A DNA stretch of 64,000 nucleotides, from contig WBOU01000018.1 of NCBI GenBank assembly GCA_009268125.1, positions 1 to 64,000 on the forward strand. Reading direction: 5' to 3'. Numbering within the stretch: the stretch's first letter is position 1; every line of letters starts with the position of its first letter. A program made the translations under genes and the position numbers. This DNA is from Chloroflexia bacterium SDU3-3. GTDB taxonomy: Bacteria; Chloroflexota; Chloroflexia; Chloroflexales; Roseiflexaceae. The notes beneath the pieces are model-generated. The model saw only the letters and a program-made list of their open reading frames with translations, was not told where the DNA came from and did not search any database. This document shows positions 1 to 64,000 of this stretch, in pieces.

Positions 1-412
1 ATGGTATGATAGCGGGGCGAGGGGGGCATAACGACTCCATAGGGTATGGTTTGGGTTGGCACGCAAAGCATACCCGTTTTGCGCGTTCTGTCCACCTCGC
101 CACAAAAGTGACACCTGTTGAGGGGCAGGCCCCTCGGCGCTGCCCGCGCAGGGCATCCACCCACCGAACACGTACCACCGCCATCGCTGATGGGAAACAC
201 CTCGAAAAAGTGACACTATGTGAGGGCTCCGCGCCCTTGGAACCCCGCCAGAGCAGGGCATCCACTCACCAACCAAATACCACTGCTATCGTGGATGGCA
301 CGCCAGGTCGGCCTGAACGGGCAACGCTGCAAGCATTGACTACGAGTCGGTCTGCAGCATCCCCGAAGCAGAAACACATCGCCTCCAGCCATGCTCGTGC
401 CGTAGCGCGGCT
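1..412. other. Gene-free left edge with a diverged ~102-bp tandem duplication
   Basis: I see no credible gene here; the open frame across it has no family features. Two diverged copies of one segment lie at about 104-190 and 206-295. Both begin AAAAGTGACAC, contain a GAGGG / GGGCATCCAC core and end near GATGG, which gives an offset of 102 bases. This looks like an old intergenic duplication. The STAS gene on the minus strand ends at 413, and no clear terminator follows it. Confidence 0.45.
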
Positions 413-1528
413 CTATGCCTGCCGTGGCAGCAGCCGCAGCACCGCCGCCTGAAGGTCGCTGAAGGTCGCGATCGATCCGAAGCTCAGGTTTAGCGAGATC
501 AGCGTCTGCGCTACCTCGGGGCGGATGCCCACCAGGATGACATCGCAGCCCAGCAGGCGCAGGGCCGTGCCAATATCGATCAGGGTGCGCGCGATCTCCG
601 TGTCCACTAGCGGCACGCCGGTGATATCGATGATCACCTGGCTGGCCTGCTCCTCGCGCACCCTGGCCAGCACCTGCTCCATCATCATCCGGCTGCGGCT
701 GCTGTCTAGCTCGCCGATCAGCGGCACGATCAGGATGCCCGGCAGCACCGGCACGATCGGCGTGCTCAGCGCGCGCAGGGTCTGCTGCGATGATTGCAGC
801 GCATCCATGGCCTGCTGCAGCGCCGCCTCGCGTACCTCCACATCGCGCAGCGCCCGCTGCAGCGAGGCTGTGCGCGTGATCACCGTCTGCTCCAGCGATG
901 CGCGCAGCTGATCCAGCTCGAACTCGCGCTGGAGCGTGCGCTGCAGCAGGCGGCGCAGCGATGCCCCGGCCTGGAGGAACAGCGCCACCTCCACGCCGAT
1001 CGTCAGGATGATCGTGCCGATGCTCAAGATCCGCTGGTCGCCGCGCAGTGGTGCGATGCCCACAGTGTGCGGGAGCAGCGAGTCGGCGAAAAATAGCAGC
1101 AGGATGATGACTACAGAGACAATGGCGGTGCCCAGCAGCAGCTTTCGCTCGGCCAGCATGCCCGCCAGGGTCACATTCATCAGGAACACCGGCAGCATGC
1201 CCACGCTGGTGTCTGTTCCCCAGACCCAGATGGTCAGCGTGACGCCGACGGTCAGGCTGGCGAGCGTGATGATAACCGAAGGCGTGAAGTGGCCTTTTCG
1301 CAGCACCACGATGCCGCTGACGCTGCCGATCACCACAATTATGCCTGCCAGGATGCCCAAGATCAGCCCGATGCCGGTGCCAGCGGTCAGCAGCGGTAGG
1401 AAGGTCCAGAGCCCGGCGGCGCTGGCGAGCATGGCCATAAAGATTAGCAGCGACGGGGCTTGCTGCTGCTCGATCGGGTTTGCGATCGGCGGGAGGGTGT
1501 TGAGCCAGGTGGACAGGCGCAGCCGCAT
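413..1528 (-). CDS. Membrane-anchored RsbR-type STAS signalling protein
   Basis: Protein of 371 aa. The first ~180 residues are about six hydrophobic segments, followed by a coiled coil (~190-255, heptad-like L/E/Q-rich) and a C-terminal STAS domain (~260-371). The STAS part carries DITGVPLVDT and VGIRPEVAQTL, the signatures of RsbR/RsbS-like proteins, in which Ser/Thr residues are phosphorylated by switch kinases. No kinase is encoded nearby. The start at 1528 is preferred over an upstream GTG at 1618 because GAGGT lies six bases before it, and because a hairpin terminator separates it from the V4R gene. It follows the Roadblock and V4R genes on the same strand. The C-terminus closely resembles that of the dCache/HAMP/STAS protein at 13.9 kb, so the two are probably paralogous stress or environment sensors. 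The input sensed by the membrane part is unknown. Confidence 0.8.
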   Translation of the reverse strand: MRLRLSTWLNTLPPIANPIEQQQAPSLLIFMAMLASAAGLWTFLPLLTAGTGIGLILGILAGIIVVIGSVSGIVVLRKGHFTPSVIITLASLTVGVTLTIWVWGTDTSVGMLPVFLMNVTLAGMLAERKLLLGTAIVSVVIILLLFFADSLLPHTVGIAPLRGDQRILSIGTIILTIGVEVALFLQAGASLRRLLQRTLQREFELDQLRASLEQTVITRTASLQRALRDVEVREAALQQAMDALQSSQQTLRALSTPIVPVLPGILIVPLIGELDSSRSRMMMEQVLARVREEQASQVIIDITGVPLVDTEIARTLIDIGTALRLLGCDVILVGIRPEVAQTLISLNLSFGSIATFSDLQAAVLRLLPRQA

Positions 1529-1565
1529 GGGGACCTCGCTTCGTTCAAACCAGCTGATCTCGAGG

Positions 1566-1609
1566 GAAAAGAAAACACCACCCATACGTAGCAGAGCGCA
1601 TGGGTGGTG
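1566..1609 (-). terminator. Intrinsic terminator after the V4R gene
   Basis: A perfect 10-bp stem (1576-1585 with 1600-1609) with a 14-base loop is followed on the minus strand by TTTTCTTTTC. It sits 16 bases past the V4R stop and before the STAS start. It would separate the Roadblock/V4R transcript from the STAS gene, or attenuate between them. Confidence 0.8.
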
Positions 1610-1625
1610 CCTGGCCACGGGGGCG

Positions 1626-2084
1626 CTAGATTGGGCTGATCTCGTAGACGCAGTGCTCTGCGCCGCAGGATGTGCACTGCTTCTCCACGCCGGTCATGGC
1701 CGTTCCTGTGATACCGCTGAGTGCGCCGATAAACACGCCCAGCGAGAACAGGCACTGCGGCGTGTCCGATGTGCGGCCAGCTACGCACGCTACCTCGCTC
1801 ACCTGCACCTGGTAGCCGCCATTCGGCAGCAGCACGATGTCTTTGATCAGACACAGGCGCGTGCCATTCAGGCCCAGCGCGTTATCCAGCGTCTCGCGCA
1901 GGAAAGCCGGGTCTTTGCCGCTGTTCAGCAGCCCCAGCTGGGTCACCAGCTCGTAGCCCCGCAGACGCCCAGCCGAGACCACCGGCGCACGATCTGCGAC
2001 CTCTTCGGTGACAAAGCGCAGGTACTGAAAGCAGACAAGGCTCATATATTGCCCGAGGGTTGGACGGTTGATATCGGTTGCCAT
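1626..2084 (-). CDS. V4R domain protein
   Basis: Single-domain protein of 152 aa matching the V4R (4-vinyl reductase) small-molecule-binding fold. It ends in a cysteine cluster, CTSCGAEHCVYEI, typical of the family, where it may bind metal or ligand. V4R domains occur in bacteriochlorophyll biosynthesis proteins, in XylR/DmpR-type activators and as TRAPP-like subunits, so this one is more likely a sensor or adaptor than an enzyme. The start is supported by AGGAGAG upstream of the ATG. It lies 61 bases downstream of the Roadblock gene on the same strand, a spacing consistent with one transcript. In a Roadblock/GTPase context it is the probable input domain; its ligand cannot be inferred. Confidence 0.82.
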   Translation of the reverse strand: MATDINRPTLGQYMSLVCFQYLRFVTEEVADRAPVVSAGRLRGYELVTQLGLLNSGKDPAFLRETLDNALGLNGTRLCLIKDIVLLPNGGYQVQVSEVACVAGRTSDTPQCLFSLGVFIGALSGITGTAMTGVEKQCTSCGAEHCVYEISPI

Positions 2085-2145
2085 GGCTCTCTCTCCTGAT
2101 GATGTGACTTCATGTTGTCGTAGCGGCGCTGATGGTCTTGGTCTG

Positions 2146-2517
2146 CTAGATGATCTTGCCGATGGCGGCGGCGGCGTCGCGGGCCTCGATGCGCACCATT
2201 CCGAGGTTTGCGCCCTCGCGCAGGTTTACGGCCAGTAGGCTTTGCGTCCCGGCGGGCAGCACCATGAACAGCCCGTTCGATGCCTTGATGATGGTCTCCT
2301 CGGTCGTGCCGATCTTCAGCTCGCCCGAGACACGCTTGGTCACACCGATCATGGTGGCGGCCACTGCGCCGACGCGGTCGGCGTTGATATCGGTCGACAT
2401 GCGGGATGCCAGCACAATGCCGTCGGTGCTGACGGCGACGGCACCCGAGACATCGCTTCCAGAGTTGGTGGCGAGCTGCTCCAGCACTTGGAGGATTTGT
2501 TCCTGCCGAGTTGCCAT
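2146..2517 (-). CDS. Roadblock/LC7 domain protein (MglB-like)
   Basis: 123 aa, one Roadblock/LC7 domain. Such proteins (MglB, CvnB) dimerise and act as GTPase-activating or scaffold partners of Ras-like GTPases. The sequence GAVAVSTDGIVLAS followed by VGAVAATMIG and GTTEETIIKA fits the family over its full usual length. It is about 82% identical by hand count to the Roadblock protein at 34343-34714, with a completely identical central stretch (residues ~45-79). No GTPase lies next to this copy; the nearest is at 36.4 kb, so the two Roadblock proteins may share it. It is the first gene of the group reading leftward, and AAAGGA precedes its ATG. Confidence 0.9.
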   Translation of the reverse strand: MATRQEQILQVLEQLATNSGSDVSGAVAVSTDGIVLASRMSTDINADRVGAVAATMIGVTKRVSGELKIGTTEETIIKASNGLFMVLPAGTQSLLAVNLREGANLGMVRIEARDAAAAIGKII

Positions 2518-2982
2518 TTCACGATCCTTTCTCTGCTGATGTTTTCAGAATGTTAGGCGTATACTTGGGGTTTGTAAAAGGCTCTCAGCAAAGCGTTTTT
2601 ACTATACCAGAGACCTCTAGCCTTTTTCATTGCATAGAACGAACTATTTACCAACAATAACGTATCTATATTGTGTGTTTAACTATTTGGCATGCGTAGT
2701 AATGCACCCTTGCGCGAAGCTAGCGCCTCTTGATCACACCGAAGGTGCGGCGCCGCTGGTATTGCCTTGGGCGATGCGTCTGCTTTCGTACAATGGCTCG
2801 TAGATCGGAAACATCCCGAGCCGCTGGGCTTGTACCCTCCGCCGGGCCTGCCTTCACCTGCCGCCATGTGCCTGCCTAACCCATCGGCGTTGACATCGCC
2901 ACGGCGCTCCGCTACAATCCTCGGCGTTTGTCTCAAGCTTCTGCCCTCGCCTTGCGAAAGGCATCAGGTTCATAGGTATCAA
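2518..2982. other. Intergenic region between divergent Roadblock and glycosyltransferase genes
   Basis: 465 bases without a convincing gene. The left half (about 2560-2700) is AT-rich and probably holds the Roadblock promoter: on the minus strand TATAGT (2602-2607) lies next to GCTAGAGGTCTCT (2609-2621), a block also found upstream of the second Roadblock gene. The right half is GC-rich and open in the frame of the glycosyltransferase, but its composition is not membrane-protein-like, so I treat it as leader. Confidence 0.5.
2609..2621 (-). promoter_or_regulatory. GCTAGAGGTYTCT element upstream of Roadblock gene 1
   Basis: The 13-base block GCTAGAGGTCTCT on the minus strand recurs with one change (GCTAGAGGTTTCT) at 34177-34189 upstream of the second Roadblock gene. 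It lies about 92 bases before the start codon, adjacent to a TATAGT. It may be a shared regulatory site, but could equally be residue of the duplication that produced the two genes. Confidence 0.35.
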
Positions 2983-4113
2983 ATGCTCAAGACCTATCGT
3001 GTGGTGGTCTGGTTTGTGGTCTGGCGGCTGGGACTCTGGCTGGCTGGCGCGGCCTCGCTGTGGGCAAGCCAGCCGCTCAACGCCCTGGGCCAGCGACTCA
3101 GCTGGAATGGCACGGCCTTTGCGCCTGCCGACGGCCTGCGCTGCGCCCTGGCCACCTGTTGGACCGTATGGGATGGCGACTACTACAAGGCTATTGCCCT
3201 CCACGGCTATACCTTCCAGGGCGTCACATGGCCCAGCATCTCGTTTTTTCCGCTCTACCCGCTGCTCATCCGTCTGCTGCTGCCGCTGTTCGGCGGCAGC
3301 GCGGCGCTGGCGGCGCTGTTTGTCTCGCATGTGGCTTTGCTGGCCGCCCTGCTGCTGCTCCACCGCCTGCTGATCGCCGACTTCGGCGAGCGCGTGGCCG
3401 ACCGCAGCATCTGGATGCTGCTGCTCTTCCCCATGTCGATGTTCTTCGCGGCGGGCTACACCGAGTCGCTGGCGCTGGCGCTGGTGGTGCTGCTGGTGTG
3501 GGCCATCCGTGGCCAGCGCTGGTGGCTGGCTGGGGCGGCGGGCTTCTTTCTGGCCCTGGCCCGCCTGCCTGGCGTGCTGGCCGCGCCCATCCTGCTGTAT
3601 GCCTACCTCGATCATGTGGGCTGGCGCTGGCGCGCGCTGCGCTGGCCCGCCCTTGCTTCGCTGCTGCCGCCGCTTGGCCTGGCCCTGTTTATGGCCTACC
3701 AGTGGCGGCGCTTCGGCACGCCCTGGGCCTTCCTGATCGCCCAGCGCCAGTGGGAGCAGCAGCTCAGCCCGCCCTGGGTTATCCCGCTTACGCTTATCCA
3801 GCGCTTGGGCGAGCAGCCTCTGGCGATCTACGGCCTGCACCTTGCGTTCTGGCTGCTGGGCATCGCCCTGGCCGCCACGGTCTGCCTGCGCATGCCGCGC
3901 ATCTATCAGTTGGTGCTGCTGATCTGGCTTCCGGCCTTCTTGGCCAGCTGGGCCTTCAGCCTAGGTAGGCATATGCTGGTCGGCTTCCCCGCCTTTGTGG
4001 CCCTGGCCCTCTGGGCCGAGGTGCGCTGGGTGCGCTGGCTGCTGGTGGCACTGCTGCTGCCGCTGCTGCTGATCTGCACCGCGCTGTTTGTCAATACTTT
4101 CTGGGTTGCGTAG
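2983..4113 (+). CDS. PIG-V/GT76-like membrane mannosyltransferase
   Basis: 376 aa with about nine to ten hydrophobic segments. The periplasmic loop after the first segment has WDGDYYKAIALHGYTF and SFFPLYPLLIRLL, the hallmark of the PIG-V (GPI mannosyltransferase 2-like, GT76/GT-C) family; a later LGRHMLVGFPAFVALA is also typical. These enzymes transfer a sugar from a polyprenyl-phosphate donor outside the membrane. The frame stays open 72 codons upstream, but that part is Pro/Arg-rich and unlike the family; the ATG at 2983 begins directly before the first membrane helix (MLKTYRVVVWF), with only a weak AGG ahead. It is a single gene between divergent and convergent neighbours, with a strong bidirectional terminator 140 bases downstream. 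The acceptor is unknown. Confidence 0.8.
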   Translation: MLKTYRVVVWFVVWRLGLWLAGAASLWASQPLNALGQRLSWNGTAFAPADGLRCALATCWTVWDGDYYKAIALHGYTFQGVTWPSISFFPLYPLLIRLLLPLFGGSAALAALFVSHVALLAALLLLHRLLIADFGERVADRSIWMLLLFPMSMFFAAGYTESLALALVVLLVWAIRGQRWWLAGAAGFFLALARLPGVLAAPILLYAYLDHVGWRWRALRWPALASLLPPLGLALFMAYQWRRFGTPWAFLIAQRQWEQQLSPPWVIPLTLIQRLGEQPLAIYGLHLAFWLLGIALAATVCLRMPRIYQLVLLIWLPAFLASWAFSLGRHMLVGFPAFVALALWAEVRWVRWLLVALLLPLLLICTALFVNTFWVA

Positions 4114-4252
4114 CGAGGATTTTGCGCGCTGCCCAAGTGACACTCTGGGCGGCGCATTGCTGATCATCGGCGCTGCTTGGCGCGTTGACCGCTTGCCCTT
4201 GCGCTGCCTTGCCCACGTATTGCTAGCTCGCGTGATTAAAGCTCTCGCGCTT

Positions 4253-4291
4253 AAAAAGGGAGGGATGTGAGGATCGCATCCCTCCCTTTTT
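4253..4291. terminator. Bidirectional intrinsic terminator
   Basis: Perfect 15-bp stem (4253-4267 with 4277-4291), nine-base loop, A5 at the left end and T5 at the right. It sits between the convergent glycosyltransferase and beta-propeller genes and can stop transcription from both sides. Confidence 0.85.
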
Positions 4292-4300
4292 CTCGTTTTC

Positions 4301-4373
4301 TTTGTGTCTTGGAGTCTTGGTGGTAAAAAGGTTCTGTATCCCCTCTGCGTCTTCGCGTCTTCGTGGTAAATAG
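4301..4373. repeat. Dispersed (CACCAAGA)n-type repeat, copy 1
   Basis: Two short arrays of an approximate 8-bp unit, read on the minus strand as TTTACCACGAAGACGCGAAG and TTTTTACCACCAAGACTCC plus flanks. The same element occurs at 11.03, 11.11, 13.29, 61.54 and 61.74 kb. Here it lies between the terminator and the 3' end of the beta-propeller gene. Confidence 0.75.
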
Positions 4374-4377
4374 GGCC

Positions 4378-6183
4378 CTATCTGTCGTACTGCGCCGCCC
4401 GCTCGCTGCCCACCAGCCCCAGCAGGATGCTGTAGCGCTGCGGCTGCTCGCCGGGGTGGTATTCTAGCCTGGCCCGCTCGTAGTATTGCACCGTCAGCCC
4501 GTTCTCCTGCAGCTCCTCGCTGATCGGGTTGCCGTAGAGCTGGATGTCGCCAAACTGCTGCCAGTAGCTGCGGAAGCTGCCGCACATGTTGTGCTTGGTC
4601 TCGGGCACATAGGTGCAGTCGGCGCGGCCCGCAGGCTGGGCATCCTGGAACGCAGCCTCGCCGCCCGCCTTGCGCGCATAGCTCAGCTCGCTGCCCAGCC
4701 AGCCCAGCTGCACGTCGTAGCGGCTGGGCTGGGTGCCGGGGTGGTATTCCAGCCGCGCGCGCTCGTAGTACTGGATGGTGACGCCGTTCTCCGTAAACTC
4801 TTCGCTGATCGGCAGGCCGTAGACACCGACGCCGCCAAATTTTTGCCAGTAGCTGCGGAAGCTGCCGCACATGTTGTGCTGCGTGGCATCCATGAACGTG
4901 CAGTCGGCCTTCCGTTCGGCGGGGCTGAAGGCGCTGCCGCTGGGCGCAGGGGCCACCGGTGCCGCTGGTGCCGCCGGTGCCGACGCCTGATCTTGGCCGT
5001 TGATCAGCACGCGGCTGTACATAATCTCGCCGTCGTCGATCTTTACCTCGTGCTGGTAGACCACGTGCGCCTTGATGCCGCCCTGCACCGCGCTGCCCAC
5101 CACCGCGCTGCGCGTATCCCACGGCCCGCTGGAGACCGGGATGGATTCCCAGCCCTTTTGGCCGTAGGCTTTGAACAGCAGCACGATATGGCGTGTCTTG
5201 GGGCCGGTCGGTTCCGAGTAGGTGACATACAGGTTGTTCTGCTCGTCGGTGCCGATGGCCGGGGCAAACTTCAGGTCGCCCAGATTCGACACCAGCGTGG
5301 TCACGCTCTGCCAGCTCTGGCCCTCGGGGCGGCGCGCGTACATGATCTTCTCGTTCGCGCCCACGCCTCTGCGCCACACCACGTGCTGCACATTCTGCGA
5401 GTCGATCAGAATCGACGGGTCGGCGTTGTAGTTTTTGTTGCCATCCTTGGCGATGCTGCCGCTGCGGAACTGTGCGCCATCCCAGTCCGCATAGCGGATG
5501 TCGCCCTGGTGCGTGCCAGGGTTGCGCACATACCACACCACGTGCAGGCGGCTGTCTTTGTCGGCGGCGATGCTTGGGAAGATCATATTGCCTTCCTCTT
5601 TCTCTACCACGCCACCGTCGCCGCCTGCCACCCAGGTGTGGCCATTGTCTTTCGAGAAGCGGTAGTAGATCGCCTCGCCATCTATATTGCGCCAGACCAC
5701 CCAGAGGGTGCCATCGGGCGATGTGGTGATCCGAGTCTGGCCGGGCTGCTTGCCGCCCGCGATCAGGATGGGCTGGCTCCAGCCGCCATCGCTGGTTCTG
5801 CTGCGGTAGAAGATGCTATTGCCCGACCCATAGCTGATGTGGCTGGTGCCATTGCCATCGACCGCCACGCTGGGCCACTGCGCCACGCTGTTGGTGTTGG
5901 TATCGAGCAAGGTTGCACCATCCAGCGCGTTGCCCTGCCACGCCGCCGAAAAGCCAACCTGCTTGTGCTTGCGCTCGCCCCACACCGTGGTGAGCCGCCC
6001 GTTGGTTCCGGCGATGCTTGGGAACTCCGACTGGTCGGATGTGCGCGAGACATTCTGCTCGAAGGTGACGCCCACCATCGCGCTGGCGATGCTGGGGCCT
6101 GCGATCACGCCGATCAGCAGCGCTGCGCCGATGGCTATAGCGGTAGCGCGGGTGCTCGGCTTCCCTCGCTGAAAAAGTGGCAT
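4378..6183 (-). CDS. Secreted sialidase-like beta-propeller protein with duplicated C-terminal module
   Basis: 601 aa. A signal peptide (basic start, hydrophobic ~15-35, SIASA) precedes an exo-sialidase-superfamily beta-propeller (~40-400), seen as recurrent FPSIA, WVVWR, LHVVWY and HVVWRR blades. The sialidase catalytic residues are not recognisable, so binding rather than hydrolysis is possible. A Pro/Ala linker (~405-420) leads to two tandem modules of ~75 residues at ~427 and ~522, each running DCT..HNMCGSFRSYWQ, YG.PISEE, ENG.T.QYYERARLEYHPG and ending LG..GSE. I count these as roughly three-quarters identical. Similar modules terminate many exported Chloroflexota proteins (family knowledge), probably as cell-surface or wall anchors. 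The ATG at 6183 has AGGAG upstream; the frame extends 18 codons further without a signal-like start. Cysteines in each module may form disulfides outside the cell. Confidence 0.8.
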   Translation of the reverse strand: MPLFQRGKPSTRATAIAIGAALLIGVIAGPSIASAMVGVTFEQNVSRTSDQSEFPSIAGTNGRLTTVWGERKHKQVGFSAAWQGNALDGATLLDTNTNSVAQWPSVAVDGNGTSHISYGSGNSIFYRSRTSDGGWSQPILIAGGKQPGQTRITTSPDGTLWVVWRNIDGEAIYYRFSKDNGHTWVAGGDGGVVEKEEGNMIFPSIAADKDSRLHVVWYVRNPGTHQGDIRYADWDGAQFRSGSIAKDGNKNYNADPSILIDSQNVQHVVWRRGVGANEKIMYARRPEGQSWQSVTTLVSNLGDLKFAPAIGTDEQNNLYVTYSEPTGPKTRHIVLLFKAYGQKGWESIPVSSGPWDTRSAVVGSAVQGGIKAHVVYQHEVKIDDGEIMYSRVLINGQDQASAPAAPAAPVAPAPSGSAFSPAERKADCTFMDATQHNMCGSFRSYWQKFGGVGVYGLPISEEFTENGVTIQYYERARLEYHPGTQPSRYDVQLGWLGSELSYARKAGGEAAFQDAQPAGRADCTYVPETKHNMCGSFRSYWQQFGDIQLYGNPISEELQENGLTVQYYERARLEYHPGEQPQRYSILLGLVGSERAAQYDR

Positions 6184-6359
6184 GGTGTGTCTCCTGTGTT
6201 GCCTGCGGGCGTCGCTGCGCCGCAAAACCAGATGCATATGGGTGGGCTTCGTATTGTAGCGTATCTGCGCCGATGTGCATACTTGCCTATTGCCAGCGAA
6301 TTTTTAACCAAATCTTTCTTTGATACTCATTTTTCTTTAAAAATTTAAGAGAATTTCTA

Positions 6360-6388
6360 TTGACTTGCTGAACCGAGGATGCCATAAT
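6360..6388 (+). promoter_or_regulatory. Sigma-70-type promoter for the exported LolA-like protein
   Basis: TTGACT at 6360-6365, a 17-base spacer and CATAAT at 6383-6388, about 38 bases before the start codon at 6427. Upstream of it is an A/T-rich tract (6300-6355) that may act as an UP element. The predicted transcript has a short leader. Confidence 0.7.
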
Positions 6389-6426
6389 CGTGACGTATCT
6401 TCGTAAATGTGTAGGAGTTTAAACGT

Positions 6427-7161
6427 ATGAACCGCTCACGGCTGCGTGTGCGCTCTGTGCTGGCTGTTTTCGCGCTGGCCATGATGTTTCTGAGCCTTGT
6501 TCCCACGGCTGCGGCCAACGCCGCCGAGCGTGTCAAGGCCTTCCCCTTTGTGAATAACTACGCCACTACCCGCTTCAAGCATCAGACCACGGTCAGCATC
6601 GCTGGCTACCAGGTGCGCTCCTTCGGTGCTGGCGAGATCGTCTCCCCCGATCGCATCCGCGTGTGGTCGACGAATGAGGCTACCGGCGAGATCACGAATG
6701 TGATCCAGATTGGTGGCTCGGCCTACCAGCAGGAGGGCGATAAGCCCTGGGAGAAAGTGGCTGGCGTTGGGGCCTACTCCTCGGCTCCCATGGCCGAGCA
6801 GCTGAACCAGATCCAGGAGATTGCCGACTCGATCAGCTACCTTGGCGTCGAGAAGGTTGGCGACCGCGACACCTCGCACTACCAGGCCAAGATTAGCGGC
6901 GAGACCATCAAGCGCCTGCTGGGCGATGCCTTCTCGGATCTGCCCAAGTCGTCGCAGGATGTGCTGAAGAACGCGACCCTGACCTACGATTTCTGGATCG
7001 GCGCGGACAGCTTTGTCTATCAGCAGAACATCACGCTGCAGACCGCCAGCTACGAGATCGACGGCCAGAGCGTTCCTGGGCTGGATTACGGGGTGCTGAT
7101 GACGTTCTACGACATCAATGACCCCAACATCTCGGTGACTGCCCCCGAGGGTGTGAAGTAG
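6427..7161 (+). CDS. Exported LolA/LppX-like beta-fold protein
   Basis: 244 aa with a classical signal peptide (RSRLRVRS, hydrophobic LAVFALAMMFLSLV, cleavage near TAAANA-AE) and no lipobox cysteine, so probably released or wall-associated. The mature part resembles the LppX/LprG-LolA-type half-barrel family: an early IAGYQVRSFGAGEIVSPDRIRV strand pair, a probe-binding middle and a late WIGADSFVYQQNITL strand, as in proteins that carry lipids or monitor modification state. No substrate can be inferred. GTAGGAG precedes the ATG. Transcribed alone between a good promoter and a hairpin terminator at 7191-7230. Confidence 0.65.
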   Translation: MNRSRLRVRSVLAVFALAMMFLSLVPTAAANAAERVKAFPFVNNYATTRFKHQTTVSIAGYQVRSFGAGEIVSPDRIRVWSTNEATGEITNVIQIGGSAYQQEGDKPWEKVAGVGAYSSAPMAEQLNQIQEIADSISYLGVEKVGDRDTSHYQAKISGETIKRLLGDAFSDLPKSSQDVLKNATLTYDFWIGADSFVYQQNITLQTASYEIDGQSVPGLDYGVLMTFYDINDPNISVTAPEGVK

Positions 7162-7190
7162 TCTCCTCGCTACCTCCACTCCAACCGATT

Positions 7191-7230
7191 GCAAAAGGCC
7201 CTGCGCATCACGGTGCGCGGGGCCTTTTGC
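7191..7230 (+). terminator. Hairpin terminator
   Basis: GCAAAAGGCC at the left arm pairs with GGCCTTTTGC at the right; the stem continues inward with one mismatch to a six-base loop. It lies 29 bases past the stop of the LolA-like gene. The T4 run is inside the right arm, so termination strength is uncertain. Confidence 0.7.
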
Positions 7231-7316
7231 ATGGCGCTGCGTCCCTCGGTTTGCCTGCTGAACTCCTCTATGACCCTGATACCCTTTATAGCATGCGAGC
7301 AAGGAAAGGAAACGCG

Positions 7317-7515
7317 GACGTTTGGAAGCATGGCGGGGGGTGTGAAGAATGTTAACAGGCGCGTTTGGAAGCATGGCGGGGGGTGTGAAGAATGTTAACA
7401 GGCGCGTTTGGAAGCATGGCGGGGGGTGTGAAGAATGTTAACAGGCGTGTTTGGAAGCATGGCGGGGGGTGTGAAGAATGTTAACAGGCGCGTTTGGAAG
7501 CATGGCGGGGGGGGT
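7317..7515 (+). repeat. 43-bp tandem repeat, five copies
   Basis: The block starting TTTGGAAGCATGGCGGGGGG recurs at 7321, 7364, 7407, 7450 and 7493, exactly 43 bases apart; the fifth copy is partial. Copies differ by one or two bases (GCGCG versus GCGTG or GCGGACG before TTTGG). Each full unit contains the palindrome GTTAAC and a G6 run. There are no unique spacers, so it is a minisatellite rather than a CRISPR array. Confidence 0.95.
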
Positions 7516-7827
7516 GAGGAAAGGAAATCTGCGGCGATAGAACGCCGATACCCCGCGAAAGAGCGCATCCCTATCGCCTAGAAGCCCGCTGGGTCGCCAG
7601 AGCGAGGCGCGAACCGATGCACCGCAATGTCGCGAAGGGCGCGATCACGCACAGACAGCGCTGAGCTAGGGACAGAGGTCGCAGCACAACCCACCCCGCC
7701 CATCCAGCGAAGGTGCCGCCCGCGCCTGCTGGCCATATGCACGGCTACCCGCCGCCAGCCCGCCAGTGGGCCAACCCGATCTATACTGTAGCGTTGTTCC
7801 CATGCGCTGAAAAAAGGACATGCAACG
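7516..7827. other. Intergenic region upstream of the alpha/beta hydrolase
   Basis: About 310 bases between the tandem repeat and the hydrolase gene. I see no gene or clear promoter box; AAAAAAGGA at about 7811 is the probable ribosome binding site of the following gene. Confidence 0.4.
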
Positions 7828-8868
7828 ATGCACGATATTCTTCCGCCGCTTGACAGCTATAAAGCCATCTACCAGCACGCCCCGCGTTCATTTTCCGCCC
7901 CCGCGCCATCCAGCAGCCTGGCCCAGTGGGGCCAGTGGCGCACCGCGCTGCGCCTGCGCCTGCGCCAGCTGCTGGGCGGGCTTGCTGGCGAGCGCGGCCC
8001 GGCCCCCCAGGCCGTGTTTTCCGCCCCCACGGCCCACCAGGGCTACACCCGCCAGCATGTGATCTTCGAGAGCGCGCCGGGCGAGCAGGTTCCCGCCTGG
8101 CTGCTGGTGCCCGATGGCCTGGCGGGGCCTGCTGCGGCGGCGCTGGCCATCCCTGGCCACAGCTACAGCGTGGATGACACCGTGGGCATCGCCGCCAACG
8201 GCAGCGAGCGCGCTACCCCCGAGGGCTTCCACCAAGATTTTGCCGTGGCGCTGTGCCGCAGGGGGCTGGTGGTGCTGGCCCCCGAGCTGCGCGGCTTCGG
8301 GCGGCGGCGCGAGCCGGGCGACATCGCCGCCGATGGGGGCGGCAACTCGTGCCGCGCGGCAGCCTGGTGGGGCATCATGCTGGGCAGGCCGCTGCTGGGC
8401 AGCCGCGTGTGGGACAGCCTGCGGGCCTTCGACCTGCTGCGATCATTGCCGCAGGTGGATGCGGGCCGGGTCGGCGTGATGGGCGGCTCGGGCGGCGGCG
8501 CGGTGGCGATGCTGGCCGCCGCGCTGGAGCCGCAGATCCGCGCCACGGTGATCGCCAGCTACTTCTGCAGCTTCGCCCAGAGCATCCTGGCCATCGACCA
8601 CTGCGCCTGCAACTACATCCCCGGCCTGCTTGCCGAGGCCGAGGCCTACGACATCGCCGCGCTGATCGCCCCACGCCCCCTGCTGATCGAGTCGGGCGAT
8701 GCCGACCCGATCTTTCCCATCGCTGGCGTGCGCGACGCCTATGGGCGGCTGGCCGAATCCTACGCGGCGCTGGGCGCGAGCGATCAGCTGGGCCTCTTGG
8801 TCTTCCCTGGCGGCCACCAGATCTGCGGGCAGCGGGCCTACGACTGGCTCCCGCAGCAGCTTTCCTAG
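7828..8868 (+). CDS. Alpha/beta hydrolase (acetyl-xylan-esterase/dienelactone-hydrolase-like)
   Basis: 346 aa, cytoplasmic (no signal peptide). After a helical N-terminus (~1-70) the core begins with VPAWLLVPDGLAGP. The nucleophile elbow is GVMGGSGGGAVA, the acid is probably in ESGDADPIFP and the histidine in FPGGHQICG, giving a Ser-Asp-His triad in the expected order. The organisation resembles the large esterase/peptidase-like family related to acetyl xylan esterases and dienelactone hydrolases. The natural substrate cannot be told from sequence. AAGGA lies about 10 bases before the ATG. It stands alone; a 17-bp inverted repeat follows the stop. Confidence 0.8.
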   Translation: MHDILPPLDSYKAIYQHAPRSFSAPAPSSSLAQWGQWRTALRLRLRQLLGGLAGERGPAPQAVFSAPTAHQGYTRQHVIFESAPGEQVPAWLLVPDGLAGPAAAALAIPGHSYSVDDTVGIAANGSERATPEGFHQDFAVALCRRGLVVLAPELRGFGRRREPGDIAADGGGNSCRAAAWWGIMLGRPLLGSRVWDSLRAFDLLRSLPQVDAGRVGVMGGSGGGAVAMLAAALEPQIRATVIASYFCSFAQSILAIDHCACNYIPGLLAEAEAYDIAALIAPRPLLIESGDADPIFPIAGVRDAYGRLAESYAALGASDQLGLLVFPGGHQICGQRAYDWLPQQLS

Positions 8869-8874
8869 CCATGC

Positions 8875-8910
8875 AGCGCGCCCAGGCCGCCACGGCGGCC
8901 TGGGCGCGCT
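8875..8910. terminator. Bidirectional hairpin between convergent genes
   Basis: Perfect 17-bp stem (8875-8891 with 8894-8910) and a two-base centre, six bases after the hydrolase stop and 18 before the stop of the opposing membrane-protein gene. No T run, so it may act mainly as an mRNA 3'-end stabiliser. Confidence 0.65.
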
Positions 8911-8928
8911 CCTTGCACAGCGCGGAAA

Positions 8929-10911
8929 CTAGTGGGTCAGCGGTGTGAGCGAGAGCGACACATCGCCGAACGATGCGCCCAGCCACAGCGCCGCGCCCTG
9001 CGCCGCGATGCCCAGCGCCATAGCCCAGGCGGCCAGCCGCCACCAGCCGCCACGGCGCGCAATCCAGCCCAGCGCCGTGGCCACCGAGACCAGCACAATC
9101 GGCACCGCGAAGTAGAAGTAGCGCACCTGGAGCGCTAGGAACAGATCGATTAAGAAGAAGAAGAGGCAGGTGCCGCCCCATGTCAGCACCAGCAGGCGCT
9201 GGCGCTCATCCAGCCGCGAGCGCAGCAGCAGCGCAGCCCCGAAGGGCAGCAGCAGCAGCCCCAGATCGCTGTAGGCCAGGCGTATGCCTTTGAGCATCAG
9301 CGGTGTCGCGCCCTTGAAGATGCCGATACCCGCGACCGCCGTCTCGGCAATAGGCTCGCCATAGTTGCCCACGATGTCGCCCGCGTGGTCAAGCATGATA
9401 TTCAGGCCGTAGGTGTAGAGAAACAGCAGCGAGAAGACCGCCACCAGCGCCGCCAGGGCGTAGCGCCACCATTGGCGGTAGCTCGGGCGCAGCAGCAGCA
9501 CCAAAAGCAGCAGGCACACCCAGATCGCGGCCAGCAGAGTCTGCCCGATATGCACCAGCATGGGCAGCAGCAGCAGCAGCATGGCCAATGCCCAGCTGCG
9601 CGGCCCGCGATCGTGCAGCGCGTAGAGCAGGCCGAGCGCCAGCAGGGGGATAAACCACTGCGCGAAGACCTGCGCCGAGAAGCCGTAGGCGATAGCGGTG
9701 AACATCGGCAGGCTGCCCGCGTAGAGCACAGCAGCAAAGCGGGCCACATGCCTGCTCTGGCCCAGGTACAGCGCCAGCAGCGCCACGCTCAGCGCCCCGC
9801 TGCCGTCGATCAGGGCCAGCGCGCCCTGCAGCACCACCTGTGGGCTGGTGCTCAGCAAGAATCCCGGTAGCAGCGTGACGTAGGTGCCGGGCGGGTAGAC
9901 GATCACGCCGTTGCCGAACTCGCTTGAGTGGACGGCCAGGATGAGATCGCCGCTCAGCACCTCGCGCGCCCAGCCCTGGTGGTAGTGAAGATCCTGCCCG
10001 GCGAAGGTGGGGAACAGCGCGCCGACCACACGGATGAGACAGGAGATGATCATGATCGCCCACAGCAGCCGAGGCTCTCGGGTATCGCCCGCAAAGATCG
10101 GCAGCGCCTCGATCCTGGGCAGCGCCACCCACGTCACCAGCGCGATGATCAGGCCCGCCGTGAGCATGCGGCTGGCGTACGGCTCGGCCTGGGGCAGCAC
10201 CACGGGCAGCGCCACGGCCACGGCCAGCCCCACCACGGCGGCGACAGCGGCGCGTAGGCCACGCCCGCCGCCCAGCCGCCCCGCTGCCCACCATGCGATG
10301 GCCGCCAGCGCCAGCTGGGCCACGTAGACCACCAGCGGGGGCAGCGGCAGCGGCCCCCGCAGCGGCTCCAGGGTCACGCGGTTGACCTTCAGGCCCAGCG
10401 TGCGCGGGTCGCTGGGCGTCGAGAAAGTCTCGCTCTGGATCTGGATGAGATCGGTGCCCACGGCGCGGGCTGGAACCACCAGCTGCACGTGCTGCGGTGC
10501 GGCGCTGGCCACGAAGGATGTCCACGGGCCACCCTGGCTGGTGGCCAGGCGAGCCTGCCCAGGCTCGGGCCGCCCGCCCAGCTCGAAGGTGAGGCGCACC
10601 GGCGTGCTGGGGCCAAACGGCGAGAGCACGAAGGCGCTGTCGCCCAGCGTCCAGCGATATGTCGCGCCATCGCCGCCCGTCTCGATCCCGCTCATATCCT
10701 GCAAAAAGTAGCTGGCGCGATACGTCCCGGCGTCGATGGTATAGACCGGCGGCCCGAGGCGCAGCGCCACGATGTCGGCGGCCAGCAGGGCCAGGGCTGC
10801 GAGCACCAGCAGCAGCGCGCGCCGCACGGCGGGGTGAAGCGATGTATAGCGAGAAGCGAGGGAGGCCCGAATGGCCTCGGTCGAGGGTTCCACATGCTCA
10901 GAAGAAGCCAC
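8929..10911 (-). CDS. Large polytopic membrane protein, GT-C glycosyltransferase-like
   Basis: 660 aa. A short cytoplasmic N-terminus and one hydrophobic helix (~30-48) are followed by an extracytoplasmic beta-rich domain (~55-190, with LTFELGGRPEPGQ and LVVPARAVGTD), then about ten to twelve hydrophobic helices to the end. The first large loop after the second helix set contains FPTFAGQDLHYHQGWA and YPPGTYVTLLPG, the layout seen in GT-C enzymes that use polyprenyl-phosphate sugars; the acidic residues expected for catalysis are not certain (AGQD is the best candidate). Starts at GTG with AAAGG upstream. It stands alone. An oligosaccharide or arabinose transferase for surface glycans is plausible but not shown. 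Confidence 0.65.
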   Translation of the reverse strand: MASSEHVEPSTEAIRASLASRYTSLHPAVRRALLLVLAALALLAADIVALRLGPPVYTIDAGTYRASYFLQDMSGIETGGDGATYRWTLGDSAFVLSPFGPSTPVRLTFELGGRPEPGQARLATSQGGPWTSFVASAAPQHVQLVVPARAVGTDLIQIQSETFSTPSDPRTLGLKVNRVTLEPLRGPLPLPPLVVYVAQLALAAIAWWAAGRLGGGRGLRAAVAAVVGLAVAVALPVVLPQAEPYASRMLTAGLIIALVTWVALPRIEALPIFAGDTREPRLLWAIMIISCLIRVVGALFPTFAGQDLHYHQGWAREVLSGDLILAVHSSEFGNGVIVYPPGTYVTLLPGFLLSTSPQVVLQGALALIDGSGALSVALLALYLGQSRHVARFAAVLYAGSLPMFTAIAYGFSAQVFAQWFIPLLALGLLYALHDRGPRSWALAMLLLLLPMLVHIGQTLLAAIWVCLLLLVLLLRPSYRQWWRYALAALVAVFSLLFLYTYGLNIMLDHAGDIVGNYGEPIAETAVAGIGIFKGATPLMLKGIRLAYSDLGLLLLPFGAALLLRSRLDERQRLLVLTWGGTCLFFFLIDLFLALQVRYFYFAVPIVLVSVATALGWIARRGGWWRLAAWAMALGIAAQGAALWLGASFGDVSLSLTPLTH

Positions 10912-11024
10912 AATAGTTCGCCTTTATCAGTGATTCCGGTCGACCATTATATGCCAACTTCCCGCGCATGTCTCCTCACGCCCCACGTCGTCAGGTTTCT
11001 GCGTTTTCGACAGAGTGCCGACCC

Positions 11025-11140
11025 TTTTACCACCAAGACACCAAGACACCAAGGAACAAAAAGGAGTCACTACCTACGAAGGTAGAAAGATTCGAGGAAA
11101 AGTGATAAGGCCTTCGAGTCCTCGTGTCTTCGTGGTGAAG
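11025..11140. repeat. Dispersed (CACCAAGA)n-type repeat, copy 2
   Basis: TTTTACCACCAAGACACCAA continues for three 8-bp units at 11025-11055; a second, inverted, degenerate array (CGAGTCCTCGTGTCTTCGTG) lies at 11115-11134. Placed head to head downstream of the lipoate ligase family gene and upstream of the start of the membrane-protein gene. Confidence 0.75.
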
Positions 11141-11170
11141 CATCTTCGGTGACGTAAGAACGCATAGGCC

Positions 11171-12010
11171 CTATCCTGCGTCCTCGGCGGCGAGGGCCGC
11201 GAAGCGCCCACGCTCGCGCTCCAGCGCTGCCCGCTCCGTGTCGCGCCACGCATCGGGCTGCAGCCGCATGCCGGTGCGCTGCGCCAAGGCCCGCTCGAAG
11301 CTGGCGATCACAACATCGGCGCTGGGCTGCGGCCCCAGCTCCTCCAGCCCGATCACGCGCTGGCCCAGCAGCTCGGCTAGGCGCTCGCGGTCGGGCGGGG
11401 CCAGGGCCAGCAGCTCGGCGTTGCGTTGCGGCTGCCAGCGGGTGTAGATGCCGATCTGGAACAGGGCGTTGCCGCGCCGCCGGATCTGGGCCAGCCCCAC
11501 CAGCTTGCGCCCCCCCACCATCACCTCGTAGGGCGACTGGCCGCCGAAGCACACGTGGCGCAGCAGCGGGTCGCGGCTGCGGGTGTCCTCGCGGGCGGCG
11601 GGCACGGCCAGGGCCTGCGTGGCCACCCCCAGCGCCGCGAAAGCATCGGCCCAGGCCTCGCCCACCCAGCGGTACGACTCGGTCACATCGTCGGTGGCAA
11701 GCGGGTGGCTGCGCGGCAGAGCGATGTCGAGCTGCAGCATGTCCTCGTTCAGTACAATGCCACCGCCGCTGGCCCGGCGGTGGATGGCCAGCCCGGCCTG
11801 GGCGCATGCGGCCAGGTCTAGCTCGCCCACCCGCTGCGACGAGCCGAGGATGAGCGATGCGGGGGCGACGCGCGACCAGCGGAGCGCGGGCGTGGCCTGG
11901 TGCTCCAGCTGGGCCAGCATGGCGATGCCGCTGGCGAGGTAGGTGTCGGTGGGGTCGATGCTCCATGGCAGCAGCCGCGCGACGTTGGGTTCGGTTGTTG
12001 AAGAATCCAC
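11171..12010 (-). CDS. Lipoate-protein ligase A / octanoyltransferase (LipM/LplA) family protein
   Basis: 279 aa, full length for a BPL/LplA-type catalytic domain. RRASGGGIVLNEDMLQLDIALPR is the conserved lipoyl-pocket signature (positions ~78-100), and GRKLVGLAQIRRRGNALFQIG supplies the catalytic-lysine region. Members attach lipoate or octanoate to E2 or GcvH domains; whether this one is a ligase or an octanoyl transferase cannot be decided without substrates, and no lipoylated enzyme gene lies nearby. Starts at GTG with a GAGAG...AGG leader. An intrinsic terminator from the ohr gene lies just upstream, so it probably has its own promoter. Confidence 0.85.
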   Translation of the reverse strand: MDSSTTEPNVARLLPWSIDPTDTYLASGIAMLAQLEHQATPALRWSRVAPASLILGSSQRVGELDLAACAQAGLAIHRRASGGGIVLNEDMLQLDIALPRSHPLATDDVTESYRWVGEAWADAFAALGVATQALAVPAAREDTRSRDPLLRHVCFGGQSPYEVMVGGRKLVGLAQIRRRGNALFQIGIYTRWQPQRNAELLALAPPDRERLAELLGQRVIGLEELGPQPSADVVIASFERALAQRTGMRLQPDAWRDTERAALERERGRFAALAAEDAG

Positions 12011-12060
12011 AGGTGCCTGCTCTCTTTCATCATTCAGACAGGCTATTGTACCGCGAGCGC

Positions 12061-12101
12061 AAAAATCCCCTGCGGCGTGAGAAGCCTCACAGCGCAGGGG
12101 A
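12061..12101 (-). terminator. Intrinsic terminator of the ohr gene
   Basis: TCCCCTGCG (12066-12074) pairs with CGCAGGGGA (12093-12101), with an inner GTGAG/CTCAC stem. On the minus strand the hairpin is followed by TTTTT (12061-12065). It lies 25 bases past the Ohr stop. Confidence 0.85.
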
Positions 12102-12125
12102 TAGTGGTGGGCGGGGCGGCGGGGG

Positions 12126-12557
12126 CTAGCCCTCGATGAAGGTCAGCTCCACATCCACGTTGCCGCGCACCGCGTTGCTGTAGGGGCAGACCTTGTGGGC
12201 CAGCTCCAGCAGGTGCTCGCCGACGCGCTGCTCCACGCCGGGGATCGTCACCTCCAGCGCCACGCCCAGCTTGAACCCACCGTCGCCGTTGGGGTGCAGC
12301 GTCACGCTGCCGGTGATCGTCGAGTTGCTGGTGTCGATGCGCTCGCGCCGCGCCACCAGGCCCAGGGCGCTCTGGAAACAGGCCGAGTAGCCCGCCGCGA
12401 ACAGCTGCTCGGGGTTGGTGCCCTGGCCGCCGTTGCCGCCCAGCTCCTTGGGGGTGCTCAGCTGCAGCTCCAGGTGCCCATCCGCCGATGTCACCTTGCC
12501 TTCGCGCCCGCCCTGGACCGTAGCCGATGTTGCGTAGAGAACTTTCTCAGTGGTCAT
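12126..12557 (-). CDS. ohr: Organic hydroperoxide resistance protein (Ohr)
   Basis: 143 aa, canonical Ohr length. The two redox cysteines are Cys60 (GYSACFQSAL) and Cys124 (VCPYSNA), both in family context, and PKELGGNGGQGTNPEQLFAAGY is the characteristic Ohr loop. Ohr reduces fatty-acid and other organic hydroperoxides using lipoyl-protein as electron donor, so the lipoate ligase family gene directly downstream is a fitting neighbour. AAGGAG precedes the ATG. The 53-base gap to the upstream TetR gene holds a 16-base palindrome (operator). Control by a TetR-type rather than the usual MarR-type OhrR is unusual. The second OsmC-family gene at 50.2 kb belongs to a different subfamily. Confidence 0.92.
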   Translation of the reverse strand: MTTEKVLYATSATVQGGREGKVTSADGHLELQLSTPKELGGNGGQGTNPEQLFAAGYSACFQSALGLVARRERIDTSNSTITGSVTLHPNGDGGFKLGVALEVTIPGVEQRVGEHLLELAHKVCPYSNAVRGNVDVELTFIEG

Positions 12558-12577
12558 GGTGGTCTCCTTTGGGTAGA

Positions 12578-12594
12578 TACCTACTAGTAGGTAG
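12578..12594. promoter_or_regulatory. TetR operator candidate upstream of ohr
   Basis: TACCTACTAGTAGGTAG, whose first 16 bases are a perfect palindrome. It shares TACC-N5-GTAGGTAG with the site before the TetR gene (13227-13243). Located 21 bases upstream of the ohr ATG, where bound repressor would block transcription. Confidence 0.75.
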
Positions 12595-12610
12595 TCTATA
12601 GATAAAAGAA

Positions 12611-13216
12611 TTACGCAGCGCGGTAGCGCTGAACAATGGACCGATTGAGCATGCGCAGGCGATCGATGCTGGTATAGGCGCGGGCAGCTAGCATCGCGCC
12701 CTCAAGCGCGGCCAGCAGCAGCTGGGCGGCCAATTCGGGCGGCTCGGCGAAGTGCAGCTCGCCAGCAGCACGGCCAGCCTGGAGAATCCGCGCCAGCAGC
12801 GACTCCTGCTCTTGGTAGAACAGCTGGACCTCGGCGCGCACATCCTCGGGCAGCGTCAGCATCTCGGCGGCCAGCAGAGCGCACAGGCACATGCGCGGCT
12901 TGCCCTGGAACTCTTGGTCGTAGAATGAGACATAGCGCTCAAGCTGCTCTAGCGGGCTGGGCGTGGTGTCGATGACCATCTCGACCCCCACGCGGGCGTC
13001 GGTGCGGTAGCGCTCGACCACGCTGCGGGCCAGATCGCTCTTGCCTGGGAAGTGGTAGTGAATGCTCGCCTTGCGGATGCCGATCTGCTCGGCGATATCG
13101 GCGTAGCTAAACGCGTTATACCCGCTATGCATCATCAGCACGGTTGCCGTATCGATGATATCTTGTTGTGTATTGCGCGCCTCGTGCACGTCCTGAACCT
13201 TTCTCTTCTCAAGCAC
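12611..13216 (-). CDS. TetR/AcrR-family repressor, probable regulator of ohr
   Basis: 201 aa. The N-terminal HTH (~15-60) has the standard TetR layout: IIDTATVLMMHSGYNAFSYADIAEQIG then IRKASIHYHFPGKSDL. The C-terminal ligand/dimer domain contains cysteines in a PRMCLCALLAAEML segment, which could be redox-active given the neighbour, but this is inference. The reading frame begins at GTG 13216, only seven bases from the operator; an alternative GTG at 13189 has GAAAGG eight bases upstream and may be the true start. Transcribed toward ohr, with matching palindromic sites before each gene, so autoregulation plus control of ohr is likely. Confidence 0.85.
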   Translation of the reverse strand: MLEKRKVQDVHEARNTQQDIIDTATVLMMHSGYNAFSYADIAEQIGIRKASIHYHFPGKSDLARSVVERYRTDARVGVEMVIDTTPSPLEQLERYVSFYDQEFQGKPRMCLCALLAAEMLTLPEDVRAEVQLFYQEQESLLARILQAGRAAGELHFAEPPELAAQLLLAALEGAMLAARAYTSIDRLRMLNRSIVQRYRAA

Positions 13217-13222
13217 AGCGTT

Positions 13223-13246
13223 ATTCTACCATTTGGTAGGTAGAAT
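13223..13246. promoter_or_regulatory. Autoregulatory operator of the TetR gene
   Basis: ATTCTACC (13223-13230) is repeated inverted as GGTAGAAT (13239-13246). Inside it, TACCATTTGGTAGGTAG (13227-13243) matches the ohr operator pattern TACC-N5-GTAGGTAG. Confidence 0.75.
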
Positions 13247-13895
13247 GTCAAGCGGAAGATCGAGGTCTATGCATTCTCGTTCGACAGAACGTTTTTACCA
13301 CCAAGACACCAAGGGAACGAATACCCCGAAGACACAAAGGGGCATGGGGAATAATGGTAAAGGGATAGGAGGCCGAAAGCAAGCCAGCTATGCTGGCAAT
13401 GTATCCTTTTTGCCAAGCCGCACAAGCGCGCTCAGCGCGCACAACCCCGGTAGGCCAAATCGGGCAAGCGGCGGTGGATTGGTCTACTGGCCTATCGGGC
13501 CATTGCACAGATTCTACGCCGCCGCATGTGATGGAGAAGACGAGAAGATATATAAAGTATACTGCGTTCTATAGGGGAAATGCCGAGAGCAAGGCGCAGA
13601 AATGCAGTGCTAAAACGTTCAATATCGCATGAGATCTGTGGTACCCTGTGAAGTAAGAATCTTTTGCCCAGCAAATACTTGGTTATCGAAAGTTAATAAT
13701 GTCCCTGTATGATGACGATCAAGATACTGCTAACGGGTAAACCCTGTCTTTTGTTGTGCCTTATAGGTTGCACATGGTTTGTTGGTAGCTTGGGTTGGGC
13801 TGCCTGAAGCGTCTGGATCCGTATGAGGGTGCAGCTTGGCACCTGCAGGTAGAAGTAGTGCTTTCTAGCTGTTCGCTTTTATGCATGGTTGAACT
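13247..13895. other. Long intergenic region before the dCache/STAS gene
   Basis: About 650 bases. The first 100 hold a dispersed repeat copy. The rest is less GC-rich than coding DNA, with a TATGAT at about 13709 and small GC hairpins (GGTGC...GCACC near 13829-13845). No gene is supported. I looked for a riboswitch fold ahead of the sensor gene and found none I recognise. Confidence 0.4.
13292..13341. repeat. Dispersed (CACCAAGA)n-type repeat, copy 3
   Basis: TTTTTACCACCAAGACACCA and a degenerate CCGAAGACACAAAGG extension. The flank TTCGACAGAACG to its left resembles TTTCGACAGAGTGCCG to the left of copy 2, so the mobile or copied unit may extend beyond the array. Confidence 0.75.
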
Positions 13896-15617
13896 ATGAA
13901 CATCGTACATGCTCTTACCCCACGCAACTGGCGGCTGCGCACTCGCCTGCTTGCCATGCTTTTGGTCTTCACCCTGCTGCCGCTGGTGCTGGTGAATGTC
14001 TTCAGCATCCGCCAGTCGAGCAATGCGCTCACCAATGCCATCAGCTCGGACTACGAGGTCTCCTCACGAACTCGGGCAAATCGCATCTCCGAGATATTCA
14101 TCGATCAGGTGCGCCTGCTCGAGCTGCTCTCGGCGAATGATCGGCTGGTGCCAGCGGTGCGGGCAGCCAACAGCAACTACCCATCGAATAGCGCAACTGC
14201 CCGCATCAATGTTGAGGGTACCGAGAAAGATTGGCTCGCTGCATCCGACGATGATTTTCTGGTGCAGCAGTATGTGGATGGGCCGATAGCCGATGATCTG
14301 CGGAAGTTCATGTCGCTGGTGCCTGGCATGATCGACGTGTTCTTCACCGATAAGTATGGGGCGATGGTGGCCAGCACGCGGCGCATGCAGCATTTTGATA
14401 TGTACCACGAAGAGTGGTGGCAGTCGGCTTGGAATGATGACAACGGCGCTATCTATATCAAGGTAGGGCAGCTGGATCGCCCCGAGGAAGGCCAGGGGAT
14501 CATTCTTGCCATTCCGATCCTTAGCTCGACAACAAATCAGCCGATCGGGGTTCTTCGCGCCTCGTACAGCTTTGTGATGGTGCAGAACATCCTCTCGCAG
14601 TATGCATCGCCCGATCTTCCCGATACGCTAGTGGTCGATCGTGACAATAAGATATTGGCGAGCACCAATGCCGCGCTGATCGGCAAGCAAGGCCCAGTGG
14701 CCACCGAGGCAGTGAGTGCGAATGTCGCGTATGGCGAGAACTCGCTTCAAGATGATGGCGATGAGCTCTTTTTTGCCGAAAGTAAACTGCCGACGATCCC
14801 GGATGTGCCGGCGATCAGCGAGCTTGGCTGGCGGGTGATCACGGTGCAGGAGCGCTCGATCGCCTTTGCCCCGGTGATGGCGCAGATCACAAGCGCGCTG
14901 CTTACGGGCGTAGTGGTGTTGCTCACCGCGCTGGGTGCGGCCTTCTTCTTTGGCAGCCGCCTCTCGGCACCGCTGATGCAGCTGGCCTCGCTGGCGCAGG
15001 CGGGTGATCTGGGCACGATCGCCGCGCGTGTGGGCCAGGGTGGCCGCGACGAGATCGAGCTGCTGGGCCAGAGCTTGCAAGATTTCGCACGGCGGCTGCT
15101 GCGCTCGCAGGAGGATATTGCGGCGATCAACCGCGGGCTTGAGCAAACGGTCGAGGAGCGCACCGTCGAGCTTCGCCAGATGGTGGGCGAGCAGGAGGAG
15201 CTGCTTTCAACACAAAAGCAGCTGCTCGCCCAGATCGCCGATATGTCGATCCCTGTGCTGCCTGTGGTTAAGGGCGTGGTGGTCATACCGTTGATCGGCA
15301 GCATCGACAGCGGTCGCGCCTCGCTGCTGGCCGATCGGCTGCTCGAAGGCGTCGAGCTTGAGCAGGCCCGTGTGATCCTGCTCGACATTACAGGCGTGCC
15401 GATTGTGGATAGCCAAGTTGCCGCAGCGCTGCTGCAGGCCATCCATGCGGCACGCCTGCTGGGCGCCCATACCATCCTGGTGGGCGTGCGCCCCGAGATC
15501 GCGCAGGCTCTGGTCAGCCTTGGTATCGACCTCGGCGATGTGAAGACGACCGCCTCGCTGCAGGAAGGGCTGCGCAGGGCACAGGCCCTGGTGCAGCGCA
15601 AGACTATTCTGGCATAA
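13896..15617 (+). CDS. Membrane sensor: Cache-HAMP-coiled coil-STAS
   Basis: 573 aa. A cytoplasmic start, TM helix (~18-40), extracytoplasmic dCache-like domain (~43-330, with DVFFTDKYGAMVAST and VDRDNKILAST strands), second TM (~335-357), HAMP (~358-408, RLSAPLMQLASLAQAGDLG), coiled coil (~410-460) and an RsbR-type STAS domain (~463-565) with LDITGVPIVDSQVA and VGVRPEIAQAL. There is no kinase or cyclase output, so signalling must pass through STAS partners such as RsbT-like kinases, which are not encoded here. The STAS half is a clear relative of that at 413-1528, but the sensor half differs. A rho-independent terminator follows at 15651, so it is monocistronic. The ligand of the Cache domain is unknown. 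Confidence 0.85.
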   Translation: MNIVHALTPRNWRLRTRLLAMLLVFTLLPLVLVNVFSIRQSSNALTNAISSDYEVSSRTRANRISEIFIDQVRLLELLSANDRLVPAVRAANSNYPSNSATARINVEGTEKDWLAASDDDFLVQQYVDGPIADDLRKFMSLVPGMIDVFFTDKYGAMVASTRRMQHFDMYHEEWWQSAWNDDNGAIYIKVGQLDRPEEGQGIILAIPILSSTTNQPIGVLRASYSFVMVQNILSQYASPDLPDTLVVDRDNKILASTNAALIGKQGPVATEAVSANVAYGENSLQDDGDELFFAESKLPTIPDVPAISELGWRVITVQERSIAFAPVMAQITSALLTGVVVLLTALGAAFFFGSRLSAPLMQLASLAQAGDLGTIAARVGQGGRDEIELLGQSLQDFARRLLRSQEDIAAINRGLEQTVEERTVELRQMVGEQEELLSTQKQLLAQIADMSIPVLPVVKGVVVIPLIGSIDSGRASLLADRLLEGVELEQARVILLDITGVPIVDSQVAAALLQAIHAARLLGAHTILVGVRPEIAQALVSLGIDLGDVKTTASLQEGLRRAQALVQRKTILA

Positions 15618-15650
15618 CCCTCAACTGGCCCGCACACATCTGCATCCAAG

Positions 15651-15684
15651 AGCATCGGCGATTCATTTCGCCGATGCTTTTTTG
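15651..15684 (+). terminator. Intrinsic terminator
   Basis: Perfect 10-bp stem AGCATCGGCG / CGCCGATGCT (15651-15660, 15669-15678), eight-base loop and a T7 run. It ends the Cache/STAS transcript. Confidence 0.92.
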
Positions 15685-15806
15685 GTATTTTGAAGGTTTG
15701 CGGCCACGCTCTTGATAGTATATGATGCGTACGCTGTGTTTTATGGACAGATTCTTGTTCCTGTAGATGCGTCACAGGCTGGCGCATTCTGAGGGGAGGC
15801 TTGCTT

Positions 15807-16580
15807 ATGGGGAAGCGTATTGGCATCTTTGTGATCGCCTATAATGCGGAATCCACCCTGCAGACGGTGCTTACCCGTATTCCTGCGGCGATCGTTGACA
15901 AAGTAGAGGAGATCTTTGTCATTGACGATTGCAGCACCGATCGGACGTATGAGGTGGGGCAGAGCTATGCTGCTGGTCCGGCGGCGAAGAAGCTTACGGT
16001 GCATCGCAATGCGGTAAACCAGATGTATGGCGGAAACCAGAAGCGCGGGTATCAGTATGCGATGGAGCGCGGGCTGGACATTGTGGTGCTGCTCCATGGC
16101 GATGGTCAGTATGCGCCCGAGGTGATGCAGGCGCTGCTTGACCCGCTGGAGCGCGGCCAAGCCGAGATGGTGATGGGGTCGCGGATGATGATCCCAGGGG
16201 CGGCGCGGCGGGGCCGAATGCCGCTCTATAAATTTGTGGGCAATAAGATTCTCTCGTGGACGCAAAATTTCCTGCTGGGCAGCCGCTTCACCGAGTTTCA
16301 CTCGGGCTATCGCGCCTATGCCACTAGCGCGCTGCGCTCGCTCGATTTTTCACAGATGACCGATAGCTGGCACTTTGATACGCAGATCATCCTGAACTTT
16401 CTGCGGCGTGGCTACCGGATCGTAGAGGTTCCGATCCCGACGTACTATGGTGATGAGATCTGCCATGTGAATGGAGTGCCCTATGCCTTCGAGTGCATCA
16501 AAGCCACAGCCGCCTATGCCTGGAATAACCGATTTAAACCCTGGCTGGCACTACGTCCAACACACCGATCCGCAGAGTAG
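15807..16580 (+). CDS. GT2 family glycosyltransferase (polyprenyl-phosphate-sugar synthase-like)
   Basis: 257 aa. GT-A fold with EEIFVIDDCSTDRT (donor-binding aspartates), LLHGDGQYAPE as the DXD equivalent, and FHSGYRAYATSAL and DSWHFDTQIILNFL acceptor-side motifs, as in dolichol-phosphate-mannose-synthase-like enzymes. No membrane helix. GAGGGGAGG ends seven bases before ATG 15807, so I prefer this start to the TTG two codons upstream. The end overlaps the following methyltransferase gene by 65 bases, and that gene overlaps the YfhO-like gene, so the three are co-translated and probably build or modify one surface glycan, this enzyme loading a lipid carrier. Confidence 0.85.
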   Translation: MGKRIGIFVIAYNAESTLQTVLTRIPAAIVDKVEEIFVIDDCSTDRTYEVGQSYAAGPAAKKLTVHRNAVNQMYGGNQKRGYQYAMERGLDIVVLLHGDGQYAPEVMQALLDPLERGQAEMVMGSRMMIPGAARRGRMPLYKFVGNKILSWTQNFLLGSRFTEFHSGYRAYATSALRSLDFSQMTDSWHFDTQIILNFLRRGYRIVEVPIPTYYGDEICHVNGVPYAFECIKATAAYAWNNRFKPWLALRPTHRSAE

Positions 16581-17235
16581 CCATCAGCAGATCTTGGCGC
16601 TGGTGCGCCGCTGTGCGCCAGATGGCCCGGTGCTGGATGTGGGGGCGGCACAGGGCATGCTGGGCCAAGCGCTAGGCCACGAGTTTGTGCTGGATGCGGT
16701 GGAGCCGAACCCTCGCTGGGCCGAACACGCGCGAGCCTTCTACCGTGATGTGTTTGCCGCACGGGTGGAGGATGCGCCGCTTGAGCCAGGGGCCTATGCG
16801 ATGGTGGTGTGCGCCGATGTGCTGGAGCACACGCCCGACCCGGTAGCGGTGCTGGGCGAGCTGCGGCAGGCCGCCCGTCCGGATGCGACGTTCATTGTCT
16901 CGCTGCCGAATGTGGCGCATTTTTCGGCGCGGCTGCTGCTGCTGCTGGGGGTCTGGCCGCAGATGGAGCGTGGGATCTTTGATCGTACGCACCTTCATTT
17001 CTACACGCGCAAGACGGCCACCCAGATGCTGGCCGATGCGGGGCTGCAGGTGATCTATGCCCGCCCGACGCCGGTGCCGCTCTATATGGCTTGGCCGCAG
17101 GGCTGGGGCCAGGGCCTGCTGTCGCTGGTGATGCTCCTACAGCGGGTGGCGCTGCTGCTCAGCCCCACGCTGTTTGGGTTTCAGTGGGTGATGGTGGCGC
17201 GCGCTGACCCTGCGCAGGCGGTGGCGAAGCGATGA
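16516..17235 (+). CDS. Class I SAM-dependent methyltransferase
   Basis: 239 aa. The SAM-binding core is visible as VLDVGAAQGMLGQAL (motif I), DAVEPNPRWAEHA (acidic end of beta 2), MVVCADVLEHTPDP (motif post-II) and FIVSLPNVAHFS, matching the Methyltransf_23 type often found in glycan clusters. The C-terminal ~40 residues are hydrophobic (LSLVMLLQRVALLLSPTLFG), suggesting membrane association with the YfhO-like partner. The start at 16516 lies inside the GT2 gene; an alternative ATG at 16471 adds 15 unlikely residues. It overlaps the next gene through ATGA. Likely methylates a sugar or lipid-linked intermediate; substrate unknown. Confidence 0.8.
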   Translation: MPGITDLNPGWHYVQHTDPQSSHQQILALVRRCAPDGPVLDVGAAQGMLGQALGHEFVLDAVEPNPRWAEHARAFYRDVFAARVEDAPLEPGAYAMVVCADVLEHTPDPVAVLGELRQAARPDATFIVSLPNVAHFSARLLLLLGVWPQMERGIFDRTHLHFYTRKTATQMLADAGLQVIYARPTPVPLYMAWPQGWGQGLLSLVMLLQRVALLLSPTLFGFQWVMVARADPAQAVAKR

Positions 17236-19733
17236 GTGTCGCGCGGATTCTGACGATGCGCCGAGTGGGCTGGATGACGTGGCGCGATGTCGCGCCACCG
17301 CTGGCCGTGGCGCTTCTGCCTTTTGTGCTGTTTTTCTCGCTCTCGATAGGCCGCAGCACCTTCTATGTCCATGATGTCCAGCTGTATTTCTACCCCTACC
17401 ATGCGGTGAGTGCGAATATCGCGCGGGGTGGCGATCTGCCGCTGTGGAACCCGTATGCGTTCAGCGGCATTCCGCTGGTGGGCGATGGCCAGACGGCGAT
17501 GTTCTACCCGCCTAACTGGGTATTTTTTGTGCTCCCTGGCGCGCTGGCGTTGAGCTATGCGATATTGCTGCAGTTCAGCATCGCGGGCGTGGGGATGTAC
17601 TTCTGCGCGCTTGGGCTAGGCGCTCGCCGGTTCGCGGCGGTGTTTGCCGCGCTGGCATTTATGTTCTGCGGGATGATGACGGCGCGGGTGGTGCACCTTT
17701 CGATCATGAGCGGGGTGGCGCTGGTACCGTGGCTGGTGCTCTGCGTGGATCGTGCGCTGGGCGTGGGCTACGGCTGGCCCACGCCGTCGGTGGGGCGCTG
17801 GCGCTGGCTGCTAGCGGCGGCGGCGGTGGCGGCGCTGCAGGCGGTGGCCGGGCACCCGCAGGTGCCGGTCTACACCGGGGTGGCAATGGGCTTTCTGCTG
17901 CTGTTTCGGCTGATCGAGGTGCCGTTTCTCCATGGCGCTCGCGGGCTGCTGCGGGCGCTGTGGGCGCTGCCGCTGCGCCTGGCTGGGGTCTACCTGCTGG
18001 GCTACGCGCTAGCGGCCATTCAGCTGGTGCCCTGGGTGGAGCTGGGCATGGCGTCGCCGCGCGCAGCTAATGCGACCTTTGAGTTTGTGATGGACAAGAG
18101 CTCGGCTGGAGCCGACTGGCTGCTTTTCCTCTTCCCCTATATCTTCGGCTCGCAGCTGCCTGGCCCGTTTGCTGATCGCCCGATGTCGATCAGCCTCGCG
18201 GTGCGCAGCTGGGAGCATAGCGCCTATGTGGGCATCCCCACGCTGGCGCTGGCAGGGGTGGGTGTGCTGCTGCTGGCGGTGCGGACATGGAGCCTGGCGT
18301 TCAGCTGGGTGCGATCTAGCTGGCGTCTGCCGACGGCCCGCCACGCCGAGGCGCACACCTGGTTCAGCCTAGTGTTTCTGGTGTTTTTGGTGCTGGTGGG
18401 TGCGCTGACGGCGGCGGGCGATCATACACCGTTTGGCTGGGTAGTCTACGCCCTGCCGGTGGTGGGCAAGCTGCGGGCGGTCGAGCGCGCCCTGGTGCTG
18501 GTGGATGTGGCCCTGCCGCTGCTAGCGGCGCTGGGCATGCAGTGGCTGGCCGATGCCCCTGGTCGGCGGGTGGCGGCTCGCGTGGCCTCGGCGCTGGCTG
18601 GGGTGGCGATCGTGGCCCTGCCTGGGCTGGCCCTGTGGCTGATCCATCGGCGGGCGCAGTCGGTTGGGGTGGTGCCGAACATTGAGTATCTGGCGGATTT
18701 CGCACGCACGGATGTGTCGCAGTGGCTGCCGCTGGGCCTGGGTGTGCTGACCTGCACCCTGCTGGTGCTGTGGGCGGTTCGTCGGCCTGGGCTGGTCAGC
18801 CAGAGCTGGATGGTGGCGGTGCTGCTGCTGGATATGGGCGTGTACGCGATGTACTACAACCCCACCACGGCGGCCTCGCTGTTTTCTACCCGGCCCGATG
18901 TGCTGCAGGCCTTGGGCGGCGACGGCCAGCCGTTCCGCAAGGCGACCGCGCTGTCGTACACCAACGCGCTGCCGAATCGGGCGGCCCAGGAGGCGCTCTC
19001 GGTGAGCTGGGCGATGGTGTACGGCGTGGAGGATATGAACGGGTTTAACTCGCTGCAGCCGCGCCGCTATACCGACTATGTGTTTGGCACCGATCAGGAA
19101 GATGTCTCGTATGGCTTTCTGACCAACCCGCGCCTGTTTCAGCCAGACAGCCCGATCCTTTCTTCGCTGAACGTGCGCTATGTGCTGGTGCCGACCAGCT
19201 TGCCGCCGCCTTTGTTAGGCGATCATCTAAAGCTGGCGTATAGCAATAGCGACGTACAGGTGTACGAGAACACGCTGGTGTGGCCACGCGCCTACTTTGC
19301 CGAGCGGGTGCGCGGCGAGCCCGACCCGCAGGCGGTGCTACGCACGGTGACGGCCCCCGGCTTCGATGGCCGCCGCGAGGCCCTGGTCGAGTCGGCGCAG
19401 CCGCCGCAGCTAGCCGATGCCACCGGCCCAGCAACGGTGGAGATTCGCTCGTCGCGCCCGAACAGCATGGAGCTGGCGACGCAGACCAGCGAGCCGCGCC
19501 TGCTGGTGCTGAGCGAGATGTATTTCCCCGGCTGGCGTGCCTATGTGGATGGTGTTGAGGTGCCGATCGAGCGGACGAACTATCTGTTTCGTGGCGTGGT
19601 GGTGCCCGCTGGCGAGCACCAGGTGCGCTTTGTGTACCAGCCGCTGTCGGTGCTGATCGGGCTGCTGATCTCGCTGGCGGCGTGGGCTGTGGTCGCGCTG
19701 ATCTGGTGGCGCACGCGCCAGCGCCGGGCCTGA
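17232..19733 (+). CDS. YfhO-family polytopic membrane protein (GT-C-like)
   Basis: 833 aa with about 13-14 hydrophobic segments and a C-terminal extracytoplasmic beta domain. The N-terminal loop HDVQLYFYPYHA...LPLWNPYAFSGIPL..DGQTAMFYP is the YfhO signature. The C-terminal LSEMYFPGWRAYVDG..VPIERTNYLFRGVVVPAGEH is the usual YfhO/DUF end domain before the last helix. YfhO proteins are GT-C-type transferases; the B. subtilis member glycosylates lipoteichoic acid. Start overlaps the preceding stop as ATGA, indicating translational coupling. With the GT2 enzyme making a lipid-linked sugar, this protein is the likely transferase on the outer face. A hairpin with a T5 run follows. Confidence 0.82.
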   Translation: MSVARILTMRRVGWMTWRDVAPPLAVALLPFVLFFSLSIGRSTFYVHDVQLYFYPYHAVSANIARGGDLPLWNPYAFSGIPLVGDGQTAMFYPPNWVFFVLPGALALSYAILLQFSIAGVGMYFCALGLGARRFAAVFAALAFMFCGMMTARVVHLSIMSGVALVPWLVLCVDRALGVGYGWPTPSVGRWRWLLAAAAVAALQAVAGHPQVPVYTGVAMGFLLLFRLIEVPFLHGARGLLRALWALPLRLAGVYLLGYALAAIQLVPWVELGMASPRAANATFEFVMDKSSAGADWLLFLFPYIFGSQLPGPFADRPMSISLAVRSWEHSAYVGIPTLALAGVGVLLLAVRTWSLAFSWVRSSWRLPTARHAEAHTWFSLVFLVFLVLVGALTAAGDHTPFGWVVYALPVVGKLRAVERALVLVDVALPLLAALGMQWLADAPGRRVAARVASALAGVAIVALPGLALWLIHRRAQSVGVVPNIEYLADFARTDVSQWLPLGLGVLTCTLLVLWAVRRPGLVSQSWMVAVLLLDMGVYAMYYNPTTAASLFSTRPDVLQALGGDGQPFRKATALSYTNALPNRAAQEALSVSWAMVYGVEDMNGFNSLQPRRYTDYVFGTDQEDVSYGFLTNPRLFQPDSPILSSLNVRYVLVPTSLPPPLLGDHLKLAYSNSDVQVYENTLVWPRAYFAERVRGEPDPQAVLRTVTAPGFDGRREALVESAQPPQLADATGPATVEIRSSRPNSMELATQTSEPRLLVLSEMYFPGWRAYVDGVEVPIERTNYLFRGVVVPAGEHQVRFVYQPLSVLIGLLISLAAWAVVALIWWRTRQRRA

Positions 19734-19761
19734 TTGGCTGGTACAAACAGTGGGCTATGGC

Positions 19762-19792
19762 AAGGGCGTGGCGATGCTGCCGCGCCCTTTTT
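19762..19792. terminator. Intrinsic terminator between convergent genes
   Basis: AAGGGCG...CGCCCTT stem with an inner GGC/GCC pair, followed on the plus strand by TTTTT. It lies 29 bases past the YfhO-like stop and abuts the stop of the opposing lipoprotein gene. Confidence 0.75.
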
Positions 19793-20815
19793 CTACCTGC
19801 CCCAGGAAAGCCCGGAGTCGGGGTCGAGCTGCAGCCCGCTGGTCAGCGCCTTCGGCTCGCCGATCGTGGCGCTGTCGGCGCTGAGGGTAAGCGGCGCGAC
19901 CCACAGGTCGAAGCTGCTGCTGCCGGGGCTGAGCGCCAAAAAGGCCAGCCATGCGCCGTCAGGCGAGAATGCCGGGGCGCGGGCGCTGCCAATGCTGGTG
20001 AGCGTGGTGGGCGAGCCGCCGCCTGCGGGGATGATCGCCAGATCGGTGGCTTGGCCCCGACGCGTCGCAAAGGCCAGCCAGGTGCCGTCGGGCGAGAATG
20101 CGGGGTCGTAGCTGTCATCGGGCAGGCCGTCGATCGGTGCTGCCTGATCTTGTGTTAGGCGAAGAATCTGCGGGCGGGCGTCGCCGCCAGTGGGCTGGAA
20201 GGCCAGGGCCAGCGCGCCATCGGGCGCGTAGGCGGCGCGGCCCACCTGCCCGGTGTCCGAGGCGTAGCGCTGGGTGCGCTGGCCTCCCTGGGCGGCTGGC
20301 ATGGTGTAGAGCGCGAGGTTGTAGTCGGCGGCTGGCTCGCCGGTGGCCGGGCCTGCCTGCGAGGTGTAGGCGATGGTGCCGCCGTCGGGGGCAAAGCTGG
20401 GGTAGAGCGCCCAGATCGTGCTGCGCACGCGCCCCTGGCTGTTCGGCGGCTCGGCGCTATCGTTGTGGGTGAGCGGCAGCATGCTGTCGCCGGTGGCCGA
20501 GAGCAGCACGATGTCGCTGTAGCTGTTGCCGCGCTGGATGCAGGCGATCCGGCTGCCGTCGGGCGACCACGACGGCTGGGCGAGGTTGCCCTGCTGGGTG
20601 AGCTGGCTGCCGGTTCCGCCTTGCCACTGCCAGATATCGCCGCCGCGCACAAACAGCAGCCTGCCGGGCAGGCTGATGCCCTGGGCCGAGATCGAGGTAA
20701 GCGCAGTGGGGGTGGTGCTTTTTGCATCGGGCGCTGTGGCGCAGCTGGCGAGGGCCAGGCAGAGGCCACACAGACACGCGAGGAGTCGAGCGCGCAGAGC
20801 TGGGAAGTACGGCAT
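19793..20815 (-). CDS. TolB-like beta-propeller lipoprotein
   Basis: 340 aa. Lipoprotein signal: LLACLCGLCLALASC with the lipobox cysteine at ~25. The mature part has about six PD40 blades, seen as PSWSPDGSRIACI, PSFAPDGGTIAYTS, AAYAPDGALALAF, PAFSPDGTWLAFAT and PAFSPDGAWLAFLA. Such proteins are extracytoplasmic binding or scaffold subunits related to TolB. No Tol/Pal genes are near. ATG 20815 lies five bases after the stop of the lipid kinase gene; a GTG at 20824 overlaps it. Translation is probably coupled to the lipid kinase, though I see no functional link. Confidence 0.82.
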   Translation of the reverse strand: MPYFPALRARLLACLCGLCLALASCATAPDAKSTTPTALTSISAQGISLPGRLLFVRGGDIWQWQGGTGSQLTQQGNLAQPSWSPDGSRIACIQRGNSYSDIVLLSATGDSMLPLTHNDSAEPPNSQGRVRSTIWALYPSFAPDGGTIAYTSQAGPATGEPAADYNLALYTMPAAQGGQRTQRYASDTGQVGRAAYAPDGALALAFQPTGGDARPQILRLTQDQAAPIDGLPDDSYDPAFSPDGTWLAFATRRGQATDLAIIPAGGGSPTTLTSIGSARAPAFSPDGAWLAFLALSPGSSSFDLWVAPLTLSADSATIGEPKALTSGLQLDPDSGLSWGR

Positions 20816-20820
20816 AAAGG

Positions 20821-21792
20821 TCACTCGCTAGGCTCAGTGATAGGCTCGCTATCGATATAGGTTCCAAGCAGGAGGTTGTTTTCGGGGTTTTCGGGCGGCA
20901 GCAGGGCGTAGATAGCGCCGGGCACCGCCGAGAAGCGCATGGGCGAGGTGCCGATGTGATCGCCATCGACCTGCACATCCATGGGCCTGCTGGTGAGGAA
21001 ATTGACCTCGCGGGCGCGAAAGTAGGAGATTCGCGGATCCTCGGAGTAGCGGCGGGTGAGGATGGACCACAGGCGCAGCGGCGCGGCGCGCAGCGAGCGG
21101 CCTTTGATCAGGCAGACATCCAGCAGGCCGTCGTCGATCACGGCGTCGGCGGTGAGCTTGACCACGCCGCCGTAGAGCTGGCTGTTGCCCATCACCGCCA
21201 TCAGGTAGCGCCCACGGATGGTCTTGCCATCGAGGGTGACGCGCGAGCGGACGCCCTGGTAGCGAAACGCCACCTTGACGCCCTCGACGATATACGCGAG
21301 CGCCCCGAGGCGGCGTTTCTGGTCGGACCCGACGCTGGCCGTGACCGCCGCGTCGAACCCGAGTGATGCCATCAGCAAGAAGTAGCGGTCGCCTGCCTTG
21401 CCCACATCGATCCGGCGCGTATCCGAGCGCAGCAGCATCTCGGCTGCGGCGCGCGGCTGTAGCGGCAGGCCGATCTCGCGCGCCCAGACGTTCACCGTGC
21501 CCACCGGCAGGGTGCCGAGCGCGGCCTTGGTGCCCACCAGCCCGTTCACCACCTCGTTCACCGTGCCATCGCCGCCCGCCGCGATCACGGCGTGGTAGCC
21601 GCGCTCGGCGGCGGTGCGGGCGATATTGGTGGCGTCACCCGGCCCCTCGGTCGGCTGGAGGTCGATCTGCCAGCCTGCCTCGCGCCAGACGGCGCAGGCC
21701 TCGTGGATGGCCTGCTCCTGGGCTGCGGCCTGCCCCGCCGTTGGGTTGAACACGACCAGCGCTCGTGTTGGCTTCTGCGGTATCTCGTGCAT
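20821..21792 (-). CDS. Diacylglycerol/sphingosine-type lipid kinase (YegS/DagK family)
   Basis: 323 aa, the family length. The nucleotide-binding motif AAGGDGTVNEVVNGLVG (~75-92) and LPVGTVNVWAREIGLP (~95-110) are both present, and the C-terminal half contains VDVGKAGDRYFLLMASLGFDA and the DGLLDVCLIKG strand. These cytosolic kinases phosphorylate diacylglycerol or related lipids. The gene is the first of a pair with the downstream lipoprotein gene (gap or overlap of a few bases). DagK in Gram-positive relatives recycles diacylglycerol from teichoic-acid synthesis; whether that applies here depends on the glycolipids made by the upstream YfhO operon. Confidence 0.88.
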   Translation of the reverse strand: MHEIPQKPTRALVVFNPTAGQAAAQEQAIHEACAVWREAGWQIDLQPTEGPGDATNIARTAAERGYHAVIAAGGDGTVNEVVNGLVGTKAALGTLPVGTVNVWAREIGLPLQPRAAAEMLLRSDTRRIDVGKAGDRYFLLMASLGFDAAVTASVGSDQKRRLGALAYIVEGVKVAFRYQGVRSRVTLDGKTIRGRYLMAVMGNSQLYGGVVKLTADAVIDDGLLDVCLIKGRSLRAAPLRLWSILTRRYSEDPRISYFRAREVNFLTSRPMDVQVDGDHIGTSPMRFSAVPGAIYALLPPENPENNLLLGTYIDSEPITEPSE

Positions 21793-21829
21793 AGCGCGAG
21801 TATACCATGCGTTGCCAGCACATGTCGCG

Positions 21830-22888
21830 CTAGGCCGTGGTGGGGTCGATGCCCTTGGTCAGGTCGTCCCAGTGCTGGTTCTGGTAGGGGCGGATGCCCT
21901 CGGCCTCGTTGCTGCGGGCCTTGCGCGCCCAGTCGGCGTCGGCGATCAGCGCGCGGGCCAGGGCGGCGGCCTCGGCGTGGCCCTCGGCGATGTAGCTGCT
22001 GGCGTCGTCTGGTGTCAGCAGGTTGCCCGCCACGATGCGCGGCTTCTGCGAGAAGTGGCGGACCCAGTCGGGCAGCAGGCGCGGGGTGCCGAAGTAGCCG
22101 CGGCGCGACTCGTGGAAGCAGCTGATGTCCCACACGTCCACGCCCGCCTCCTCAAGGCTCTGCAGCAGTGCGCCGAGGCCCTGGGTTGTTACCGGCTTGT
22201 TGGGCGATGCGGGGTCGTCGGCGTGGATGCTGAAGCGGTAGAGCAGCGGCACCTGGCTGCCAATCGCGGCGCGCACCGCCTTGGTGACGGCCACGGGGAA
22301 GGCCAGCGGGTCGCCCCAGGCGTCGGTGCGCTCGTTCACGTTGGCTTGCCAGAACTGGTGGATGAGGTACTGGTGCGCGCCGTGGATCTCGACGAAGTCG
22401 CTGCCCGCCTCGATGCTGCGCCGTGCGGCCTCGGCGAAGTCCTCGATCACCTGCTCGATCTCGCCCTCGGTCATGGGGCGGGCCGGGTCGAAGCCCTTGC
22501 GGGTCCACGCCGATGGCGCGATCGGCTGGTGGCCCAGCAGTGCGTTGTGGCTGGCCGCGCCAGCGTGGAAGATCTGGGTGCCAAACAGCGCGCCGCTGGC
22601 GTGGGCGATCTCCACCGCCTTGGCCCAGCCTTCGATATGGCTGTCGTCGTAGATCGCCATCGCGTTGCCCCAGCCTCTGCCGTTGGCCGAGACGGCGGCG
22701 GCGGCGCCGATGATCGTGCCCACGCCACCCTCGGCGCGGCGGCGGTACCAGTCGAAGATCCACGGGGTGAGATGGCCGCTCTCGCTGGCCTGGTTGAGCG
22801 TCATCGGTCCCATCACGAGGCGGTTGGGCAGCGCGACCCCGCCACGGCCCAGCGGCAGCGGCGTAAAGAGGTTGTCGTACACGAGCAT
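21830..22888 (-). CDS. NADH:flavin oxidoreductase (old yellow enzyme family)
   Basis: 352 aa single-domain TIM barrel. It begins LFTPLPLGRGGVALPNRLVMGPMTLNQA, then GTQIFHAGAASH, and the substrate-anion motif appears as EIHGAHQYLIHQFWQANVNERTDAWGD, where the family has H..H/N. The Arg and FMN-phosphate region are in VAGNLLTPDDASSYIAEGHAEAAALARALIAD. It is FMN-dependent and reduces activated alkenes or other xenobiotic electrophiles with NAD(P)H. GGAAAGGAA precedes the ATG. It lies 104 bases downstream of the YwnB-like gene in the same direction, so it may be part of the Rrf2-controlled group of redox genes. Confidence 0.88.
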   Translation of the reverse strand: MLVYDNLFTPLPLGRGGVALPNRLVMGPMTLNQASESGHLTPWIFDWYRRRAEGGVGTIIGAAAAVSANGRGWGNAMAIYDDSHIEGWAKAVEIAHASGALFGTQIFHAGAASHNALLGHQPIAPSAWTRKGFDPARPMTEGEIEQVIEDFAEAARRSIEAGSDFVEIHGAHQYLIHQFWQANVNERTDAWGDPLAFPVAVTKAVRAAIGSQVPLLYRFSIHADDPASPNKPVTTQGLGALLQSLEEAGVDVWDISCFHESRRGYFGTPRLLPDWVRHFSQKPRIVAGNLLTPDDASSYIAEGHAEAAALARALIADADWARKARSNEAEGIRPYQNQHWDDLTKGIDPTTA

Positions 22889-22992
22889 TTCCTTTCCTTA
22901 GTGAGAAACTGGATCTGTGCTATAGATCTATATGGTTCAGCTGCCACGCTGCAGCACATGAAGCGGCGGTATGCGACAAGGCACGATGGGGC

Positions 22993-23631
22993 CTAGTAGC
23001 CGATGGTGAAGCGCTGGCGGATGTGCTTGGGCTGCTCTAGCTCGTCCAGCAGCGCCACGGCGTAGTCCTCCGCCGAGATGCTGCTGTTGCCCTGGGCGTC
23101 GGTGATCAGCTCATCCAGCCCCAGCCGGAATGTGCCCGTGCGCTCGCCAGGGCGGATGAGACCCGCCGGGCTGAAGAAGCTCCACTCCAGCGCGCCGCCC
23201 TCGGCCCGCAGCAGATCAAGCGAGCTGCGGTGAGCCAGCACCATGGGCCGCCACTCGTCGGGGATGGCGGGCGTGTCCACGAGCTGCACGCCGGGGGCCA
23301 CATACAGGCTGCCCGCGCCGCCCACGATCACCAGTCGCTTCACACCGGCCTGCGCGAGGCCAGCTATGAGCGAGCGGGTGGCGTTGGGCAGATCTTCGGG
23401 GCTGTCGTGCCTGGGCGCGATCGAGCTGACCACCGCGTCGTGCCCGGCGACAGCGGCGGCGACCTGCTGCGGGTCGAGCACGTTGCTGGCGACAGCGGCG
23501 ATGCCGGGGTGGCTTTCGGCCAGCTTGCTGGGGTTGCGACCGATCGCGGTGACGGTATGGCCGCGCCGCGTGGCCTCGGCGAGGATGCGCTGGCCGATCA
23601 TGCCGGATGCGCCAAAGAGAGCGATGTTCAT
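22993..23631 (-). CDS. NAD(P)-binding reductase, YwnB/NmrA-like
   Basis: 212 aa atypical short-chain reductase. The N-terminus MNIALFGASGMIGQRIL is the GxxGxxG dinucleotide motif; VVSSIAPRH and VIVGGAGSLYV follow as in YwnB-like proteins, and EWSFFSPAGLIRPGERTG is the characteristic late motif. There is no SDR YxxxK pair at the usual place, as expected for this subfamily. In Bacillus subtilis the homologous ywnB is next to the Rrf2-type regulator ywnA; the same pairing occurs here, with a shared operator motif 17 bases before this gene. Likely redox- or electrophile-responsive. The substrate is not known. Confidence 0.82.
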   Translation of the reverse strand: MNIALFGASGMIGQRILAEATRRGHTVTAIGRNPSKLAESHPGIAAVASNVLDPQQVAAAVAGHDAVVSSIAPRHDSPEDLPNATRSLIAGLAQAGVKRLVIVGGAGSLYVAPGVQLVDTPAIPDEWRPMVLAHRSSLDLLRAEGGALEWSFFSPAGLIRPGERTGTFRLGLDELITDAQGNSSISAEDYAVALLDELEQPKHIRQRFTIGY

Positions 23632-23647
23632 AGGTGTTCCCGTTTAT

Positions 23648-23668
23648 TTGTAACACTTGGTGTTACAA
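23648..23668. promoter_or_regulatory. Rrf2 operator candidate upstream of the YwnB-like gene
   Basis: TTGTAACAC and GTGTTACAA form a perfect 9-bp inverted repeat with a TTG centre. Its core TGTAA-N9-TTACA is the same as at 24137-24155, upstream of the Rrf2 gene. It lies 17 bases before the YwnB-like start and just after the Rrf2 stop. Confidence 0.78.
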
Positions 23669-23688
23669 GTCGGAAGAAAAAAAAGCGA

Positions 23689-24117
23689 TCAGCTGGGGTG
23701 CTGGTGCTGATAAATCCTCTGTATAACCTGCTCCAGCGAGGTCTGCGCAAGCTTGGCCTCAAGCGCCTGCTGCGCCTCGTGAAAGATCGATCCAAGTGTG
23801 CACTGGATATGCGCGCCGACGTTGCAATCGTTGTTCGGGTTGGCGTGAATGGTAAAGATGTCGTTCTGATGCTCGACCGCGTGGTAGATCTCGCACAGCG
23901 ATATGGCCTGCGCAGGCCGCGTGAGATGCGCGCCCACCACGCCCTGCTGGGTGTGTACCAGGCCAGCCTGCCGCAGCAGCGCCGTGATGTTGCGCACCAC
24001 CACTGGGTTCACGCCGATGCTCTGCGCCATGGCCTCGGATGAGAGATCTTGCCCCTGTTCGATGCCGATCAGCGCTAGGATATGAACGGCAATCGCAAAT
24101 CGAGTAGCCGAACGCAT
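23689..24117 (-). CDS. Rrf2-family transcriptional regulator (YwnA-like)
   Basis: 142 aa, one Rrf2 winged-helix domain: SATRFAIAVHILALIG, then LSSEAMAQSIGVNPVVVRNITALLRQAGLVHTQQGVVGAHLTRPAQAISLCEIYHAV, with HTH and wing in the normal places. Only two cysteines (NNDCN and HIQC, 9 residues apart) are present in the region where IscR/NsrR have three, so an Fe-S cluster is unlikely; a thiol switch is possible as in YwnA/YodB-like sensors. Operators with the same TGTAA-N9-TTACA pattern precede both this gene and the YwnB-like gene, consistent with autoregulation. AGAGGGG lies before the ATG. Confidence 0.87.
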   Translation of the reverse strand: MRSATRFAIAVHILALIGIEQGQDLSSEAMAQSIGVNPVVVRNITALLRQAGLVHTQQGVVGAHLTRPAQAISLCEIYHAVEHQNDIFTIHANPNNDCNVGAHIQCTLGSIFHEAQQALEAKLAQTSLEQVIQRIYQHQHPS

Positions 24118-24136
24118 ATGCCCCTCTCGCGTAAGA

Positions 24137-24155
24137 TGTAATGATTATAGTTACA
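24137..24155. promoter_or_regulatory. Rrf2 autoregulatory operator candidate
   Basis: TGTAATGATTATAGTTACA: half-sites TGTAA and TTACA with nine bases between, 19 bases upstream of the Rrf2 start. Same spacing and half-sites as at 23649-23667. Confidence 0.75.
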
Positions 24156-24194
24156 AGATACCTTTTTGTCAAGAGGGGCATATGCGACCGGTTG

Positions 24195-25196
24195 CTACGA
24201 GAGCTTGACCAGCTGCTTGCCCAGGTTCTTGCCCTTCAGCATGCCGATAAAGGCGCTTGGCGCGTTGCGAATGCCCTCGGCAACCGTTTCGTCATAGGCG
24301 ATCTCGCCACTGGCGACGGCCTTAGCTAGCTCGGCCAGCGCCGTGGGCCAGCGATCGAGGTGGTCGCCCACGATGAAGCCCTGCAGCTTGACGCGCTGGC
24401 TGAGCAGCCTGCGCATACCGCGGAAGCCTCGCGGGTCGGCCTCGTTGTACTGCGAGATCATGCCGCAGAATGGGATGCGGGCAAATACGTTCAGGTGCTC
24501 CAGCACGGCATCCAGCACGTCGCCGCCCACATTTTCAAAGTAGACATCGATGCCGTTTGGCACCGCCGCAGCCAGCGCCTCGCGGAAGTTCTCGGCCTTG
24601 TAATCAACGCACGCGTCGAAGCCTAGCCGCTCGACCACATAGGCGCACTTCTCGGCCCCGCCGGCGATGCCCACCGCGCGCGCGCCGTGGCGCTTGGCCA
24701 GCTGCCCCACCACGCTGCCCACCGCGCCCGCCGCCGCCGAGACCACCACGGTCTCGCCGGGTTTGGGCTGGCCGATGTCGAACAGGCCCACATAGGCGGT
24801 CACTCCCGGCATTCCCACCACGCCCAGGTAGGCCGAGGGTGGCACGATCGTGGGGTCGACAATCCGCAGGCCCTGGCCGTTGCTCACGGCGTAGAGCTGC
24901 CAGCCGAGGTTGCCCACCACCGTTGCGCCGGTGGGGAAAGCCGGGTTATTAGATTCGACCACCTGGCCCACGGTGCCGCCCACCATCACCTGGCCGAGCG
25001 CCACGCTGGCGGCGTAGGATTTTGCCTCGCTCATGCGCCCGCGCATGTAGGGGTCAAGCGAGAGATATTGATTTTTAACCAGCACCTCGCCCGCGCCGGA
25101 GGAGGGGATGGCGGTCTCGACAATCGAGAAGTCTTCTTCTTGAACCCAGCCCTGGGGGCGTCGGGCGAGAAGCACCTGGATGTTTGTGTCGCTCAT
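24195..25196 (-). CDS. NADP-dependent MDR reductase (CurA/leukotriene-B4-dehydrogenase-like)
   Basis: 333 aa medium-chain reductase without structural or catalytic zinc cysteines. NQYLSLDPYMRGRMSEAKSY is the PTGR/CurA-family substrate-side motif, and VVVSAAAGAVGSVVGQLAKRHGARAVGIAGGAEKC is the NADPH-binding fold, with the PTGR-like VDVYFENVGGDVLDAVL after it. These enzymes reduce the C=C bond of alpha,beta-unsaturated carbonyls. ATG 25196 (MSDTNIQVLL) is preferred to a TTG further up because GAAAG precedes it and family N-termini align there. It reads in the same direction as the Rrf2 and reductase genes but upstream of the Rrf2 operator, so it has its own promoter. Confidence 0.88.
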   Translation of the reverse strand: MSDTNIQVLLARRPQGWVQEEDFSIVETAIPSSGAGEVLVKNQYLSLDPYMRGRMSEAKSYAASVALGQVMVGGTVGQVVESNNPAFPTGATVVGNLGWQLYAVSNGQGLRIVDPTIVPPSAYLGVVGMPGVTAYVGLFDIGQPKPGETVVVSAAAGAVGSVVGQLAKRHGARAVGIAGGAEKCAYVVERLGFDACVDYKAENFREALAAAVPNGIDVYFENVGGDVLDAVLEHLNVFARIPFCGMISQYNEADPRGFRGMRRLLSQRVKLQGFIVGDHLDRWPTALAELAKAVASGEIAYDETVAEGIRNAPSAFIGMLKGKNLGKQLVKLS

Positions 25197-25246
25197 ACGA
25201 AAACTTTCATACAAATCAGCGGTCGCTGTGCCGAGGATCGGCGTTC

Positions 25247-25263
25247 GGTAGTATAACACTACC
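25247..25263. promoter_or_regulatory. Inverted repeat GGTAGT-N5-ACTACC
   Basis: A 6-bp perfect inverted repeat with a five-base centre, 50 bases upstream of the MDR reductase start. Its size suits a MarR/HxlR/TetR-type operator. The half-sites face the opposite way from the TACC...GGTA sites of the TetR at 12.6 kb, so a different regulator is likely. Confidence 0.45.
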
Positions 25264-25444
25264 TACTGTTTTTTCAGAAGCTTTTGCCGACCATCGTGCA
25301 TAATACGTGAGGAGTGGATATTGGTTTTATTGACATAAATATGTTCCCTACGTGAAGAAAAGCGCGGTATCATAGGCGGTAAATGATCTGGTTTTGTCAT
25401 AACACAAACAGTAAAAAACAGATGAATAAATCGCGATTTAAGGC

Positions 25445-25473
25445 TTGACAGTGCGTTTTTTCGCAGCTACCAT
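25445..25473 (+). promoter_or_regulatory. Promoter of the PTS operon
   Basis: Consensus TTGACA (25445-25450), exactly 17 bases, then TACCAT (25468-25473). It faces the MtlR-like gene, about 100 bases upstream of its start. The -10 is weak, as expected for an activated promoter. Confidence 0.65.
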
Positions 25474-25574
25474 AAGACCCACAGCAAACAACATTTACGC
25501 AATATGTCCACAGCAGGACATGGGGTTTGTCGGTTCGCATAGCGCGGCTATTTTCATGTAACACGGTGGCGTGT

Positions 25575-27119
25575 ATGATGTCGCTGACGACAGCACAACG
25601 AGATCTTCTGCACCATATGCTGAATATGGATGCGCCGGTTGGGGCATCCGCCCTTGGGCAGCAGCTTCACCTAACCCCCCGGCAGGTGCAGTATGGCCTT
25701 CGCGAGGTCAAGAGCTGGCTGGTCCAGCGCCAGACCGAGGTGCGCCATGTGCCCGGTGTCGGCATTCAGATCCTCTGCACCCCCGAGCAGCGCCAGCACC
25801 TGCTGCGCGAGCTTTCCTCGCAGTCCCGCTTCCAGCTCATTCTCACGCCCGATCAGCGCCAGCAGCTGCTAGCCCTGGTGCTGCTGCTGGCCAACGAGCC
25901 GCGCACCCTAGGCCAGCTTCAGAACGATTTCGAGATCGCCCGCGTGACGGTGCTGAAAGATCTGGATGCGGCGACGGTCTGGCTCAACTCGTTTGGCCTC
26001 ACGGTTGCGCGGCGGCAGCACCGTGGCTGCTGGGTGGCCGGCAGCGAGCTGGCCCGCCGTCAGGCGCTGGCCGCGCTGCTGTGGGGCGATGTGCCGCACG
26101 CCCAGCCCTTGCTGGCCACCACCCACCGCCAGGGCCTGGTGTTCGCGCTGGCCCAAGATGCCGCGCTGCTGCCCATCTTAAGCGATCTGCAGCGCCAGCT
26201 GGGCAGCTGGGATCTGCCTTCCGCCGAGGCCACGGTGGCCACGATGGAGCGCGAGCTTGGCGGGCGCTTCACCGACGAGTCGGCCTTGCAGCTGGCCCTC
26301 CATATTGCCACGCAGGCCCGGCGCGTGCGCCAGCAGCACTATGTGGCGATCGCGCCCGAGGCGCTGGGCTGGCTGCGCAGCCTGCCGATCTGGCCGCTGT
26401 CCAGCCGCGAGGGCATGCGGCTGTGGCCCGATCTGCCGCCCCATGTGGCCGAGGCCGAGACCGCCGCGCTGGCCCTGCAGGTGCTGGCCAGCGTGCGCGA
26501 TGAGCCGTGGCGCAAGCTGGGCCAGCAGTCGGGCCTGGTGGCCGACATGCTCGCGCAGTTCATGGCCGACATTGGCCGGGCCTACAGCGCCCCCGAGTTG
26601 GCCGACGACCAGCTGCTGCGCGATGGCCTTGAGGCCCACATCCTGCCGGCCTGCGTGCGCCAGCGCTTTGGGCTGTGGGGCACCGCCCGTGCCACCGGCG
26701 AGATTCAGACCGAGCGCTACGCCTTCGAGCGCGGCGTGGCGGCCCGCATCGCCGCCCAGATCGCCGCCGAGACCGGGGTGGCGCTGCCGCCCTCGGCCCA
26801 CGACGACCTGGTGCTGCTGCTGCGTGCCGCGATCGTGCGCGCCCGCCCCGAGCGAGCGCGCCACGTGTTGGTGGTCTGCCCCAGCGGCATGGCCACCACG
26901 CAGCTGCTGGTGGCGCGGCTCAAGGCCCGCTTCCCGCGCTTCGGTACCTTCGAGGTGCTCTCCATCCGCGAGCTGAATGCCGAGCGCGTCATCGGCGCCG
27001 ATCTGATCATCACCACCGTGCCGCTGCCGATCGCGGGCGAGCTGCCGGTGGAAGTTCTTCATGTTCACCCAATGCTAAGCCCCGAGGATATCACCGCGCT
27101 GATGCAGTGGATGGCCTAA
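25575..27119 (+). CDS. MtlR/BglG-type PTS-regulated transcriptional activator
   Basis: 514 aa. Two N-terminal HTH units (~5-60 TTAQRDLLHHML...GASALGQQLHLTPRQVQYGLRE, and ~100-150 EPRTLGQLQNDFEIARVTVLKDL) are followed by PRD-like helical regions (~170-390; candidate phosphorylatable His in LALHIATQ and EAHILPACVRQRFG) and an EIIB-Gat-like domain (~420-500) with VCPSGMATTQLL, the Cys loop. The C-terminal EIIA domain of classical MtlR is absent. Such proteins activate PTS operons according to phosphorylation by HPr and EII components. First gene of the operon, consistent with autoregulation. Two ATGs lie at 25575 and 25578; the longer form from 25527 adds residues unlike the family. Confidence 0.82.
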   Translation: MMSLTTAQRDLLHHMLNMDAPVGASALGQQLHLTPRQVQYGLREVKSWLVQRQTEVRHVPGVGIQILCTPEQRQHLLRELSSQSRFQLILTPDQRQQLLALVLLLANEPRTLGQLQNDFEIARVTVLKDLDAATVWLNSFGLTVARRQHRGCWVAGSELARRQALAALLWGDVPHAQPLLATTHRQGLVFALAQDAALLPILSDLQRQLGSWDLPSAEATVATMERELGGRFTDESALQLALHIATQARRVRQQHYVAIAPEALGWLRSLPIWPLSSREGMRLWPDLPPHVAEAETAALALQVLASVRDEPWRKLGQQSGLVADMLAQFMADIGRAYSAPELADDQLLRDGLEAHILPACVRQRFGLWGTARATGEIQTERYAFERGVAARIAAQIAAETGVALPPSAHDDLVLLLRAAIVRARPERARHVLVVCPSGMATTQLLVARLKARFPRFGTFEVLSIRELNAERVIGADLIITTVPLPIAGELPVEVLHVHPMLSPEDITALMQWMA

Positions 27120-27134
27120 CGCCTCTGGCGTTTA
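27118..27134 (+). terminator. Small hairpin after the regulator gene (possible attenuator)
   Basis: AACGCC (27118-27123) pairs with GGCGTT (27127-27132) around TCT, directly after the regulator stop, followed by a T-rich TTATTGTTTGTTGG. A weak terminator or processing site that could lower expression of the transport genes relative to the regulator, or the reverse. Confidence 0.4.
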
Positions 27135-27205
27135 TTGTTTGTTGGCTTGCGCTGCCGCTACCGGCAGTGGTGTATTGCATATGTCGTTCAAAGGAGAAAC
27201 GAGCC

Positions 27206-28276
27206 ATGCGTCAGCACATCCAGCGCTTCGGGAGCTTCCTGGCTGGGATGGTCGTGCCGAATATCGGCGCATTCATTGCCTGGGGACTGATTACCGCACT
27301 CTTCATCCCTTCGGGCTGGCGGCCCAACGAGACATTTGCCAAGCTGGTTGATCCCATGATCCTCTATTTGCTGCCGATCCTGATCGGCTACACCGGCGGC
27401 AAGCTGGTCTACGATCAGCGCGGCGGCGTGGTTGGCGCGGCTGCCACCATGGGCGTGATCGTGGGCGCGAGCATCCCCATGTTCATCGGCGCGATGATTA
27501 TGGGCCCGCTCGGCGGCTTCCTGATGAAGAAGATCGATGAGTTCCTTGAGGATAAGACTCCCGTCGGCTTCGAGCTGCTGTTCAACAACTTCTCGGCTGG
27601 CTTCCTGATCATGGGCCTGGTGCTGCTGGCGAATGTGCTGATCGGCCCGGCGGTGCAGACGGCCAGCGTGGCCCTAGGCGGCGTGGTGCAGTTCCTGATC
27701 GACTCGCGCCTGCTGCCGATCGCCGATATCATCATCGAGCCAGCCAAGGTGCTGTTCCTGAACAACGCCATCAACCACGGCATCCTTGGCCCACTGGGCG
27801 TGGCCGAGGTGAAGGAGCACGGCAAGGCCATCCACTTCCTGCTGGAGACCAACCCTGGCCCTGGCCTGGGCCTGCTGCTGGCCTACTGGTTCGCTGGTAA
27901 GGGCGACCTGAAGCTCTCGGCCCCGGGCGCGGCCATCATCCACTTCCTGGGCGGCATCCACGAGATCTACTTCCCCTACATCCTGGCGCACCCGATCATG
28001 ATCGTGGCGATGTGGGTGGGCGGCATCTTGGCCGACCTGTGGTTCGTGGTCACTGGCGCTGGCCTGGTGGCCACCCCGGCCCCTGGCTCGATCATCGCCT
28101 ACCTGGCGGTCATCCCGCTCGGCTCGCACATCCCGGTGCTGGGCGGCGTGCTGATCGGCGCGGTTGGCTCGTTCATCGCTGGCTCGGCCATCCTGCGCTT
28201 CTTCCCGGCCCGCACCACCGACGAAGTCGACGAGCCTGAGGCCGATGTGGCCCCGGCGGCGGTGCCTGCCGACTAG
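27206..28276 (+). CDS. mtlA: Mannitol/hexitol-type PTS EIIC permease
   Basis: 356 aa, a stand-alone EIIC domain with about eight hydrophobic segments. FGSFLAGMVVPNIGAFIAWGLITALF at the start, NNAINHGILGPLG and FLGGIHEIYFPYIL are the signature stretches of MtlA-type EIIC (the last includes the GxHE-like sugar-phosphorylation motif). The sequence ends in an acidic/alanine-rich tail without an EIIB domain; EIIB and EIIA are separate downstream genes. It moves and phosphorylates a hexitol, mannitol by family resemblance, but sorbitol or galactitol cannot be excluded. AAAGGAGA lies 8 bases before ATG 27206. The frame is open far upstream through the regulator gene, but only as an overlap shadow. 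Confidence 0.88.
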   Translation: MRQHIQRFGSFLAGMVVPNIGAFIAWGLITALFIPSGWRPNETFAKLVDPMILYLLPILIGYTGGKLVYDQRGGVVGAAATMGVIVGASIPMFIGAMIMGPLGGFLMKKIDEFLEDKTPVGFELLFNNFSAGFLIMGLVLLANVLIGPAVQTASVALGGVVQFLIDSRLLPIADIIIEPAKVLFLNNAINHGILGPLGVAEVKEHGKAIHFLLETNPGPGLGLLLAYWFAGKGDLKLSAPGAAIIHFLGGIHEIYFPYILAHPIMIVAMWVGGILADLWFVVTGAGLVATPAPGSIIAYLAVIPLGSHIPVLGGVLIGAVGSFIAGSAILRFFPARTTDEVDEPEADVAPAAVPAD

Positions 28277-28286
28277 CGCGCAGCGC

Positions 28287-28316
28287 GGCTGGAAGTGCCC
28301 CTGCGACCTTCCAGCC
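28287..28316 (+). terminator. Hairpin between EIIC and EIIB genes
   Basis: GGCTGGAAG / CTTCCAGCC, 9 bp with a 12-base loop, ten bases past the EIIC stop; CGTTCTTTTG follows. More likely an mRNA processing or stability element than a full terminator, because EIIB and EIIA lie downstream in the same orientation. Confidence 0.5.
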
Positions 28317-28407
28317 GCCGTCGTTCTTTTGAAAATGCCCCGCGCTCTGCGCAGAAGATATGATTAAACCTCTAGCCTGTATTGGTTATTGAAAGGAGAT
28401 GGCAGCT

Positions 28408-28731
28408 ATGGCAGCCTCGATTCCTGTAGCAGATATTGACACGATCGTGTTTGCGTGCGAGGCCGGTATCGGCTCCAGCATCATGGGCGTGAATGCCTTT
28501 AAGCGCAAGCTGAAGCAGGCCAATCTGAGCATCACGGTGGTGCACAAGCCAGTGCGCTCGGTGTCGGCGGATGCCAAGGTGGTGATCGCCCACAAGGGCC
28601 TGGCCGAGTTCGCCCGCAAGCAGGCTCCGAACGCGGTGGTGATCGCCTTCTCGCAGTTTATTAACGACCCCGTGTTCGATCGTGTGATCAACGAGCTGAA
28701 GGCGGGCGACGCTGTGACGGAGGCACGCTAG
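28408..28731 (+). CDS. Mannitol-type PTS EIIB
   Basis: 107 aa stand-alone EIIB. The phosphocysteine loop is VFACEAGIGSSIMGVNAFKRKLK (Cys ~16), matching the MtlA EIIB pattern ACDAGMGSSAMGA. The rest (VVIAHKGLAEFARKQAPNAVVIAFSQFIND) is also the MtlA type. It carries phosphate from EIIA to the sugar on EIIC. ATG 28408 is chosen over 28399 because AAAGGAG sits directly against the latter but nine bases from the former. Two bases separate its stop from the EIIA start. Confidence 0.88.
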   Translation: MAASIPVADIDTIVFACEAGIGSSIMGVNAFKRKLKQANLSITVVHKPVRSVSADAKVVIAHKGLAEFARKQAPNAVVIAFSQFINDPVFDRVINELKAGDAVTEAR

Positions 28732-28733
28732 CC

Positions 28734-29177
28734 ATGGCAATCGTATCTGTTGACCGCGTGAAGGTTCAGGCCAGTGCATCCGACAAGCTGGATGCTATCC
28801 GCCAGGCGGGCGAGCTGCTGGTGAGGGGTGGCTGCGCCCAGCCCGCCTATGTCGATGGCATGCTCGCCCGCGAGCAGACCATGTCCACCTACATTGGCAA
28901 CGGCGTGGCCATCCCCCATGGCCAGTTCGAGAACCGCGCCGATGTGCTGGCCACCGGCGTGTCGGTGGTGCAGTTCCCCGAGGGCGTGGAGTGGGAGCCG
29001 GGCGAGCGCGCCTACCTGGTGATCGGGATCGCCGCCGACGCCGAGGAGCACCTGGGCGTGCTGGCCAACCTGGCCGAGGTGATCGAAGACCCCGAGGCCG
29101 CCGAGCAGCTGGCGCGGCTGGCCGACCCCTCGCAGATCGTGGCCTGCCTGAGCCGAGAACGTGTGGAAGAGGCATAG
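28734..29177 (+). CDS. Mannitol/fructose-type PTS EIIA
   Basis: 147 aa, the usual EIIA-Mtl/Fru length. Active-site histidine is in GNGVAIPHGQFE (TYIGNGVAIPHG); DKLDAIRQAGELLVRGGCAQPAYVDGMLARE is the conserved N-terminal part. It receives phosphate from HPr (in this operon as the N-terminal domain of the next gene product) and passes it to EIIB. Starts two bases after the EIIB stop, so translation is coupled. Confidence 0.9.
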   Translation: MAIVSVDRVKVQASASDKLDAIRQAGELLVRGGCAQPAYVDGMLAREQTMSTYIGNGVAIPHGQFENRADVLATGVSVVQFPEGVEWEPGERAYLVIGIAADAEEHLGVLANLAEVIEDPEAAEQLARLADPSQIVACLSRERVEEA

Positions 29178-29214
29178 CGGGCGCGCTGGTGCGGTGTCCT
29201 AAAGGAATGTGGTT

Positions 29215-31227
29215 ATGCAGCAGCTTGAATTGGTGATCCATAATGCGACCGGCCTCCACGCTCGCCCAGCGCGGATGTTTGTGGATATTGCCAAGCGCTA
29301 TCAGTCATCGATCCAGATCCAGCACGGCCAGAAGCGGGTGAATGCGAAGAGCCTGATCGCCGTGCTGACGCTGGGCGTGGCCCATGGGCAGCATATCTGT
29401 ATCGACATAAGCGGTGAAGACGAGGTTGTGGCGGCAGCGGCGCTTTCGGCTGCTGTGAACGAGGGCCTTGGTGAAGGCCCTCAGCACGCCCCCGCCGCCC
29501 CTGCCCCAGCCCCGGCGGCGCCGCCTGCCGCCGCGCCCAGCAGCGCCAACCAGCTGCGCGGCGTGGCGGGCGCGCCCGGCATCGCGATCGGGCCGGTGTT
29601 CCGCATCGAGCGGGCCTCGCTGGCCGTCGGCGAGGTGTTCGGCGGGGTCGAGCAGGAGTGCGATAAGCTCAACGCGGCGCTGGCCTCCGCCCGCCAGCAG
29701 CTGTTCGCCCTGCGCGAGCAGGTGCTGCTGCGCGGCGCTGCCGAGGAGGCCGCGATCTTCGATGTGCACAGCGAGATCTTGGCCGATGCCGATCTGCTGG
29801 CCGCCGTGCGCGGCGCGATCGCCGATGGCGTGGCCTGCGCAGCCGCCTGGCAGTCGGCCATCGCCGCCCAGGCCAAGGGCCTTGAGGCGCTTTCCAACGC
29901 GGTGCTGGCCGCCCGCGCCGCCGACCTGCGCGATGTGGGCGACCGCGTGCTGCGGCTGCTCATCGGTGCCGATCAGCCGGTGCCCCAGCTGCCCGACCAC
30001 CCCGTGATCGTGGTGGCCTACGACCTCTCGCCATCCGAGACGGCCTCGCTCGATCCCAGCCGCGTGCTGGGCTTCTGCACCGCTGTCGGCGGCCCCAATG
30101 CCCACACGGCCATCCTAGCGCGGGCGCTCGGCCTGCCCGCTGTGGTGAGCGCTGGCCCGGCGGTGCTGGATGTTCCCATCGGCACACCGGTCATCCTCGA
30201 CGGCGGCGCAGGCACGCTCCAGCTGGGGCCGGGCGAGGCCGACCTGGCCACGGCCCGCGCCGCCCAGCGCGAGCAGCAGGCCCGCCGCGCCGCCGCCGCC
30301 GCCGCCGCGCAGAGCGCCGCCATCACCACCGACGGCCACCGCGTCGAGGTTGCGGCCAATATTGGCGGCATCGACGAGGCCCGCCAGGTGCGCCAGAGCG
30401 GTGCCGAGGGCGTGGGCCTGCTGCGCACCGAGTTCCTGTTCCTCGACCGCTCCAGCGCGCCCACCGAGGAGGAGCAGCTGTCCATCTACCAGCAGATCGG
30501 CCAGGAGCTGGGCGACCTGCCGGTGATTATCCGCACGCTCGACATCGGCGGCGACAAGCCGCTGCCCTACCTGGCGCTGCCTGCCGAGCAAAACCCCTTC
30601 CTGGGCGAGCGCGGCATCCGCCTCTGTCTTGCCCACCCCGACCTGCTCCGTCAGCAGCTGCGCGCCATCCTGCGCGCCTCGGCCTCGCATCGGCTGCGGA
30701 TCATGTTCCCCATGATCGCCGACATGGCCGAGCTGCGCGCCGCCCGCGCGCTTCTGGATGAGCTGCGGCTTGAGCTACATGTCCCGCCGGTCGAGGTCGG
30801 CATCATGGTCGAGGTGCCCTCGGCGGCGCTGATGGCCGACCTGTTTGCCCAGGATGTCGACTTCTTCTCGATCGGCACCAACGACCTAACCCAGTACACA
30901 CTGGCGATGGACCGCACGCACCCCAACCTCGCCACCAAGGCCGATGGCCTGCACCCCGCCGTGCTCCGCCTGATCGCGCGCACCGCCGATGCGGCCCACG
31001 CCGCTGGCAAATGGGTGGGCGTCTGCGGCGAGCTTGCCGCCGACCCGGCTGCGGTCCCCATCCTCGTGGGCCTGGGCGTCGACGAGCTGAGCATCAGTGT
31101 GCCCGCCATCCCCTCGGTAAAAGCTCAGATCCGCACCCTCAGCCTGGCCGAATGCCAGGAGCGCGCGCGCGGGGCGCTGGTATGCGCCACCGCCAAGCAG
31201 GTGCGCGAAGGAGAGATACAGCGATGA
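29215..31227 (+). CDS. ptsI: HPr-Enzyme I fusion (phosphoenolpyruvate-protein phosphotransferase)
   Basis: 670 aa. Residues 1-87 are a full HPr: with ATG 29215 the phosphohistidine falls at His15 (GLHARPA) and the regulatory serine at Ser46 (VNAKSLIAV), the textbook numbering, which supports this start (AAAGGA eight bases upstream). An Ala/Pro linker (~90-115) leads to Enzyme I: the phosphohistidine loop GGPNAHTAILARALGLPAVV, and the PEP-binding barrel with LLRTEFLFLDR, DFFSIGTNDLTQYTLAMDR and the active-site Cys in VCGELAADP. It autophosphorylates with PEP and feeds EIIA. Enzyme I and HPr as one protein inside a sugar operon, rather than a separate ptsHI, makes this cluster self-sufficient. 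Overlaps the next gene by ATGA. Confidence 0.92.
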   Translation: MQQLELVIHNATGLHARPARMFVDIAKRYQSSIQIQHGQKRVNAKSLIAVLTLGVAHGQHICIDISGEDEVVAAAALSAAVNEGLGEGPQHAPAAPAPAPAAPPAAAPSSANQLRGVAGAPGIAIGPVFRIERASLAVGEVFGGVEQECDKLNAALASARQQLFALREQVLLRGAAEEAAIFDVHSEILADADLLAAVRGAIADGVACAAAWQSAIAAQAKGLEALSNAVLAARAADLRDVGDRVLRLLIGADQPVPQLPDHPVIVVAYDLSPSETASLDPSRVLGFCTAVGGPNAHTAILARALGLPAVVSAGPAVLDVPIGTPVILDGGAGTLQLGPGEADLATARAAQREQQARRAAAAAAAQSAAITTDGHRVEVAANIGGIDEARQVRQSGAEGVGLLRTEFLFLDRSSAPTEEEQLSIYQQIGQELGDLPVIIRTLDIGGDKPLPYLALPAEQNPFLGERGIRLCLAHPDLLRQQLRAILRASASHRLRIMFPMIADMAELRAARALLDELRLELHVPPVEVGIMVEVPSAALMADLFAQDVDFFSIGTNDLTQYTLAMDRTHPNLATKADGLHPAVLRLIARTADAAHAAGKWVGVCGELAADPAAVPILVGLGVDELSISVPAIPSVKAQIRTLSLAECQERARGALVCATAKQVREGEIQR

Positions 31228-32957
31228 AAACGCGAATTGAGACCTATACGTCGTCCCAGGCACCGATTGCAAAACAGACCTGGGCGTGGAATATGTATGG
31301 CGCAGGCGTCGAGCAGATCGGCCGCGAGGGCCAGCCCGAGCTGTTCGCGGTGCCCGAGCCGAGCGATGATCAGCTGCTGGTGCGCGTCGATGCCGTTGGG
31401 ATGTGTTTCTCGGATGTAAAGCTCATCCAGCAGGGCGGGAAGCACCCCAAGCTCTACAACCGCGATCTGTCGGTCGAGCCGACCCGCCTCGGCCACGAGG
31501 CCGCGCTCACCGTGCTGAAGGTCGGCAAGAATCTACAGGGTCAGTATCATGCTGGCCAGCGCCTAGCTATGCAGCCCGACATCTACCAGAACGGGCGCAG
31601 CACTGCCTACGGCTACACCATTCCCGGCGGGCTTATCCAGTTCCACCTGATCGGGCCAGAGGTGCTGCACGCCGACGATGGCGCCTACGTGCTGCCGATC
31701 TCCGAGCAGATGGGCTATGCCGAGACTGCGCTGACCGAGCCGTGGGCCTGCGTCGAGGGCGCGTACACCCAGCGCCGACGCCTCGCCCCCAAGGCGGGTG
31801 GGGTGATGTGGATCGTTGGGCAGCCTGGTGATGCCACCCAGTATAGCTTCTCGCAGCATCTGGATGCACCGGCGACGATCGTCCTTTCCGATGTGCCTGC
31901 CAGCCTGCGCGCCCAGATCGAGCGCGCCACTAGCGCCACGGTGGTGCTGCGCGATGGCCAGACCCGCGAGGGTTACGCCGCGCTCAGCGCCGAGCTGACC
32001 AGCGGCCAGGGCTTCGATGACATCGTGCTGCTGGCCCCGCGCAGTGCCGAGGATGTTTCCGCCGCCGCCCGCCTGATCGCCCGGCGTGGCACCTTCAACA
32101 TCGTAGGCAGCGAGCCGCTTGATGGCCTGCCCAATATCGACGTGGGCCGCATTCACTACGACTATACCGCCTATGTCGGCACGCGCGGCCCCGATATCGC
32201 GGCGGCCTATGGCGAGGCCCGCAACCGCTGCGAACTGCGCCAGGGCGGCGTGGCGCTGTTTGTGGGCGCTGGCGGCCCCATGGGCCAGATGCACGTGCAG
32301 CGTGCGATCGAGCTGGCCGACGGCCCGCGCACCGTGATCGCCACCGATGTGAACGATGGCCGATTGGCCGCGCTGGAGCGCCTGTTCCAGCAGCTCGCCG
32401 CCGACCACGGCAAGCGCTTCGTGGTCGCCAACCCCACCACAGCGTCGCTGGCCGAGCTGGTGCGGCGCGAGACCAACGGTGCGGGTGCCGATGACGTGGT
32501 GGTGAGCGTGCCCTCGGCTGGCCTGATGGCCGAGGCGGCCACCTATATGGCCAAGGACGGTATGCTGGTGCTGTTTGCTGGCGTGCCCAACGGCTCGATG
32601 GCCCCGCTCGATCTCAGCGCGGTCTATCTGAGCAATGCCCAGTTCACCGGCACATCTGGCTCGCGCCTCAGCGATCAGGAACTGGTGATTCAGAAGACGA
32701 TCGAGGGCGCACTATCGCCAAATCGTTCAGTCGCCGCAGTCGGCGGTATGAACGTGGCCCGCGAAGGCATCGCCGCGATGATGGAGGGCCGCTACGCTGG
32801 CAAGGTCGTGATCTTCCCGCAGATCCCGGATCTGCCGCTGCTAGCGCTCAGCGAGCTGAAGGCCCACTACCCCGCCGTGGCCGCCAAGCTGGCCCCTGGC
32901 AATGTCTGGACAAAAGAGGCCGAGCAGGCGCTGATCGAAGAGCTGTGGCGCGCATGA
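31224..32957 (+). CDS. Zinc-type MDR dehydrogenase with two Rossmann-like segments (SorE-like; putative hexitol-phosphate dehydrogenase)
   Basis: 577 aa, much longer than the usual 340-410 aa MDR. The N-terminal catalytic domain has Cys61 (VGMCFSDVKL) and His91-Glu92 (LGHEA), zinc ligands in ADH order, and resembles L-sorbose-1-phosphate reductase (SorE). Two nucleotide-binding-like units follow. The first (~190-325) starts GGVMWIVGQPGDATQ and lacks a clean GxGxxG; the second (~340-485) starts GGVALFVGAGGPMGQMHVQ, an intact motif. Their later parts run in parallel (FDDIVLLAPRSAEDVSAAARLIARRGTF against ADDVVVSVPSAGLMAEAATYMAKDGML), suggesting an internal duplication with one degenerate copy. 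In this operon it should oxidise the hexitol phosphate made by the PTS to a ketose phosphate, in place of MtlD. Coupled to both neighbours by ATGA overlaps. Confidence 0.78.
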   Translation: MKTRIETYTSSQAPIAKQTWAWNMYGAGVEQIGREGQPELFAVPEPSDDQLLVRVDAVGMCFSDVKLIQQGGKHPKLYNRDLSVEPTRLGHEAALTVLKVGKNLQGQYHAGQRLAMQPDIYQNGRSTAYGYTIPGGLIQFHLIGPEVLHADDGAYVLPISEQMGYAETALTEPWACVEGAYTQRRRLAPKAGGVMWIVGQPGDATQYSFSQHLDAPATIVLSDVPASLRAQIERATSATVVLRDGQTREGYAALSAELTSGQGFDDIVLLAPRSAEDVSAAARLIARRGTFNIVGSEPLDGLPNIDVGRIHYDYTAYVGTRGPDIAAAYGEARNRCELRQGGVALFVGAGGPMGQMHVQRAIELADGPRTVIATDVNDGRLAALERLFQQLAADHGKRFVVANPTTASLAELVRRETNGAGADDVVVSVPSAGLMAEAATYMAKDGMLVLFAGVPNGSMAPLDLSAVYLSNAQFTGTSGSRLSDQELVIQKTIEGALSPNRSVAAVGGMNVAREGIAAMMEGRYAGKVVIFPQIPDLPLLALSELKAHYPAVAAKLAPGNVWTKEAEQALIEELWRA

Positions 32958-33874
32958 TCTACACTCTCACGCTCAACCCCGCCCTTGACCGCGAGCTGAT
33001 GGTGCCAGCGCTTGACCTCGATCAGGTGCTGCGCGCCACCGCCACCCAGGTCGACTTCGGCGGCAAAGGCTTTAATGTCTCGCGCATGCTGATCGCGCTC
33101 GGATCGCAGAGCGTGGCGCTCGGCTTTGCTGGCGGCCACACCGGCCAACAGCTGCGCCAGGGCCTCGCGGCGCTGGAGATTGCGACCGACTTTATCGCGA
33201 TCGGGGGCGAGACCCGCACCAACATCAGCGTGGTTTCATCCGACCACACGCGGTCGCTCAAGGTAAACGAGCCAGGCCCCACGATTAGCCCTGCCGAGCA
33301 GACCTTGCTGCTCAATCAGGTGCGGCGTCTTGCACGCGCGGGCGATTGGTGGGTGCTGGCGGGCAGCCTGCCCCCCGGCCTCCCCGCTACTATGTACGCC
33401 GACCTGATCACCCTGCTGCACCAGGCCGGGGCCAACACGGTGCTCGATACCAGTGGCGAGGCGCTGCGCCACGGCTGCGCGGCCCACCCCACCCTGATCA
33501 AGCCCAACGCCGAGGAGGTCGGCCAGCTGCTTGGCCGCCGCATCCACACCCACGCCGATGCGCTGTCCGCCGCCGCCGCCTTCGCGGGCATCCCCTACGT
33601 CGTCATCTCGCTTGGGGCCGAGGGCGCGGTGCTCTCCCACCAGGGGCGCGGCTGGTTTGCCGCATCGCCCAAGGTGCAGGCGCGCAGCCCGATCGGCGCG
33701 GGCGACTCGCTGGTGGCCGGCCTGACATGGGGCCTCAGCCAAGGCGACATCCTGCAGGGCCTGCGCTGGGGCGTGGCCTGCGGCGCGGCTACGGCGGCCT
33801 GCCCTGGCACCGCCCTTGGCACCGCCCAGCAGGTGGCCGACCTCGCCCCCCAGGTGATCATCCGCGAGCTATAG
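32954..33874 (+). CDS. PfkB-family sugar-phosphate kinase (1-phosphofructokinase/tagatose-6-phosphate kinase type)
   Basis: 306 aa. It begins MIYTLTLNPALDRELMVPAL, the FruK/LacC-type N-terminus, followed by DFGGKGFNVSRMLIALG (PfkB signature 1) and ends with ARSPIGAGDSLVAGLTWGL (signature 2, catalytic Asp in GAGDS). It phosphorylates a ketose phosphate to the bisphosphate. With mannitol or sorbitol as PTS substrate the preceding dehydrogenase would give fructose-6-P; with galactitol, tagatose-6-P; sequence alone does not choose. ATG 32954 overlaps the stop of the dehydrogenase gene (ATGA); an in-frame GTG nine bases upstream is less likely. Last gene of the operon, followed by a hairpin. Confidence 0.85.
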   Translation: MIYTLTLNPALDRELMVPALDLDQVLRATATQVDFGGKGFNVSRMLIALGSQSVALGFAGGHTGQQLRQGLAALEIATDFIAIGGETRTNISVVSSDHTRSLKVNEPGPTISPAEQTLLLNQVRRLARAGDWWVLAGSLPPGLPATMYADLITLLHQAGANTVLDTSGEALRHGCAAHPTLIKPNAEEVGQLLGRRIHTHADALSAAAAFAGIPYVVISLGAEGAVLSHQGRGWFAASPKVQARSPIGAGDSLVAGLTWGLSQGDILQGLRWGVACGAATAACPGTALGTAQQVADLAPQVIIREL

Positions 33875-33887
33875 CGTAGCGCCTGCT

Positions 33888-33930
33888 ACCAAGCAGCCGA
33901 CAAGCACACCAGTGCTGTCGGCTGTTTGGT
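33888..33930 (+). terminator. Hairpin terminator of the PTS operon
   Basis: ACCAAGCAGCCGAC pairs with GTCGGCTGTTTGGT (one G-T) and an inner AGCAC/GTGCT continues the stem. It lies 14 bases after the kinase stop. There is no T run, only GTTGAAAAAGG. Confidence 0.6.
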
Positions 33931-34176
33931 GTTGAAAAAGGCTTACAGATCTCCTTTTTACCTCTCATATATATGCATTCTTGTAGGGGTAGACGTAGTA
34001 CTTCTACACCCAAAGTATATGACAGTTAGATGAAAACCATAGAGCATCATAATATGTCTAAAATAAGGACTAATGGTAGCTAATAACAATCAATAAGTAG
34101 ATTATCATACGAGTATCTGGCCTAGAGACACACTAGAGAGAAATATCGTAAGGATAGCCTAACAACTATTGTTAAT

Positions 34177-34189
34177 GCTAGAGGTTTCT
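34177..34189 (+). promoter_or_regulatory. GCTAGAGGTYTCT element upstream of Roadblock gene 2
   Basis: GCTAGAGGTTTCT, one base different from the element upstream of Roadblock gene 1 (2609-2621, minus strand). It lies 43 bases upstream of a predicted -35 box. Confidence 0.35.
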
Positions 34190-34231
34190 ATTTCGTTATG
34201 GTCTCGCACTGAAAATGTCATCGATATGTTG

Positions 34232-34261
34232 TTGTCAATCCGTATCAAAGTGGGCTATAGT
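34232..34261 (+). promoter_or_regulatory. Promoter of the Roadblock-protoglobin genes
   Basis: TTGTCA (34232-34237), 18-base spacer, TATAGT (34256-34261). Predicted start of transcription about 75 bases before the Roadblock ATG. Confidence 0.6.
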
Positions 34262-34342
34262 TCTAAGGCAGTGGAAAAAGTATTGTTCATGATCACTCTC
34301 TGATACTCTCTTCTATCCCACTGGGGAAAGGACTCCACCCCT

Positions 34343-34714
34343 ATGGCAACACGTCAAGAGCAGCTCATTGCCGTCCTTGAGCGGTTGGCGCAGAACGCGG
34401 GCACCGATGTCACTGGTGCGGTGGTCGTCAGCACCGATGGTATTGTCCTCGCCTCCAAGATGGCGAGCGACGTCAATGCCGATCGTGTCGGCGCGGTGGC
34501 CGCCACCATGATCGGTGTGACTAAGCGCGTCTCGGGCGAGCTAAAGATCGGCACCACCGAGGAGACCATCATCAAGGCCGACAGCGGGCTGTTCATGGTG
34601 CTGCCCGCTGGCGAGCAGAGCCTGCTGGCGGTCAACCTCCGCCAGGGTGCCAATCTGGGCATGGTCCGCATCGAGGCTCGCGATTCCGCTGCTGTGATTG
34701 CACGTATTCTTTAA
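34343..34714 (+). CDS. Roadblock/LC7 domain protein (MglB/CvnB-like), second copy
   Basis: 123 aa, same length as the copy at 2146-2517 and about 82% identical by hand count; the differences cluster at the N-terminal helix and the last ten residues. GGGGAAAGG precedes the ATG. The next genes on the same strand encode a protoglobin, a PATAN protein and a Ras-like GTPase, the usual Roadblock partner, so this copy probably acts as activator or scaffold for the GTPase and links it to the globin sensor. The near identity of the central surface in both copies suggests they bind the same GTPase. Confidence 0.92.
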   Translation: MATRQEQLIAVLERLAQNAGTDVTGAVVVSTDGIVLASKMASDVNADRVGAVAATMIGVTKRVSGELKIGTTEETIIKADSGLFMVLPAGEQSLLAVNLRQGANLGMVRIEARDSAAVIARIL

Positions 34715-34750
34715 ATTACGCCTACCAGCAACCGCAAAAGGAGTGCTCAC

Positions 34751-35302
34751 GTGACATCTTCCCGTGCAAGTTGGCAGATCAAAGGCCCGGCCATCCTCCA
34801 GGAGCTGATCGCGCTCATGGGGGTCTCCCCCGAAGACTCGGCGCTGCTACGCACGCTCTACCCCGCCGCCCAGGCCCAGGCTCCCAAAATGACCGAAGCA
34901 TTCTATGCTCGGCTCTTCAAGCACGAGAACACCGCAGAATACCTGCAGGGCGCGTCGATGGAGCGCCTGCACTCTATGGTCGGCCAATGGTTCACCGAGA
35001 TCTTCAGCGGCACCTATGACAACGACTACGTGCAAAAACGCCTTACTATCGGCCAGATCCATGTGCGTATCGGCCTGCCTGTGCGCTATCCGCTGGCCAT
35101 GCTCGATGTGGTGATGCCGTTTGGCGAAGAGGTCGCGCTCACCAGCGCCGATCCGCAGCGGGCCGTGCAGGCGTTCCGCAAGGTGCTGGCCCTAGATGTT
35201 GCGATTTTCAACCAGGCCTACGAGGATAACCAGCTTGAGCATCTGTCGGGGCTTGTTGGCGGCGAGCGCCTTGCCCGCCTGCTGCTCTCCGGTGGGGGCT
35301 AG
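34751..35302 (+). CDS. Single-domain protoglobin (globin-coupled-sensor-type heme protein)
   Basis: 183 aa, a stand-alone protoglobin domain. The heme region is KRLTIGQIHVRIGLPVRYPLAML, where His104 fits the proximal histidine of globin-coupled sensors such as HemAT; distal-side residues are in FYARLF...YLQGASMERLHSMVGQWFTEIF. No output domain (no MCP or GGDEF) is attached, so the signal must go to a partner protein. It begins at GTG 34751 with AAAAGGAG upstream, 36 bases after the Roadblock stop, which makes co-transcription with the Roadblock gene likely. It could sense O2, NO or CO and report to the Roadblock/GTPase pair; that is inference from gene order. Confidence 0.85.
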   Translation: MTSSRASWQIKGPAILQELIALMGVSPEDSALLRTLYPAAQAQAPKMTEAFYARLFKHENTAEYLQGASMERLHSMVGQWFTEIFSGTYDNDYVQKRLTIGQIHVRIGLPVRYPLAMLDVVMPFGEEVALTSADPQRAVQAFRKVLALDVAIFNQAYEDNQLEHLSGLVGGERLARLLLSGGG

Positions 35303-35330
35303 GCCGTTGGCCCCAAGGCACTGGCGCGCT

Positions 35331-35363
35331 TGGCTATCGATGGGCGTCACCCATCGATAGCCA
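35331..35363 (+). terminator. Hairpin after the protoglobin gene
   Basis: TGGCTATCGATGGG pairs perfectly with CCCATCGATAGCCA around a five-base loop, 29 bases after the stop. There is no T run. Confidence 0.6.
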
Positions 35364-35586
35364 CCACGAGTGGCCAGATAGCGCTTTGTTGCTGATTCTT
35401 GCTCTTGGGCGCGAATTGCACTACCCTGTGTATGGGCGCGGTAATCGTCATATAAAAGTAATGAATTAGATCATCTCCCCCGCCTCCATATGTGACAATA
35501 TAGAGATATCGTAATTCGATGAGGTCTGTAACCGCGCAAGGCTGGGGAGCTGGGGGCGCAGCTCCCAAGAAAAATGCCCTCCCACT

Positions 35587-35615
35587 TTTATTGATTGAGA
35601 TAGTCTTGCTATAAA
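35587..35615 (+). promoter_or_regulatory. Possible promoter for the PATAN-GTPase pair
   Basis: TTTATT (weak -35), 17-base spacer, TATAAA (good -10), about 28 bases upstream of the PATAN gene start. Confidence 0.35.
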
Positions 35616-35642
35616 CCAGGGTTGTTGGGAGAGGAGAACCCT

Positions 35643-36377
35643 ATGGCGCTCGAAGGTAGTCTTTTTGATATGTCGCTCTCAGATCTGTTCCAGATCTTTC
35701 GTAGCGGCCCAAAATCTGGTGTGCTTATTCTGTCGCGCGCCCCTGAGCGTGGTGTTGTCTATGTCTTCCAGGGGAAACTGATAGATGCGGTGCTTGTGAG
35801 CGGTGCCGAGAATCATGTGGACTCATCGGGCGAGGATGCGGTGCTCCAGATGCTCCACTGGGACGACGCCTCATTCGTTTTCCGCCACGATCTGAGCGTT
35901 GCCGAACGCCCCGTGCGCATCCTCCACGACTCCGAGTGGCTGGTGATGGAGGCGATGCGCCGGGGCGAGACGCCCGCGCTGCTGCCCGCCTACGAGAAGA
36001 TCACGCTCGACTCGCGCCTAGAGCTAGCCTCCATGCCTACCAACGCCGAGAGCGGGGTCAACCTCGACCTCAACCAGTGGCGCGTGCTCAGCCAGATAGC
36101 TATCTGCGATACCCTCAGCGAGATCTGCGCCCGCACTGGCCTCACCCCCGATGAGGGCATCCGCCTTGTGGGCCAGCTTGTTGCGATCGGCCTGGTCGAG
36201 ATAGCACCGCCCAAGGTGGCCATTCCGGTTCCAAAACCAACGGTCTCGCGCCAGCGCCTCTCCGACCTTGTTGCCCCGCAGGCTCAGTCGCTGGCCCCAG
36301 CCTATGCTGGCGCGGCCTCTGGTTCGTCGGGCCGGGGTCTGCTGGGGGCCATTATGCGTCGTGTTCGTGGTTTGTAG
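35643..36377 (+). CDS. PATAN (DUF4388) domain protein
   Basis: 244 aa. Residues ~1-120 fit the DUF4388/PATAN domain: MALEGSLFDMSLSDLFQIFRSGPKSGVLILSR followed by VYVFQGKLIDAVL and AVLQMLHWDDASFVFRHD. PATAN domains occur in response regulators and with GTPase systems and are thought to be protein-interaction modules. A winged-helix-like segment (~145-200, WRVLSQIAICDTLSEICARTGLTPDEGIRLVGQLVAIGLVEI) follows, then a low-complexity basic tail. AGAGGAG lies seven bases before ATG 35643. Nine bases separate it from the GTPase gene, so it is probably the GTPase's effector or adaptor. Confidence 0.83.
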   Translation: MALEGSLFDMSLSDLFQIFRSGPKSGVLILSRAPERGVVYVFQGKLIDAVLVSGAENHVDSSGEDAVLQMLHWDDASFVFRHDLSVAERPVRILHDSEWLVMEAMRRGETPALLPAYEKITLDSRLELASMPTNAESGVNLDLNQWRVLSQIAICDTLSEICARTGLTPDEGIRLVGQLVAIGLVEIAPPKVAIPVPKPTVSRQRLSDLVAPQAQSLAPAYAGAASGSSGRGLLGAIMRRVRGL

Positions 36378-36386
36378 GAGAATGCA

Positions 36387-36953
36387 ATGGCGCAGCCAAT
36401 CAAGATCGTCATCACTGGGGCCTACTCTGCAGGTAAGACAAGCTTTATCCGCGCCATCAGTGAGATCGACCCCCTGACGACAGAGTATGAAGTTACCGAC
36501 CCTGATGAGCGCCTGCTGAAACGGGAGACAACCGTCGCCCTCGACTTCGGCACCATCGCGATCAACGATCAGGCGACGCTCTATCTGTTTGGTACCCCAG
36601 GGCAGGAGCGCTTTGATTTTATGTGGGAGACGCTGAGCGAGGGCTGCATTGGCTATGTGGTGATGGTGGACAGCTGCCGCCCCGCCCATCTGAACGAGAC
36701 CGTTCGGCTGATCGCGCGCTTCGCCCAGATCACCGATGTGCCGTTTGTGGTGGCGGCCAACAAGCAGGATGACCCCACCGCGCTGCCGCTGCCCTACATC
36801 CGCCGTCGGCTCCAGCTGCCCAGCGAGGTTCCGCTGCTGCCCTGCATCGCCAACCAGCGCGAGAGCGTGAAGGATGTGCTGCTCAACCTGCTGGCCCATA
36901 TCGAGCATGTGGCGCTCTCGAATGAGAGCGAGGCCTTGCCCGGCGATCGATGA
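36387..36953 (+). CDS. Ras-like small GTPase of the conservon (CvnD)/MglA group
   Basis: 188 aa. G1 GAYSAGKTSF (11-20), a switch I Thr in KRETTVALDFG, G3-like LYLFGTPGQERFDFMW, where the usual DxxG is replaced by GTPGQ as in CvnD proteins, and G4 NKQD (AANKQDDP). ISEIDPLTTE and GYVVMVDSCRP are also diagnostic of the CvnD type. In actinomycete conservons the partners are a histidine kinase, a Roadblock protein and DUF742; here the Roadblock is present and protoglobin and PATAN take the other places. TAGGAG lies before the ATG. It is likely the switch that both Roadblock proteins control. The downstream process (motility, envelope or transcription) is unknown. Confidence 0.9.
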   Translation: MAQPIKIVITGAYSAGKTSFIRAISEIDPLTTEYEVTDPDERLLKRETTVALDFGTIAINDQATLYLFGTPGQERFDFMWETLSEGCIGYVVMVDSCRPAHLNETVRLIARFAQITDVPFVVAANKQDDPTALPLPYIRRRLQLPSEVPLLPCIANQRESVKDVLLNLLAHIEHVALSNESEALPGDR

Positions 36954-36959
36954 TGTTCC

Positions 36960-36974
36960 GCGCTATAATAGCGC
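36960..36974. promoter_or_regulatory. Palindrome with TATAAT abutting the CobW gene start
   Basis: GCGCTAT-A-ATAGCGC, a perfect 7-bp inverted repeat containing TATAAT (36964-36969), one base before the ATG at 36976. No Shine-Dalgarno sequence is visible. It could be an operator, a -10 box for a leaderless mRNA, or both; no good -35 box lies 16-18 bases upstream. Confidence 0.4.
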
Positions 36975-36975
36975 T

Positions 36976-37917
36976 ATGAACAGAACATCCCCACAGCCTA
37001 TCCCCCTGACGATTCTCACCGGCTTCCTTGGTGCAGGGAAGACGACCTTGCTCAACCATATTCTTCGTGGCGATCACGGCCTGCGTATCGCGGTGCTGGT
37101 GAATGATTTTGGCGCGATCAATATCGACGCCGAGCTGGTGGAAAACTTGGGCGAGCGCACCATAAGCCTGCGCAACGGCTGTGTGTGCTGCTCGATACGC
37201 GGCGATCTGCTCTCGTCAGTGCTCGGCCTGCTTCAGCACGATCCGCTGCCCGAGTATCTGCTGCTAGAGTGCAGCGGGGTCGCCGAGCCGATGGCGGTCG
37301 CCCGCACCTTCTTCCTCCCCGAGCTTCGCCCATTTATCCAGATGGAAAGTATGGTTGCGGTGGTGGATGCCGAGCAGGTGCACAGCTCGGATGAGCAGCA
37401 GGATCTGATCGCGGATCAGATCGCCGCCGCCGATATGGTGGTGCTCAATAAGATCGATCTGGCCAGCCAGAATCTGCTCGCAGGCTTGCGCGAGTGGATC
37501 CGCATGATCGTGCCCAACGCCAAGATCTTCGCCACGAGCCACGCCCAGGTGCCGCTCGACCTGCTGCTGGGGGTGGGCCGCTATCAGCAGCTCCTCGACC
37601 AACCGGCTGCCCACGATCATGCCAGCGTGTTCGCCAGCTGGAGCTTCGAGGTCGATCGGCCTTTTGCCTTCCACGCGCTGCAGCGCGCCCTCTCCGATCT
37701 TCCCGATGGCGTGTACCGCGCCAAGGGCGTGCTCTGGCTGAATGACCAGCCCAAGCGGCGGATTGTGCTGCAGGTGGTGGGCCGCCGTGTGAACCTGATC
37801 CCCGCCGAGCCTTGGGGCGACCAGGCCCCGCGCAGTCGGCTCGCCCTGATCGGCACCCCAGCCAGCGTCGATCCTGTCCAGCTGCAGGCGCTGTTCGAGG
37901 CGGCGCTGGTGGGCTAG
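36976..37917 (+). CDS. CobW/COG0523-family metal-chaperone GTPase
   Basis: 313 aa. Walker A is TGFLGAGKTTLLNHIL (~15-30), the metal motif is GCVCCSIRGDL (Cys69, Cys71, Cys72), ECSGVAEP is switch II-like and LNKIDL is the base-specifying motif; the C-terminal CobW_C domain is present (~220-310). Such GTPases deliver Zn, Co or Fe to enzymes; the subgroup cannot be set without phylogeny and no zinc-uptake gene is nearby. It starts 22 bases after the small GTPase stop, with a palindrome instead of a ribosome binding site. The stem of the following hairpin overlaps its stop codon. A role with the signalling cassette is not evident; proximity may be chance. Confidence 0.87.
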   Translation: MNRTSPQPIPLTILTGFLGAGKTTLLNHILRGDHGLRIAVLVNDFGAINIDAELVENLGERTISLRNGCVCCSIRGDLLSSVLGLLQHDPLPEYLLLECSGVAEPMAVARTFFLPELRPFIQMESMVAVVDAEQVHSSDEQQDLIADQIAAADMVVLNKIDLASQNLLAGLREWIRMIVPNAKIFATSHAQVPLDLLLGVGRYQQLLDQPAAHDHASVFASWSFEVDRPFAFHALQRALSDLPDGVYRAKGVLWLNDQPKRRIVLQVVGRRVNLIPAEPWGDQAPRSRLALIGTPASVDPVQLQALFEAALVG

Positions 37918-37929
37918 CCCCACCAGCGC
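37903..37929. terminator. Hairpin between convergent CobW and UvrD genes
   Basis: GCGCTGGTGGG (37903-37913) pairs with CCCACCAGCGC (37919-37929); the CobW stop codon lies in the loop. Only a short GCGTTTG follows. Confidence 0.55.
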
Positions 37930-37939
37930 GCGTTTGTGC

Positions 37940-39877
<1,938 letters not shown>

Positions 39878-40018
39878 GGTTCCTATTGCTGTGATTTTTG
39901 CTGTTCAATCGCCCTATTGTACCGCACGGCGACGCACTCATGCGAACGTCTTTTCGTGGCACAGTTTGCGCATGGTGCAAGGCAGAATCGTTGATTACAA
40001 GGCGAGATGGAGTGATCT

Positions 40019-40396
40019 ATGCGCACACTTTTCCGGACATTTGCGGTGAAGACCTCGGAGGCGGTGGGTTCGGCGTGGGCATTTATTGCTGCGGTGATGC
40101 TGATTATTGGCTGGGCTATCAGTGGGCCTTTCTTTCATTTCTCGGATACCTGGGAGCTGATTATCAATACCATCACGACGATCATCACGTTCTTGATGGT
40201 ATTTCTGATCCAGAACGCGCAGAACCGTGATTCGAAGGCGCTGCATCTCAAGCTCGATGAGCTGATCCGTGCGGTGGATGGTGCGCGCACCGGCCTGGTC
40301 GACCTTGAGGATCTGACCGATGATGAGCTGCAGCGCCTTCAGAAGGAGTTTCGGCGGCTGAGCCAGCGTGTGGCTGCCGAGCCGGTTGAGTCCTGA
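40019..40396 (+). CDS. Low-affinity iron permease-like small membrane protein
   Basis: 125 aa with two hydrophobic helices (~20-36 and ~47-66) and a charged, coiled-coil C-terminus (~70-115, SKALHLKLDELIRAV..LTDDELQRLQKEF). The arrangement and the motif FLIQNAQNRDSKALHLKLDEL are the hallmark of the PF04120 family, named after a yeast low-affinity iron permease; transport by the bacterial members is unproven. GGAG precedes the ATG. A single gene, divergent from the helicase gene and convergent with the HD hydrolase gene six bases away. Confidence 0.8.
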   Translation: MRTLFRTFAVKTSEAVGSAWAFIAAVMLIIGWAISGPFFHFSDTWELIINTITTIITFLMVFLIQNAQNRDSKALHLKLDELIRAVDGARTGLVDLEDLTDDELQRLQKEFRRLSQRVAAEPVES

Positions 40397-40402
40397 GTCC
40401 TT

Positions 40403-41020
40403 CTACTCGGCCAGTGCGGTCTCGGCCAGCAGCCCTTGGGCCACGGCCTCGGCCACCACCTGCCGACCGAGGGCGGCCAGCGTCGCCGAGCCGCCTGCGA
40501 TCAGGGGGTTGCGGGCCAGCACTTTGTCTGCGGTGATGCGGTGCTGCTGCCACGAGCCTCCCCCGGTGTGGTAGTTATGCAGCAGCGGCATCAGCCGATC
40601 TAGTGCGGTGGCGAACCGCGCCTCGGGTGTGGCCTGGGCCTCAAAGGTCTCCCATAGCGCCCGCAACTCGGCGGCTTGGTCGGCGGGTAGCAGCCCAAAG
40701 ATGCGGTCGGCGGCGCGCTGCTCGCGCTCGGCTTTGTCCTGCGCGCCGACCGTATCGTATAAAAAGGTGTCGCCGGCGTCGATCTCCACGATATCGTGGA
40801 TGAGCACCATCTTGATCACAAGCCCCACATCCACCGGCTCGTTGGCGTGTTCGCCCAGCACCATGGCCATCAGGGCCAGGTGCCAGCTGTGCTCGGCGCT
40901 GTTCTCATTCCGCTGGTCGGCGATCAGCCGGGTCTGGCGCAGGATGTGCTTGAGGTTGTCGATCTCAAGGATGAAGGCGAGCTGCTGGCTGAGCCGCTCG
41001 CTCGCGATCGCGAATGCCAT
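40403..41020 (-). CDS. HD-domain hydrolase, YfbR-like (5'-deoxynucleotidase type)
   Basis: 205 aa. The metal site is spread as R..NSAEHSWHLALMA (His-1), IHDIVEIDAGD (HD pair) and a late ALDRLMPLLHN Asp, as in the HD_3/YfbR family; LKHILRQTRLI is the conserved start. Likely removes phosphate from nucleotides. ATG 41020 (MAFAIASERL) is chosen since the 36 residues upstream come from an intergenic hairpin. GAGG precedes it. It follows the epimerase gene on the same strand with a hairpin between. The plus-strand iron permease gene ends six bases from its stop. Confidence 0.85.
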   Translation of the reverse strand: MAFAIASERLSQQLAFILEIDNLKHILRQTRLIADQRNENSAEHSWHLALMAMVLGEHANEPVDVGLVIKMVLIHDIVEIDAGDTFLYDTVGAQDKAEREQRAADRIFGLLPADQAAELRALWETFEAQATPEARFATALDRLMPLLHNYHTGGGSWQQHRITADKVLARNPLIAGGSATLAALGRQVVAEAVAQGLLAETALAE

Positions 41021-41035
41021 AGGGGTTGCCTCATA

Positions 41036-41073
41036 CAATAGCGGCGGGAGCCTAGGTGCCCCCGCCGCTATTG
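41036..41073 (-). terminator. Hairpin after the epimerase gene
   Basis: CAATAGCGGCGGG / CCCGCCGCTATTG, 13 bp, loop of 12, lying 23 bases past the epimerase stop and upstream of the HD gene on the minus strand. No T run. Confidence 0.6.
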
Positions 41074-41096
41074 TACGCCACTTTTTCGCGCTGCCG

Positions 41097-42005
41097 CTAG
41101 TAGTGCCCCACCAGCTGCTCCAGCCCAAAGAGCGGGTCAGTCGGTGGCTCCAGGCGCAGCAGCGAGCGCATCAGGTCGATCTTGGCCTCGAACTTGGCCA
41201 CCTCCGCCGAGCGCGCGGGCTGGCGGTCGAGCTTGGATGTGGCGTTGCTGACCGCCAGGATGCGCTGGGCCAGGTCGAGGATCGATGTGCCCTGCCCACT
41301 GCCGACATTGATCGGCGTGCCGATGATATCGGCGGTCGATGCGCGGATCAGCGCCTCCACCACCTGATCGACCCACACGAAGTCGATCAGCTGCTCGCCC
41401 CCGAACACCACGAGGTCGCGTCCCTCACGGGCGGCGGTGAGCCACAGCGGGATGACGCGGCCAAAGTCGCGCGAGCCATAGACGTTGGCCAGCCGCAGCA
41501 CCGCCGTTTCCAGCCCGAAGGTGGTGTGGAACACCTTGGCGTACAGCTCGCCTGCGGCCTTGCTTGCGCCGTAGGTGTTCTTGGCATTCAGCGGGTGCTC
41601 CTCGCCAACAGGTAGATTCTGGGCCTCGCCATAGACCTCGCGCGAGGATGTGAAGACCACGCGCCGCACCCCAGCAGCCTGGGCCGCCTGCAGCACATTG
41701 AATGTGCCCACCACATTGGCCCCAAACGAGTAGCCCACATCGGTGACAGCGCCCATCACGTTGGACTGTGCGGCTAGATGGTACACCGTGTCGGCCCCGT
41801 CGAAGTGGCTGCGAAGCGCATCGCCATCGCGGATGTCGTGCTCGACCAGCTGGATCTGCGGGTTTCCCTGGTGTGCTGCTAGGTTTTCGGGCCGCCCGCG
41901 AAACAGATTGTCGAGCACGAGGATCTCGCCGACCTGATCACGGGCGAGCCGATCGATAAGATGGCTGCCGATAAAGCCTGCTCCCCCAGTGACAACAACT
42001 TTCAT
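41097..42005 (-). CDS. NAD-dependent sugar epimerase/dehydratase (GalE-like extended SDR)
   Basis: 302 aa. MKVVVTGGAGFIGSHLIDRL is the NAD-binding start, HLAAQSNVMGAVTD the middle, SSREVYGEA and YGASKAAGELYAK supply the catalytic Ser/Thr and YxxxK, and RLANVYGSRDFGRVIPLW is the C-terminal substrate motif. This is the UDP-glucose 4-epimerase/dTDP-glucose dehydratase superfamily; the exact sugar nucleotide is not decidable. The CDS is placed at ATG 42005 because the upstream 21 residues do not fit the fold. It lies 37 bases from the repeat-protein gene on the same strand, perhaps in one transcript. Confidence 0.85.
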   Translation of the reverse strand: MKVVVTGGAGFIGSHLIDRLARDQVGEILVLDNLFRGRPENLAAHQGNPQIQLVEHDIRDGDALRSHFDGADTVYHLAAQSNVMGAVTDVGYSFGANVVGTFNVLQAAQAAGVRRVVFTSSREVYGEAQNLPVGEEHPLNAKNTYGASKAAGELYAKVFHTTFGLETAVLRLANVYGSRDFGRVIPLWLTAAREGRDLVVFGGEQLIDFVWVDQVVEALIRASTADIIGTPINVGSGQGTSILDLAQRILAVSNATSKLDRQPARSAEVAKFEAKIDLMRSLLRLEPPTDPLFGLEQLVGHY

Positions 42006-42042
42006 TGTTTCTCCATCCGCTACGTTTTGTCCCTGGGGCATC

Positions 42043-42519
42043 TTAGTTGGATATGCTGCTTTCGGCAAGCCAGCCGCGGTGGGTTAGGATCTCACCCAGG
42101 CGAACCCAGTCGCCGTGCTGGTAGGTGGCGATCTGCTCGCCGAGGCCATCGGCAAGCTGGCGCGCCTCAAGCAGGCCATTGAGCAGGAGGCGCTCGCCCA
42201 TGAAGCGAGGGGTAGGCTGTGACTCACGCTCGATCCGGTCGAGAAATTGGATCAGCAGGATGGCTGGTAGCACAGGCGCGGGGATGACGTCGCCTCTGAC
42301 CAGATCAAGCCCAACATGGTGCGCCCCTTTGGCGTGCTGAAGCACTTGGCGAAGCTCGCGCGGGGTGATGTAGCCCAGCTCGACGAGATATTCACCGATC
42401 TTGTAGGGCATGGCCGCTTGGATGAAGGGCGCATGTTGTGGCGGAAACCGGCTGATAGTGGCATGGAAGAGATCGAGAATGTCGTCGTGGAGCTTGTGCA
42501 TGCGGTTATCGGTGATCAT
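42043..42519 (-). CDS. MshEN-like repeat protein (three motifs, 158 aa)
   Basis: Small soluble protein built from repeats of the type xxGExLxxxGxLxxxxLxxxLxxQ: IGEYLVELGYITPRELRQVLQ (~41-61), FMGERLLLNGLLEARQLADG (~105-124) and VRLGEILTHRGWLAES (near the C-terminus). This is the pattern of MshEN/GspE N-terminal domains, in which RLGxxL motifs bind cyclic di-GMP; one repeat here retains RLG. There is no ATPase domain, so it would be a free-standing receptor or adaptor. It is related in layout to the protein at 43756-44340. GAGGAG precedes the ATG. Function unknown; c-di-GMP binding is inferred. Confidence 0.6.
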   Translation of the reverse strand: MITDNRMHKLHDDILDLFHATISRFPPQHAPFIQAAMPYKIGEYLVELGYITPRELRQVLQHAKGAHHVGLDLVRGDVIPAPVLPAILLIQFLDRIERESQPTPRFMGERLLLNGLLEARQLADGLGEQIATYQHGDWVRLGEILTHRGWLAESSISN

Positions 42520-42834
42520 AAGGTGGCTCCTCGATCGTTATCGGCGGCGTTGCCGCACTCTCGGTTGAATGATTCTATTATAATGAGGAATGCCAGCCCG
42601 CGTTGTTGACATATGCATACCTTCTGTTGTGAAGCATATTTAATCGCGGTGGGATGCGGTTTGTTGTGGTTTAGGTTAGGCGATGTAACTGGCATGAGAA
42701 TATCGATAGGTTTGTAAGGCATTAGAAAGACAAACTATACTTTATAGTAGCTATGTAAGTTATTATGTAAGATCTTGCTGGATTTTTTTGGCTCGCTCAG
42801 ACCATGCACATCGAGAAGTTGAGAGAGGAATGTA
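42520..42834. other. AT-rich divergent intergenic region
   Basis: 315 bases between the MshEN-like gene and the acetyltransferase gene, AT-rich at 42570-42790. AGAGAGGAATGTA just before 42835 is the ribosome binding site of the acetyltransferase. I see no clear promoter boxes, repeats or gene. Confidence 0.45.
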
Positions 42835-43380
42835 ATGTTTGAGTCATCTCGCCTGCGCTTTCGTGCCCCCATCGCTTCCGATCTGGTGTTACTCCATCAA
42901 TGGTGGTCCGATCCCGAGATCATGCAATTTCAGACCACAGGCTTTATCCGGCTCAGCCGCGAGTCCACCAACATCGAGCTATTTGATCGCTGGTTTAGCG
43001 ATACGGGGAATGATGTGGGCTTCATCATCACCCACCGCGAGAGCGGGGACGTGATGGGGTTCTGCAATCTGTGGGGGGCAAATCTCAAAAATCGCTCGGC
43101 TATGCTGGGCATCTTGCTGGGCAAGCCCTACTGGGGGCACGGCTTCGGCAGCGAGGCGCTTGCCCTGCTGCTCGCCTATGCCTTCACCGAGCTGAACATG
43201 CACCGGGTGGAGCTAGGTGTGTTTGCCTTCAACCAGCGGGCCATCCACGTGTACCAAAAGGCTGGCTTTCGCGAGGCTGGCCGCCGCCGCCAGACCCTCT
43301 TTCGCGCGGGGCAGTGGCATGACGAGGTGATCATGGATCTGCTGCAGGAGGAGTATATGGCCGTGCACGGCGTGGCGTAG
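42835..43380 (+). CDS. GNAT N-acetyltransferase, RimJ/RimL type
   Basis: 181 aa. It begins with SRLRFRAPIASDLVLLHQWWSDPEIMQF, the RimJ/RimL-like start; MLGILLGKPYWGHGFGSEALALLLAYAF is the acetyl-CoA motif A (G-x-G-x-G/A) and ELGVFAFNQRAIHVYQKAGFREAGRRRQ is motif B. The family acetylates N-terminal amino groups, antibiotics or sugar amines. Alone in its strand; a perfect 32-base palindrome follows. Confidence 0.87.
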   Translation: MFESSRLRFRAPIASDLVLLHQWWSDPEIMQFQTTGFIRLSRESTNIELFDRWFSDTGNDVGFIITHRESGDVMGFCNLWGANLKNRSAMLGILLGKPYWGHGFGSEALALLLAYAFTELNMHRVELGVFAFNQRAIHVYQKAGFREAGRRRQTLFRAGQWHDEVIMDLLQEEYMAVHGVA

Positions 43381-43393
43381 TGCAGACACGACG

Positions 43394-43425
43394 ATGGCCC
43401 TGGCGAAGATCTTCGCCAGGGCCAT
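43394..43425. terminator. Perfect 32-base palindrome after the acetyltransferase gene
   Basis: ATGGCCCTGGCGAAGA followed directly by its reverse complement. It lies 13 bases past the stop. There is no T run. Confidence 0.6.
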
Positions 43426-43755
43426 GTGTTTGGAAGTGGTAGTGTGATGTCGTCGATCAGTTGCACGAGGACACTTGGTAGAGCAACGTACTGTAATTGG
43501 CGAGCAAGCAGGCTGCGTTGGTGCTAGGATGAAGCAGGAACGTTGTGGTGATGATGCTTGCGCGTTTTGTACTAGTGCAACTGACAGAAGAATGATAGCA
43601 CAGCCCGCCTACCTTGCCTATGCCATATAGGTCATATCTGGAGTATGCTACTAGGACTAGGGTTGAAGTAGTCCAAAAGTAGTGTTTCTGATCAAAAAAT
43701 AAAAGCGCCAGCGGCTGGCAGGCCACTGGCGCTTGCTGATCAATGGGCGGCATGC
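43426..43755. other. Intergenic region between convergent genes
   Basis: 330 bases without a supported gene. The right part holds the intrinsic terminator of the MshEN-like gene (43693-43734). Confidence 0.5.
43693..43734 (-). terminator. Intrinsic terminator of the HD-GYP/MshEN operon
   Basis: AAGCGCCAG (43703-43711) pairs with CTGGCGCTT (43726-43734); on the minus strand the stem is followed by TTTATTTTTT. It lies 21 bases past the stop of the MshEN-like gene. Confidence 0.88.
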
Positions 43756-44340
43756 CTAGAAGCGCACGAACATCCAGTTGTTCAACAGTTCGTTCACCTG
43801 ATCGCGCGTGAGGATGCGGTCGTACACCAGTACCTCGCCAAAAGGGATGGCCTCGCCATTCTGGCGCATCATCGTCTGCACATACAGTGCCCGCGCCAGC
43901 TGGCTGGGCGAGAGCAGGCCCTGGTGCAGCAGCCACTCGCCCATGTGGTTGGGGGCGCGGTAGTGCGGCGAGAGCATGCGCTCGATGCCCTGGATGACCA
44001 AGGTGGCAGCCAAGCCATGGGCCGAGATGCCCATCTGCTGCACGAGCAAGTCGCCAAGCATCGGCGGCGGCAGGATGGACTTCCAGGTTTTTTGGATGTC
44101 GAGCGCCTCTTGGATCTGCTCGGGGTAGGCGTAGCCAAAACCATACAGGTATTGGCCGATCGTCGTGGCCTCCGACTTGAGCGGGATGCGGCGAATATTG
44201 TTCTGCAGCGGCGGCGCGATACGGTAGGTTTCCTTGAGCATATGCGCCGCATTGATCAGCACATGGGAAGGAAGTTGTTTTGATGTCAACACGCGCTCCT
44301 GATAGCTCGTTTTATCCAGTGTTAGTGAAAACGTTGCCAT
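43756..44340 (-). CDS. MshEN-like repeat protein (four motifs, 194 aa), downstream of HD-GYP
   Basis: After an N-terminal ~60 residues the protein has four MshEN-like units: IGQYLYGFGYAYPEQIQEAL, LGDLLVQQMGISAHGLAATL, MGEWLLHQGLLSPSQLARAL and FGEVLVYDRILTRDQVNELL. None keeps the Arg of the RLGxxL cyclic-di-GMP motif, so nucleotide binding is uncertain; the fold is more secure than the ligand. Start 44340 has AAGGAG upstream. The gene lies 22 bases after an HD-GYP gene on the same strand and ends at an intrinsic terminator, so the pair forms a two-gene operon. A role as receptor or partner of the HD-GYP enzyme is an inference from this pairing. Confidence 0.65.
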   Translation of the reverse strand: MATFSLTLDKTSYQERVLTSKQLPSHVLINAAHMLKETYRIAPPLQNNIRRIPLKSEATTIGQYLYGFGYAYPEQIQEALDIQKTWKSILPPPMLGDLLVQQMGISAHGLAATLVIQGIERMLSPHYRAPNHMGEWLLHQGLLSPSQLARALYVQTMMRQNGEAIPFGEVLVYDRILTRDQVNELLNNWMFVRF

Positions 44341-44362
44341 TGCGGACTCCTTCAGAACAATG

Positions 44363-45496
44363 CTACGGCGTGTTGGCGGTAAGCATGGTAGTAAATATAT
44401 GGACAAGCTGCGGGTCGAAGTGTTGCCCCGCCTGCGACTGGATCTCTCGGAGCGCGGCCTCTTGCGACCATGCTTGCTTGTAGGGCCGGTGGTGGGTCAG
44501 CGCATCGTAGACATCGCAGACGGCGAAGAGCCGCGCGGCCAGCGGTATAGCGTTGCCTGCGATCCGCGCGGGGTACCCGGTGCCATCCCAGCGCTCGTGG
44601 TGGGCCGAGATCACGGCGAGCGCGGTCGAGGGCAAAAAGGCCAGCTCCTGCGCGAAGGTGAGGCCAATCTGCGGGTGCATTTGGATCAGGGCGAACTCCA
44701 GCGGGTTGAGCTTGCCTGGCTTCTGCAGGATGGCATCGGGGATGCCGATCTTGCCGATGTCGTGCAGGTAGGCACCCCAGCGAAGCGCCCGCAGCGCGTG
44801 TGCGTCGAGCCCGGCACGCCGCCCCAGCTGGATGGCGAGGTTGGTGACGCGGTCGGTATGTCCTTTCGTCTCGGCGTCGCGATGCTCGAGCGCCAGCCCA
44901 AGAGCGCGCAGCGATGCTTCGCGGGTCTGCCGTAGCGCCGACTCGCGGTCGAGGCGCGCCGTCAGGTGCGATAGCTCGCCAGCGATCAGCATCAGCATGG
45001 TGGCGTCTATCGTGCTCCAAGGCTGCGGATCGTAGCTGTACATCACCAGTGCCCCTGCGAGCAGGTGCATCTTGTCGTAGATAGGGGCGATGGCGATGCT
45101 GCTCACCCCAATCTGAGCCAGCGCATGGGCCTTTGGCTCGACCTGGGTATCATCGACGAAGATGACATTCGGCATGGTGCAGAGCGTCTGCCCAAGAATT
45201 GCATCGATCACTTGGCCGTGGATGAGAATGTGATCGATACCTGGCCGCGCAGGTGGCTGCCCCACATTGGCGCAGATCTGGAATGCGGTGTCGGTCTGTT
45301 CAAAGTACATTGCGCCATCGGCCTGCGCCAGCGTGATCAGATGATGGAGCAAAGGGATAATAGCGCTAGGCAGATCCGGTGCGCTGATTGCGATCCGGGT
45401 GAGCTCGGCGATAAGATTAGCCCGCTGATCGCGCAGCGCTGGCTCGATGTATGGGATCGCTTGGATTTGCTCATAACATGTACATGTGAAAGACAT
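44363..45496 (-). CDS. GAF-HD-GYP cyclic-di-GMP phosphodiesterase
   Basis: 377 aa. Residues ~25-185 form a GAF-like sensor (MYFEQTDTAFQICANVGQP, VSSIAIAPIYDKMHLLAGALVMYS). The C-terminal HD-GYP domain has the HD pair in YLHDIGKIGIPD (His245-Asp246), HHERWDGTGYP at ~299-309 (the GYP motif) and LFAVCDVYDALTHHRPYK, all residues needed for activity. These enzymes hydrolyse cyclic di-GMP to GMP. No GGDEF gene is in this window. The following gene on the same strand encodes a MshEN-like protein. The start is placed at ATG 45496 (MSFTCTCYEQ); an upstream GTG at 45511 is possible and the ribosome binding site is weak. Confidence 0.87.
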   Translation of the reverse strand: MSFTCTCYEQIQAIPYIEPALRDQRANLIAELTRIAISAPDLPSAIIPLLHHLITLAQADGAMYFEQTDTAFQICANVGQPPARPGIDHILIHGQVIDAILGQTLCTMPNVIFVDDTQVEPKAHALAQIGVSSIAIAPIYDKMHLLAGALVMYSYDPQPWSTIDATMLMLIAGELSHLTARLDRESALRQTREASLRALGLALEHRDAETKGHTDRVTNLAIQLGRRAGLDAHALRALRWGAYLHDIGKIGIPDAILQKPGKLNPLEFALIQMHPQIGLTFAQELAFLPSTALAVISAHHERWDGTGYPARIAGNAIPLAARLFAVCDVYDALTHHRPYKQAWSQEAALREIQSQAGQHFDPQLVHIFTTMLTANTP

Positions 45497-46325
45497 AGCC
45501 TGTGGCCCCACACATTTTCAGGCTCTACGCGGCTGCGTAACGATGCGTTGCTGTATGTCCGGTGCGTTGATATAGTACGTAATATTGCTACCAATGTATA
45601 ACCGATCCGGTAGCGGCTTTTGTGCCCCCTAGATAGGCTCCTGTTGGCGTTTGTGCATTTATTCACTAGGGCAGAGCGTATATCAGCCTAAGCGCTGCGG
45701 CTGTTGTATGTTTCACGTACAAGCTGCAGCTACCCTATCGGTTGTGGGGACGCCTTGGTACCCTATATGCTCTACCTGCTGCTTCGCGATACCGCTAGGA
45801 TCATGCGGTAGGGCTTGAGCGTGCGCTGCCCCGCATGCAAATGACGACCGACCGAGGTGTTTGGCTCCCGCGCTTGCTCGCCCTGTAGTTGTTGCCGGAG
45901 GCAGTAGCTACGGCCTATGACGCTTCTCTGCCATGGTGCTGCTTACACAGCAAACCATGCTCTTTTGGGTTCAAGCCGTATGCTAGGCATGAACGCGCTG
46001 GGCTTCTGCGCCTCAAGGCGAGCATCCGTAAATAGTTTGGGTGTAGAATAATCATACACCATCACTGGCCTTTTTTGTAGGGCCAAATGGGCGTATTCTG
46101 CCTTCTTTGTCAGATTTTGCGGGGGTGTAGTAGTGGGATGGAAACGATGAAGGGTGTTCTTGTTTCGATCAGGCGGTATATTTCTACCCACGAGGTATTG
46201 TAGCAAATTTCTAGTGCTCTATTTGCGTATGTTTAGGTCATATATTGTATCAATTCTTGGTAGATCGGCTGTTGGTCGATCGGCCAGGATGAGGTTCGCT
46301 ACCACGGTGTATAGCTGGAGATTTT
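45497..46325. other. 830-base gene-poor region
   Basis: No coding frame here has a recognisable domain or codon bias. It has AT-rich patches (45540-45600, 46010-46300). A perfect 6-bp inverted repeat GGTGTA-N9-TACACC lies at 46040-46060. Around 45690-45740, GCTGCGGCTGTTGTATG and TACAAGCTGCAGC could pair imperfectly, so a structured RNA cannot be excluded, but I recognise none. Confidence 0.4.
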
Positions 46326-46328
46326 ATG

Positions 46329-46829
46329 ATGAGCGATGATCTCTACGATCAGGTGCGGCGGGCGGTGGTGCAGCTGCTGGGGCCTCGCCCTAGCCCCGAG
46401 CGCAGGCTGCAGCTGGCGCGCGAGCTACGCGCCCTGGCAGATCAGCAGGAGCGCATGGCGGCCCGCGAGGGCGGCGGGGCCGCGCCCGCCACCGCTGCAC
46501 CCGCCGCTGCCGAGCGTGTGCCGGGGATGTACATCCGCATCGCCTACGACCCCGACCCACTTACCGGTGCGCGGCGGGTACGCTTCTCGATTGGCAAGCA
46601 GATCTGGTACGAGCTGGGCAGCCCCGAGCGGATTGATGCGCAGCGGGTGGGCGGCGAGATCTGGGTGGTCTCGGCGCTGTCGGGCAAGGTCGGCTACCAG
46701 CTGATGATGGGCGGGAGCCTGCCGAGCTGCATTGTGCCCGACAGCTCGCCGCTGGCGCAGCTGGGCCCTGGCCGCTACGCCATGCGCATGCGGGCAGGCG
46801 CGGCGGTGGTGGGCGAGCGGGTTGCCTAG
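46329..46829 (+). CDS. Conserved-looking hypothetical protein
   Basis: 166 aa, soluble, unrecognised. A charged N-terminal helix (LYDQVRRAVVQLL...RRLQLARELRALADQQERMAA) is followed by an Ala/Pro linker and a beta-rich C-terminal domain beginning YIRIAYDPDPLTGARRVRFSIGKQIWYELG. The frame has the strong third-position GC bias of neighbouring genes, which is my main reason for believing it. Start ATG 46329 follows ATG 46326; no clear Shine-Dalgarno. It stands alone and is convergent with the aldehyde dehydrogenase gene. Function not inferred. Confidence 0.6.
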   Translation: MSDDLYDQVRRAVVQLLGPRPSPERRLQLARELRALADQQERMAAREGGGAAPATAAPAAAERVPGMYIRIAYDPDPLTGARRVRFSIGKQIWYELGSPERIDAQRVGGEIWVVSALSGKVGYQLMMGGSLPSCIVPDSSPLAQLGPGRYAMRMRAGAAVVGERVA

Positions 46830-46848
46830 CCCCTCCTGCCCACGGCTG

Positions 46849-48285
46849 CTATACGCCGATGTAGACGGTCTTGGTGCGCGTGTAGAACTCGACTGCGGCC
46901 TGGCCCTGCTCTTTGAAGGTGTTGGCGCTGGAGTGCTTGAAGCCGCCAAAGGGTGCCTGCAGCGCCAGCCCCGAGGTTGGCTCGTTCACCTTCACCACCC
47001 CGGCGTCAACGCCGCGCGCGAACTGCATCGCATAGGCCAGGTTGTTGGTGACGATCCCCGCCGCGAGGCCAAACCCGATGCCGTTGGCTTTCTCAAGCGC
47101 ATCGTCGAAGCTGCGGGCGCGGATGATCCCGATCACTGGGCCGAAGATCTCTTCTTGGGCGATCTGCATTCCTGGGTCGACATAATCAAATACCGTCGGC
47201 TGAATAAAGAACCCCTCGCCTAGAGCTGGCGCACCCCCTGCGATCAGCTTTGCGCCCTCCTGCACACCGATTGCGATATAGTCGAGATCGGTCTGCAGCT
47301 GGGCCTCGCTCACGGCTGGCCCCATCTGGATGCCCTGAGCCATGCCATCGCCCACGCGCAGCGTGCGCGCGGCCTCGGCCAGCGCCTGGGCGAAGGCGTC
47401 GGCAATCCCATCCTCGACAATCACGCGGCTGGTGGCGGTGCAGGCCTGGCCAGTTAGGCCGAAGCCGCCTGTCACCGCCAGCGCGACCGCCCGGCTAATG
47501 TCGGCGTCATTCAGCACCACCAGCGGGTTTTTGCCCCCCATCTCCAGCTGCACGCGGGTGAGGTTGGCCACCGCCTTGGCGTAGATGCTGGTGCCGACCC
47601 GATGCGACCCGGTGAAGCTGACCCCCTGCACATGCGGGCTGGTGACGATCGCCTCGCCCACTGTGCTGCCATCGCCGACCACTAGGTTGAGCACACCGCT
47701 AGGCAGCCCGGCCTCGACCAAGATCTCCACGAGGCGCAGCGCGGTCTCGGGCACCTGCTGGGCTGGCTTGAACACCACGGTGTTGCCGTAGGCTAGGGCC
47801 GGCGCGATCTTCCACGCCGGAATAGCGATTGGGAAGTTCCAGGGCGTGATCAGGCCCACCACCCCGAGCGGCTCGCGCTGGGTGTAGAGCAGCTCCTCGC
47901 GCACATTGCCGGGGATCACGCTGTCGTGGCTGCGCCAGCCCTCGCCACCGTAGTAGCGGAAGATGTCGCGCGCACGGGTGACCTCGCCCTTGGCCTCGGC
48001 AAGGGTCTTACCCTCCTCGCGGGTAAGCGTGGCCGCGAGCATATCCATGCGCTCGGTGATCAGCTGGCTGGCGGTGTGCAGGATGGCCCCGCGCGCGGGC
48101 GCGGGCGTGCTGGCCCAGGCGGGGAATGCCGCCCGCGCTGCGGCGATGGCCTGATGGGCGTCGGCGCTAGTGGCAAGCGGGAAGGTGCCGAGCTGCTCGC
48201 CGCTGGCCGGGTTGGTGTTGGGGAAGGTTGCCCCATCCGATGCGGCGACCCACTCGCCGCCAATGTAGTTGTGAAACGCAGGCAT
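46849..48285 (-). CDS. NAD(P)+-dependent aldehyde dehydrogenase
   Basis: 478 aa, the class length. Catalytic residues: Glu in QLEMGGKNPLVV, Cys in GLTGQACTATSRV, Asn in TPWNFPIAIPAWKIAPAL, and the coenzyme motif SFTGSHRVGTSIY; LQAPFGGFKHSS ends the protein. Closest in pattern to alpha-ketoglutarate-semialdehyde/succinate-semialdehyde-type enzymes; specificity is not assignable. The start is the ATG at 48285 (MPAFHNYIGGEW), since the 62 residues upstream are unlike the family. It is transcribed away from a TetR gene with a 129-base shared gap, a typical repressor/target divergon. Confidence 0.88.
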   Translation of the reverse strand: MPAFHNYIGGEWVAASDGATFPNTNPASGEQLGTFPLATSADAHQAIAAARAAFPAWASTPAPARGAILHTASQLITERMDMLAATLTREEGKTLAEAKGEVTRARDIFRYYGGEGWRSHDSVIPGNVREELLYTQREPLGVVGLITPWNFPIAIPAWKIAPALAYGNTVVFKPAQQVPETALRLVEILVEAGLPSGVLNLVVGDGSTVGEAIVTSPHVQGVSFTGSHRVGTSIYAKAVANLTRVQLEMGGKNPLVVLNDADISRAVALAVTGGFGLTGQACTATSRVIVEDGIADAFAQALAEAARTLRVGDGMAQGIQMGPAVSEAQLQTDLDYIAIGVQEGAKLIAGGAPALGEGFFIQPTVFDYVDPGMQIAQEEIFGPVIGIIRARSFDDALEKANGIGFGLAAGIVTNNLAYAMQFARGVDAGVVKVNEPTSGLALQAPFGGFKHSSANTFKEQGQAAVEFYTRTKTVYIGV

Positions 48286-48414
48286 GGCATAAATCCTGTT
48301 CGCTCCGAGGTGCGTAGTGCATGCGATTATACTCGTTCCCAAGGGCTGCTTATGCGATGTCGGCGCTGTAGCTTTGACATATGTTTGGGTAGGGTGGTTA
48401 AAGAGAGGTTGTCT

Positions 48415-48990
48415 ATGCCCGCTATGCCAGAGCTCCCACCGATCAATGAGACCGCTGAACGTATACTGCAAGAGGCGTGGGTGCTGTTTCAGGCCAAGGG
48501 CTACCGTGGGGTCTCAGTCGATGAGATCTGCCAGCAGAGCAAGATAACCAAGCCCACGCTCTACTACTATTTTCGCAACAAAGAGGATCTGTACTTTCAA
48601 ATGATGCTTCGCCGCTTGCGTGGCTACCGCACCATTCTTGAGCGCGATGCACCACTTGCGGATCGGCTTGAGCAGCTCTGCGCGCATATTCTCTCACAGT
48701 TTCGGGTCAGCGTGCAGACCATGCTGCGCGATATGGATCATATTCATGAGGAGAGCTATCGTGTGCTGTTGAATCAGGCTTTTCAGAGTGAGTTTCTGGT
48801 GCCGATCGCGCATGCCATGCAAGAAGGGATCGAAAGCGGGGTTCTGCGCCCTGGCTCAAGCGAGCTTTATGCCTGGCTGTACCTAGGCATTATCAATACG
48901 TTTGTTGGCGAGCCGCATTCGCCTGCTGCTGATGTATTGATCGATATGTTCTTTTGTGGTGTTGGCCAGTGGGATCGAGGAGCAGAGTAG
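48415..48990 (+). CDS. TetR-family transcriptional regulator
   Basis: 191 aa. HTH at ~12-58: TAERILQEAWVLFQAKGYRGVSVDEICQQSKITKPTLYYYFRNKEDL, a clear TetR recognition helix (TKPTLYYYF). The C-terminal domain is helical and unassigned. AGAGAGG lies seven bases before ATG 48415. It lies divergent to the aldehyde dehydrogenase gene and may control it. I do not see a perfect palindrome in the shared gap. An intrinsic terminator at 49107 lies 116 bases past the stop. Confidence 0.85.
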   Translation: MPAMPELPPINETAERILQEAWVLFQAKGYRGVSVDEICQQSKITKPTLYYYFRNKEDLYFQMMLRRLRGYRTILERDAPLADRLEQLCAHILSQFRVSVQTMLRDMDHIHEESYRVLLNQAFQSEFLVPIAHAMQEGIESGVLRPGSSELYAWLYLGIINTFVGEPHSPAADVLIDMFFCGVGQWDRGAE

Positions 48991-49106
48991 AAGCTCTGAA
49001 CTTGGCATAACGGCCATTGTGCACGAGGTACGCGGCCCGTTGTGGTTACTCATGCATCTTGGCGAATTTGCTCGATAGCAGCGTTGGGCTGAATATATAC
49101 CAAGAT

Positions 49107-49137
49107 GCCGAGGCAGTGTAGCTGCCTCGGCCTTTTG
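49107..49137 (+). terminator. Intrinsic terminator
   Basis: GCCGAGGCAG (49107-49116) pairs with CTGCCTCGGC (49122-49131), five-base loop, then CTTTTGTTG. Follows the TetR gene and faces the AP2-like gene, which ends 70 bases further right on the opposite strand. Confidence 0.8.
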
Positions 49138-49207
49138 TTGAAAGAACCCAGGTAAGGAGGAAAATACGATAGATTTGGGGTTCTGAAAGGTTTTTAAGCC
49201 GCCGATG

Positions 49208-49720
49208 TTAGGCCGAAGCGCGGGTGGTGAAGGTGCCTTCTACCGCGGCTGCGTGGTAGGCAAGCGCTGCGCCGAGCGCGGCGGCCCGCCCGCCATATTT
49301 CATGTCGCTGAAGAACCGCGCGACGCGGGTCTCGCTGCCATTGTAGGCGCGCACATACCAGCCATAGGTGCGCTTTCGCGGGTGATCGATGCGCGAGATC
49401 CCGATCGGGCGGCCTAGAACGGCCCCGACCTGATCGGCGCGCACCCAGCGGCGCTGGCCCTCAACGAGCATTTCGGCGTAATCCCACGAGCCGTCGCGGG
49501 CGCGGCGCACCTGGAGCACAATGCCCCGCTGCCTGCCGGGCAGATCTACGACATCGCCGATCATCGGTGGTTGCGTGCGGATAAAGCGCCCCTGGCGTGG
49601 CTCGCCGCGCATGTTGCGATCGGCTAGCCGCTCGGCGGCACCCCTGGCGCGAGTGGTTGCTCGCTGTTCGGCTTCAATATGCCGAACCTCTTCTTCAGAG
49701 AGTTTTCGAATACGAGGCAT
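49208..49720 (-). CDS. AP2/ERF-like domain protein (putative DNA-binding)
   Basis: 170 aa, basic. After a charged helical start (~1-45) and a beta-rich middle (GDVVDLPGRQRGIVLQVRR...MLVEGQRRWVRADQVG), the C-terminal ~60 residues, IGISRIDHPRKRTYGWYVRAY..ARFFSDMKYGGRAAALGAALAYHA, follow the AP2 pattern: GxSR start, a W in the second strand, an RFFSD/KYGG turn and a C-terminal amphipathic helix with AA..A. In bacteria and phages AP2 domains are DNA-binding and often linked to homing nucleases or integrases; no nuclease motif is present here. It stands alone. The assignment is by pattern only; an unrelated small beta protein is possible. Confidence 0.5.
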   Translation of the reverse strand: MPRIRKLSEEEVRHIEAEQRATTRARGAAERLADRNMRGEPRQGRFIRTQPPMIGDVVDLPGRQRGIVLQVRRARDGSWDYAEMLVEGQRRWVRADQVGAVLGRPIGISRIDHPRKRTYGWYVRAYNGSETRVARFFSDMKYGGRAAALGAALAYHAAAVEGTFTTRASA

Positions 49721-50221
49721 AGGTTTATTCCGTTGGGACTACTTATATGAGATATTAACCATTATAACACGTTCGCGTTACCAAGATAGCACAGAACCCT
49801 AAAAATTATATGAGATTTTAATCTTTGCGCGTAACTCCTTTCGTGTGCGAGATAAGAAAGAGGTGAGCGGGTGCGCTTTTGGCGATGCGCGATAGGTTGG
49901 TAGGGTTGGGAAAAGTTGTTCCTAGAAGTTTCGATGGTCGAGTATAGCTGAAAACAATGCGGCTTCTGCCCCTAGCTGTTAGGGATTTTTCGTTGGGTTC
50001 CTCACATATCCAAAAATCTTCTAAGAAGCCGATGAGGATATTTTTGCCGCGATTGTGATATGACTGTTACTGGCTGCAGTTTGGATAGGCCGCCGGAGGA
50101 TGGTTCTGCCAGCGCGCCGAGCAATAGTATTGTATTGACCGCAAAGTATCGGCTGAAGTTACGCAGTAAAGCGGCGATCTTTCCCGATCGCCGCTTTACC
50201 AGCATTCGTGATTCCAGAGAG
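49721..50221. other. 501-base intergenic region
   Basis: AT-rich between the AP2-like and OsmC genes. The only structure I can support is the hairpin at 50167-50198. No gene. Confidence 0.45.
50167..50198 (-). terminator. Hairpin after the osmC-like gene
   Basis: TAAAGCGGCGAT / ATCGCCGCTTTA, 12 bp, eight-base loop, 24 bases beyond the OsmC stop on the minus strand. No T run. Confidence 0.6.
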
Positions 50222-50647
50222 CTAAAGCAGCTCGGCCTCCAGTGTGATCTTTAGGCCATTGCGCAGCAGGTTGGACACGGGGCACTGCTTCTCGGCCTCG
50301 TCGGCCAGGCGGGCGAATGCCTCGGCGTCAAGCCCTGGCACCTTGCCCTTGGTCACAAGGTGCATCGCGTTGATCGAGCCGTTGTCGAGCGTTATGGTGG
50401 CGCTGGTGGTGATGGTATCGGGCACGTGGCCTTGCTGGCTGAGGTAGTGCGAGAATGCCATGCTGAAACATGCCGCATGCGCTGCGGCGATCAGCTCTTC
50501 GGGGTTGGTGCCTTTGGCGTTTTCGAAGCGGGTGGCGAAGGTGAAGGGGGTCTCGTGTAGGACGCCGCTGGGCGCATCGATGATGCCCTTGCCATGGGGC
50601 AGATCGCCATGCCATGTGCCGCTTGCAGTTCGCTGGATAGGAGCCAT
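50222..50647 (-). CDS. OsmC-type peroxiredoxin
   Basis: 141 aa. Cys60 (AAAHAACFSMAFSHYL) and Cys122 (EKQCPVSNLL) occupy the two OsmC-family redox positions, and GTWHGDLPHGKG and FENAKGTNPEELIAAAH mark the true OsmC subfamily rather than Ohr. It reduces peroxides, often in osmotic or stationary stress. ATG 50647 has AGAGGAG eight bases before it; the frame continues 17 codons further without a reason to use them. It is unlinked to the ohr gene at 12.1 kb, and I find no copy of the TACC-N5-GTAGGTAG operator upstream. Confidence 0.88.
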   Translation of the reverse strand: MAPIQRTASGTWHGDLPHGKGIIDAPSGVLHETPFTFATRFENAKGTNPEELIAAAHAACFSMAFSHYLSQQGHVPDTITTSATITLDNGSINAMHLVTKGKVPGLDAEAFARLADEAEKQCPVSNLLRNGLKITLEAELL

Positions 50648-50802
50648 TACGGTTTCTCCTCTATGGGCCATCCCTCTCGCGAAGATGGCAACGTTCATCG
50701 CCTTGCTACGTGTTTGTGGTTGGGATGGATGTATCTTGGTGCCTGAATAGATCGAGCAAGCAAGTAAAATAGCATAGATCTAGTTTGAAGGGGGTCTTGA
50801 GG

Positions 50803-51030
50803 ATGCACGACACGCTGCTTCGCTCTATTGCGCGCCTACAGTCGCTTGGCCATCTGGTAGAACAGTCCAATGATGGATTCCTTATTCAGAACGCTCGGCA
50901 GCCCGATATTGGCCCAGAGAAGGTATCGCCTGAGCTGCTGGGCCTGTATGTGCGCATTGCCGAGATCGAGGCGATAACCTCTCTGGCGCGCGTGGCGGTG
51001 GCCGCATCGAGCCTTTCTTATGCCGAATAG
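50803..51030 (+). CDS. Small hypothetical protein (75 aa)
   Basis: Predicted 75 aa, all-helical, soluble: MHDTLLRSIARLQSLGHLVEQ, a short middle with PDIGPEKVSPELLGLYVRIAEIEAI, and an Ala/Ser-rich end. GGGGG and TTGAGG lie close to the ATG. The frame has coding-like third positions, and a 17-bp hairpin follows the stop, which supports it as a gene. No family recognised. Confidence 0.5.
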   Translation: MHDTLLRSIARLQSLGHLVEQSNDGFLIQNARQPDIGPEKVSPELLGLYVRIAEIEAITSLARVAVAASSLSYAE

Positions 51031-51055
51031 ATACCTATTGGCCCTGCCAGCGCGC

Positions 51056-51093
51056 AGCAGCCCCCGATCCCACAGGATCGGGGGCTGCTGCGT
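51056..51093. terminator. Strong hairpin between convergent genes
   Basis: GCAGCAGCCCCCGATCC pairs perfectly with GGATCGGGGGCTGCTGC around CACA. It lies 25 bases after the small gene and eight before the DUF5666 lipoprotein stop. Confidence 0.7.
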
Positions 51094-51101
51094 ATTGGTG
51101 G

Positions 51102-51947
51102 CTACTTGGCGGTAGCCATGATCTCGATCCGCTCGGCTGCAACCGTGTTGTCGCTGCGCTGGCCGGAGGCCATAATGGATGTGCCTGCGGTGATGTCGGA
51201 CAGGCTTGCGTCAGCCTGCTGGGTGACGGTGCCATCGCTGGCGAGCGTTACCGTGATGGTCTGGTTGTCCATAGTGGTGATGGTGATGCTGTCGCTTGAT
51301 ACCGATGCCACCGTGCCTACCACGCGGTCCTGCGGGCCATTGCCCGCCTGGGCGGTGCCGTTGGGCTGGGGCATGTCGCCCTGGCCGCCGCCGGGCCCGC
51401 CCTGGCCACGCGGGCCGCTGCCCGCCTGGGCGGTGCCGCTGGGCGCGGCCTGGCCGCCTGGCATCGCGTCGCTCATCACGCGCACCTGGGTGGCGGTGAG
51501 CGTGGTGCCGTCGAGCGTGCCCGATGCGCTCACATGCTTGCCGGTGGCGATGTCGGCTAGGGCGATGTTAGCCTGCTTGGAGATTGTGGTGGCGTCGCTG
51601 ACGGTTATGGTGACGCTCTGCTGCTGCTGATCCTCGACTGTGATGGTGCTGCCGCTGATGGCGGTGACCTTGCCGACCGCGCCCATCATGCCCTGCCCGC
51701 CGGGGCCGCCGCGCCCGCCCGGCCCGCCGTTTCTGGCGGTCTGGCTGTCGCTTGGTGCGCTGGCCTGGCCGCCCTGCTGGCCGAGCGCGCTGGTCTGGCC
51801 GCCCTGCCGGGCTTGGCTCGTGTCGGCGGGGGCGCTTTGGGCGGCGGGGGCGCTCTGGGTGCTGCCGGTGGCCGCCGCTGTGCCGCATGCGCCGAGGGCG
51901 AGGGCGATGCCGCCAATGAATACGCTGCGCAGAAACCGATGTTTCAT
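51102..51947 (-). CDS. Lipoprotein with two DUF5666-like beta domains
   Basis: 281 aa. Lipoprotein signal FLRSVFIGGIALALGAC (Cys ~21). Two similar domains follow Gly/Gln/Ala-rich linkers: GKVTAISGSTITVEDQQQQ...DIATGKHVSASGTLDGTTLTATQVRV (~88-160) and GTVASVSSDSITITTMDNQ...DITAGTSIMASGQRSDNTVAAERIEI (~208-277), the DUF5666 pattern of five or six short strands. Function unknown; the family is anchored outside the cell. The start is ATG 51947 (MKHRFLR), with GGAAGA upstream. The Gly-Pro-Gly-rich linkers (GGPGGRGGPGGQG) are low-complexity and may vary in length between strains. Confidence 0.78.
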   Translation of the reverse strand: MKHRFLRSVFIGGIALALGACGTAAATGSTQSAPAAQSAPADTSQARQGGQTSALGQQGGQASAPSDSQTARNGGPGGRGGPGGQGMMGAVGKVTAISGSTITVEDQQQQSVTITVSDATTISKQANIALADIATGKHVSASGTLDGTTLTATQVRVMSDAMPGGQAAPSGTAQAGSGPRGQGGPGGGQGDMPQPNGTAQAGNGPQDRVVGTVASVSSDSITITTMDNQTITVTLASDGTVTQQADASLSDITAGTSIMASGQRSDNTVAAERIEIMATAK

Positions 51948-52301
51948 GGGTGAATCTTCCTTTTTGTTGTGCGCGCTCATGGCATGTCGCGCATCTGCAG
52001 TTGTGTTGCTTGGCTGCCAATGCGCTCTACAATACAGGATAGATGTTTAGCAGATGTTAGGATTTGTTTGGGATTTTTAGTATATAGGATGTGCTACAGC
52101 GGGGGATAGATATTTTTGGCCGATGTTTTATCTTTTGCGCGAGGTTGGTTGCAAGATCTGCACATATCATAGCGCCAATGGCTTCTTTTCTCGATGTATG
52201 ATAGTATCGCTAGCCGAGAGTTTCGCTGGACCAAGAAAGCTTTTATCGGCAGCGCGATCGATGCAGAATCTCGCTTTTTGTTGAACTTGTTGAGGTGATA
52301 T
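51948..52301. other. Intergenic region between divergent lipoprotein and esterase genes
   Basis: 354 bases, less GC-rich. The ribosome binding site GAGGTG (52292-52297) of the esterase is the only element I can support. Confidence 0.4.
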
Positions 52302-53795
52302 GTGAGCACATACGAAACATCGGCGGCACCCGCGCTCCACGGCGAGGCGGCGCGGCTCGCGTTTGGGGCGATCTTCACCGACCATATGGTGCTGCAGCGC
52401 GAGCGCGACATCCCGGTGTGGGGCTACGGCCCGGCCAGGAGCGCGGTCGAGGTGTCGTTTGGCGGGCTGGTGCGGCGTGGCCGCGTGGGCGCGGATGGCC
52501 GCTGGGCGGTGCGCCTGAACCCCGGCGCGGCTAGCGCCGAGGGGCGGCGGCTGGCGGTGCGGCTGGTGGCCAGCGGCCAGGCGGCGGCGCTGGAGGATGT
52601 GCTGGTGGGCGATGTGTGGTTCTGCTCCGGCCAGTCGAATATGGAGCTGGGCCTGGCATCCGCCGCCGACAGCGAGCGCGAGGTGGCGGGGGCCGATTTC
52701 CCGCTTATCCGCCTGTTCCTGATCCACAAGACCTCGGCCCCGGCGCCGGTGCGCACGCTGGATGCGCGCTGGAAGCTCTGCACGCCCGAGGCGGTGGCCG
52801 AGCATGGCTGGGGTGGCTTCTCGGCGGTGGGCTACCACTTCGGGCGGCGCATCCACCAGCAGCTGGGCGTGCCGGTGGGTCTCATCCAGGCGGCCTACGG
52901 TGGCAGCAAGGTGCAGCCGTTTATCGACCCGGCCTGCATGGCGGGCGACCCGGTGCTGGAGGCCTACCGCCAGGAGATCGCCGAGGCCGACGAGCAGTGG
53001 CGCGCGGCGCTGGCGCAGGCCGGGCTGCCCGCGCCTGAAGAGGCGGGAGCGCCAGGGATGGAGCTGCACCCCTTCGCGCCCTTCGACCAGTGGGACACGC
53101 TCAAGCCCGCATCGGCGTGGAACGCGATGGTGCACCCGCTGCTGCCGTTTGCGGTGCGCGGGGTGCTGTGGTACCAGGGCGAGTCGGACGTAGGGCTGGC
53201 CGACACCTACGAGCTGAAGATGCGGGCGTTGATCGCCGGGTTCCGCCACTCATTTGGCTCGCAGCGCACGCCGGTCTACTTTGCGCAGATCGCGCCGTGG
53301 GCCTACGATGGCAACAGCTGGCAGCTGCTGGAGCTGTGGCAGGCCCAGTATGCGGCGGCGCGCGCCCCGCTGAGCGGGATCGTGACGACGGTGGACGTGG
53401 GCGATATGGATGACATCCACCCCACCAACAAGCGCCCGGTGGGCGAGCGGTTCGCCGCGCTGGCGCTGGCCAAGACCTATGGCCGCGCCGACGTGCCTGC
53501 GGGCGGGCCGGAGCTGCGCTCGGTGCGCTTCCGGCGGGGCGGGGCTGTGCTGCGCTTTAGCACCTTCCAGGGCGCGGGGCTGCGCACCGCCGACGGCGCG
53601 GCCCCGCTGGGCTTCGAGCTGGCGGGGGCGGATGGCGTGTTCCACCCGGCCCAGGGCGCGCTGGAAGGCGAGACGGTGGTGCTGTCGTGTCTCGACCTGG
53701 CGCTGCCCAGCCGCGTGCGCCACGCGTGGCAGGTGGGCGTGACGCCGAACCTGACGGACGAGAGCGGCGTGCCTGCCCTGCCCTTCTCGCGCTAG
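52302..53795 (+). CDS. Sialate O-acetylesterase-like SGNH esterase
   Basis: 497 aa. A short beta domain (FTDHMVLQRERDIPVWG, ~25-95) precedes the SGNH esterase: WFCSGQSNMELGL with the nucleophile Ser112, QAAYGGSKVQPFID, LWYQGESD and MDDIHPTNKRPVGERFAALAL, which holds the Asp-His of the triad. A C-terminal beta-sandwich (~400-497) follows. This is the SASA/CE-type layout, which removes acetyl groups from sialic acid or from plant polysaccharides. There is no signal peptide, so it acts in the cytoplasm, perhaps on imported oligosaccharides. Starts at GTG with GAGGTG five bases before it; the ATG two bases upstream is out of frame. Confidence 0.85.
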   Translation: MSTYETSAAPALHGEAARLAFGAIFTDHMVLQRERDIPVWGYGPARSAVEVSFGGLVRRGRVGADGRWAVRLNPGAASAEGRRLAVRLVASGQAAALEDVLVGDVWFCSGQSNMELGLASAADSEREVAGADFPLIRLFLIHKTSAPAPVRTLDARWKLCTPEAVAEHGWGGFSAVGYHFGRRIHQQLGVPVGLIQAAYGGSKVQPFIDPACMAGDPVLEAYRQEIAEADEQWRAALAQAGLPAPEEAGAPGMELHPFAPFDQWDTLKPASAWNAMVHPLLPFAVRGVLWYQGESDVGLADTYELKMRALIAGFRHSFGSQRTPVYFAQIAPWAYDGNSWQLLELWQAQYAAARAPLSGIVTTVDVGDMDDIHPTNKRPVGERFAALALAKTYGRADVPAGGPELRSVRFRRGGAVLRFSTFQGAGLRTADGAAPLGFELAGADGVFHPAQGALEGETVVLSCLDLALPSRVRHAWQVGVTPNLTDESGVPALPFSR

Positions 53796-53823
53796 CCGCT
53801 GGCCTGCGCGAACCCCCGGCCCA

Positions 53824-53857
53824 CGACCCCGAGGCGCTGTGCAGCGCCTCGGGGTCG
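53824..53857. terminator. Hairpin between convergent genes
   Basis: CGACCCCGAGGCGCT pairs perfectly with AGCGCCTCGGGGTCG (15 bp), loop GTGC, 28 bases after the esterase stop and just before the stop of the quinone reductase-like gene. Confidence 0.65.
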
Positions 53858-53862
53858 CTGCG

Positions 53863-54825
53863 TTATGGCAGCAGCACCAGCCGCTGGCGCGAGTCGCCAG
53901 CCTGCGCCCACACCTCACCCACCTCGGACAGCGGCGCGGTGCGGGTGGCGACTGTGAGCTGGCCGGATGCTGCCAGGTCGAGGAACTGCGGGACCGCCGC
54001 GAGGATCTGCTCGCGGGGGATGGTGCCCATGCCGCTGCCGGAGATCTCCAGCCCCGAGCTGCGCAGCACGGCGGCGGGCAGGCTGATGGTGGGGCCTGCC
54101 ATGCTGCCGACCTCGACCAGGCGAACGCGCGGGGCGTGGTGTGCGAGGCCACGGCGCGTGATCGCCTCGATGGCGGCCTCGGCGGGCGCACCCCATAGGT
54201 AGTCGATGATCACGTGGATGCCCTGCGCGCCCGCCTCGGCGATGGCCTGCACCAGCGCGGGGCGCGGCTGGTCCAGGCTGATCACCGCGTCGGCCCCCAG
54301 GGCGGGCAGCTGGGCCAGGGCCTGCGGGTCACGGCCTGCGGCGATCACGCGGCCTGCGCCCATCAGCTTGGCCAGCTGCACTGCCAGCCTGCCGCTTGCG
54401 CCCGTCGCGCCCAGCACCAGCACCGTCTCACCCTGGGCGAGCTGGCCGCGCTGGCGCAGCGCGAGCCAGGCCGAAAGGCCGGGGTTGAAGATCGCGGCGG
54501 CGGTGGCGTCGTCGAGCGTGTCGGGCAGGGGCAGGCACATCTGGCGCGGGGCGGCGGCCAGCTCGGCCAGCGTGCCGTAGGGGTCGCGCACCAGGCCGAA
54601 GTAGACACGGGTGCCGTCGTCGAGCTGGCCCACGCCGTCGACGCCTGGGATCTGGGGGAAGACCGCCGTGCTGCCATAGTGCTGGCCGCTGGCCAGGCCG
54701 CGCACGATCGGGTGGACCCCGGCGGCGCGCACGTGGATCAGGGTTTCGTGCGGCTGGGGAGTGGGGTCGGCGATCTCCTCGTAGGCGGGGGGCTGGGTGA
54801 AGCTGTGGATCACTGCTGCTTTCAT
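53863..54825 (-). CDS. Zinc-independent MDR oxidoreductase (quinone-reductase-like)
   Basis: 320 aa. The catalytic part AAVIHSFTQPPAYEEIADPTPQP...VFPQIPGVDGVG lacks the ADH zinc cysteine and keeps the QOR-like layout; the NADPH fold is VLVLGATGASGRLAVQLAKLMGAGRVIAAGRDPQAL. Late motifs (GSMAGPTISLPAAVLRSSGLEISGSGMGT) suit the QOR/enoyl-reductase-like group. It reduces quinones or enones with NADPH; specificity is unknown. Located between the esterase and the MalT-like regulator, apparently a single gene. Confidence 0.82.
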   Translation of the reverse strand: MKAAVIHSFTQPPAYEEIADPTPQPHETLIHVRAAGVHPIVRGLASGQHYGSTAVFPQIPGVDGVGQLDDGTRVYFGLVRDPYGTLAELAAAPRQMCLPLPDTLDDATAAAIFNPGLSAWLALRQRGQLAQGETVLVLGATGASGRLAVQLAKLMGAGRVIAAGRDPQALAQLPALGADAVISLDQPRPALVQAIAEAGAQGIHVIIDYLWGAPAEAAIEAITRRGLAHHAPRVRLVEVGSMAGPTISLPAAVLRSSGLEISGSGMGTIPREQILAAVPQFLDLAASGQLTVATRTAPLSEVGEVWAQAGDSRQRLVLLP

Positions 54826-54945
54826 TGGTGCGCTCCTGCTATGCTTGTGTGGGGCCTAGCATAGCGCGGCGGCGGGCCTGCGGCGCTCGCCAAAAGGATG
54901 GCGGTGGGGATGGTGTTTGGGGCTTGGCCTGCCGCCCCCGGCGCA

Positions 54946-57912
54946 TCAGCCGGGCGGCTCGGGCAGGCGCTGCCGCAGGCTCCAGGCCACGGCCTCGCCC
55001 CGCGTGCGCACGCCGATCTTCTGGTAGAGGTGGGCGATGTGCCACTTGATCGTGCTGGTGGCCAAAAAGAGCTGGGCGGCGATGGCCGCATTCGACATGC
55101 CTTTGGCCAGCAGCTGGAGGATCTGCTGCTCGCGTGGCGAGAGCGGCTCGTGGCTGGGCGGCGCGGCGGCCCCGGCCTGCCCCAGCAGGCGCAGGGCGAA
55201 GCTGCGGGCGGCTCGCGGCGTGTTGGCGAGGGCGGCGTAGCCCGCCAGCAGCACGAGCAGCGGCTGGCCCTCGTCGAGGAAGGTGCGCATGGCCTGCTCG
55301 GGGGCGGCCATGGCCAGCGCGCGGCCCAGGTGGGCGGTCGCGTCATTGTCGTTGCCCTGGGCGTGGGCGGCTAGGGCCAGCAGGGCCATGGCCTCGATGG
55401 CGGCGGCGGCGCGGCCCGCCGCCTGGGCGCTGGCCAGCACCTGTTGCAGCAGGGCTGCGGCCTCGGCGTAGCGGCCCTGGTCCAGCCGCACCCGCGCCAG
55501 CGTGAGATCGCTAAAGGCGCTGAGCGCCGAGGCAGCCCCGCTCGCCTCGGATTGGTAGCGGTCGGCCCAGCGTGTGGCGCTGGGCAGCTCGCCCCAGCGG
55601 CAGTCGAGCCGCGCGCGCAGGGCCTGGATCTGCCAGGCGGTGTGGGGCGTCACTCGCTGCTCGTAGACCCAGCGCTCGATGGCGGCGAGTGTGTCATAGG
55701 CGCGGCCTTTGTTGCCGCGCTGGCTGTGGATGCGGGCTAGGGTGATGTAGCCATCCACCATGATCTCGGGGTGCTGGATGTGGGGGGCGGCTAGCCCGCG
55801 CTCGATGTGCTCCAGCGCTCGCTCGGGCTGGTCCCACTCGTGGTAGATCGTGCCCAGCCGCAGCAGCGCCCAGCTGGTGTAGCCTGCGGCGTTGCCCGCA
55901 TCCGCCATGAGCTGGATAGCCTCGTGGCAGCTGCGCTCGGCCTGGCGCAGGCGGCCCTGGGAAAGCTCTTTGATGATGCGGTTGTCGAGCGCGAAGGCGG
56001 CGATCAGCAAGTTGCCGTGCCCCAGGCTGCGGTGCGCTACCTCGCTCATGCGGCGGGCGGCTTCGTCGGGGGCATCCTGCATGGTTAGCTGGGTGGTGCT
56101 AACAATGATTGTGGCGATGTCGATCAGCAGATGCTCGTGGGGCGGCAGCCGTCGCAGCGCCTCGCGGGCTATCTGGTGCGCGGCCTCCATCTGGCCGCCC
56201 TGGATCAGGTCGCTGAAGGCGCGGATGGCCGCGCCGTGGCCGCGCAGCTGTGGCGGGATGGCGCTGGGCTGGAGCGCGGGCTGCTGGAGCAGCTGGGTGG
56301 CGCGGGTGTTTTCGCCGCGCATGAACAGGGCCAGCGCGACATAGATGGCCAGCAGCGGGTGTTTGGCCTGGGCCTGATTGTCCAGCGCATCCCACCAGCC
56401 GATCAGGTCGGCCAGCGCGCCGCTTTGCAGCGCGCCTGGGGCCTCGGCCTGGGCCAGCGCGGCGGCCAGTGCCGGGTCGTGCCCGTCGAGCGCGTGGCGG
56501 ATGCCGCTGCGGCGGTCGCCGTGCTGGCCGTGCCAGCGGGCGGCGCGCTGGTGGCACGCGGCCAGCAGATCGGGGGTGCGGGCCAGCAGATCGCGCAGCA
56601 TGTCGGCCAGCAGGTGGTGGTAGCGGAACCAGCGCCGCTCGCTGTCGAGCGTGCTGGTGAACAGGCCGCGCCGCTCAAGTGTGTCGAGCATGGCCTGGGC
56701 CTCCCCGGGCTGCGCGGTCTGCGCTACGGCGTCGCCGAGCGGGCCGCAGACCTGATCGAGGATGGATGTGCGCAGCAGAAAATCGCGCGTGGTGGTGGGC
56801 AGATCGGCCACTACCGTCTCCATGAGGTAGTCGCCAATATAGCCGCCGCTGCTGCCCAGCGTGGCCAGGGCCATGGCGGGCGTGGCGGCGGTAGCCAGTG
56901 CCAGGCTGGCCAGCTGCACCCCGGCGGCCCAGCCCTCGATCTGCTCTTCTAGCGCGGCGAGCTGGGCCTCATCCAGGTGGGTGCTGGCGGCGCTGGCCAG
57001 CAGCTGGCGCGACTCGGCAGGGGTGAGGCGCAGCGCCGCGTGGCCTAGCTCGGCCACCTGCCCGTGGGCGCGCAGCCGCGCCAGGGGTATGTCGGGGGCG
57101 CTGCGGCTAGCGATGGCCACCCGCAGGCTGGCGGGCATATGCTGGATGAGGAAGAGCAGCCCCTCGCTGATGACGGGGCTATCGGCCATGTGGTAGTCGT
57201 CTAGGGCCAGCAGGATGTGGCCGGGGTGCTCGGCCAGCGCGTTGATCAGCGGGGCGAGAAAGCCCTGCGGCGGCGCGTGCGGGGCGCGGCGCAGCGCGGC
57301 GGCGGCCTGGGCGGTGTGGCCGGGGGCGGCCCGCTCGATGCTGGCCAGCACGTGCCGCCAGAACTGCGCAGGCTCGCGGTTGCCCTGGCCGATGCTCAGC
57401 CATGCGATGCCCCAGCCCCGCCACTGGTAGTGCAGGCATGCGTCGGCCAGCAGCGTGGTCTTGCCAAAGCCCGCTGGGGCGATGATCAGGGCGCAGGGGC
57501 TGCGCAGCGCCGCCGTGAGCTGCTGGATGAGCGCCGGGCGCGGCAGCAGCGCCTGGGGCGGCTGCGGGATGGCCAGTCGGGTGTGGATGATCGCGCTCTC
57601 CGGCATGGGTGGGGCCGTGGCCGTGCTAGCGCTGAGGGCGGCGGCGACCGTGCGCATGTGCTGGGGGCTGAGGTCTTGGCTGCGGCCAAGGTAGCGTTTG
57701 CGCAGCCGGCCCTGGCTGCGGCGGTAGGCGTACCAGTAGCGCCCGCCCGCCCGCTCTTCGTGGCGGGCGGTGAAGCTGCCGCCTGCGTCGCGGTAGCTGA
57801 AGTGCTGGGCGCTTTCCAACCAGGTGTACCAATCCGGGCTGCCAAGCGCGATTGGCACGGCGCTGGGGTCGGGGTGGCATTGGCTCTGGGTAACATAGGG
57901 ATAGCGGGCCAT
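54946..57912 (-). CDS. MalT-type LuxR transcriptional activator (STAND ATPase)
   Basis: 988 aa. An N-terminal ~90-residue module (WYTWLESAQHFSYRDAGGSF, YWYAYRRSQGRLRKRYLGRSQDLS) resembles an arm-type/AP2-like DNA-binding unit seen in Chloroflexota relatives (family knowledge). Then a STAND ATPase: Walker A LIIAPAGFGKTTLLADACL (~138-156), Walker B LLALDDYHMA; a long TPR-like helical region (~450-900); and a C-terminal LuxR HTH (~922-980) LSPREQQILQLLAKGMSNAAIAAQLF..STIKWHIAHLYQKIG. Such proteins bind a sugar or metabolite and activate nearby transport genes in an ATP-dependent oligomer. The divergent sugar ABC operon is the likely target, but this is inferred from position. Begins at ATG 57912. 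Confidence 0.88.
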   Translation of the reverse strand: MARYPYVTQSQCHPDPSAVPIALGSPDWYTWLESAQHFSYRDAGGSFTARHEERAGGRYWYAYRRSQGRLRKRYLGRSQDLSPQHMRTVAAALSASTATAPPMPESAIIHTRLAIPQPPQALLPRPALIQQLTAALRSPCALIIAPAGFGKTTLLADACLHYQWRGWGIAWLSIGQGNREPAQFWRHVLASIERAAPGHTAQAAAALRRAPHAPPQGFLAPLINALAEHPGHILLALDDYHMADSPVISEGLLFLIQHMPASLRVAIASRSAPDIPLARLRAHGQVAELGHAALRLTPAESRQLLASAASTHLDEAQLAALEEQIEGWAAGVQLASLALATAATPAMALATLGSSGGYIGDYLMETVVADLPTTTRDFLLRTSILDQVCGPLGDAVAQTAQPGEAQAMLDTLERRGLFTSTLDSERRWFRYHHLLADMLRDLLARTPDLLAACHQRAARWHGQHGDRRSGIRHALDGHDPALAAALAQAEAPGALQSGALADLIGWWDALDNQAQAKHPLLAIYVALALFMRGENTRATQLLQQPALQPSAIPPQLRGHGAAIRAFSDLIQGGQMEAAHQIAREALRRLPPHEHLLIDIATIIVSTTQLTMQDAPDEAARRMSEVAHRSLGHGNLLIAAFALDNRIIKELSQGRLRQAERSCHEAIQLMADAGNAAGYTSWALLRLGTIYHEWDQPERALEHIERGLAAPHIQHPEIMVDGYITLARIHSQRGNKGRAYDTLAAIERWVYEQRVTPHTAWQIQALRARLDCRWGELPSATRWADRYQSEASGAASALSAFSDLTLARVRLDQGRYAEAAALLQQVLASAQAAGRAAAAIEAMALLALAAHAQGNDNDATAHLGRALAMAAPEQAMRTFLDEGQPLLVLLAGYAALANTPRAARSFALRLLGQAGAAAPPSHEPLSPREQQILQLLAKGMSNAAIAAQLFLATSTIKWHIAHLYQKIGVRTRGEAVAWSLRQRLPEPPG

Positions 57913-58051
57913 GGCACTGCCTTTGCGATAGGGGGCGATTGTGGTGTGGGTATCTTAGCAGAGATCTGGGTAACTTTGGGGTGCGAAGATTGGCTGGTTT
58001 TCTGCATCGATGTGCGTATTGACAGCCCATGCCTGCCCTTTTATGATGATG

Positions 58052-58080
58052 TTGTCAAGTTTCCTGCGCAAGTTTATCCT
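58052..58080 (+). promoter_or_regulatory. Promoter of the sugar ABC operon
   Basis: TTGTCA (58052-58057), 17-base spacer, TATCCT (58075-58080). The direct repeat CAAGTTT (58056 and 58069, 13 bases apart) overlaps the boxes and could be a regulator site. It lies about 110 bases before the binding-protein start, in the gap shared with the MalT-like gene. Confidence 0.5.
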
Positions 58081-58192
58081 GTTTATACATCTGCACCCAC
58101 CGTGGCCTGTTTTTCGCAGTGCGGCGGGCAGGATGTGGTAGACTGCGGAACGCCATGATGGCCGGTACTGTACAGATTCTTGGAGGGATAAG

Positions 58193-59629
58193 ATGAGGCA
58201 TCGTTTTGTGAGCGCCGTGCTGCTCGCCAGCATCGCGCTGCTGAGCGCGTGCGGCGGCACGGCCAGCGCGCCCGCCGCCAGCACCGCCGCGCCAGCGGCC
58301 CCGGCCACCGCCGCGCCCGTCGCTACCGAGGCGGCCAGTGCGCCCGCCGCCACCGAGGCGGCCAGCGCGCCCGCCGGTGATGCCACCGCCGCGCCCGCCG
58401 CCAGCGGTGAGCAGGTGACGATCACCTGGGGCTTCTGGGGCAGCCCCGAGGAGAAGGCCAGCCACGAGCGTGTGGCCGCCGAGTTTGAAAAGACCCACCC
58501 CAACATCAAGGTTGCGATCTGGCACCAGCCCTGGGATGACTACTTCACCAAGCTGAAGACGCTGTGGGCGGGCGGCGACCCCAGCCAGATCCCCGATGTG
58601 CTGTTCCTGTGGCCCACGCCCAGCTATGCCGCCAACGGCGTGCTGGAGGATCTGACGCCATATATCGAGAAGAGCGGCTACGACCTGAGCGACTACTGGC
58701 CCGCGCTGCTGGAGTCCTCCAGCTACCAGGGCAAGGTCTACGGCTTCCCGCGCGACATCGACGTGGAGGCGCTCTACTATAACAAGAAGATCTTCGACGA
58801 GGCGGGCGTGGCCTACCCCACCGACTCGTGGACGTGGGACGACCTGCGCGCCGCCGCCCAGAAGCTGAGCGTGGTGGAGGCCAATGGCCGCGTGCAGCGC
58901 TACGGCCTAGCTATCGAGGCGGGCAAGTGGTCGCTGTGGGTCAACCAGAACAAGGGGCAGATCTTGGACGACCTGCGCAACCCCAGCGCCTGCAAGCTGA
59001 CCGACCCTGCCGCCCAGGATGCCATTGGCTTCTTCAGCGGCCTGCTGAATGACAAGCTGGCGATGCGCGACGCCGACCTGAGCCAGGCGGGCGGCGACGC
59101 TGCGGTGTTTCAGGCCGGTCAGGCCGCCATGATCATCCAGAACTCCAGCCGCGTCTCGGCGTTTAACACGGCGGGGCTGGACTACGACGTGGCGGCGCTG
59201 CCCATCCCCAAGGGCGGCCAGCGCGCCGCCAGTGCTGGCGGGGCCGCGTGGGTGATGAGCGCCCAGAGCCAGCACAAAAATGCGGCCTGGGAGTTCCTCA
59301 GCTGGCTGCAGAGCAAGGACGGCGGCGAGAAGCTTTACACCGAGGCGGGCGAAATCTTCCCGGCGCTGCAGTCGGTGGCCAAGTCCGAGGCCTTCCTGAA
59401 GTCGGGCCAGCCCCCGGCGAACCGCCAAGCCTTCCTGACCGAGGGCGAGAGCGCCAAGGTGGGCCGGTTTGGCTACTTCCCCGACTGGGATGAGCTGAGC
59501 GGCTCGGTGATCGACGCAGGGCTGCAGCCGATCTGGGCGGGCGAGGCCCAGCCAGCCGATGTGCTGCCCGCGCTCTGCCAGCAGGTAGATGCCTTCTTGA
59601 AGAGCAAGGGCTACCCCAAGGCCCAGTAG
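58193..59629 (+). CDS. Sugar ABC transporter substrate-binding lipoprotein
   Basis: 478 aa. Lipobox LLASIALLSAC (Cys ~20), then a low-complexity Ala/Pro/Thr linker to ~75 with repeated ATEAASAPA units, and a family-1 (MalE-like) binding protein: QVTITWGFWGSPEEKASHERVAAEFEKTHPNIKV, YGFPRDIDVEALYYNKKIFDEAG and QAGQAAMIIQNSSRVSAF are typical. It would capture an oligosaccharide and deliver it to the two permeases just downstream. GGAGGGATAAG precedes the ATG. The linker suits a lipoprotein that must cross a thick wall or S-layer. Sugar specificity unknown. Confidence 0.9.
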   Translation: MRHRFVSAVLLASIALLSACGGTASAPAASTAAPAAPATAAPVATEAASAPAATEAASAPAGDATAAPAASGEQVTITWGFWGSPEEKASHERVAAEFEKTHPNIKVAIWHQPWDDYFTKLKTLWAGGDPSQIPDVLFLWPTPSYAANGVLEDLTPYIEKSGYDLSDYWPALLESSSYQGKVYGFPRDIDVEALYYNKKIFDEAGVAYPTDSWTWDDLRAAAQKLSVVEANGRVQRYGLAIEAGKWSLWVNQNKGQILDDLRNPSACKLTDPAAQDAIGFFSGLLNDKLAMRDADLSQAGGDAAVFQAGQAAMIIQNSSRVSAFNTAGLDYDVAALPIPKGGQRAASAGGAAWVMSAQSQHKNAAWEFLSWLQSKDGGEKLYTEAGEIFPALQSVAKSEAFLKSGQPPANRQAFLTEGESAKVGRFGYFPDWDELSGSVIDAGLQPIWAGEAQPADVLPALCQQVDAFLKSKGYPKAQ

Positions 59630-59719
59630 CCGCTGGTCTTCAACCTGCATAGCGTGTTGGTAGGGGTGCTATCATGCACCCCTACGGTGTTCTTCTGGCC
59701 TGATGATAAGGGATTGCCG

Positions 59720-60679
59720 ATGTTCTCGCGCTCGAAGGGTGCGGCGGCGCAGCGCAGCCAGGGCCGCAGGTGGAGGCCGGGGCAGCAGTCCGAGGCCTAC
59801 CTGTTTCTGCTGCCGAGCCTGCTGGGCTTTGTGCTGTTTGTGCTGCTGCCCATGCTTGGCTCGCTGGCGCTAAGCCTGATGGATTGGAATCTGCTTGCGC
59901 CGCCGCGCTTTGTGGGCCTGGGCAACTACGCGCTGCTGTTTACCGCCGACCCGATCTTTGCGAAGGCCGCCGGAAACACGCTGTTCTACACGGTGACGAT
60001 TGTGCCGCTGCAGCTGGGGCTTGGGCTGCTGCTGGCGCTGGCGCTGAACCAGCGGATCCACGGCCTGGGGCTGTATCGGCTGGTCTATTTTATGCCGGTC
60101 GTCAGCAGTGTGGTGGCCACAGCGCTGATCTTCCAATGGATGTTTAATCGCGATTTCGGGATTGTGAGCGCGCTGTTCTGGGAGCTGGGCGAGCGCACCG
60201 GGCTGCCGATCGCGCCGCCGGATTGGCTGAACAGTACGGCCTGGGCCAAGCCCTCGGTGGTGGCGCTGACGGTCTGGAAGAACGTGGGCTTCACCATGGT
60301 GATCTACCTGGCGGGCCTGCAGGCCGTGCCCACAACCCTGTACGAGGCGGCGACGGTGGATGGCGCGGGGGCGTGGGCGCGGCTCCGCCACATCACGCTG
60401 CCGCTGATCAGCCCGACGACATTCTTTTTGCTGGTGATCCAGATGATCGGTGCGATCCAGCTGTTTAGCGAGCCGTATGTGATGACGGGTGGCAAGGGTG
60501 GCCCGGCGCACGCCACCAAGTCGCTGGTGTTCTATATCTGGGAGAGCGGGTTTCGCTACAGCCAGATGGGCAAGGCCTCGGCGGTGGCCTGGGTGCTGTT
60601 TGCCGCCGTGCTGCTGTGCACGCTGGCCCAGAACTGGCTGCAGCGCCGCTGGGTGCACTACGAGGCGGGGGAGGAGTAG
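59720..60679 (+). CDS. Sugar ABC transporter permease, MalF/UgpA type
   Basis: 319 aa with six hydrophobic segments. The EAA loop is YEAATVDGAGAWARLRHITLPLISPTTFF, where the ATPase coupling helix binds; NTLFYTVTIVPLQLGLGLLLAL is the usual TM2-TM3 region. ATG 59720 is used; upstream in-frame residues are leader. It follows the binding-protein gene by 90 bases and precedes the MalG-type gene by three, so they form one transcript. No ATPase gene is present, as is common for CUT1 importers that share an MsmX/UgpC-like ATPase encoded elsewhere. Confidence 0.9.
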   Translation: MFSRSKGAAAQRSQGRRWRPGQQSEAYLFLLPSLLGFVLFVLLPMLGSLALSLMDWNLLAPPRFVGLGNYALLFTADPIFAKAAGNTLFYTVTIVPLQLGLGLLLALALNQRIHGLGLYRLVYFMPVVSSVVATALIFQWMFNRDFGIVSALFWELGERTGLPIAPPDWLNSTAWAKPSVVALTVWKNVGFTMVIYLAGLQAVPTTLYEAATVDGAGAWARLRHITLPLISPTTFFLLVIQMIGAIQLFSEPYVMTGGKGGPAHATKSLVFYIWESGFRYSQMGKASAVAWVLFAAVLLCTLAQNWLQRRWVHYEAGEE

Positions 60680-60682
60680 CCG

Positions 60683-61531
60683 ATGAGCGATGATATGCTG
60701 CGCGGGCCGCGCCCGCGCTTCCGCCCTGCCCACATCCCGCTGCACCTGGCGCTGATCGCGGGCGGCGTGGTGATGCTGCTGCCCTTCGCGTGGATGCTCA
60801 GCACCTCGCTGAAGCCGCCTGCGGAGGTGTTTGCCTACCCGCCGATCTGGCTGCCCAGCGCGCTGGCCTGGGAGAACTACCAGAAGGCCTGGGCCTCGAT
60901 GCCGTTTGGGCGCTACTACCTCAACAGTCTGCTGGTGACGACGAGCGTGACGGTCATTCAGCTGCTCACGGCCTCGCTGGCGGCCTTTGCGTTTGCGCGG
61001 CTGCGCTTCTGGGGGCGCGAGGCGCTGTTCCTGCTGTATCTGGCGGCGCTGATGATCCCCGCGCAGGTGACAATGATCCCCAACTTTGTGCTTGTGCGCG
61101 CCCTGGGCTGGTACGACACCTACCAGGCGCTCATCCTGCCGCCCGCGTTCTCGGCGCTCAGCACCTTCTTGCTGCGCCAGTCGTTCCGGTCGATCCCGCA
61201 CGACCTGGATGAGGCGGCGCGGATCGACGGGGCGTCCTCGCTGCGCATCTGGTGGAGCGTGCTGCTGCCGCTGATCGCCCCCGCGCTCTCGGCGCTGGCG
61301 ATCATCACGGCGCTAGGCAGCTGGAACGAGTTCCTGTGGCCGCTGATCGTGACCAACTCGGATGCGGTGCGCACCCTGCCGGTGGGCCTGAGCGCTTTCC
61401 AGGGCCAGTTCAAGGTGGAGTGGAACCTGCTGATGGCCGGGTCGGTGATCGCGATGCTGCCGATACTAGCGCTGTACACGGCGGCGCAGCGCCAGTTCAT
61501 CCAGGGCGTGGCAATGACCGGCGGGCGGTGA
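60683..61531 (+). CDS. Sugar ABC transporter permease, MalG/UgpE type
   Basis: 282 aa, six TM segments. EAA loop: DEAARIDGASSLRIWWSVLLPLIAPAL. FAWMLSTSLKPPAEVFAYPPIWLPS and WNEFLWPLIVTNSD are the standard start and C-terminal motifs of the CUT1 second permease. GGGGGAGGAG lies at the end of the preceding gene, so translation is coupled. Last gene of the operon; repeat elements and a terminator follow. The pair with the MalF-type protein should form a heterodimer channel. Confidence 0.9.
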   Translation: MSDDMLRGPRPRFRPAHIPLHLALIAGGVVMLLPFAWMLSTSLKPPAEVFAYPPIWLPSALAWENYQKAWASMPFGRYYLNSLLVTTSVTVIQLLTASLAAFAFARLRFWGREALFLLYLAALMIPAQVTMIPNFVLVRALGWYDTYQALILPPAFSALSTFLLRQSFRSIPHDLDEAARIDGASSLRIWWSVLLPLIAPALSALAIITALGSWNEFLWPLIVTNSDAVRTLPVGLSAFQGQFKVEWNLLMAGSVIAMLPILALYTAAQRQFIQGVAMTGGR

Positions 61532-61534
61532 TAC

Positions 61535-61586
61535 TTCACCACGAAGACGCGCATGTTTACCACCAAGACTCCAAGACTCCAAGATT
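61535..61586. repeat. Dispersed (CACCAAGA)n-type repeat, copy 4
   Basis: TTCACCACGAAGACGCGCAT then TTTACCACCAAGACTCCAAG and a third degenerate unit. It starts four bases after the permease stop. Confidence 0.75.
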
Positions 61587-61670
61587 GCTAGGGGATGGGG
61601 TGTGGGGCGCTGAATGTGCGTGTATGGTGCTTTGAGGGACGGCGTTCTAGATTGGTGTAATGAAGCAAAG

Positions 61671-61714
61671 AGGAGGGCTGGTGCAACCACGGCTGCGCCA
61701 GCCCTCCTTTTTAT
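61671..61714. terminator. Intrinsic terminator downstream of the sugar ABC operon
   Basis: AGGAGGGCTGG (61671-61681) pairs with CCAGCCCTCCT (61698-61708) and is followed on the plus strand by TTTTTATT. It lies 140 bases after the permease stop, beyond the repeat, and 15 bases from the stop of the opposing GT87-like gene. Confidence 0.85.
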
Positions 61715-61728
61715 TGTGCTCTGCGCTT

Positions 61729-62994
61729 CTATTTTTTTCTTGGTGCCTTGGTGTCTTGGTGCTTGAACAGGGTGTTTCCCCTTCGCGCCTTGGTGTCTTG
61801 GTGGTTAAATGGCGCTTCTTGAGTGTTGATCGGGATAGTGAACAGCAGGGTGGCCCAGACCAGGCAGATGGCCACGTTGAGCAGGGCGTAGAGCGAGCGG
61901 TAGGCGGGCATGCCCAGCACCACGTAGCCGGGCATGCACCAGTAGAGCGCGGTGGCCCAGGTGAATGCGGCCAGGGCATTGGCGGCGCGGGGCGGCAGGC
62001 GGTAGCCGTCGGCCCCGTGGTTGGTGCGGCCCAGCGCGATGGGGACAAACAGGAAGCTGAGCACCATGTCCTGCCGCCCGTGGTAGACAGCGCACATGCT
62101 CCAGATCGTGAGCGCGCCCGCGAGGGTGAGGCTGGCCAGCCCGCTAGCGCGGATGGCAGCCATGGCGTGCGGGCGCAGCAGCCAGCGCCCGAGCAGCGCG
62201 GCCAGGGCCAGCGTGGCCAGGGCTAGGGCCAGCGGGCCGAGCGGCCCCCAGCCAAGGCTCAGCAGGTGGATGGCGTAGCCTTGGGTCTGGCCCATGATCA
62301 TGGTCGAGTAGCCAAGGTACTCGCCGATGATGACGAGCGGGCTGGTCCACGCGATCAGAGCCACGGCCAGCAGGGCCAGCACCTGGGTGGCCACGCAGCC
62401 CGCCACCACCTTCCAGCGCCCGGCCAGCAGGGCCACTAGCAGCACAGGCAGCGACATGGTGTACTTGGATATGGCGATGCCCAGCAGCACCCCGGCCAGC
62501 CAGGGTCGGTCGCGCTCTAGCAGCAGCGCGCCGAGCGTGCAGGCGGCGATCAGCAGGCTGATCTGGCCTAGCTCGATCACCTGGCGGGTGGCGATCAGCG
62601 CTAGGAATAGGCCGAGCAGTAGCAAGCCCTGGCCCGAGCGCGGCGGGATGTGGGCCAGCGCACCCATGCACCACACGCAGGCGACCGCGAGCAGCAGGTT
62701 GGTCGCGGCCCAGATCAGCGTGGCGGCCCCCCAGGGGGCGTAGGCCAGTGGGGCCAGCAGCAGCAGCACTGGGGCGGCGCTGGGCACAATGGTGGTGTAG
62801 GGGTCGCGCCGCTGGATGAGCAGGCTGCCGCCCTGCCACCACTGGGTCAGGTCGTGGCCCCAGCGCGGGTTGCTGAAGGCCCCATCGGCATAGGCCTTGA
62901 GCACAATGTTGCCCAGGGCAATTGCCGCCATAGCGAAGGCGGCCAGCGCGAGCAGGGTGATGAGCCAGCGCGGCATTGCGCGAAAAGCGGCCAT
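61729..62994 (-). CDS. GT87-like (DUF2029) membrane glycosyltransferase with a repeat-derived C-terminal tail
   Basis: 421 aa, about ten to eleven hydrophobic segments. GHDLTQWWQGGSLLIQRRDPYTT at the first loop and the GQISLLIAACTLGALLLERDRPWLAGVLLGIAISKYTMSLPVLL segment fit the DUF2029/GT87 group, GT-C enzymes such as polyprenyl-phosphate-mannose transferases. The last ~26 residues are hydrophilic and come from a dispersed repeat: NHQDTKARRGNTLFKHQDTK and four more, translated from two copies of ACCAAGACACCAAGG. The native end was probably near TIPINTQEA; the repeat supplies the present stop. The gene stands alone, with GTG/ATG options near 62994. Substrate unknown. Confidence 0.75.
   Translation of the reverse strand: MAAFRAMPRWLITLLALAAFAMAAIALGNIVLKAYADGAFSNPRWGHDLTQWWQGGSLLIQRRDPYTTIVPSAAPVLLLLAPLAYAPWGAATLIWAATNLLLAVACVWCMGALAHIPPRSGQGLLLLGLFLALIATRQVIELGQISLLIAACTLGALLLERDRPWLAGVLLGIAISKYTMSLPVLLVALLAGRWKVVAGCVATQVLALLAVALIAWTSPLVIIGEYLGYSTMIMGQTQGYAIHLLSLGWGPLGPLALALATLALAALLGRWLLRPHAMAAIRASGLASLTLAGALTIWSMCAVYHGRQDMVLSFLFVPIALGRTNHGADGYRLPPRAANALAAFTWATALYWCMPGYVVLGMPAYRSLYALLNVAICLVWATLLFTIPINTQEAPFNHQDTKARRGNTLFKHQDTKAPRKK
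61738..61810. repeat. Dispersed (CACCAAGA)n-type repeat, copy 5, inside a gene end
   Basis: On the minus strand, TTTAACCACCAAGACACCAA then TTCAAGCACCAAGACACCAA, each continued by degenerate units. It overlaps the last ~75 bases of the GT87-like coding sequence. Confidence 0.8.
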
Positions 62995-63036
62995 GGTCGA
63001 ATCTCCGCAGAAGAAACCCTGCGAAGGATAGCATAA

Positions 63037-63074
63037 ACCAGGGCGGGGCGCGTCACCACGCGCCCCGCCCTGGT
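63037..63074 (-). terminator. Strong hairpin after the expansin-like gene
   Basis: ACCAGGGCGGGGCGCGT pairs perfectly with ACGCGCCCCGCCCTGGT (17 bp) around CACC, 26 bases beyond the stop at 63100. On the minus strand TTATGC follows, no T run. Confidence 0.7.
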
Positions 63075-63099
63075 GCGTTAGAGCAGCAAGGAGACTGCC

Positions 63100-64000
63100 C
63101 TAGTTGCTGCCCGTCACGGTTGCCGCCGTGTAGGCCGGGCCGCACTGCGTGCCACACGAGGATGGCCTGCTGAAGCTGTAGACCCGCCCGCCGTTGATCA
63201 GCTGATCGTTCACGTCGTAGATGCGGATCTGGTAGTTGGTGCCTGCGGTGCTGGTGCCGTCGATGACATACGACTGGCCCATATCGCCGTTCATCGTGGC
63301 CTTCTTCCAGGTGCCGTTGTTGTAGTACTCGACGCCGTGGATGCCATTGGGCAGGTTGCTGATAGCGATAGCCGCCCAGTAGACCGCCGAGTTTTGGATG
63401 AAGCCAACCTTGATGTCGCCGGTGTAGTTGGGGGCTGGGATGAACTGCCAGTGGATCTGGCGGTTGTTCCAGTGGCCGTTCAGCATGTCGCCCGCCGGAG
63501 CGCCATTTTTGGTAAAGAGGCTGAGCGAGTTTTTCGAGAAGTCGAGGTGGTTGGCGTCGTCGCGGCACCAGGCGTTGCCATCCTGGCAGCTGTCGGCCAC
63601 GATCAGGTCGAGGGTTGCGCCGTTGAAGCTGTCGGCCACCCAGCCGCCGTTGCGGCAGAAGGCGGCGTTGGGCGCGCCGTCGTTGACGCCGGTGCAGTAG
63701 TCGCCGATGGTGACGCGCACCCAGCGGCCACAGTTCAGGCCGTTGTTGTAGAAGCCGATCTTGCTGGCGTTGGCGCTAGAGATCGGGCGCTGGAAGAAGG
63801 TGCTGTAGTCGCCGGGTGTGTTCTGCACATTCAGCGCCACAAAGTTCTGCGAGTCGATGGCCGACTGCGGCAGGCCGCAGCCGCCGTAGGGGCTGCCTAG
63901 ACCGTCGAAGTAGGTGCCGTTGCCGGTGTAGCTGGTGCCGGGCACCGGGGTGGCCGTGGGGCCAGTGGTGGGTACGGCGGTGGGCACGCTGGTTGGGCCA
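63100..64000 (-). CDS. Secreted expansin-like protein (partial, 5' end beyond the window)
   Basis: About 300 residues are visible; the frame is open at the right edge, so the start and any signal peptide are missing. The visible part begins in a Pro/Thr/Val linker (GPTSVPTAVPTTGPTATPV), followed by a double-psi beta-barrel (~20-160: GNGTYFDG, GGCGLPQSAI, NCGRWVRVTIGDYC, VADSCQDGNAW, HLDFSKNSL; the Asp of HLDFS and the G-CG motifs are expansin landmarks) and a C-terminal CBM63-like sandwich (~165-290: WQFIPAPNYTGDIKVGFIQNS, NGIHGVEYYNNGTW). Expansins loosen cellulose or wall polysaccharide without hydrolysis. Many cysteines suggest disulfides. Upstream domains joined by the Pro/Thr linker are probable. 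Confidence 0.8.
   Translation of the reverse strand, partial: GPTSVPTAVPTTGPTATPVPGTSYTGNGTYFDGLGSPYGGCGLPQSAIDSQNFVALNVQNTPGDYSTFFQRPISSANASKIGFYNNGLNCGRWVRVTIGDYCTGVNDGAPNAAFCRNGGWVADSFNGATLDLIVADSCQDGNAWCRDDANHLDFSKNSLSLFTKNGAPAGDMLNGHWNNRQIHWQFIPAPNYTGDIKVGFIQNSAVYWAAIAISNLPNGIHGVEYYNNGTWKKATMNGDMGQSYVIDGTSTAGTNYQIRIYDVNDQLINGGRVYSFSRPSSCGTQCGPAYTAATVTGSN

Follow-up and report, generated by a model that had tools for sequence, protein, structure and literature searches.

A dehydrogenase with tandem coenzyme domains in a mannitol-type PTS operon of Chloroflexia bacterium SDU3-3 and a possible route through fructose-1-phosphate

The analysed window, a stretch of 64,000 nucleotides of contig WBOU01000018.1, contains a PTS operon of the MtlA type, and all genes described here are located on the forward strand. 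A regulator of the MtlR type with PRD/PTS EIIB-like domains (25527..27119; weak Pfam matches, start codon uncertain), which also lies upstream in 32 of 63 testable loci, is followed by an EIIC of the mannitol (MtlA) type (27206..28276), which scored slightly below the curated cutoff (TIGR00851, 459.9 bits; cutoff 468.4). Furthermore, an EIIB (28399..28731; PF02302, NF011663), an EIIA of the mannitol/fructose type (28734..29177; PF00359) and an HPr-enzyme I fusion (29209..31227; PF00381, TIGR01417; start at 29209 with GTG or at 29215 with ATG) are encoded. Next come the intact gene of a 577-aa dehydrogenase (31224..32957) and a 1-phosphofructokinase gene (1-PFK, 32954..33874; TIGR03828 315.5 bits, cutoff 292). 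ATGA overlaps join the dehydrogenase gene to both neighbours, at the 3' side with its own stop codon, and it is translationally coupled to PTS enzyme I and 1-PFK.

Both PF08240 and PF00107 matched the dehydrogenase above cutoff, as they did in 56 of 56 family members, and comparison with medium-chain dehydrogenase (MDR) chains gave a VIA-align Z of 28. The N-terminal catalytic GroES-like domain comprises residues 1-186 (31224..31781; Pfam ADH_N at 48-127, and the model), and the C-terminal part of the catalytic domain comprises residues 488-577 (32685..32954; SorE alignment and model). The catalytic zinc ligands of zinc-dependent MDR proteins (Cys, His-Glu and the Glu of an EP motif) are present as C61 (31404..31406), H91 and E92 (31494..31499) and E172 (31737..31739), all invariant in 100 of 100 homologs. 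An earlier note on this DNA had proposed a zinc ADH-like catalytic domain from Cys61 and His91-Glu92, which is borne out. By the pattern of the sorbitol dehydrogenase (SDH) family, E172 is probably the fourth zinc-site residue.

Residues 2-401 of the L-sorbose-1-phosphate reductase SorE, an MDR of the polyol dehydrogenase group, were covered in two overlapping alignments (E 4e-27 and 1e-18): SorE 2-312 aligns to residues 17-322 of the dehydrogenase, and SorE 166-401 aligns again to residues 330-571. By sequence, the dehydrogenase is a zinc MDR related to SorE and to YggP of E. coli, which likewise gave a double overlapping match. However, the SorE/YggP group has a single coenzyme domain in about 400-425 aa, whereas two such domains are found here in 577 aa. 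SorE shares the catalytic domain, the zinc-site motifs and the motif at the end of the coenzyme domain (HY...GTSG); it is also encoded in a PTS operon and acts on a hexitol phosphate/ketose-1-phosphate pair. It differs in having only one coenzyme domain in about 407 aa, in its mannose-family PTS and in being a reductase of L-sorbose-1-phosphate. YggP (cmtAB-yggP-yggF cluster) belongs to the same subgroup and also adjoins a mannitol-type PTS (CmtA, CmtB), but has 425 aa with one coenzyme domain and adjoins a class II fructose-bisphosphatase instead of a 1-PFK. A search of open-licence papers for YggP/CmtA yielded no paper on the function of YggP. Identity with scyllo-inosose 3-dehydrogenase IolM (NF041097; 64 bits, curated cutoff 450) or galactitol-1-phosphate 5-dehydrogenase GatD (NF007642; 12 bits, curated cutoff 550) was rejected, and the scores for Tdh and other curated MDR equivalogs were also far under the cutoffs.

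Between the two parts of the catalytic domain lie copy 1 (residues 188-328; 31785..32207) and copy 2 (residues 336-487; 32229..32684; Pfam ADH_zinc_N at 352-482, model and HMM-HMM comparison). The earlier note had seen here nucleotide-binding-like segments at about 190-325 and 340-485 and had suggested a tandem duplication of the Rossmann domain with one copy degenerate. Both segments proved to be homologous (HMM-HMM score 125, E 3e-21, 141 columns); 100 column-shuffled controls reached a maximum score of 19 and the reversed control 15. The double matches of SorE and YggP and the structural models also support the duplication. As the note had described, copy 2 carries GAGGPMG (residues 348-354; 32265..32285; alignment of 100 homologs), the dinucleotide-binding loop with G348, G351 and G354 invariant, and GxGxxG is absent from copy 1. 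In the models, copy 1 has neither the glycine loop nor helix A after it; a loop at residues 199-217 stands in their place.

The AlphaFold model reached a pLDDT of 93.5 for the whole protein and of 94.2 for copy 1 alone. When the model of copy 1 was compared with the PDB, the top 50 rows were all MDR coenzyme domains (Z 10-12). Prediction and comparison of the two halves, as the note had suggested, thus gave an MDR-type Rossmann fold for the first segment. The modelled copy 1 corresponds to an MDR coenzyme domain that lacks the dinucleotide-binding loop and helix. Its own profile found no MDR match among PDB sequences at E up to 1; copy 1 is therefore recognisable only via SorE/YggP or by its fold. 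That copy 1 has another known fold, or resembles a Rossmann domain by chance, was excluded by the HMM-HMM comparison, its controls and the PDB comparison. Copy 1 has a single origin in the tree (support 99/98), and the literature search (open-licence papers) for MDR proteins with tandem Rossmann domains yielded nothing on point. The coenzyme domain of a SorE-type zinc MDR would have been duplicated in tandem once, long ago, and copy 2 would bind NAD(P) and work with the catalytic domain.

In several phyla, 100 homologs with the tandem architecture were found. Since the same length and architecture recur in about 100 loci, neither an artefact of sequencing nor a fusion confined to this genome can account for it. 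The MtlA-type PTS operon is conserved across phyla. The length, regarded as unusual in the earlier note, is real, but it is the normal length in a widespread family. No characterised member was found, and the tandem-domain family is apparently both widespread and uncharacterised.

Near its end, copy 1 contains the motif D306-x-G308-R309-x-H311-Y312 (32139..32159), which occurs as D.[GSA]R.HY in 100 of 100 homologs; D306, R309, H311 and Y312 are invariant. HY is kept and GTSG is lost in copy 1, the reverse applies to copy 2, in which GTSG lies at residues 476-479 (32649..32660; homolog alignment), and both motifs are present in SorE/YggP. The copy 1 motif aligns with a segment of horse liver ADH that contains Met306 and Leu309 and presumably reaches the substrate pocket of the partner subunit. 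In horse liver ADH, these two residues contact the substrate (PMC4028059; PMC9527765). This enzyme and other MDR dimers share the fold and have the dimer-interface segment where the coenzyme domain ends. However, each of their two chains has a single coenzyme domain, whereas here two domains, one of them disabled, lie in one chain. We propose that copy 1 lost the ability to bind coenzyme but was retained as a built-in dimer partner, whose invariant Arg-x-His-Tyr would be supplied in cis to the only active site. The Arg itself is not an ancestral partner residue, because single-copy SorE has Asp at the position of R309. As evidence for an interface between copy 1 and copy 2, the top covariation pairs, V307-A460 in the interface segment and I305 with S480 and A175 at the active-site flanks, are weak (66 effective sequences, clade structure).

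For copy 1, the earlier note had offered a structural, an oligomer-altering or a regulatory role. Of these, regulation through a nucleotide site has the lowest probability, because the phosphate-binding loop and the helix are gone; the conservation agrees best with a structural or partner role. It is nevertheless a possibility of some weight that copy 1 binds a regulatory ligand, or that it is an inert spacer and alters only oligomerisation: Rossmann-like folds are frequently reused as ligand or interface domains, and the loop replacing helix A keeps G199 (95/100) and D203 (88/100). However, an inert spacer is not expected to keep four residues in every homolog, and these residues are located in the MDR dimer-interface segment and not in the old nucleotide cleft.

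Neither domain of MtlD (PF01232/PF08125) was found in the dehydrogenase or anywhere in the genome, in agreement with the suggestion of the earlier note that the dehydrogenase replaces MtlD in a hexitol operon. Both enzymes occupy the same operon position and, by inference, share the substrate, but MtlD belongs to another protein family (not MDR, no zinc) and forms fructose-6-phosphate. Within Motilimonas, the dehydrogenase gene is present only in M. cestriensis, which lacks MtlD, is mannitol-positive and forms acid from mannitol; three mannitol-positive Herpetosiphon species also carry the gene and lack MtlD. Against mannitol, Herpetosiphon llansteffanense possesses the operon yet was mannitol-negative in the test, and Desulfosediminicola flagellatus does not use mannitol as electron donor, although it forms acid from it. 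Operon context and phenotypes together support mannitol-1-phosphate well as the substrate.

It is quite improbable that another polyol phosphate is the substrate (glucitol-6-phosphate to L-sorbose-1-phosphate, galactitol-1-phosphate or arabitol phosphate), with a PTS of broad or different specificity. SorE acts on the glucitol-6-phosphate/L-sorbose-1-phosphate pair, the EIIC of this locus lies below the mannitol cutoff, and M. cestriensis also oxidises sorbitol. On the other hand, orthologous EIICs exceed the mannitol cutoff. Acid formation by M. cestriensis was negative for sorbitol, dulcitol, arabitol, xylitol, L-sorbose and tagatose, and sorbitol oxidation also occurs in the mannitol-negative M. 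pumila. Furthermore, L-sorbose-1-phosphate is presumably not expected to feed 1-PFK and aldolase.

With mannitol-1-phosphate as the substrate, formed by the MtlA-type PTS, oxidation by the dehydrogenase would probably take place on the carbon adjacent to the phosphate and yield fructose-1-phosphate; SorE catalyses the reverse on L-sorbose-1-phosphate. The co-translated 1-PFK would convert this product to fructose-1,6-bisphosphate and bypass MtlD and 6-phosphofructokinase. The opposite reading, an MtlD replacement with the same product, in which oxidation far from the phosphate gives fructose-6-phosphate and 1-PFK serves fructose or another step, is unlikely. Known mannitol-1-phosphate dehydrogenases do yield fructose-6-phosphate, and no 1-PFK adjoins the gene in the Herpetosiphon loci, M. 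cestriensis and Photobacterium rosenbergii. However, these loci have a strong 1-PFK elsewhere, and a 1-PFK is adjacent in 58 of 71 testable loci from several phyla. All 11 kinases tested, the one of this locus and 10 of 10 orthologous neighbours, exceed the equivalog cutoff of 292. Moreover, the kinase is co-translated here although a separate fructose PTS cluster of the genome contains a second 1-PFK, and among characterised proteins the closest relative is SorE, whose reaction takes place next to the phosphate.

For the explanation as a whole, a tandem-domain SorE-type MDR with copy 1 as partner domain and a route from mannitol-1-phosphate via fructose-1-phosphate to fructose-1,6-bisphosphate, we estimate a probability of about 0.5. 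That this is a previously undescribed pathway, run by a single-chain pseudo-dimer MDR whose dead coenzyme domain supplies active-site residues in cis, is put forward tentatively, at somewhat less than even odds. Mannitol catabolism via the PTS is taught as one route, through MtlD and fructose-6-phosphate. The search of open-licence papers for oxidation of mannitol-1-phosphate to fructose-1-phosphate yielded nothing on point, and we know of no description of a mannitol route into glycolysis by this reaction. Haloarcula hispanica degrades mannitol and sorbitol to fructose-1,6-bisphosphate via fructose-1-phosphate and 1-PFK, but after ABC uptake, oxidation of free mannitol and ketohexokinase, with neither a PTS nor mannitol-1-phosphate (PMC11519228).

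If true, a second mannitol route would exist in Chloroflexota, sulfate reducers and marine Gammaproteobacteria and would circumvent the usual control point, 6-phosphofructokinase; many genomes annotate the gene only as 'alcohol dehydrogenase', and pathway prediction for them would change. The protein is also a clear natural example of two tandem domains that have degenerated in complementary ways, and therefore a testable model for the internalisation of a dimer interface in one chain. The divergent members of the family (35-43% identity) and the Deinococcus member are located outside PTS operons.

The open reading frame at positions 31224-32957 (plus strand) was translated into a protein of 577 aa; it overlaps the stop of the gene for an HPr-enzyme I fusion at one end and the start of the 1-phosphofructokinase (1-PFK) gene at the other, by an ATGA in each case. 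Pfam assigned ADH_N to residues 48-127 and ADH_zinc_N to residues 352-482, and none of the curated NCBI equivalogs came close to its cutoff. L-sorbose-1-phosphate reductase (SorE) and the E. coli zinc dehydrogenase YggP (425 aa) gave double, self-overlapping alignments (SorE 2-312 with residues 17-322 and 166-401 with 330-571; YggP 12-316 with 34-322 and 167-416 with 333-574), and the majority of the long relatives examined, with identities as low as 35%, likewise had two overlapping YggP matches. Since SorE and YggP each align twice, the protein is an otherwise ordinary SorE-type enzyme with a coenzyme-binding domain duplicated in tandem. HMM-HMM comparison of copy 1 (residues 188-328) and copy 2 (residues 336-487), with profiles from 30 homologs, yielded a score of 125 (E 3e-21, 141 columns); none of 100 column-shuffled controls exceeded 19, and the reversed control scored 15. 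The two nucleotide-binding-like segments described in an earlier note are thus confirmed by translation, double alignment and profile comparison. The dehydrogenase is a SorE-type MDR outside the family of the classical mannitol-1-phosphate dehydrogenase MtlD, yet it is not a canonical SorE, because the single-domain feature is broken.

In the AlphaFold model of the whole dehydrogenase (mean pLDDT 93.5, pTM 0.91), the strands and helices of both copies match one to one except for one helix: after the first strand, copy 1 forms a loop (199-217) in place of the expected dinucleotide-binding GxGxxG helix. Modelled by itself, copy 1 reached a pLDDT of 94.2 and a pTM of 0.90. Its Foldseek matches in the PDB were MDR chains, and the top 50 rows of VIA-align were all MDR coenzyme domains (best row: Z 11.8, rmsd 3.4 A, 126 residues). 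From these matches and the missing helix, copy 1 is predicted to be an MDR-type Rossmann domain with the nucleotide-binding element lost. This supports the earlier proposal of a tandem Rossmann duplication with one degenerate copy and speaks against a first segment of another fold.

Copy 1 is probably more than a relic, because D266 and the residues D306, R309, H311 and Y312 of the motif D-x-G/S-R-x-H-Y are invariant where drift would be expected (identical in 100/100 homologs); the motif is as strictly conserved in these homologs as the zinc-site residues C61, H91, E92 and E172. At the end of their coenzyme domain, single-copy SorE and YggP combine HY with GTSGG. In the long enzymes, HY is retained and GTSG lost in copy 1, and GTSG is retained and HY lost in copy 2. 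In horse liver ADH, Met306 and Leu309 reach into the active site of the partner subunit. Both touch the substrate (PMC4028059; for Leu309 also PMC9527765). By a gapless alignment anchored on a glycine that is conserved throughout (G319 of copy 1, G476 of copy 2 and Gly316 of the horse enzyme, whose chain numbering was checked), R309 corresponds to Met306 and Y312 to Leu309. Copy 1 might occupy the place of a dimer partner's coenzyme domain and supply the partner residues in cis, so that R309 and Y312 would be provided by the same chain, whereas Met306 and Leu309 come from the other subunit; the equivalents of the motif in copy 2 would face nothing and would have decayed for this reason. Because the motif losses are complementary, such a built-in partner appears to be the simplest explanation, and covariation between the copies is weakly supportive. 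SorE carries Asp at the position of R309, so Arg309 is a feature of the long family.

A scan of 84,980 genomes revealed 268 relatives, the best 80 of which (all at least 54% identity) belong to Chloroflexota, Desulfobacterota, Gammaproteobacteria, Alphaproteobacteria, Acidimicrobiia, Holophagaceae and further groups. More distant members, at 35-43% identity, were found in Chloroflexota and on a Deinococcus plasmid. Since relatives across phyla, including the divergent members, share it, about 575 aa is the normal length of the long family; the 577 aa noted earlier as unusual are real, but ordinary among homologs. In a tree of domain copies, the copy 1 sequences formed one group (support 99/98), which argues for a single old origin; the tree gave no confident placement of the duplication relative to single-copy relatives. 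Divergent long homologs at loci L099-L101, L102-L104 and L111 retain the copy 1 motif outside PTS operons. Some have SDR dehydrogenases, class II aldolases, FGGY kinases and isomerase-like genes as neighbours, which suggests other sugar substrates. One Chloroflexota genome (G187) contains, besides a long homolog, a single-domain relative of 441 aa (L122, 5904-7226) with HY and GSSGG both kept, a possible guide to the pre-duplication state.

The operon comprises, in this order, a regulator, mannitol-type EIIC, EIIB, EIIA, HPr-EI (one protein of 672 aa, 29209-31227), the dehydrogenase and 1-PFK. The search for homologs of similar length in PTS operons, suggested earlier, was successful: of 63 homologous loci whose upstream sequence was long enough, 58 have EIIC, EIIB and EIIA, and EIICs from other such operons exceed the mannitol EIIC cutoff. 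In Desulfobacterota and several Gammaproteobacteria loci, EIIA-HPr-EI form one chain and EIIB is joined to EIIC. With HPr and EI encoded in them, these PTS operons bring their own general PTS proteins.

No Mannitol_dh protein was detected in a whole-genome search of strain SDU3-3, consistent with the earlier view that the dehydrogenase stands in for MtlD in a hexitol operon, nor in 12 of 18 other carrier genomes tested. Among four Motilimonas genomes, M. cestriensis (L041) possesses the long enzyme and MtlA without MtlD; a second contains MtlA and, about 1.6 kb further, a 411-aa Mannitol_dh_C ORF, apparently a classical mtlA-mtlD pair, and the remaining two have neither. M. cestriensis both oxidises D-mannitol and forms acid from it, unlike M. 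eburnea and M. pumila; with sorbitol, dulcitol, arabitol, L-sorbose and tagatose, all three species are negative for acid formation (PMC8375427). Herpetosiphon aurantiacus, H. geysericola and H. giganteus, with the operon and without MtlD, use mannitol; H. llansteffanense has the operon and was mannitol-negative (PMC6210107). In the Desulfosediminicola genus group, the long enzyme occurs in the genomes of D. flagellatus and Desulfopila aestuarii (the latter with an additional Mannitol_dh_C protein) and is absent from two others. D. flagellatus forms acid from mannitol but does not use it as electron donor, Desulfopila aestuarii does, and D. ganghwensis is mannitol-negative (PMC8497536). Based on the PTS operon context, the MtlD absences and the published phenotypes, mannitol-1-phosphate is the best-supported substrate.

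D-mannitol is two-fold symmetric, and the phosphate-proximal half of its phosphate has the same configuration as in glucitol-6-phosphate. SorE interconverts L-sorbose-1-phosphate and D-glucitol-6-phosphate (PMC12817954) and therefore works on the phosphate-adjacent carbon. Owing to this symmetry and shared configuration, SorE-like chemistry on mannitol-1-phosphate would yield D-fructose-1-phosphate. The adjacent 1-PFK exceeded its curated cutoff, as did all 10 neighbours tested from different phyla, and such a gene lies at most 500 nt away at 58 of the 71 homologous loci with enough downstream sequence; Herpetosiphon has none adjacent and one elsewhere in the genome. Another contig of the SDU3-3 genome (L125, G000:C4:178000-193000) carries a separate fructose PTS cluster, in which an EIIA-HPr-EI fusion and EIIBC are accompanied by another 1-PFK, so the 1-PFK of the mannitol-type operon, a second one, is not accounted for by fructose uptake. 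A possible transposase-type ORF lies near this cluster.

No earlier description of the long enzyme was found in the open-access literature searched; one may exist elsewhere. Its single-domain counterpart, E. coli YggP (L112, 5968-7245), is likewise encoded with a mannitol-type PTS, the cryptic CmtAB, and with a class II fructose-bisphosphatase; its substrate may be a related polyol phosphate. A second MDR of 354 aa, seemingly zinc-less from its sequence, is encoded near the operon (24195-25259, minus strand). Downstream (34343-36953), a possible roadblock/LC7-like protein, a globin-like protein and a small GTPase were recognized together by eye, resembling an MglA/MglB-type cluster.
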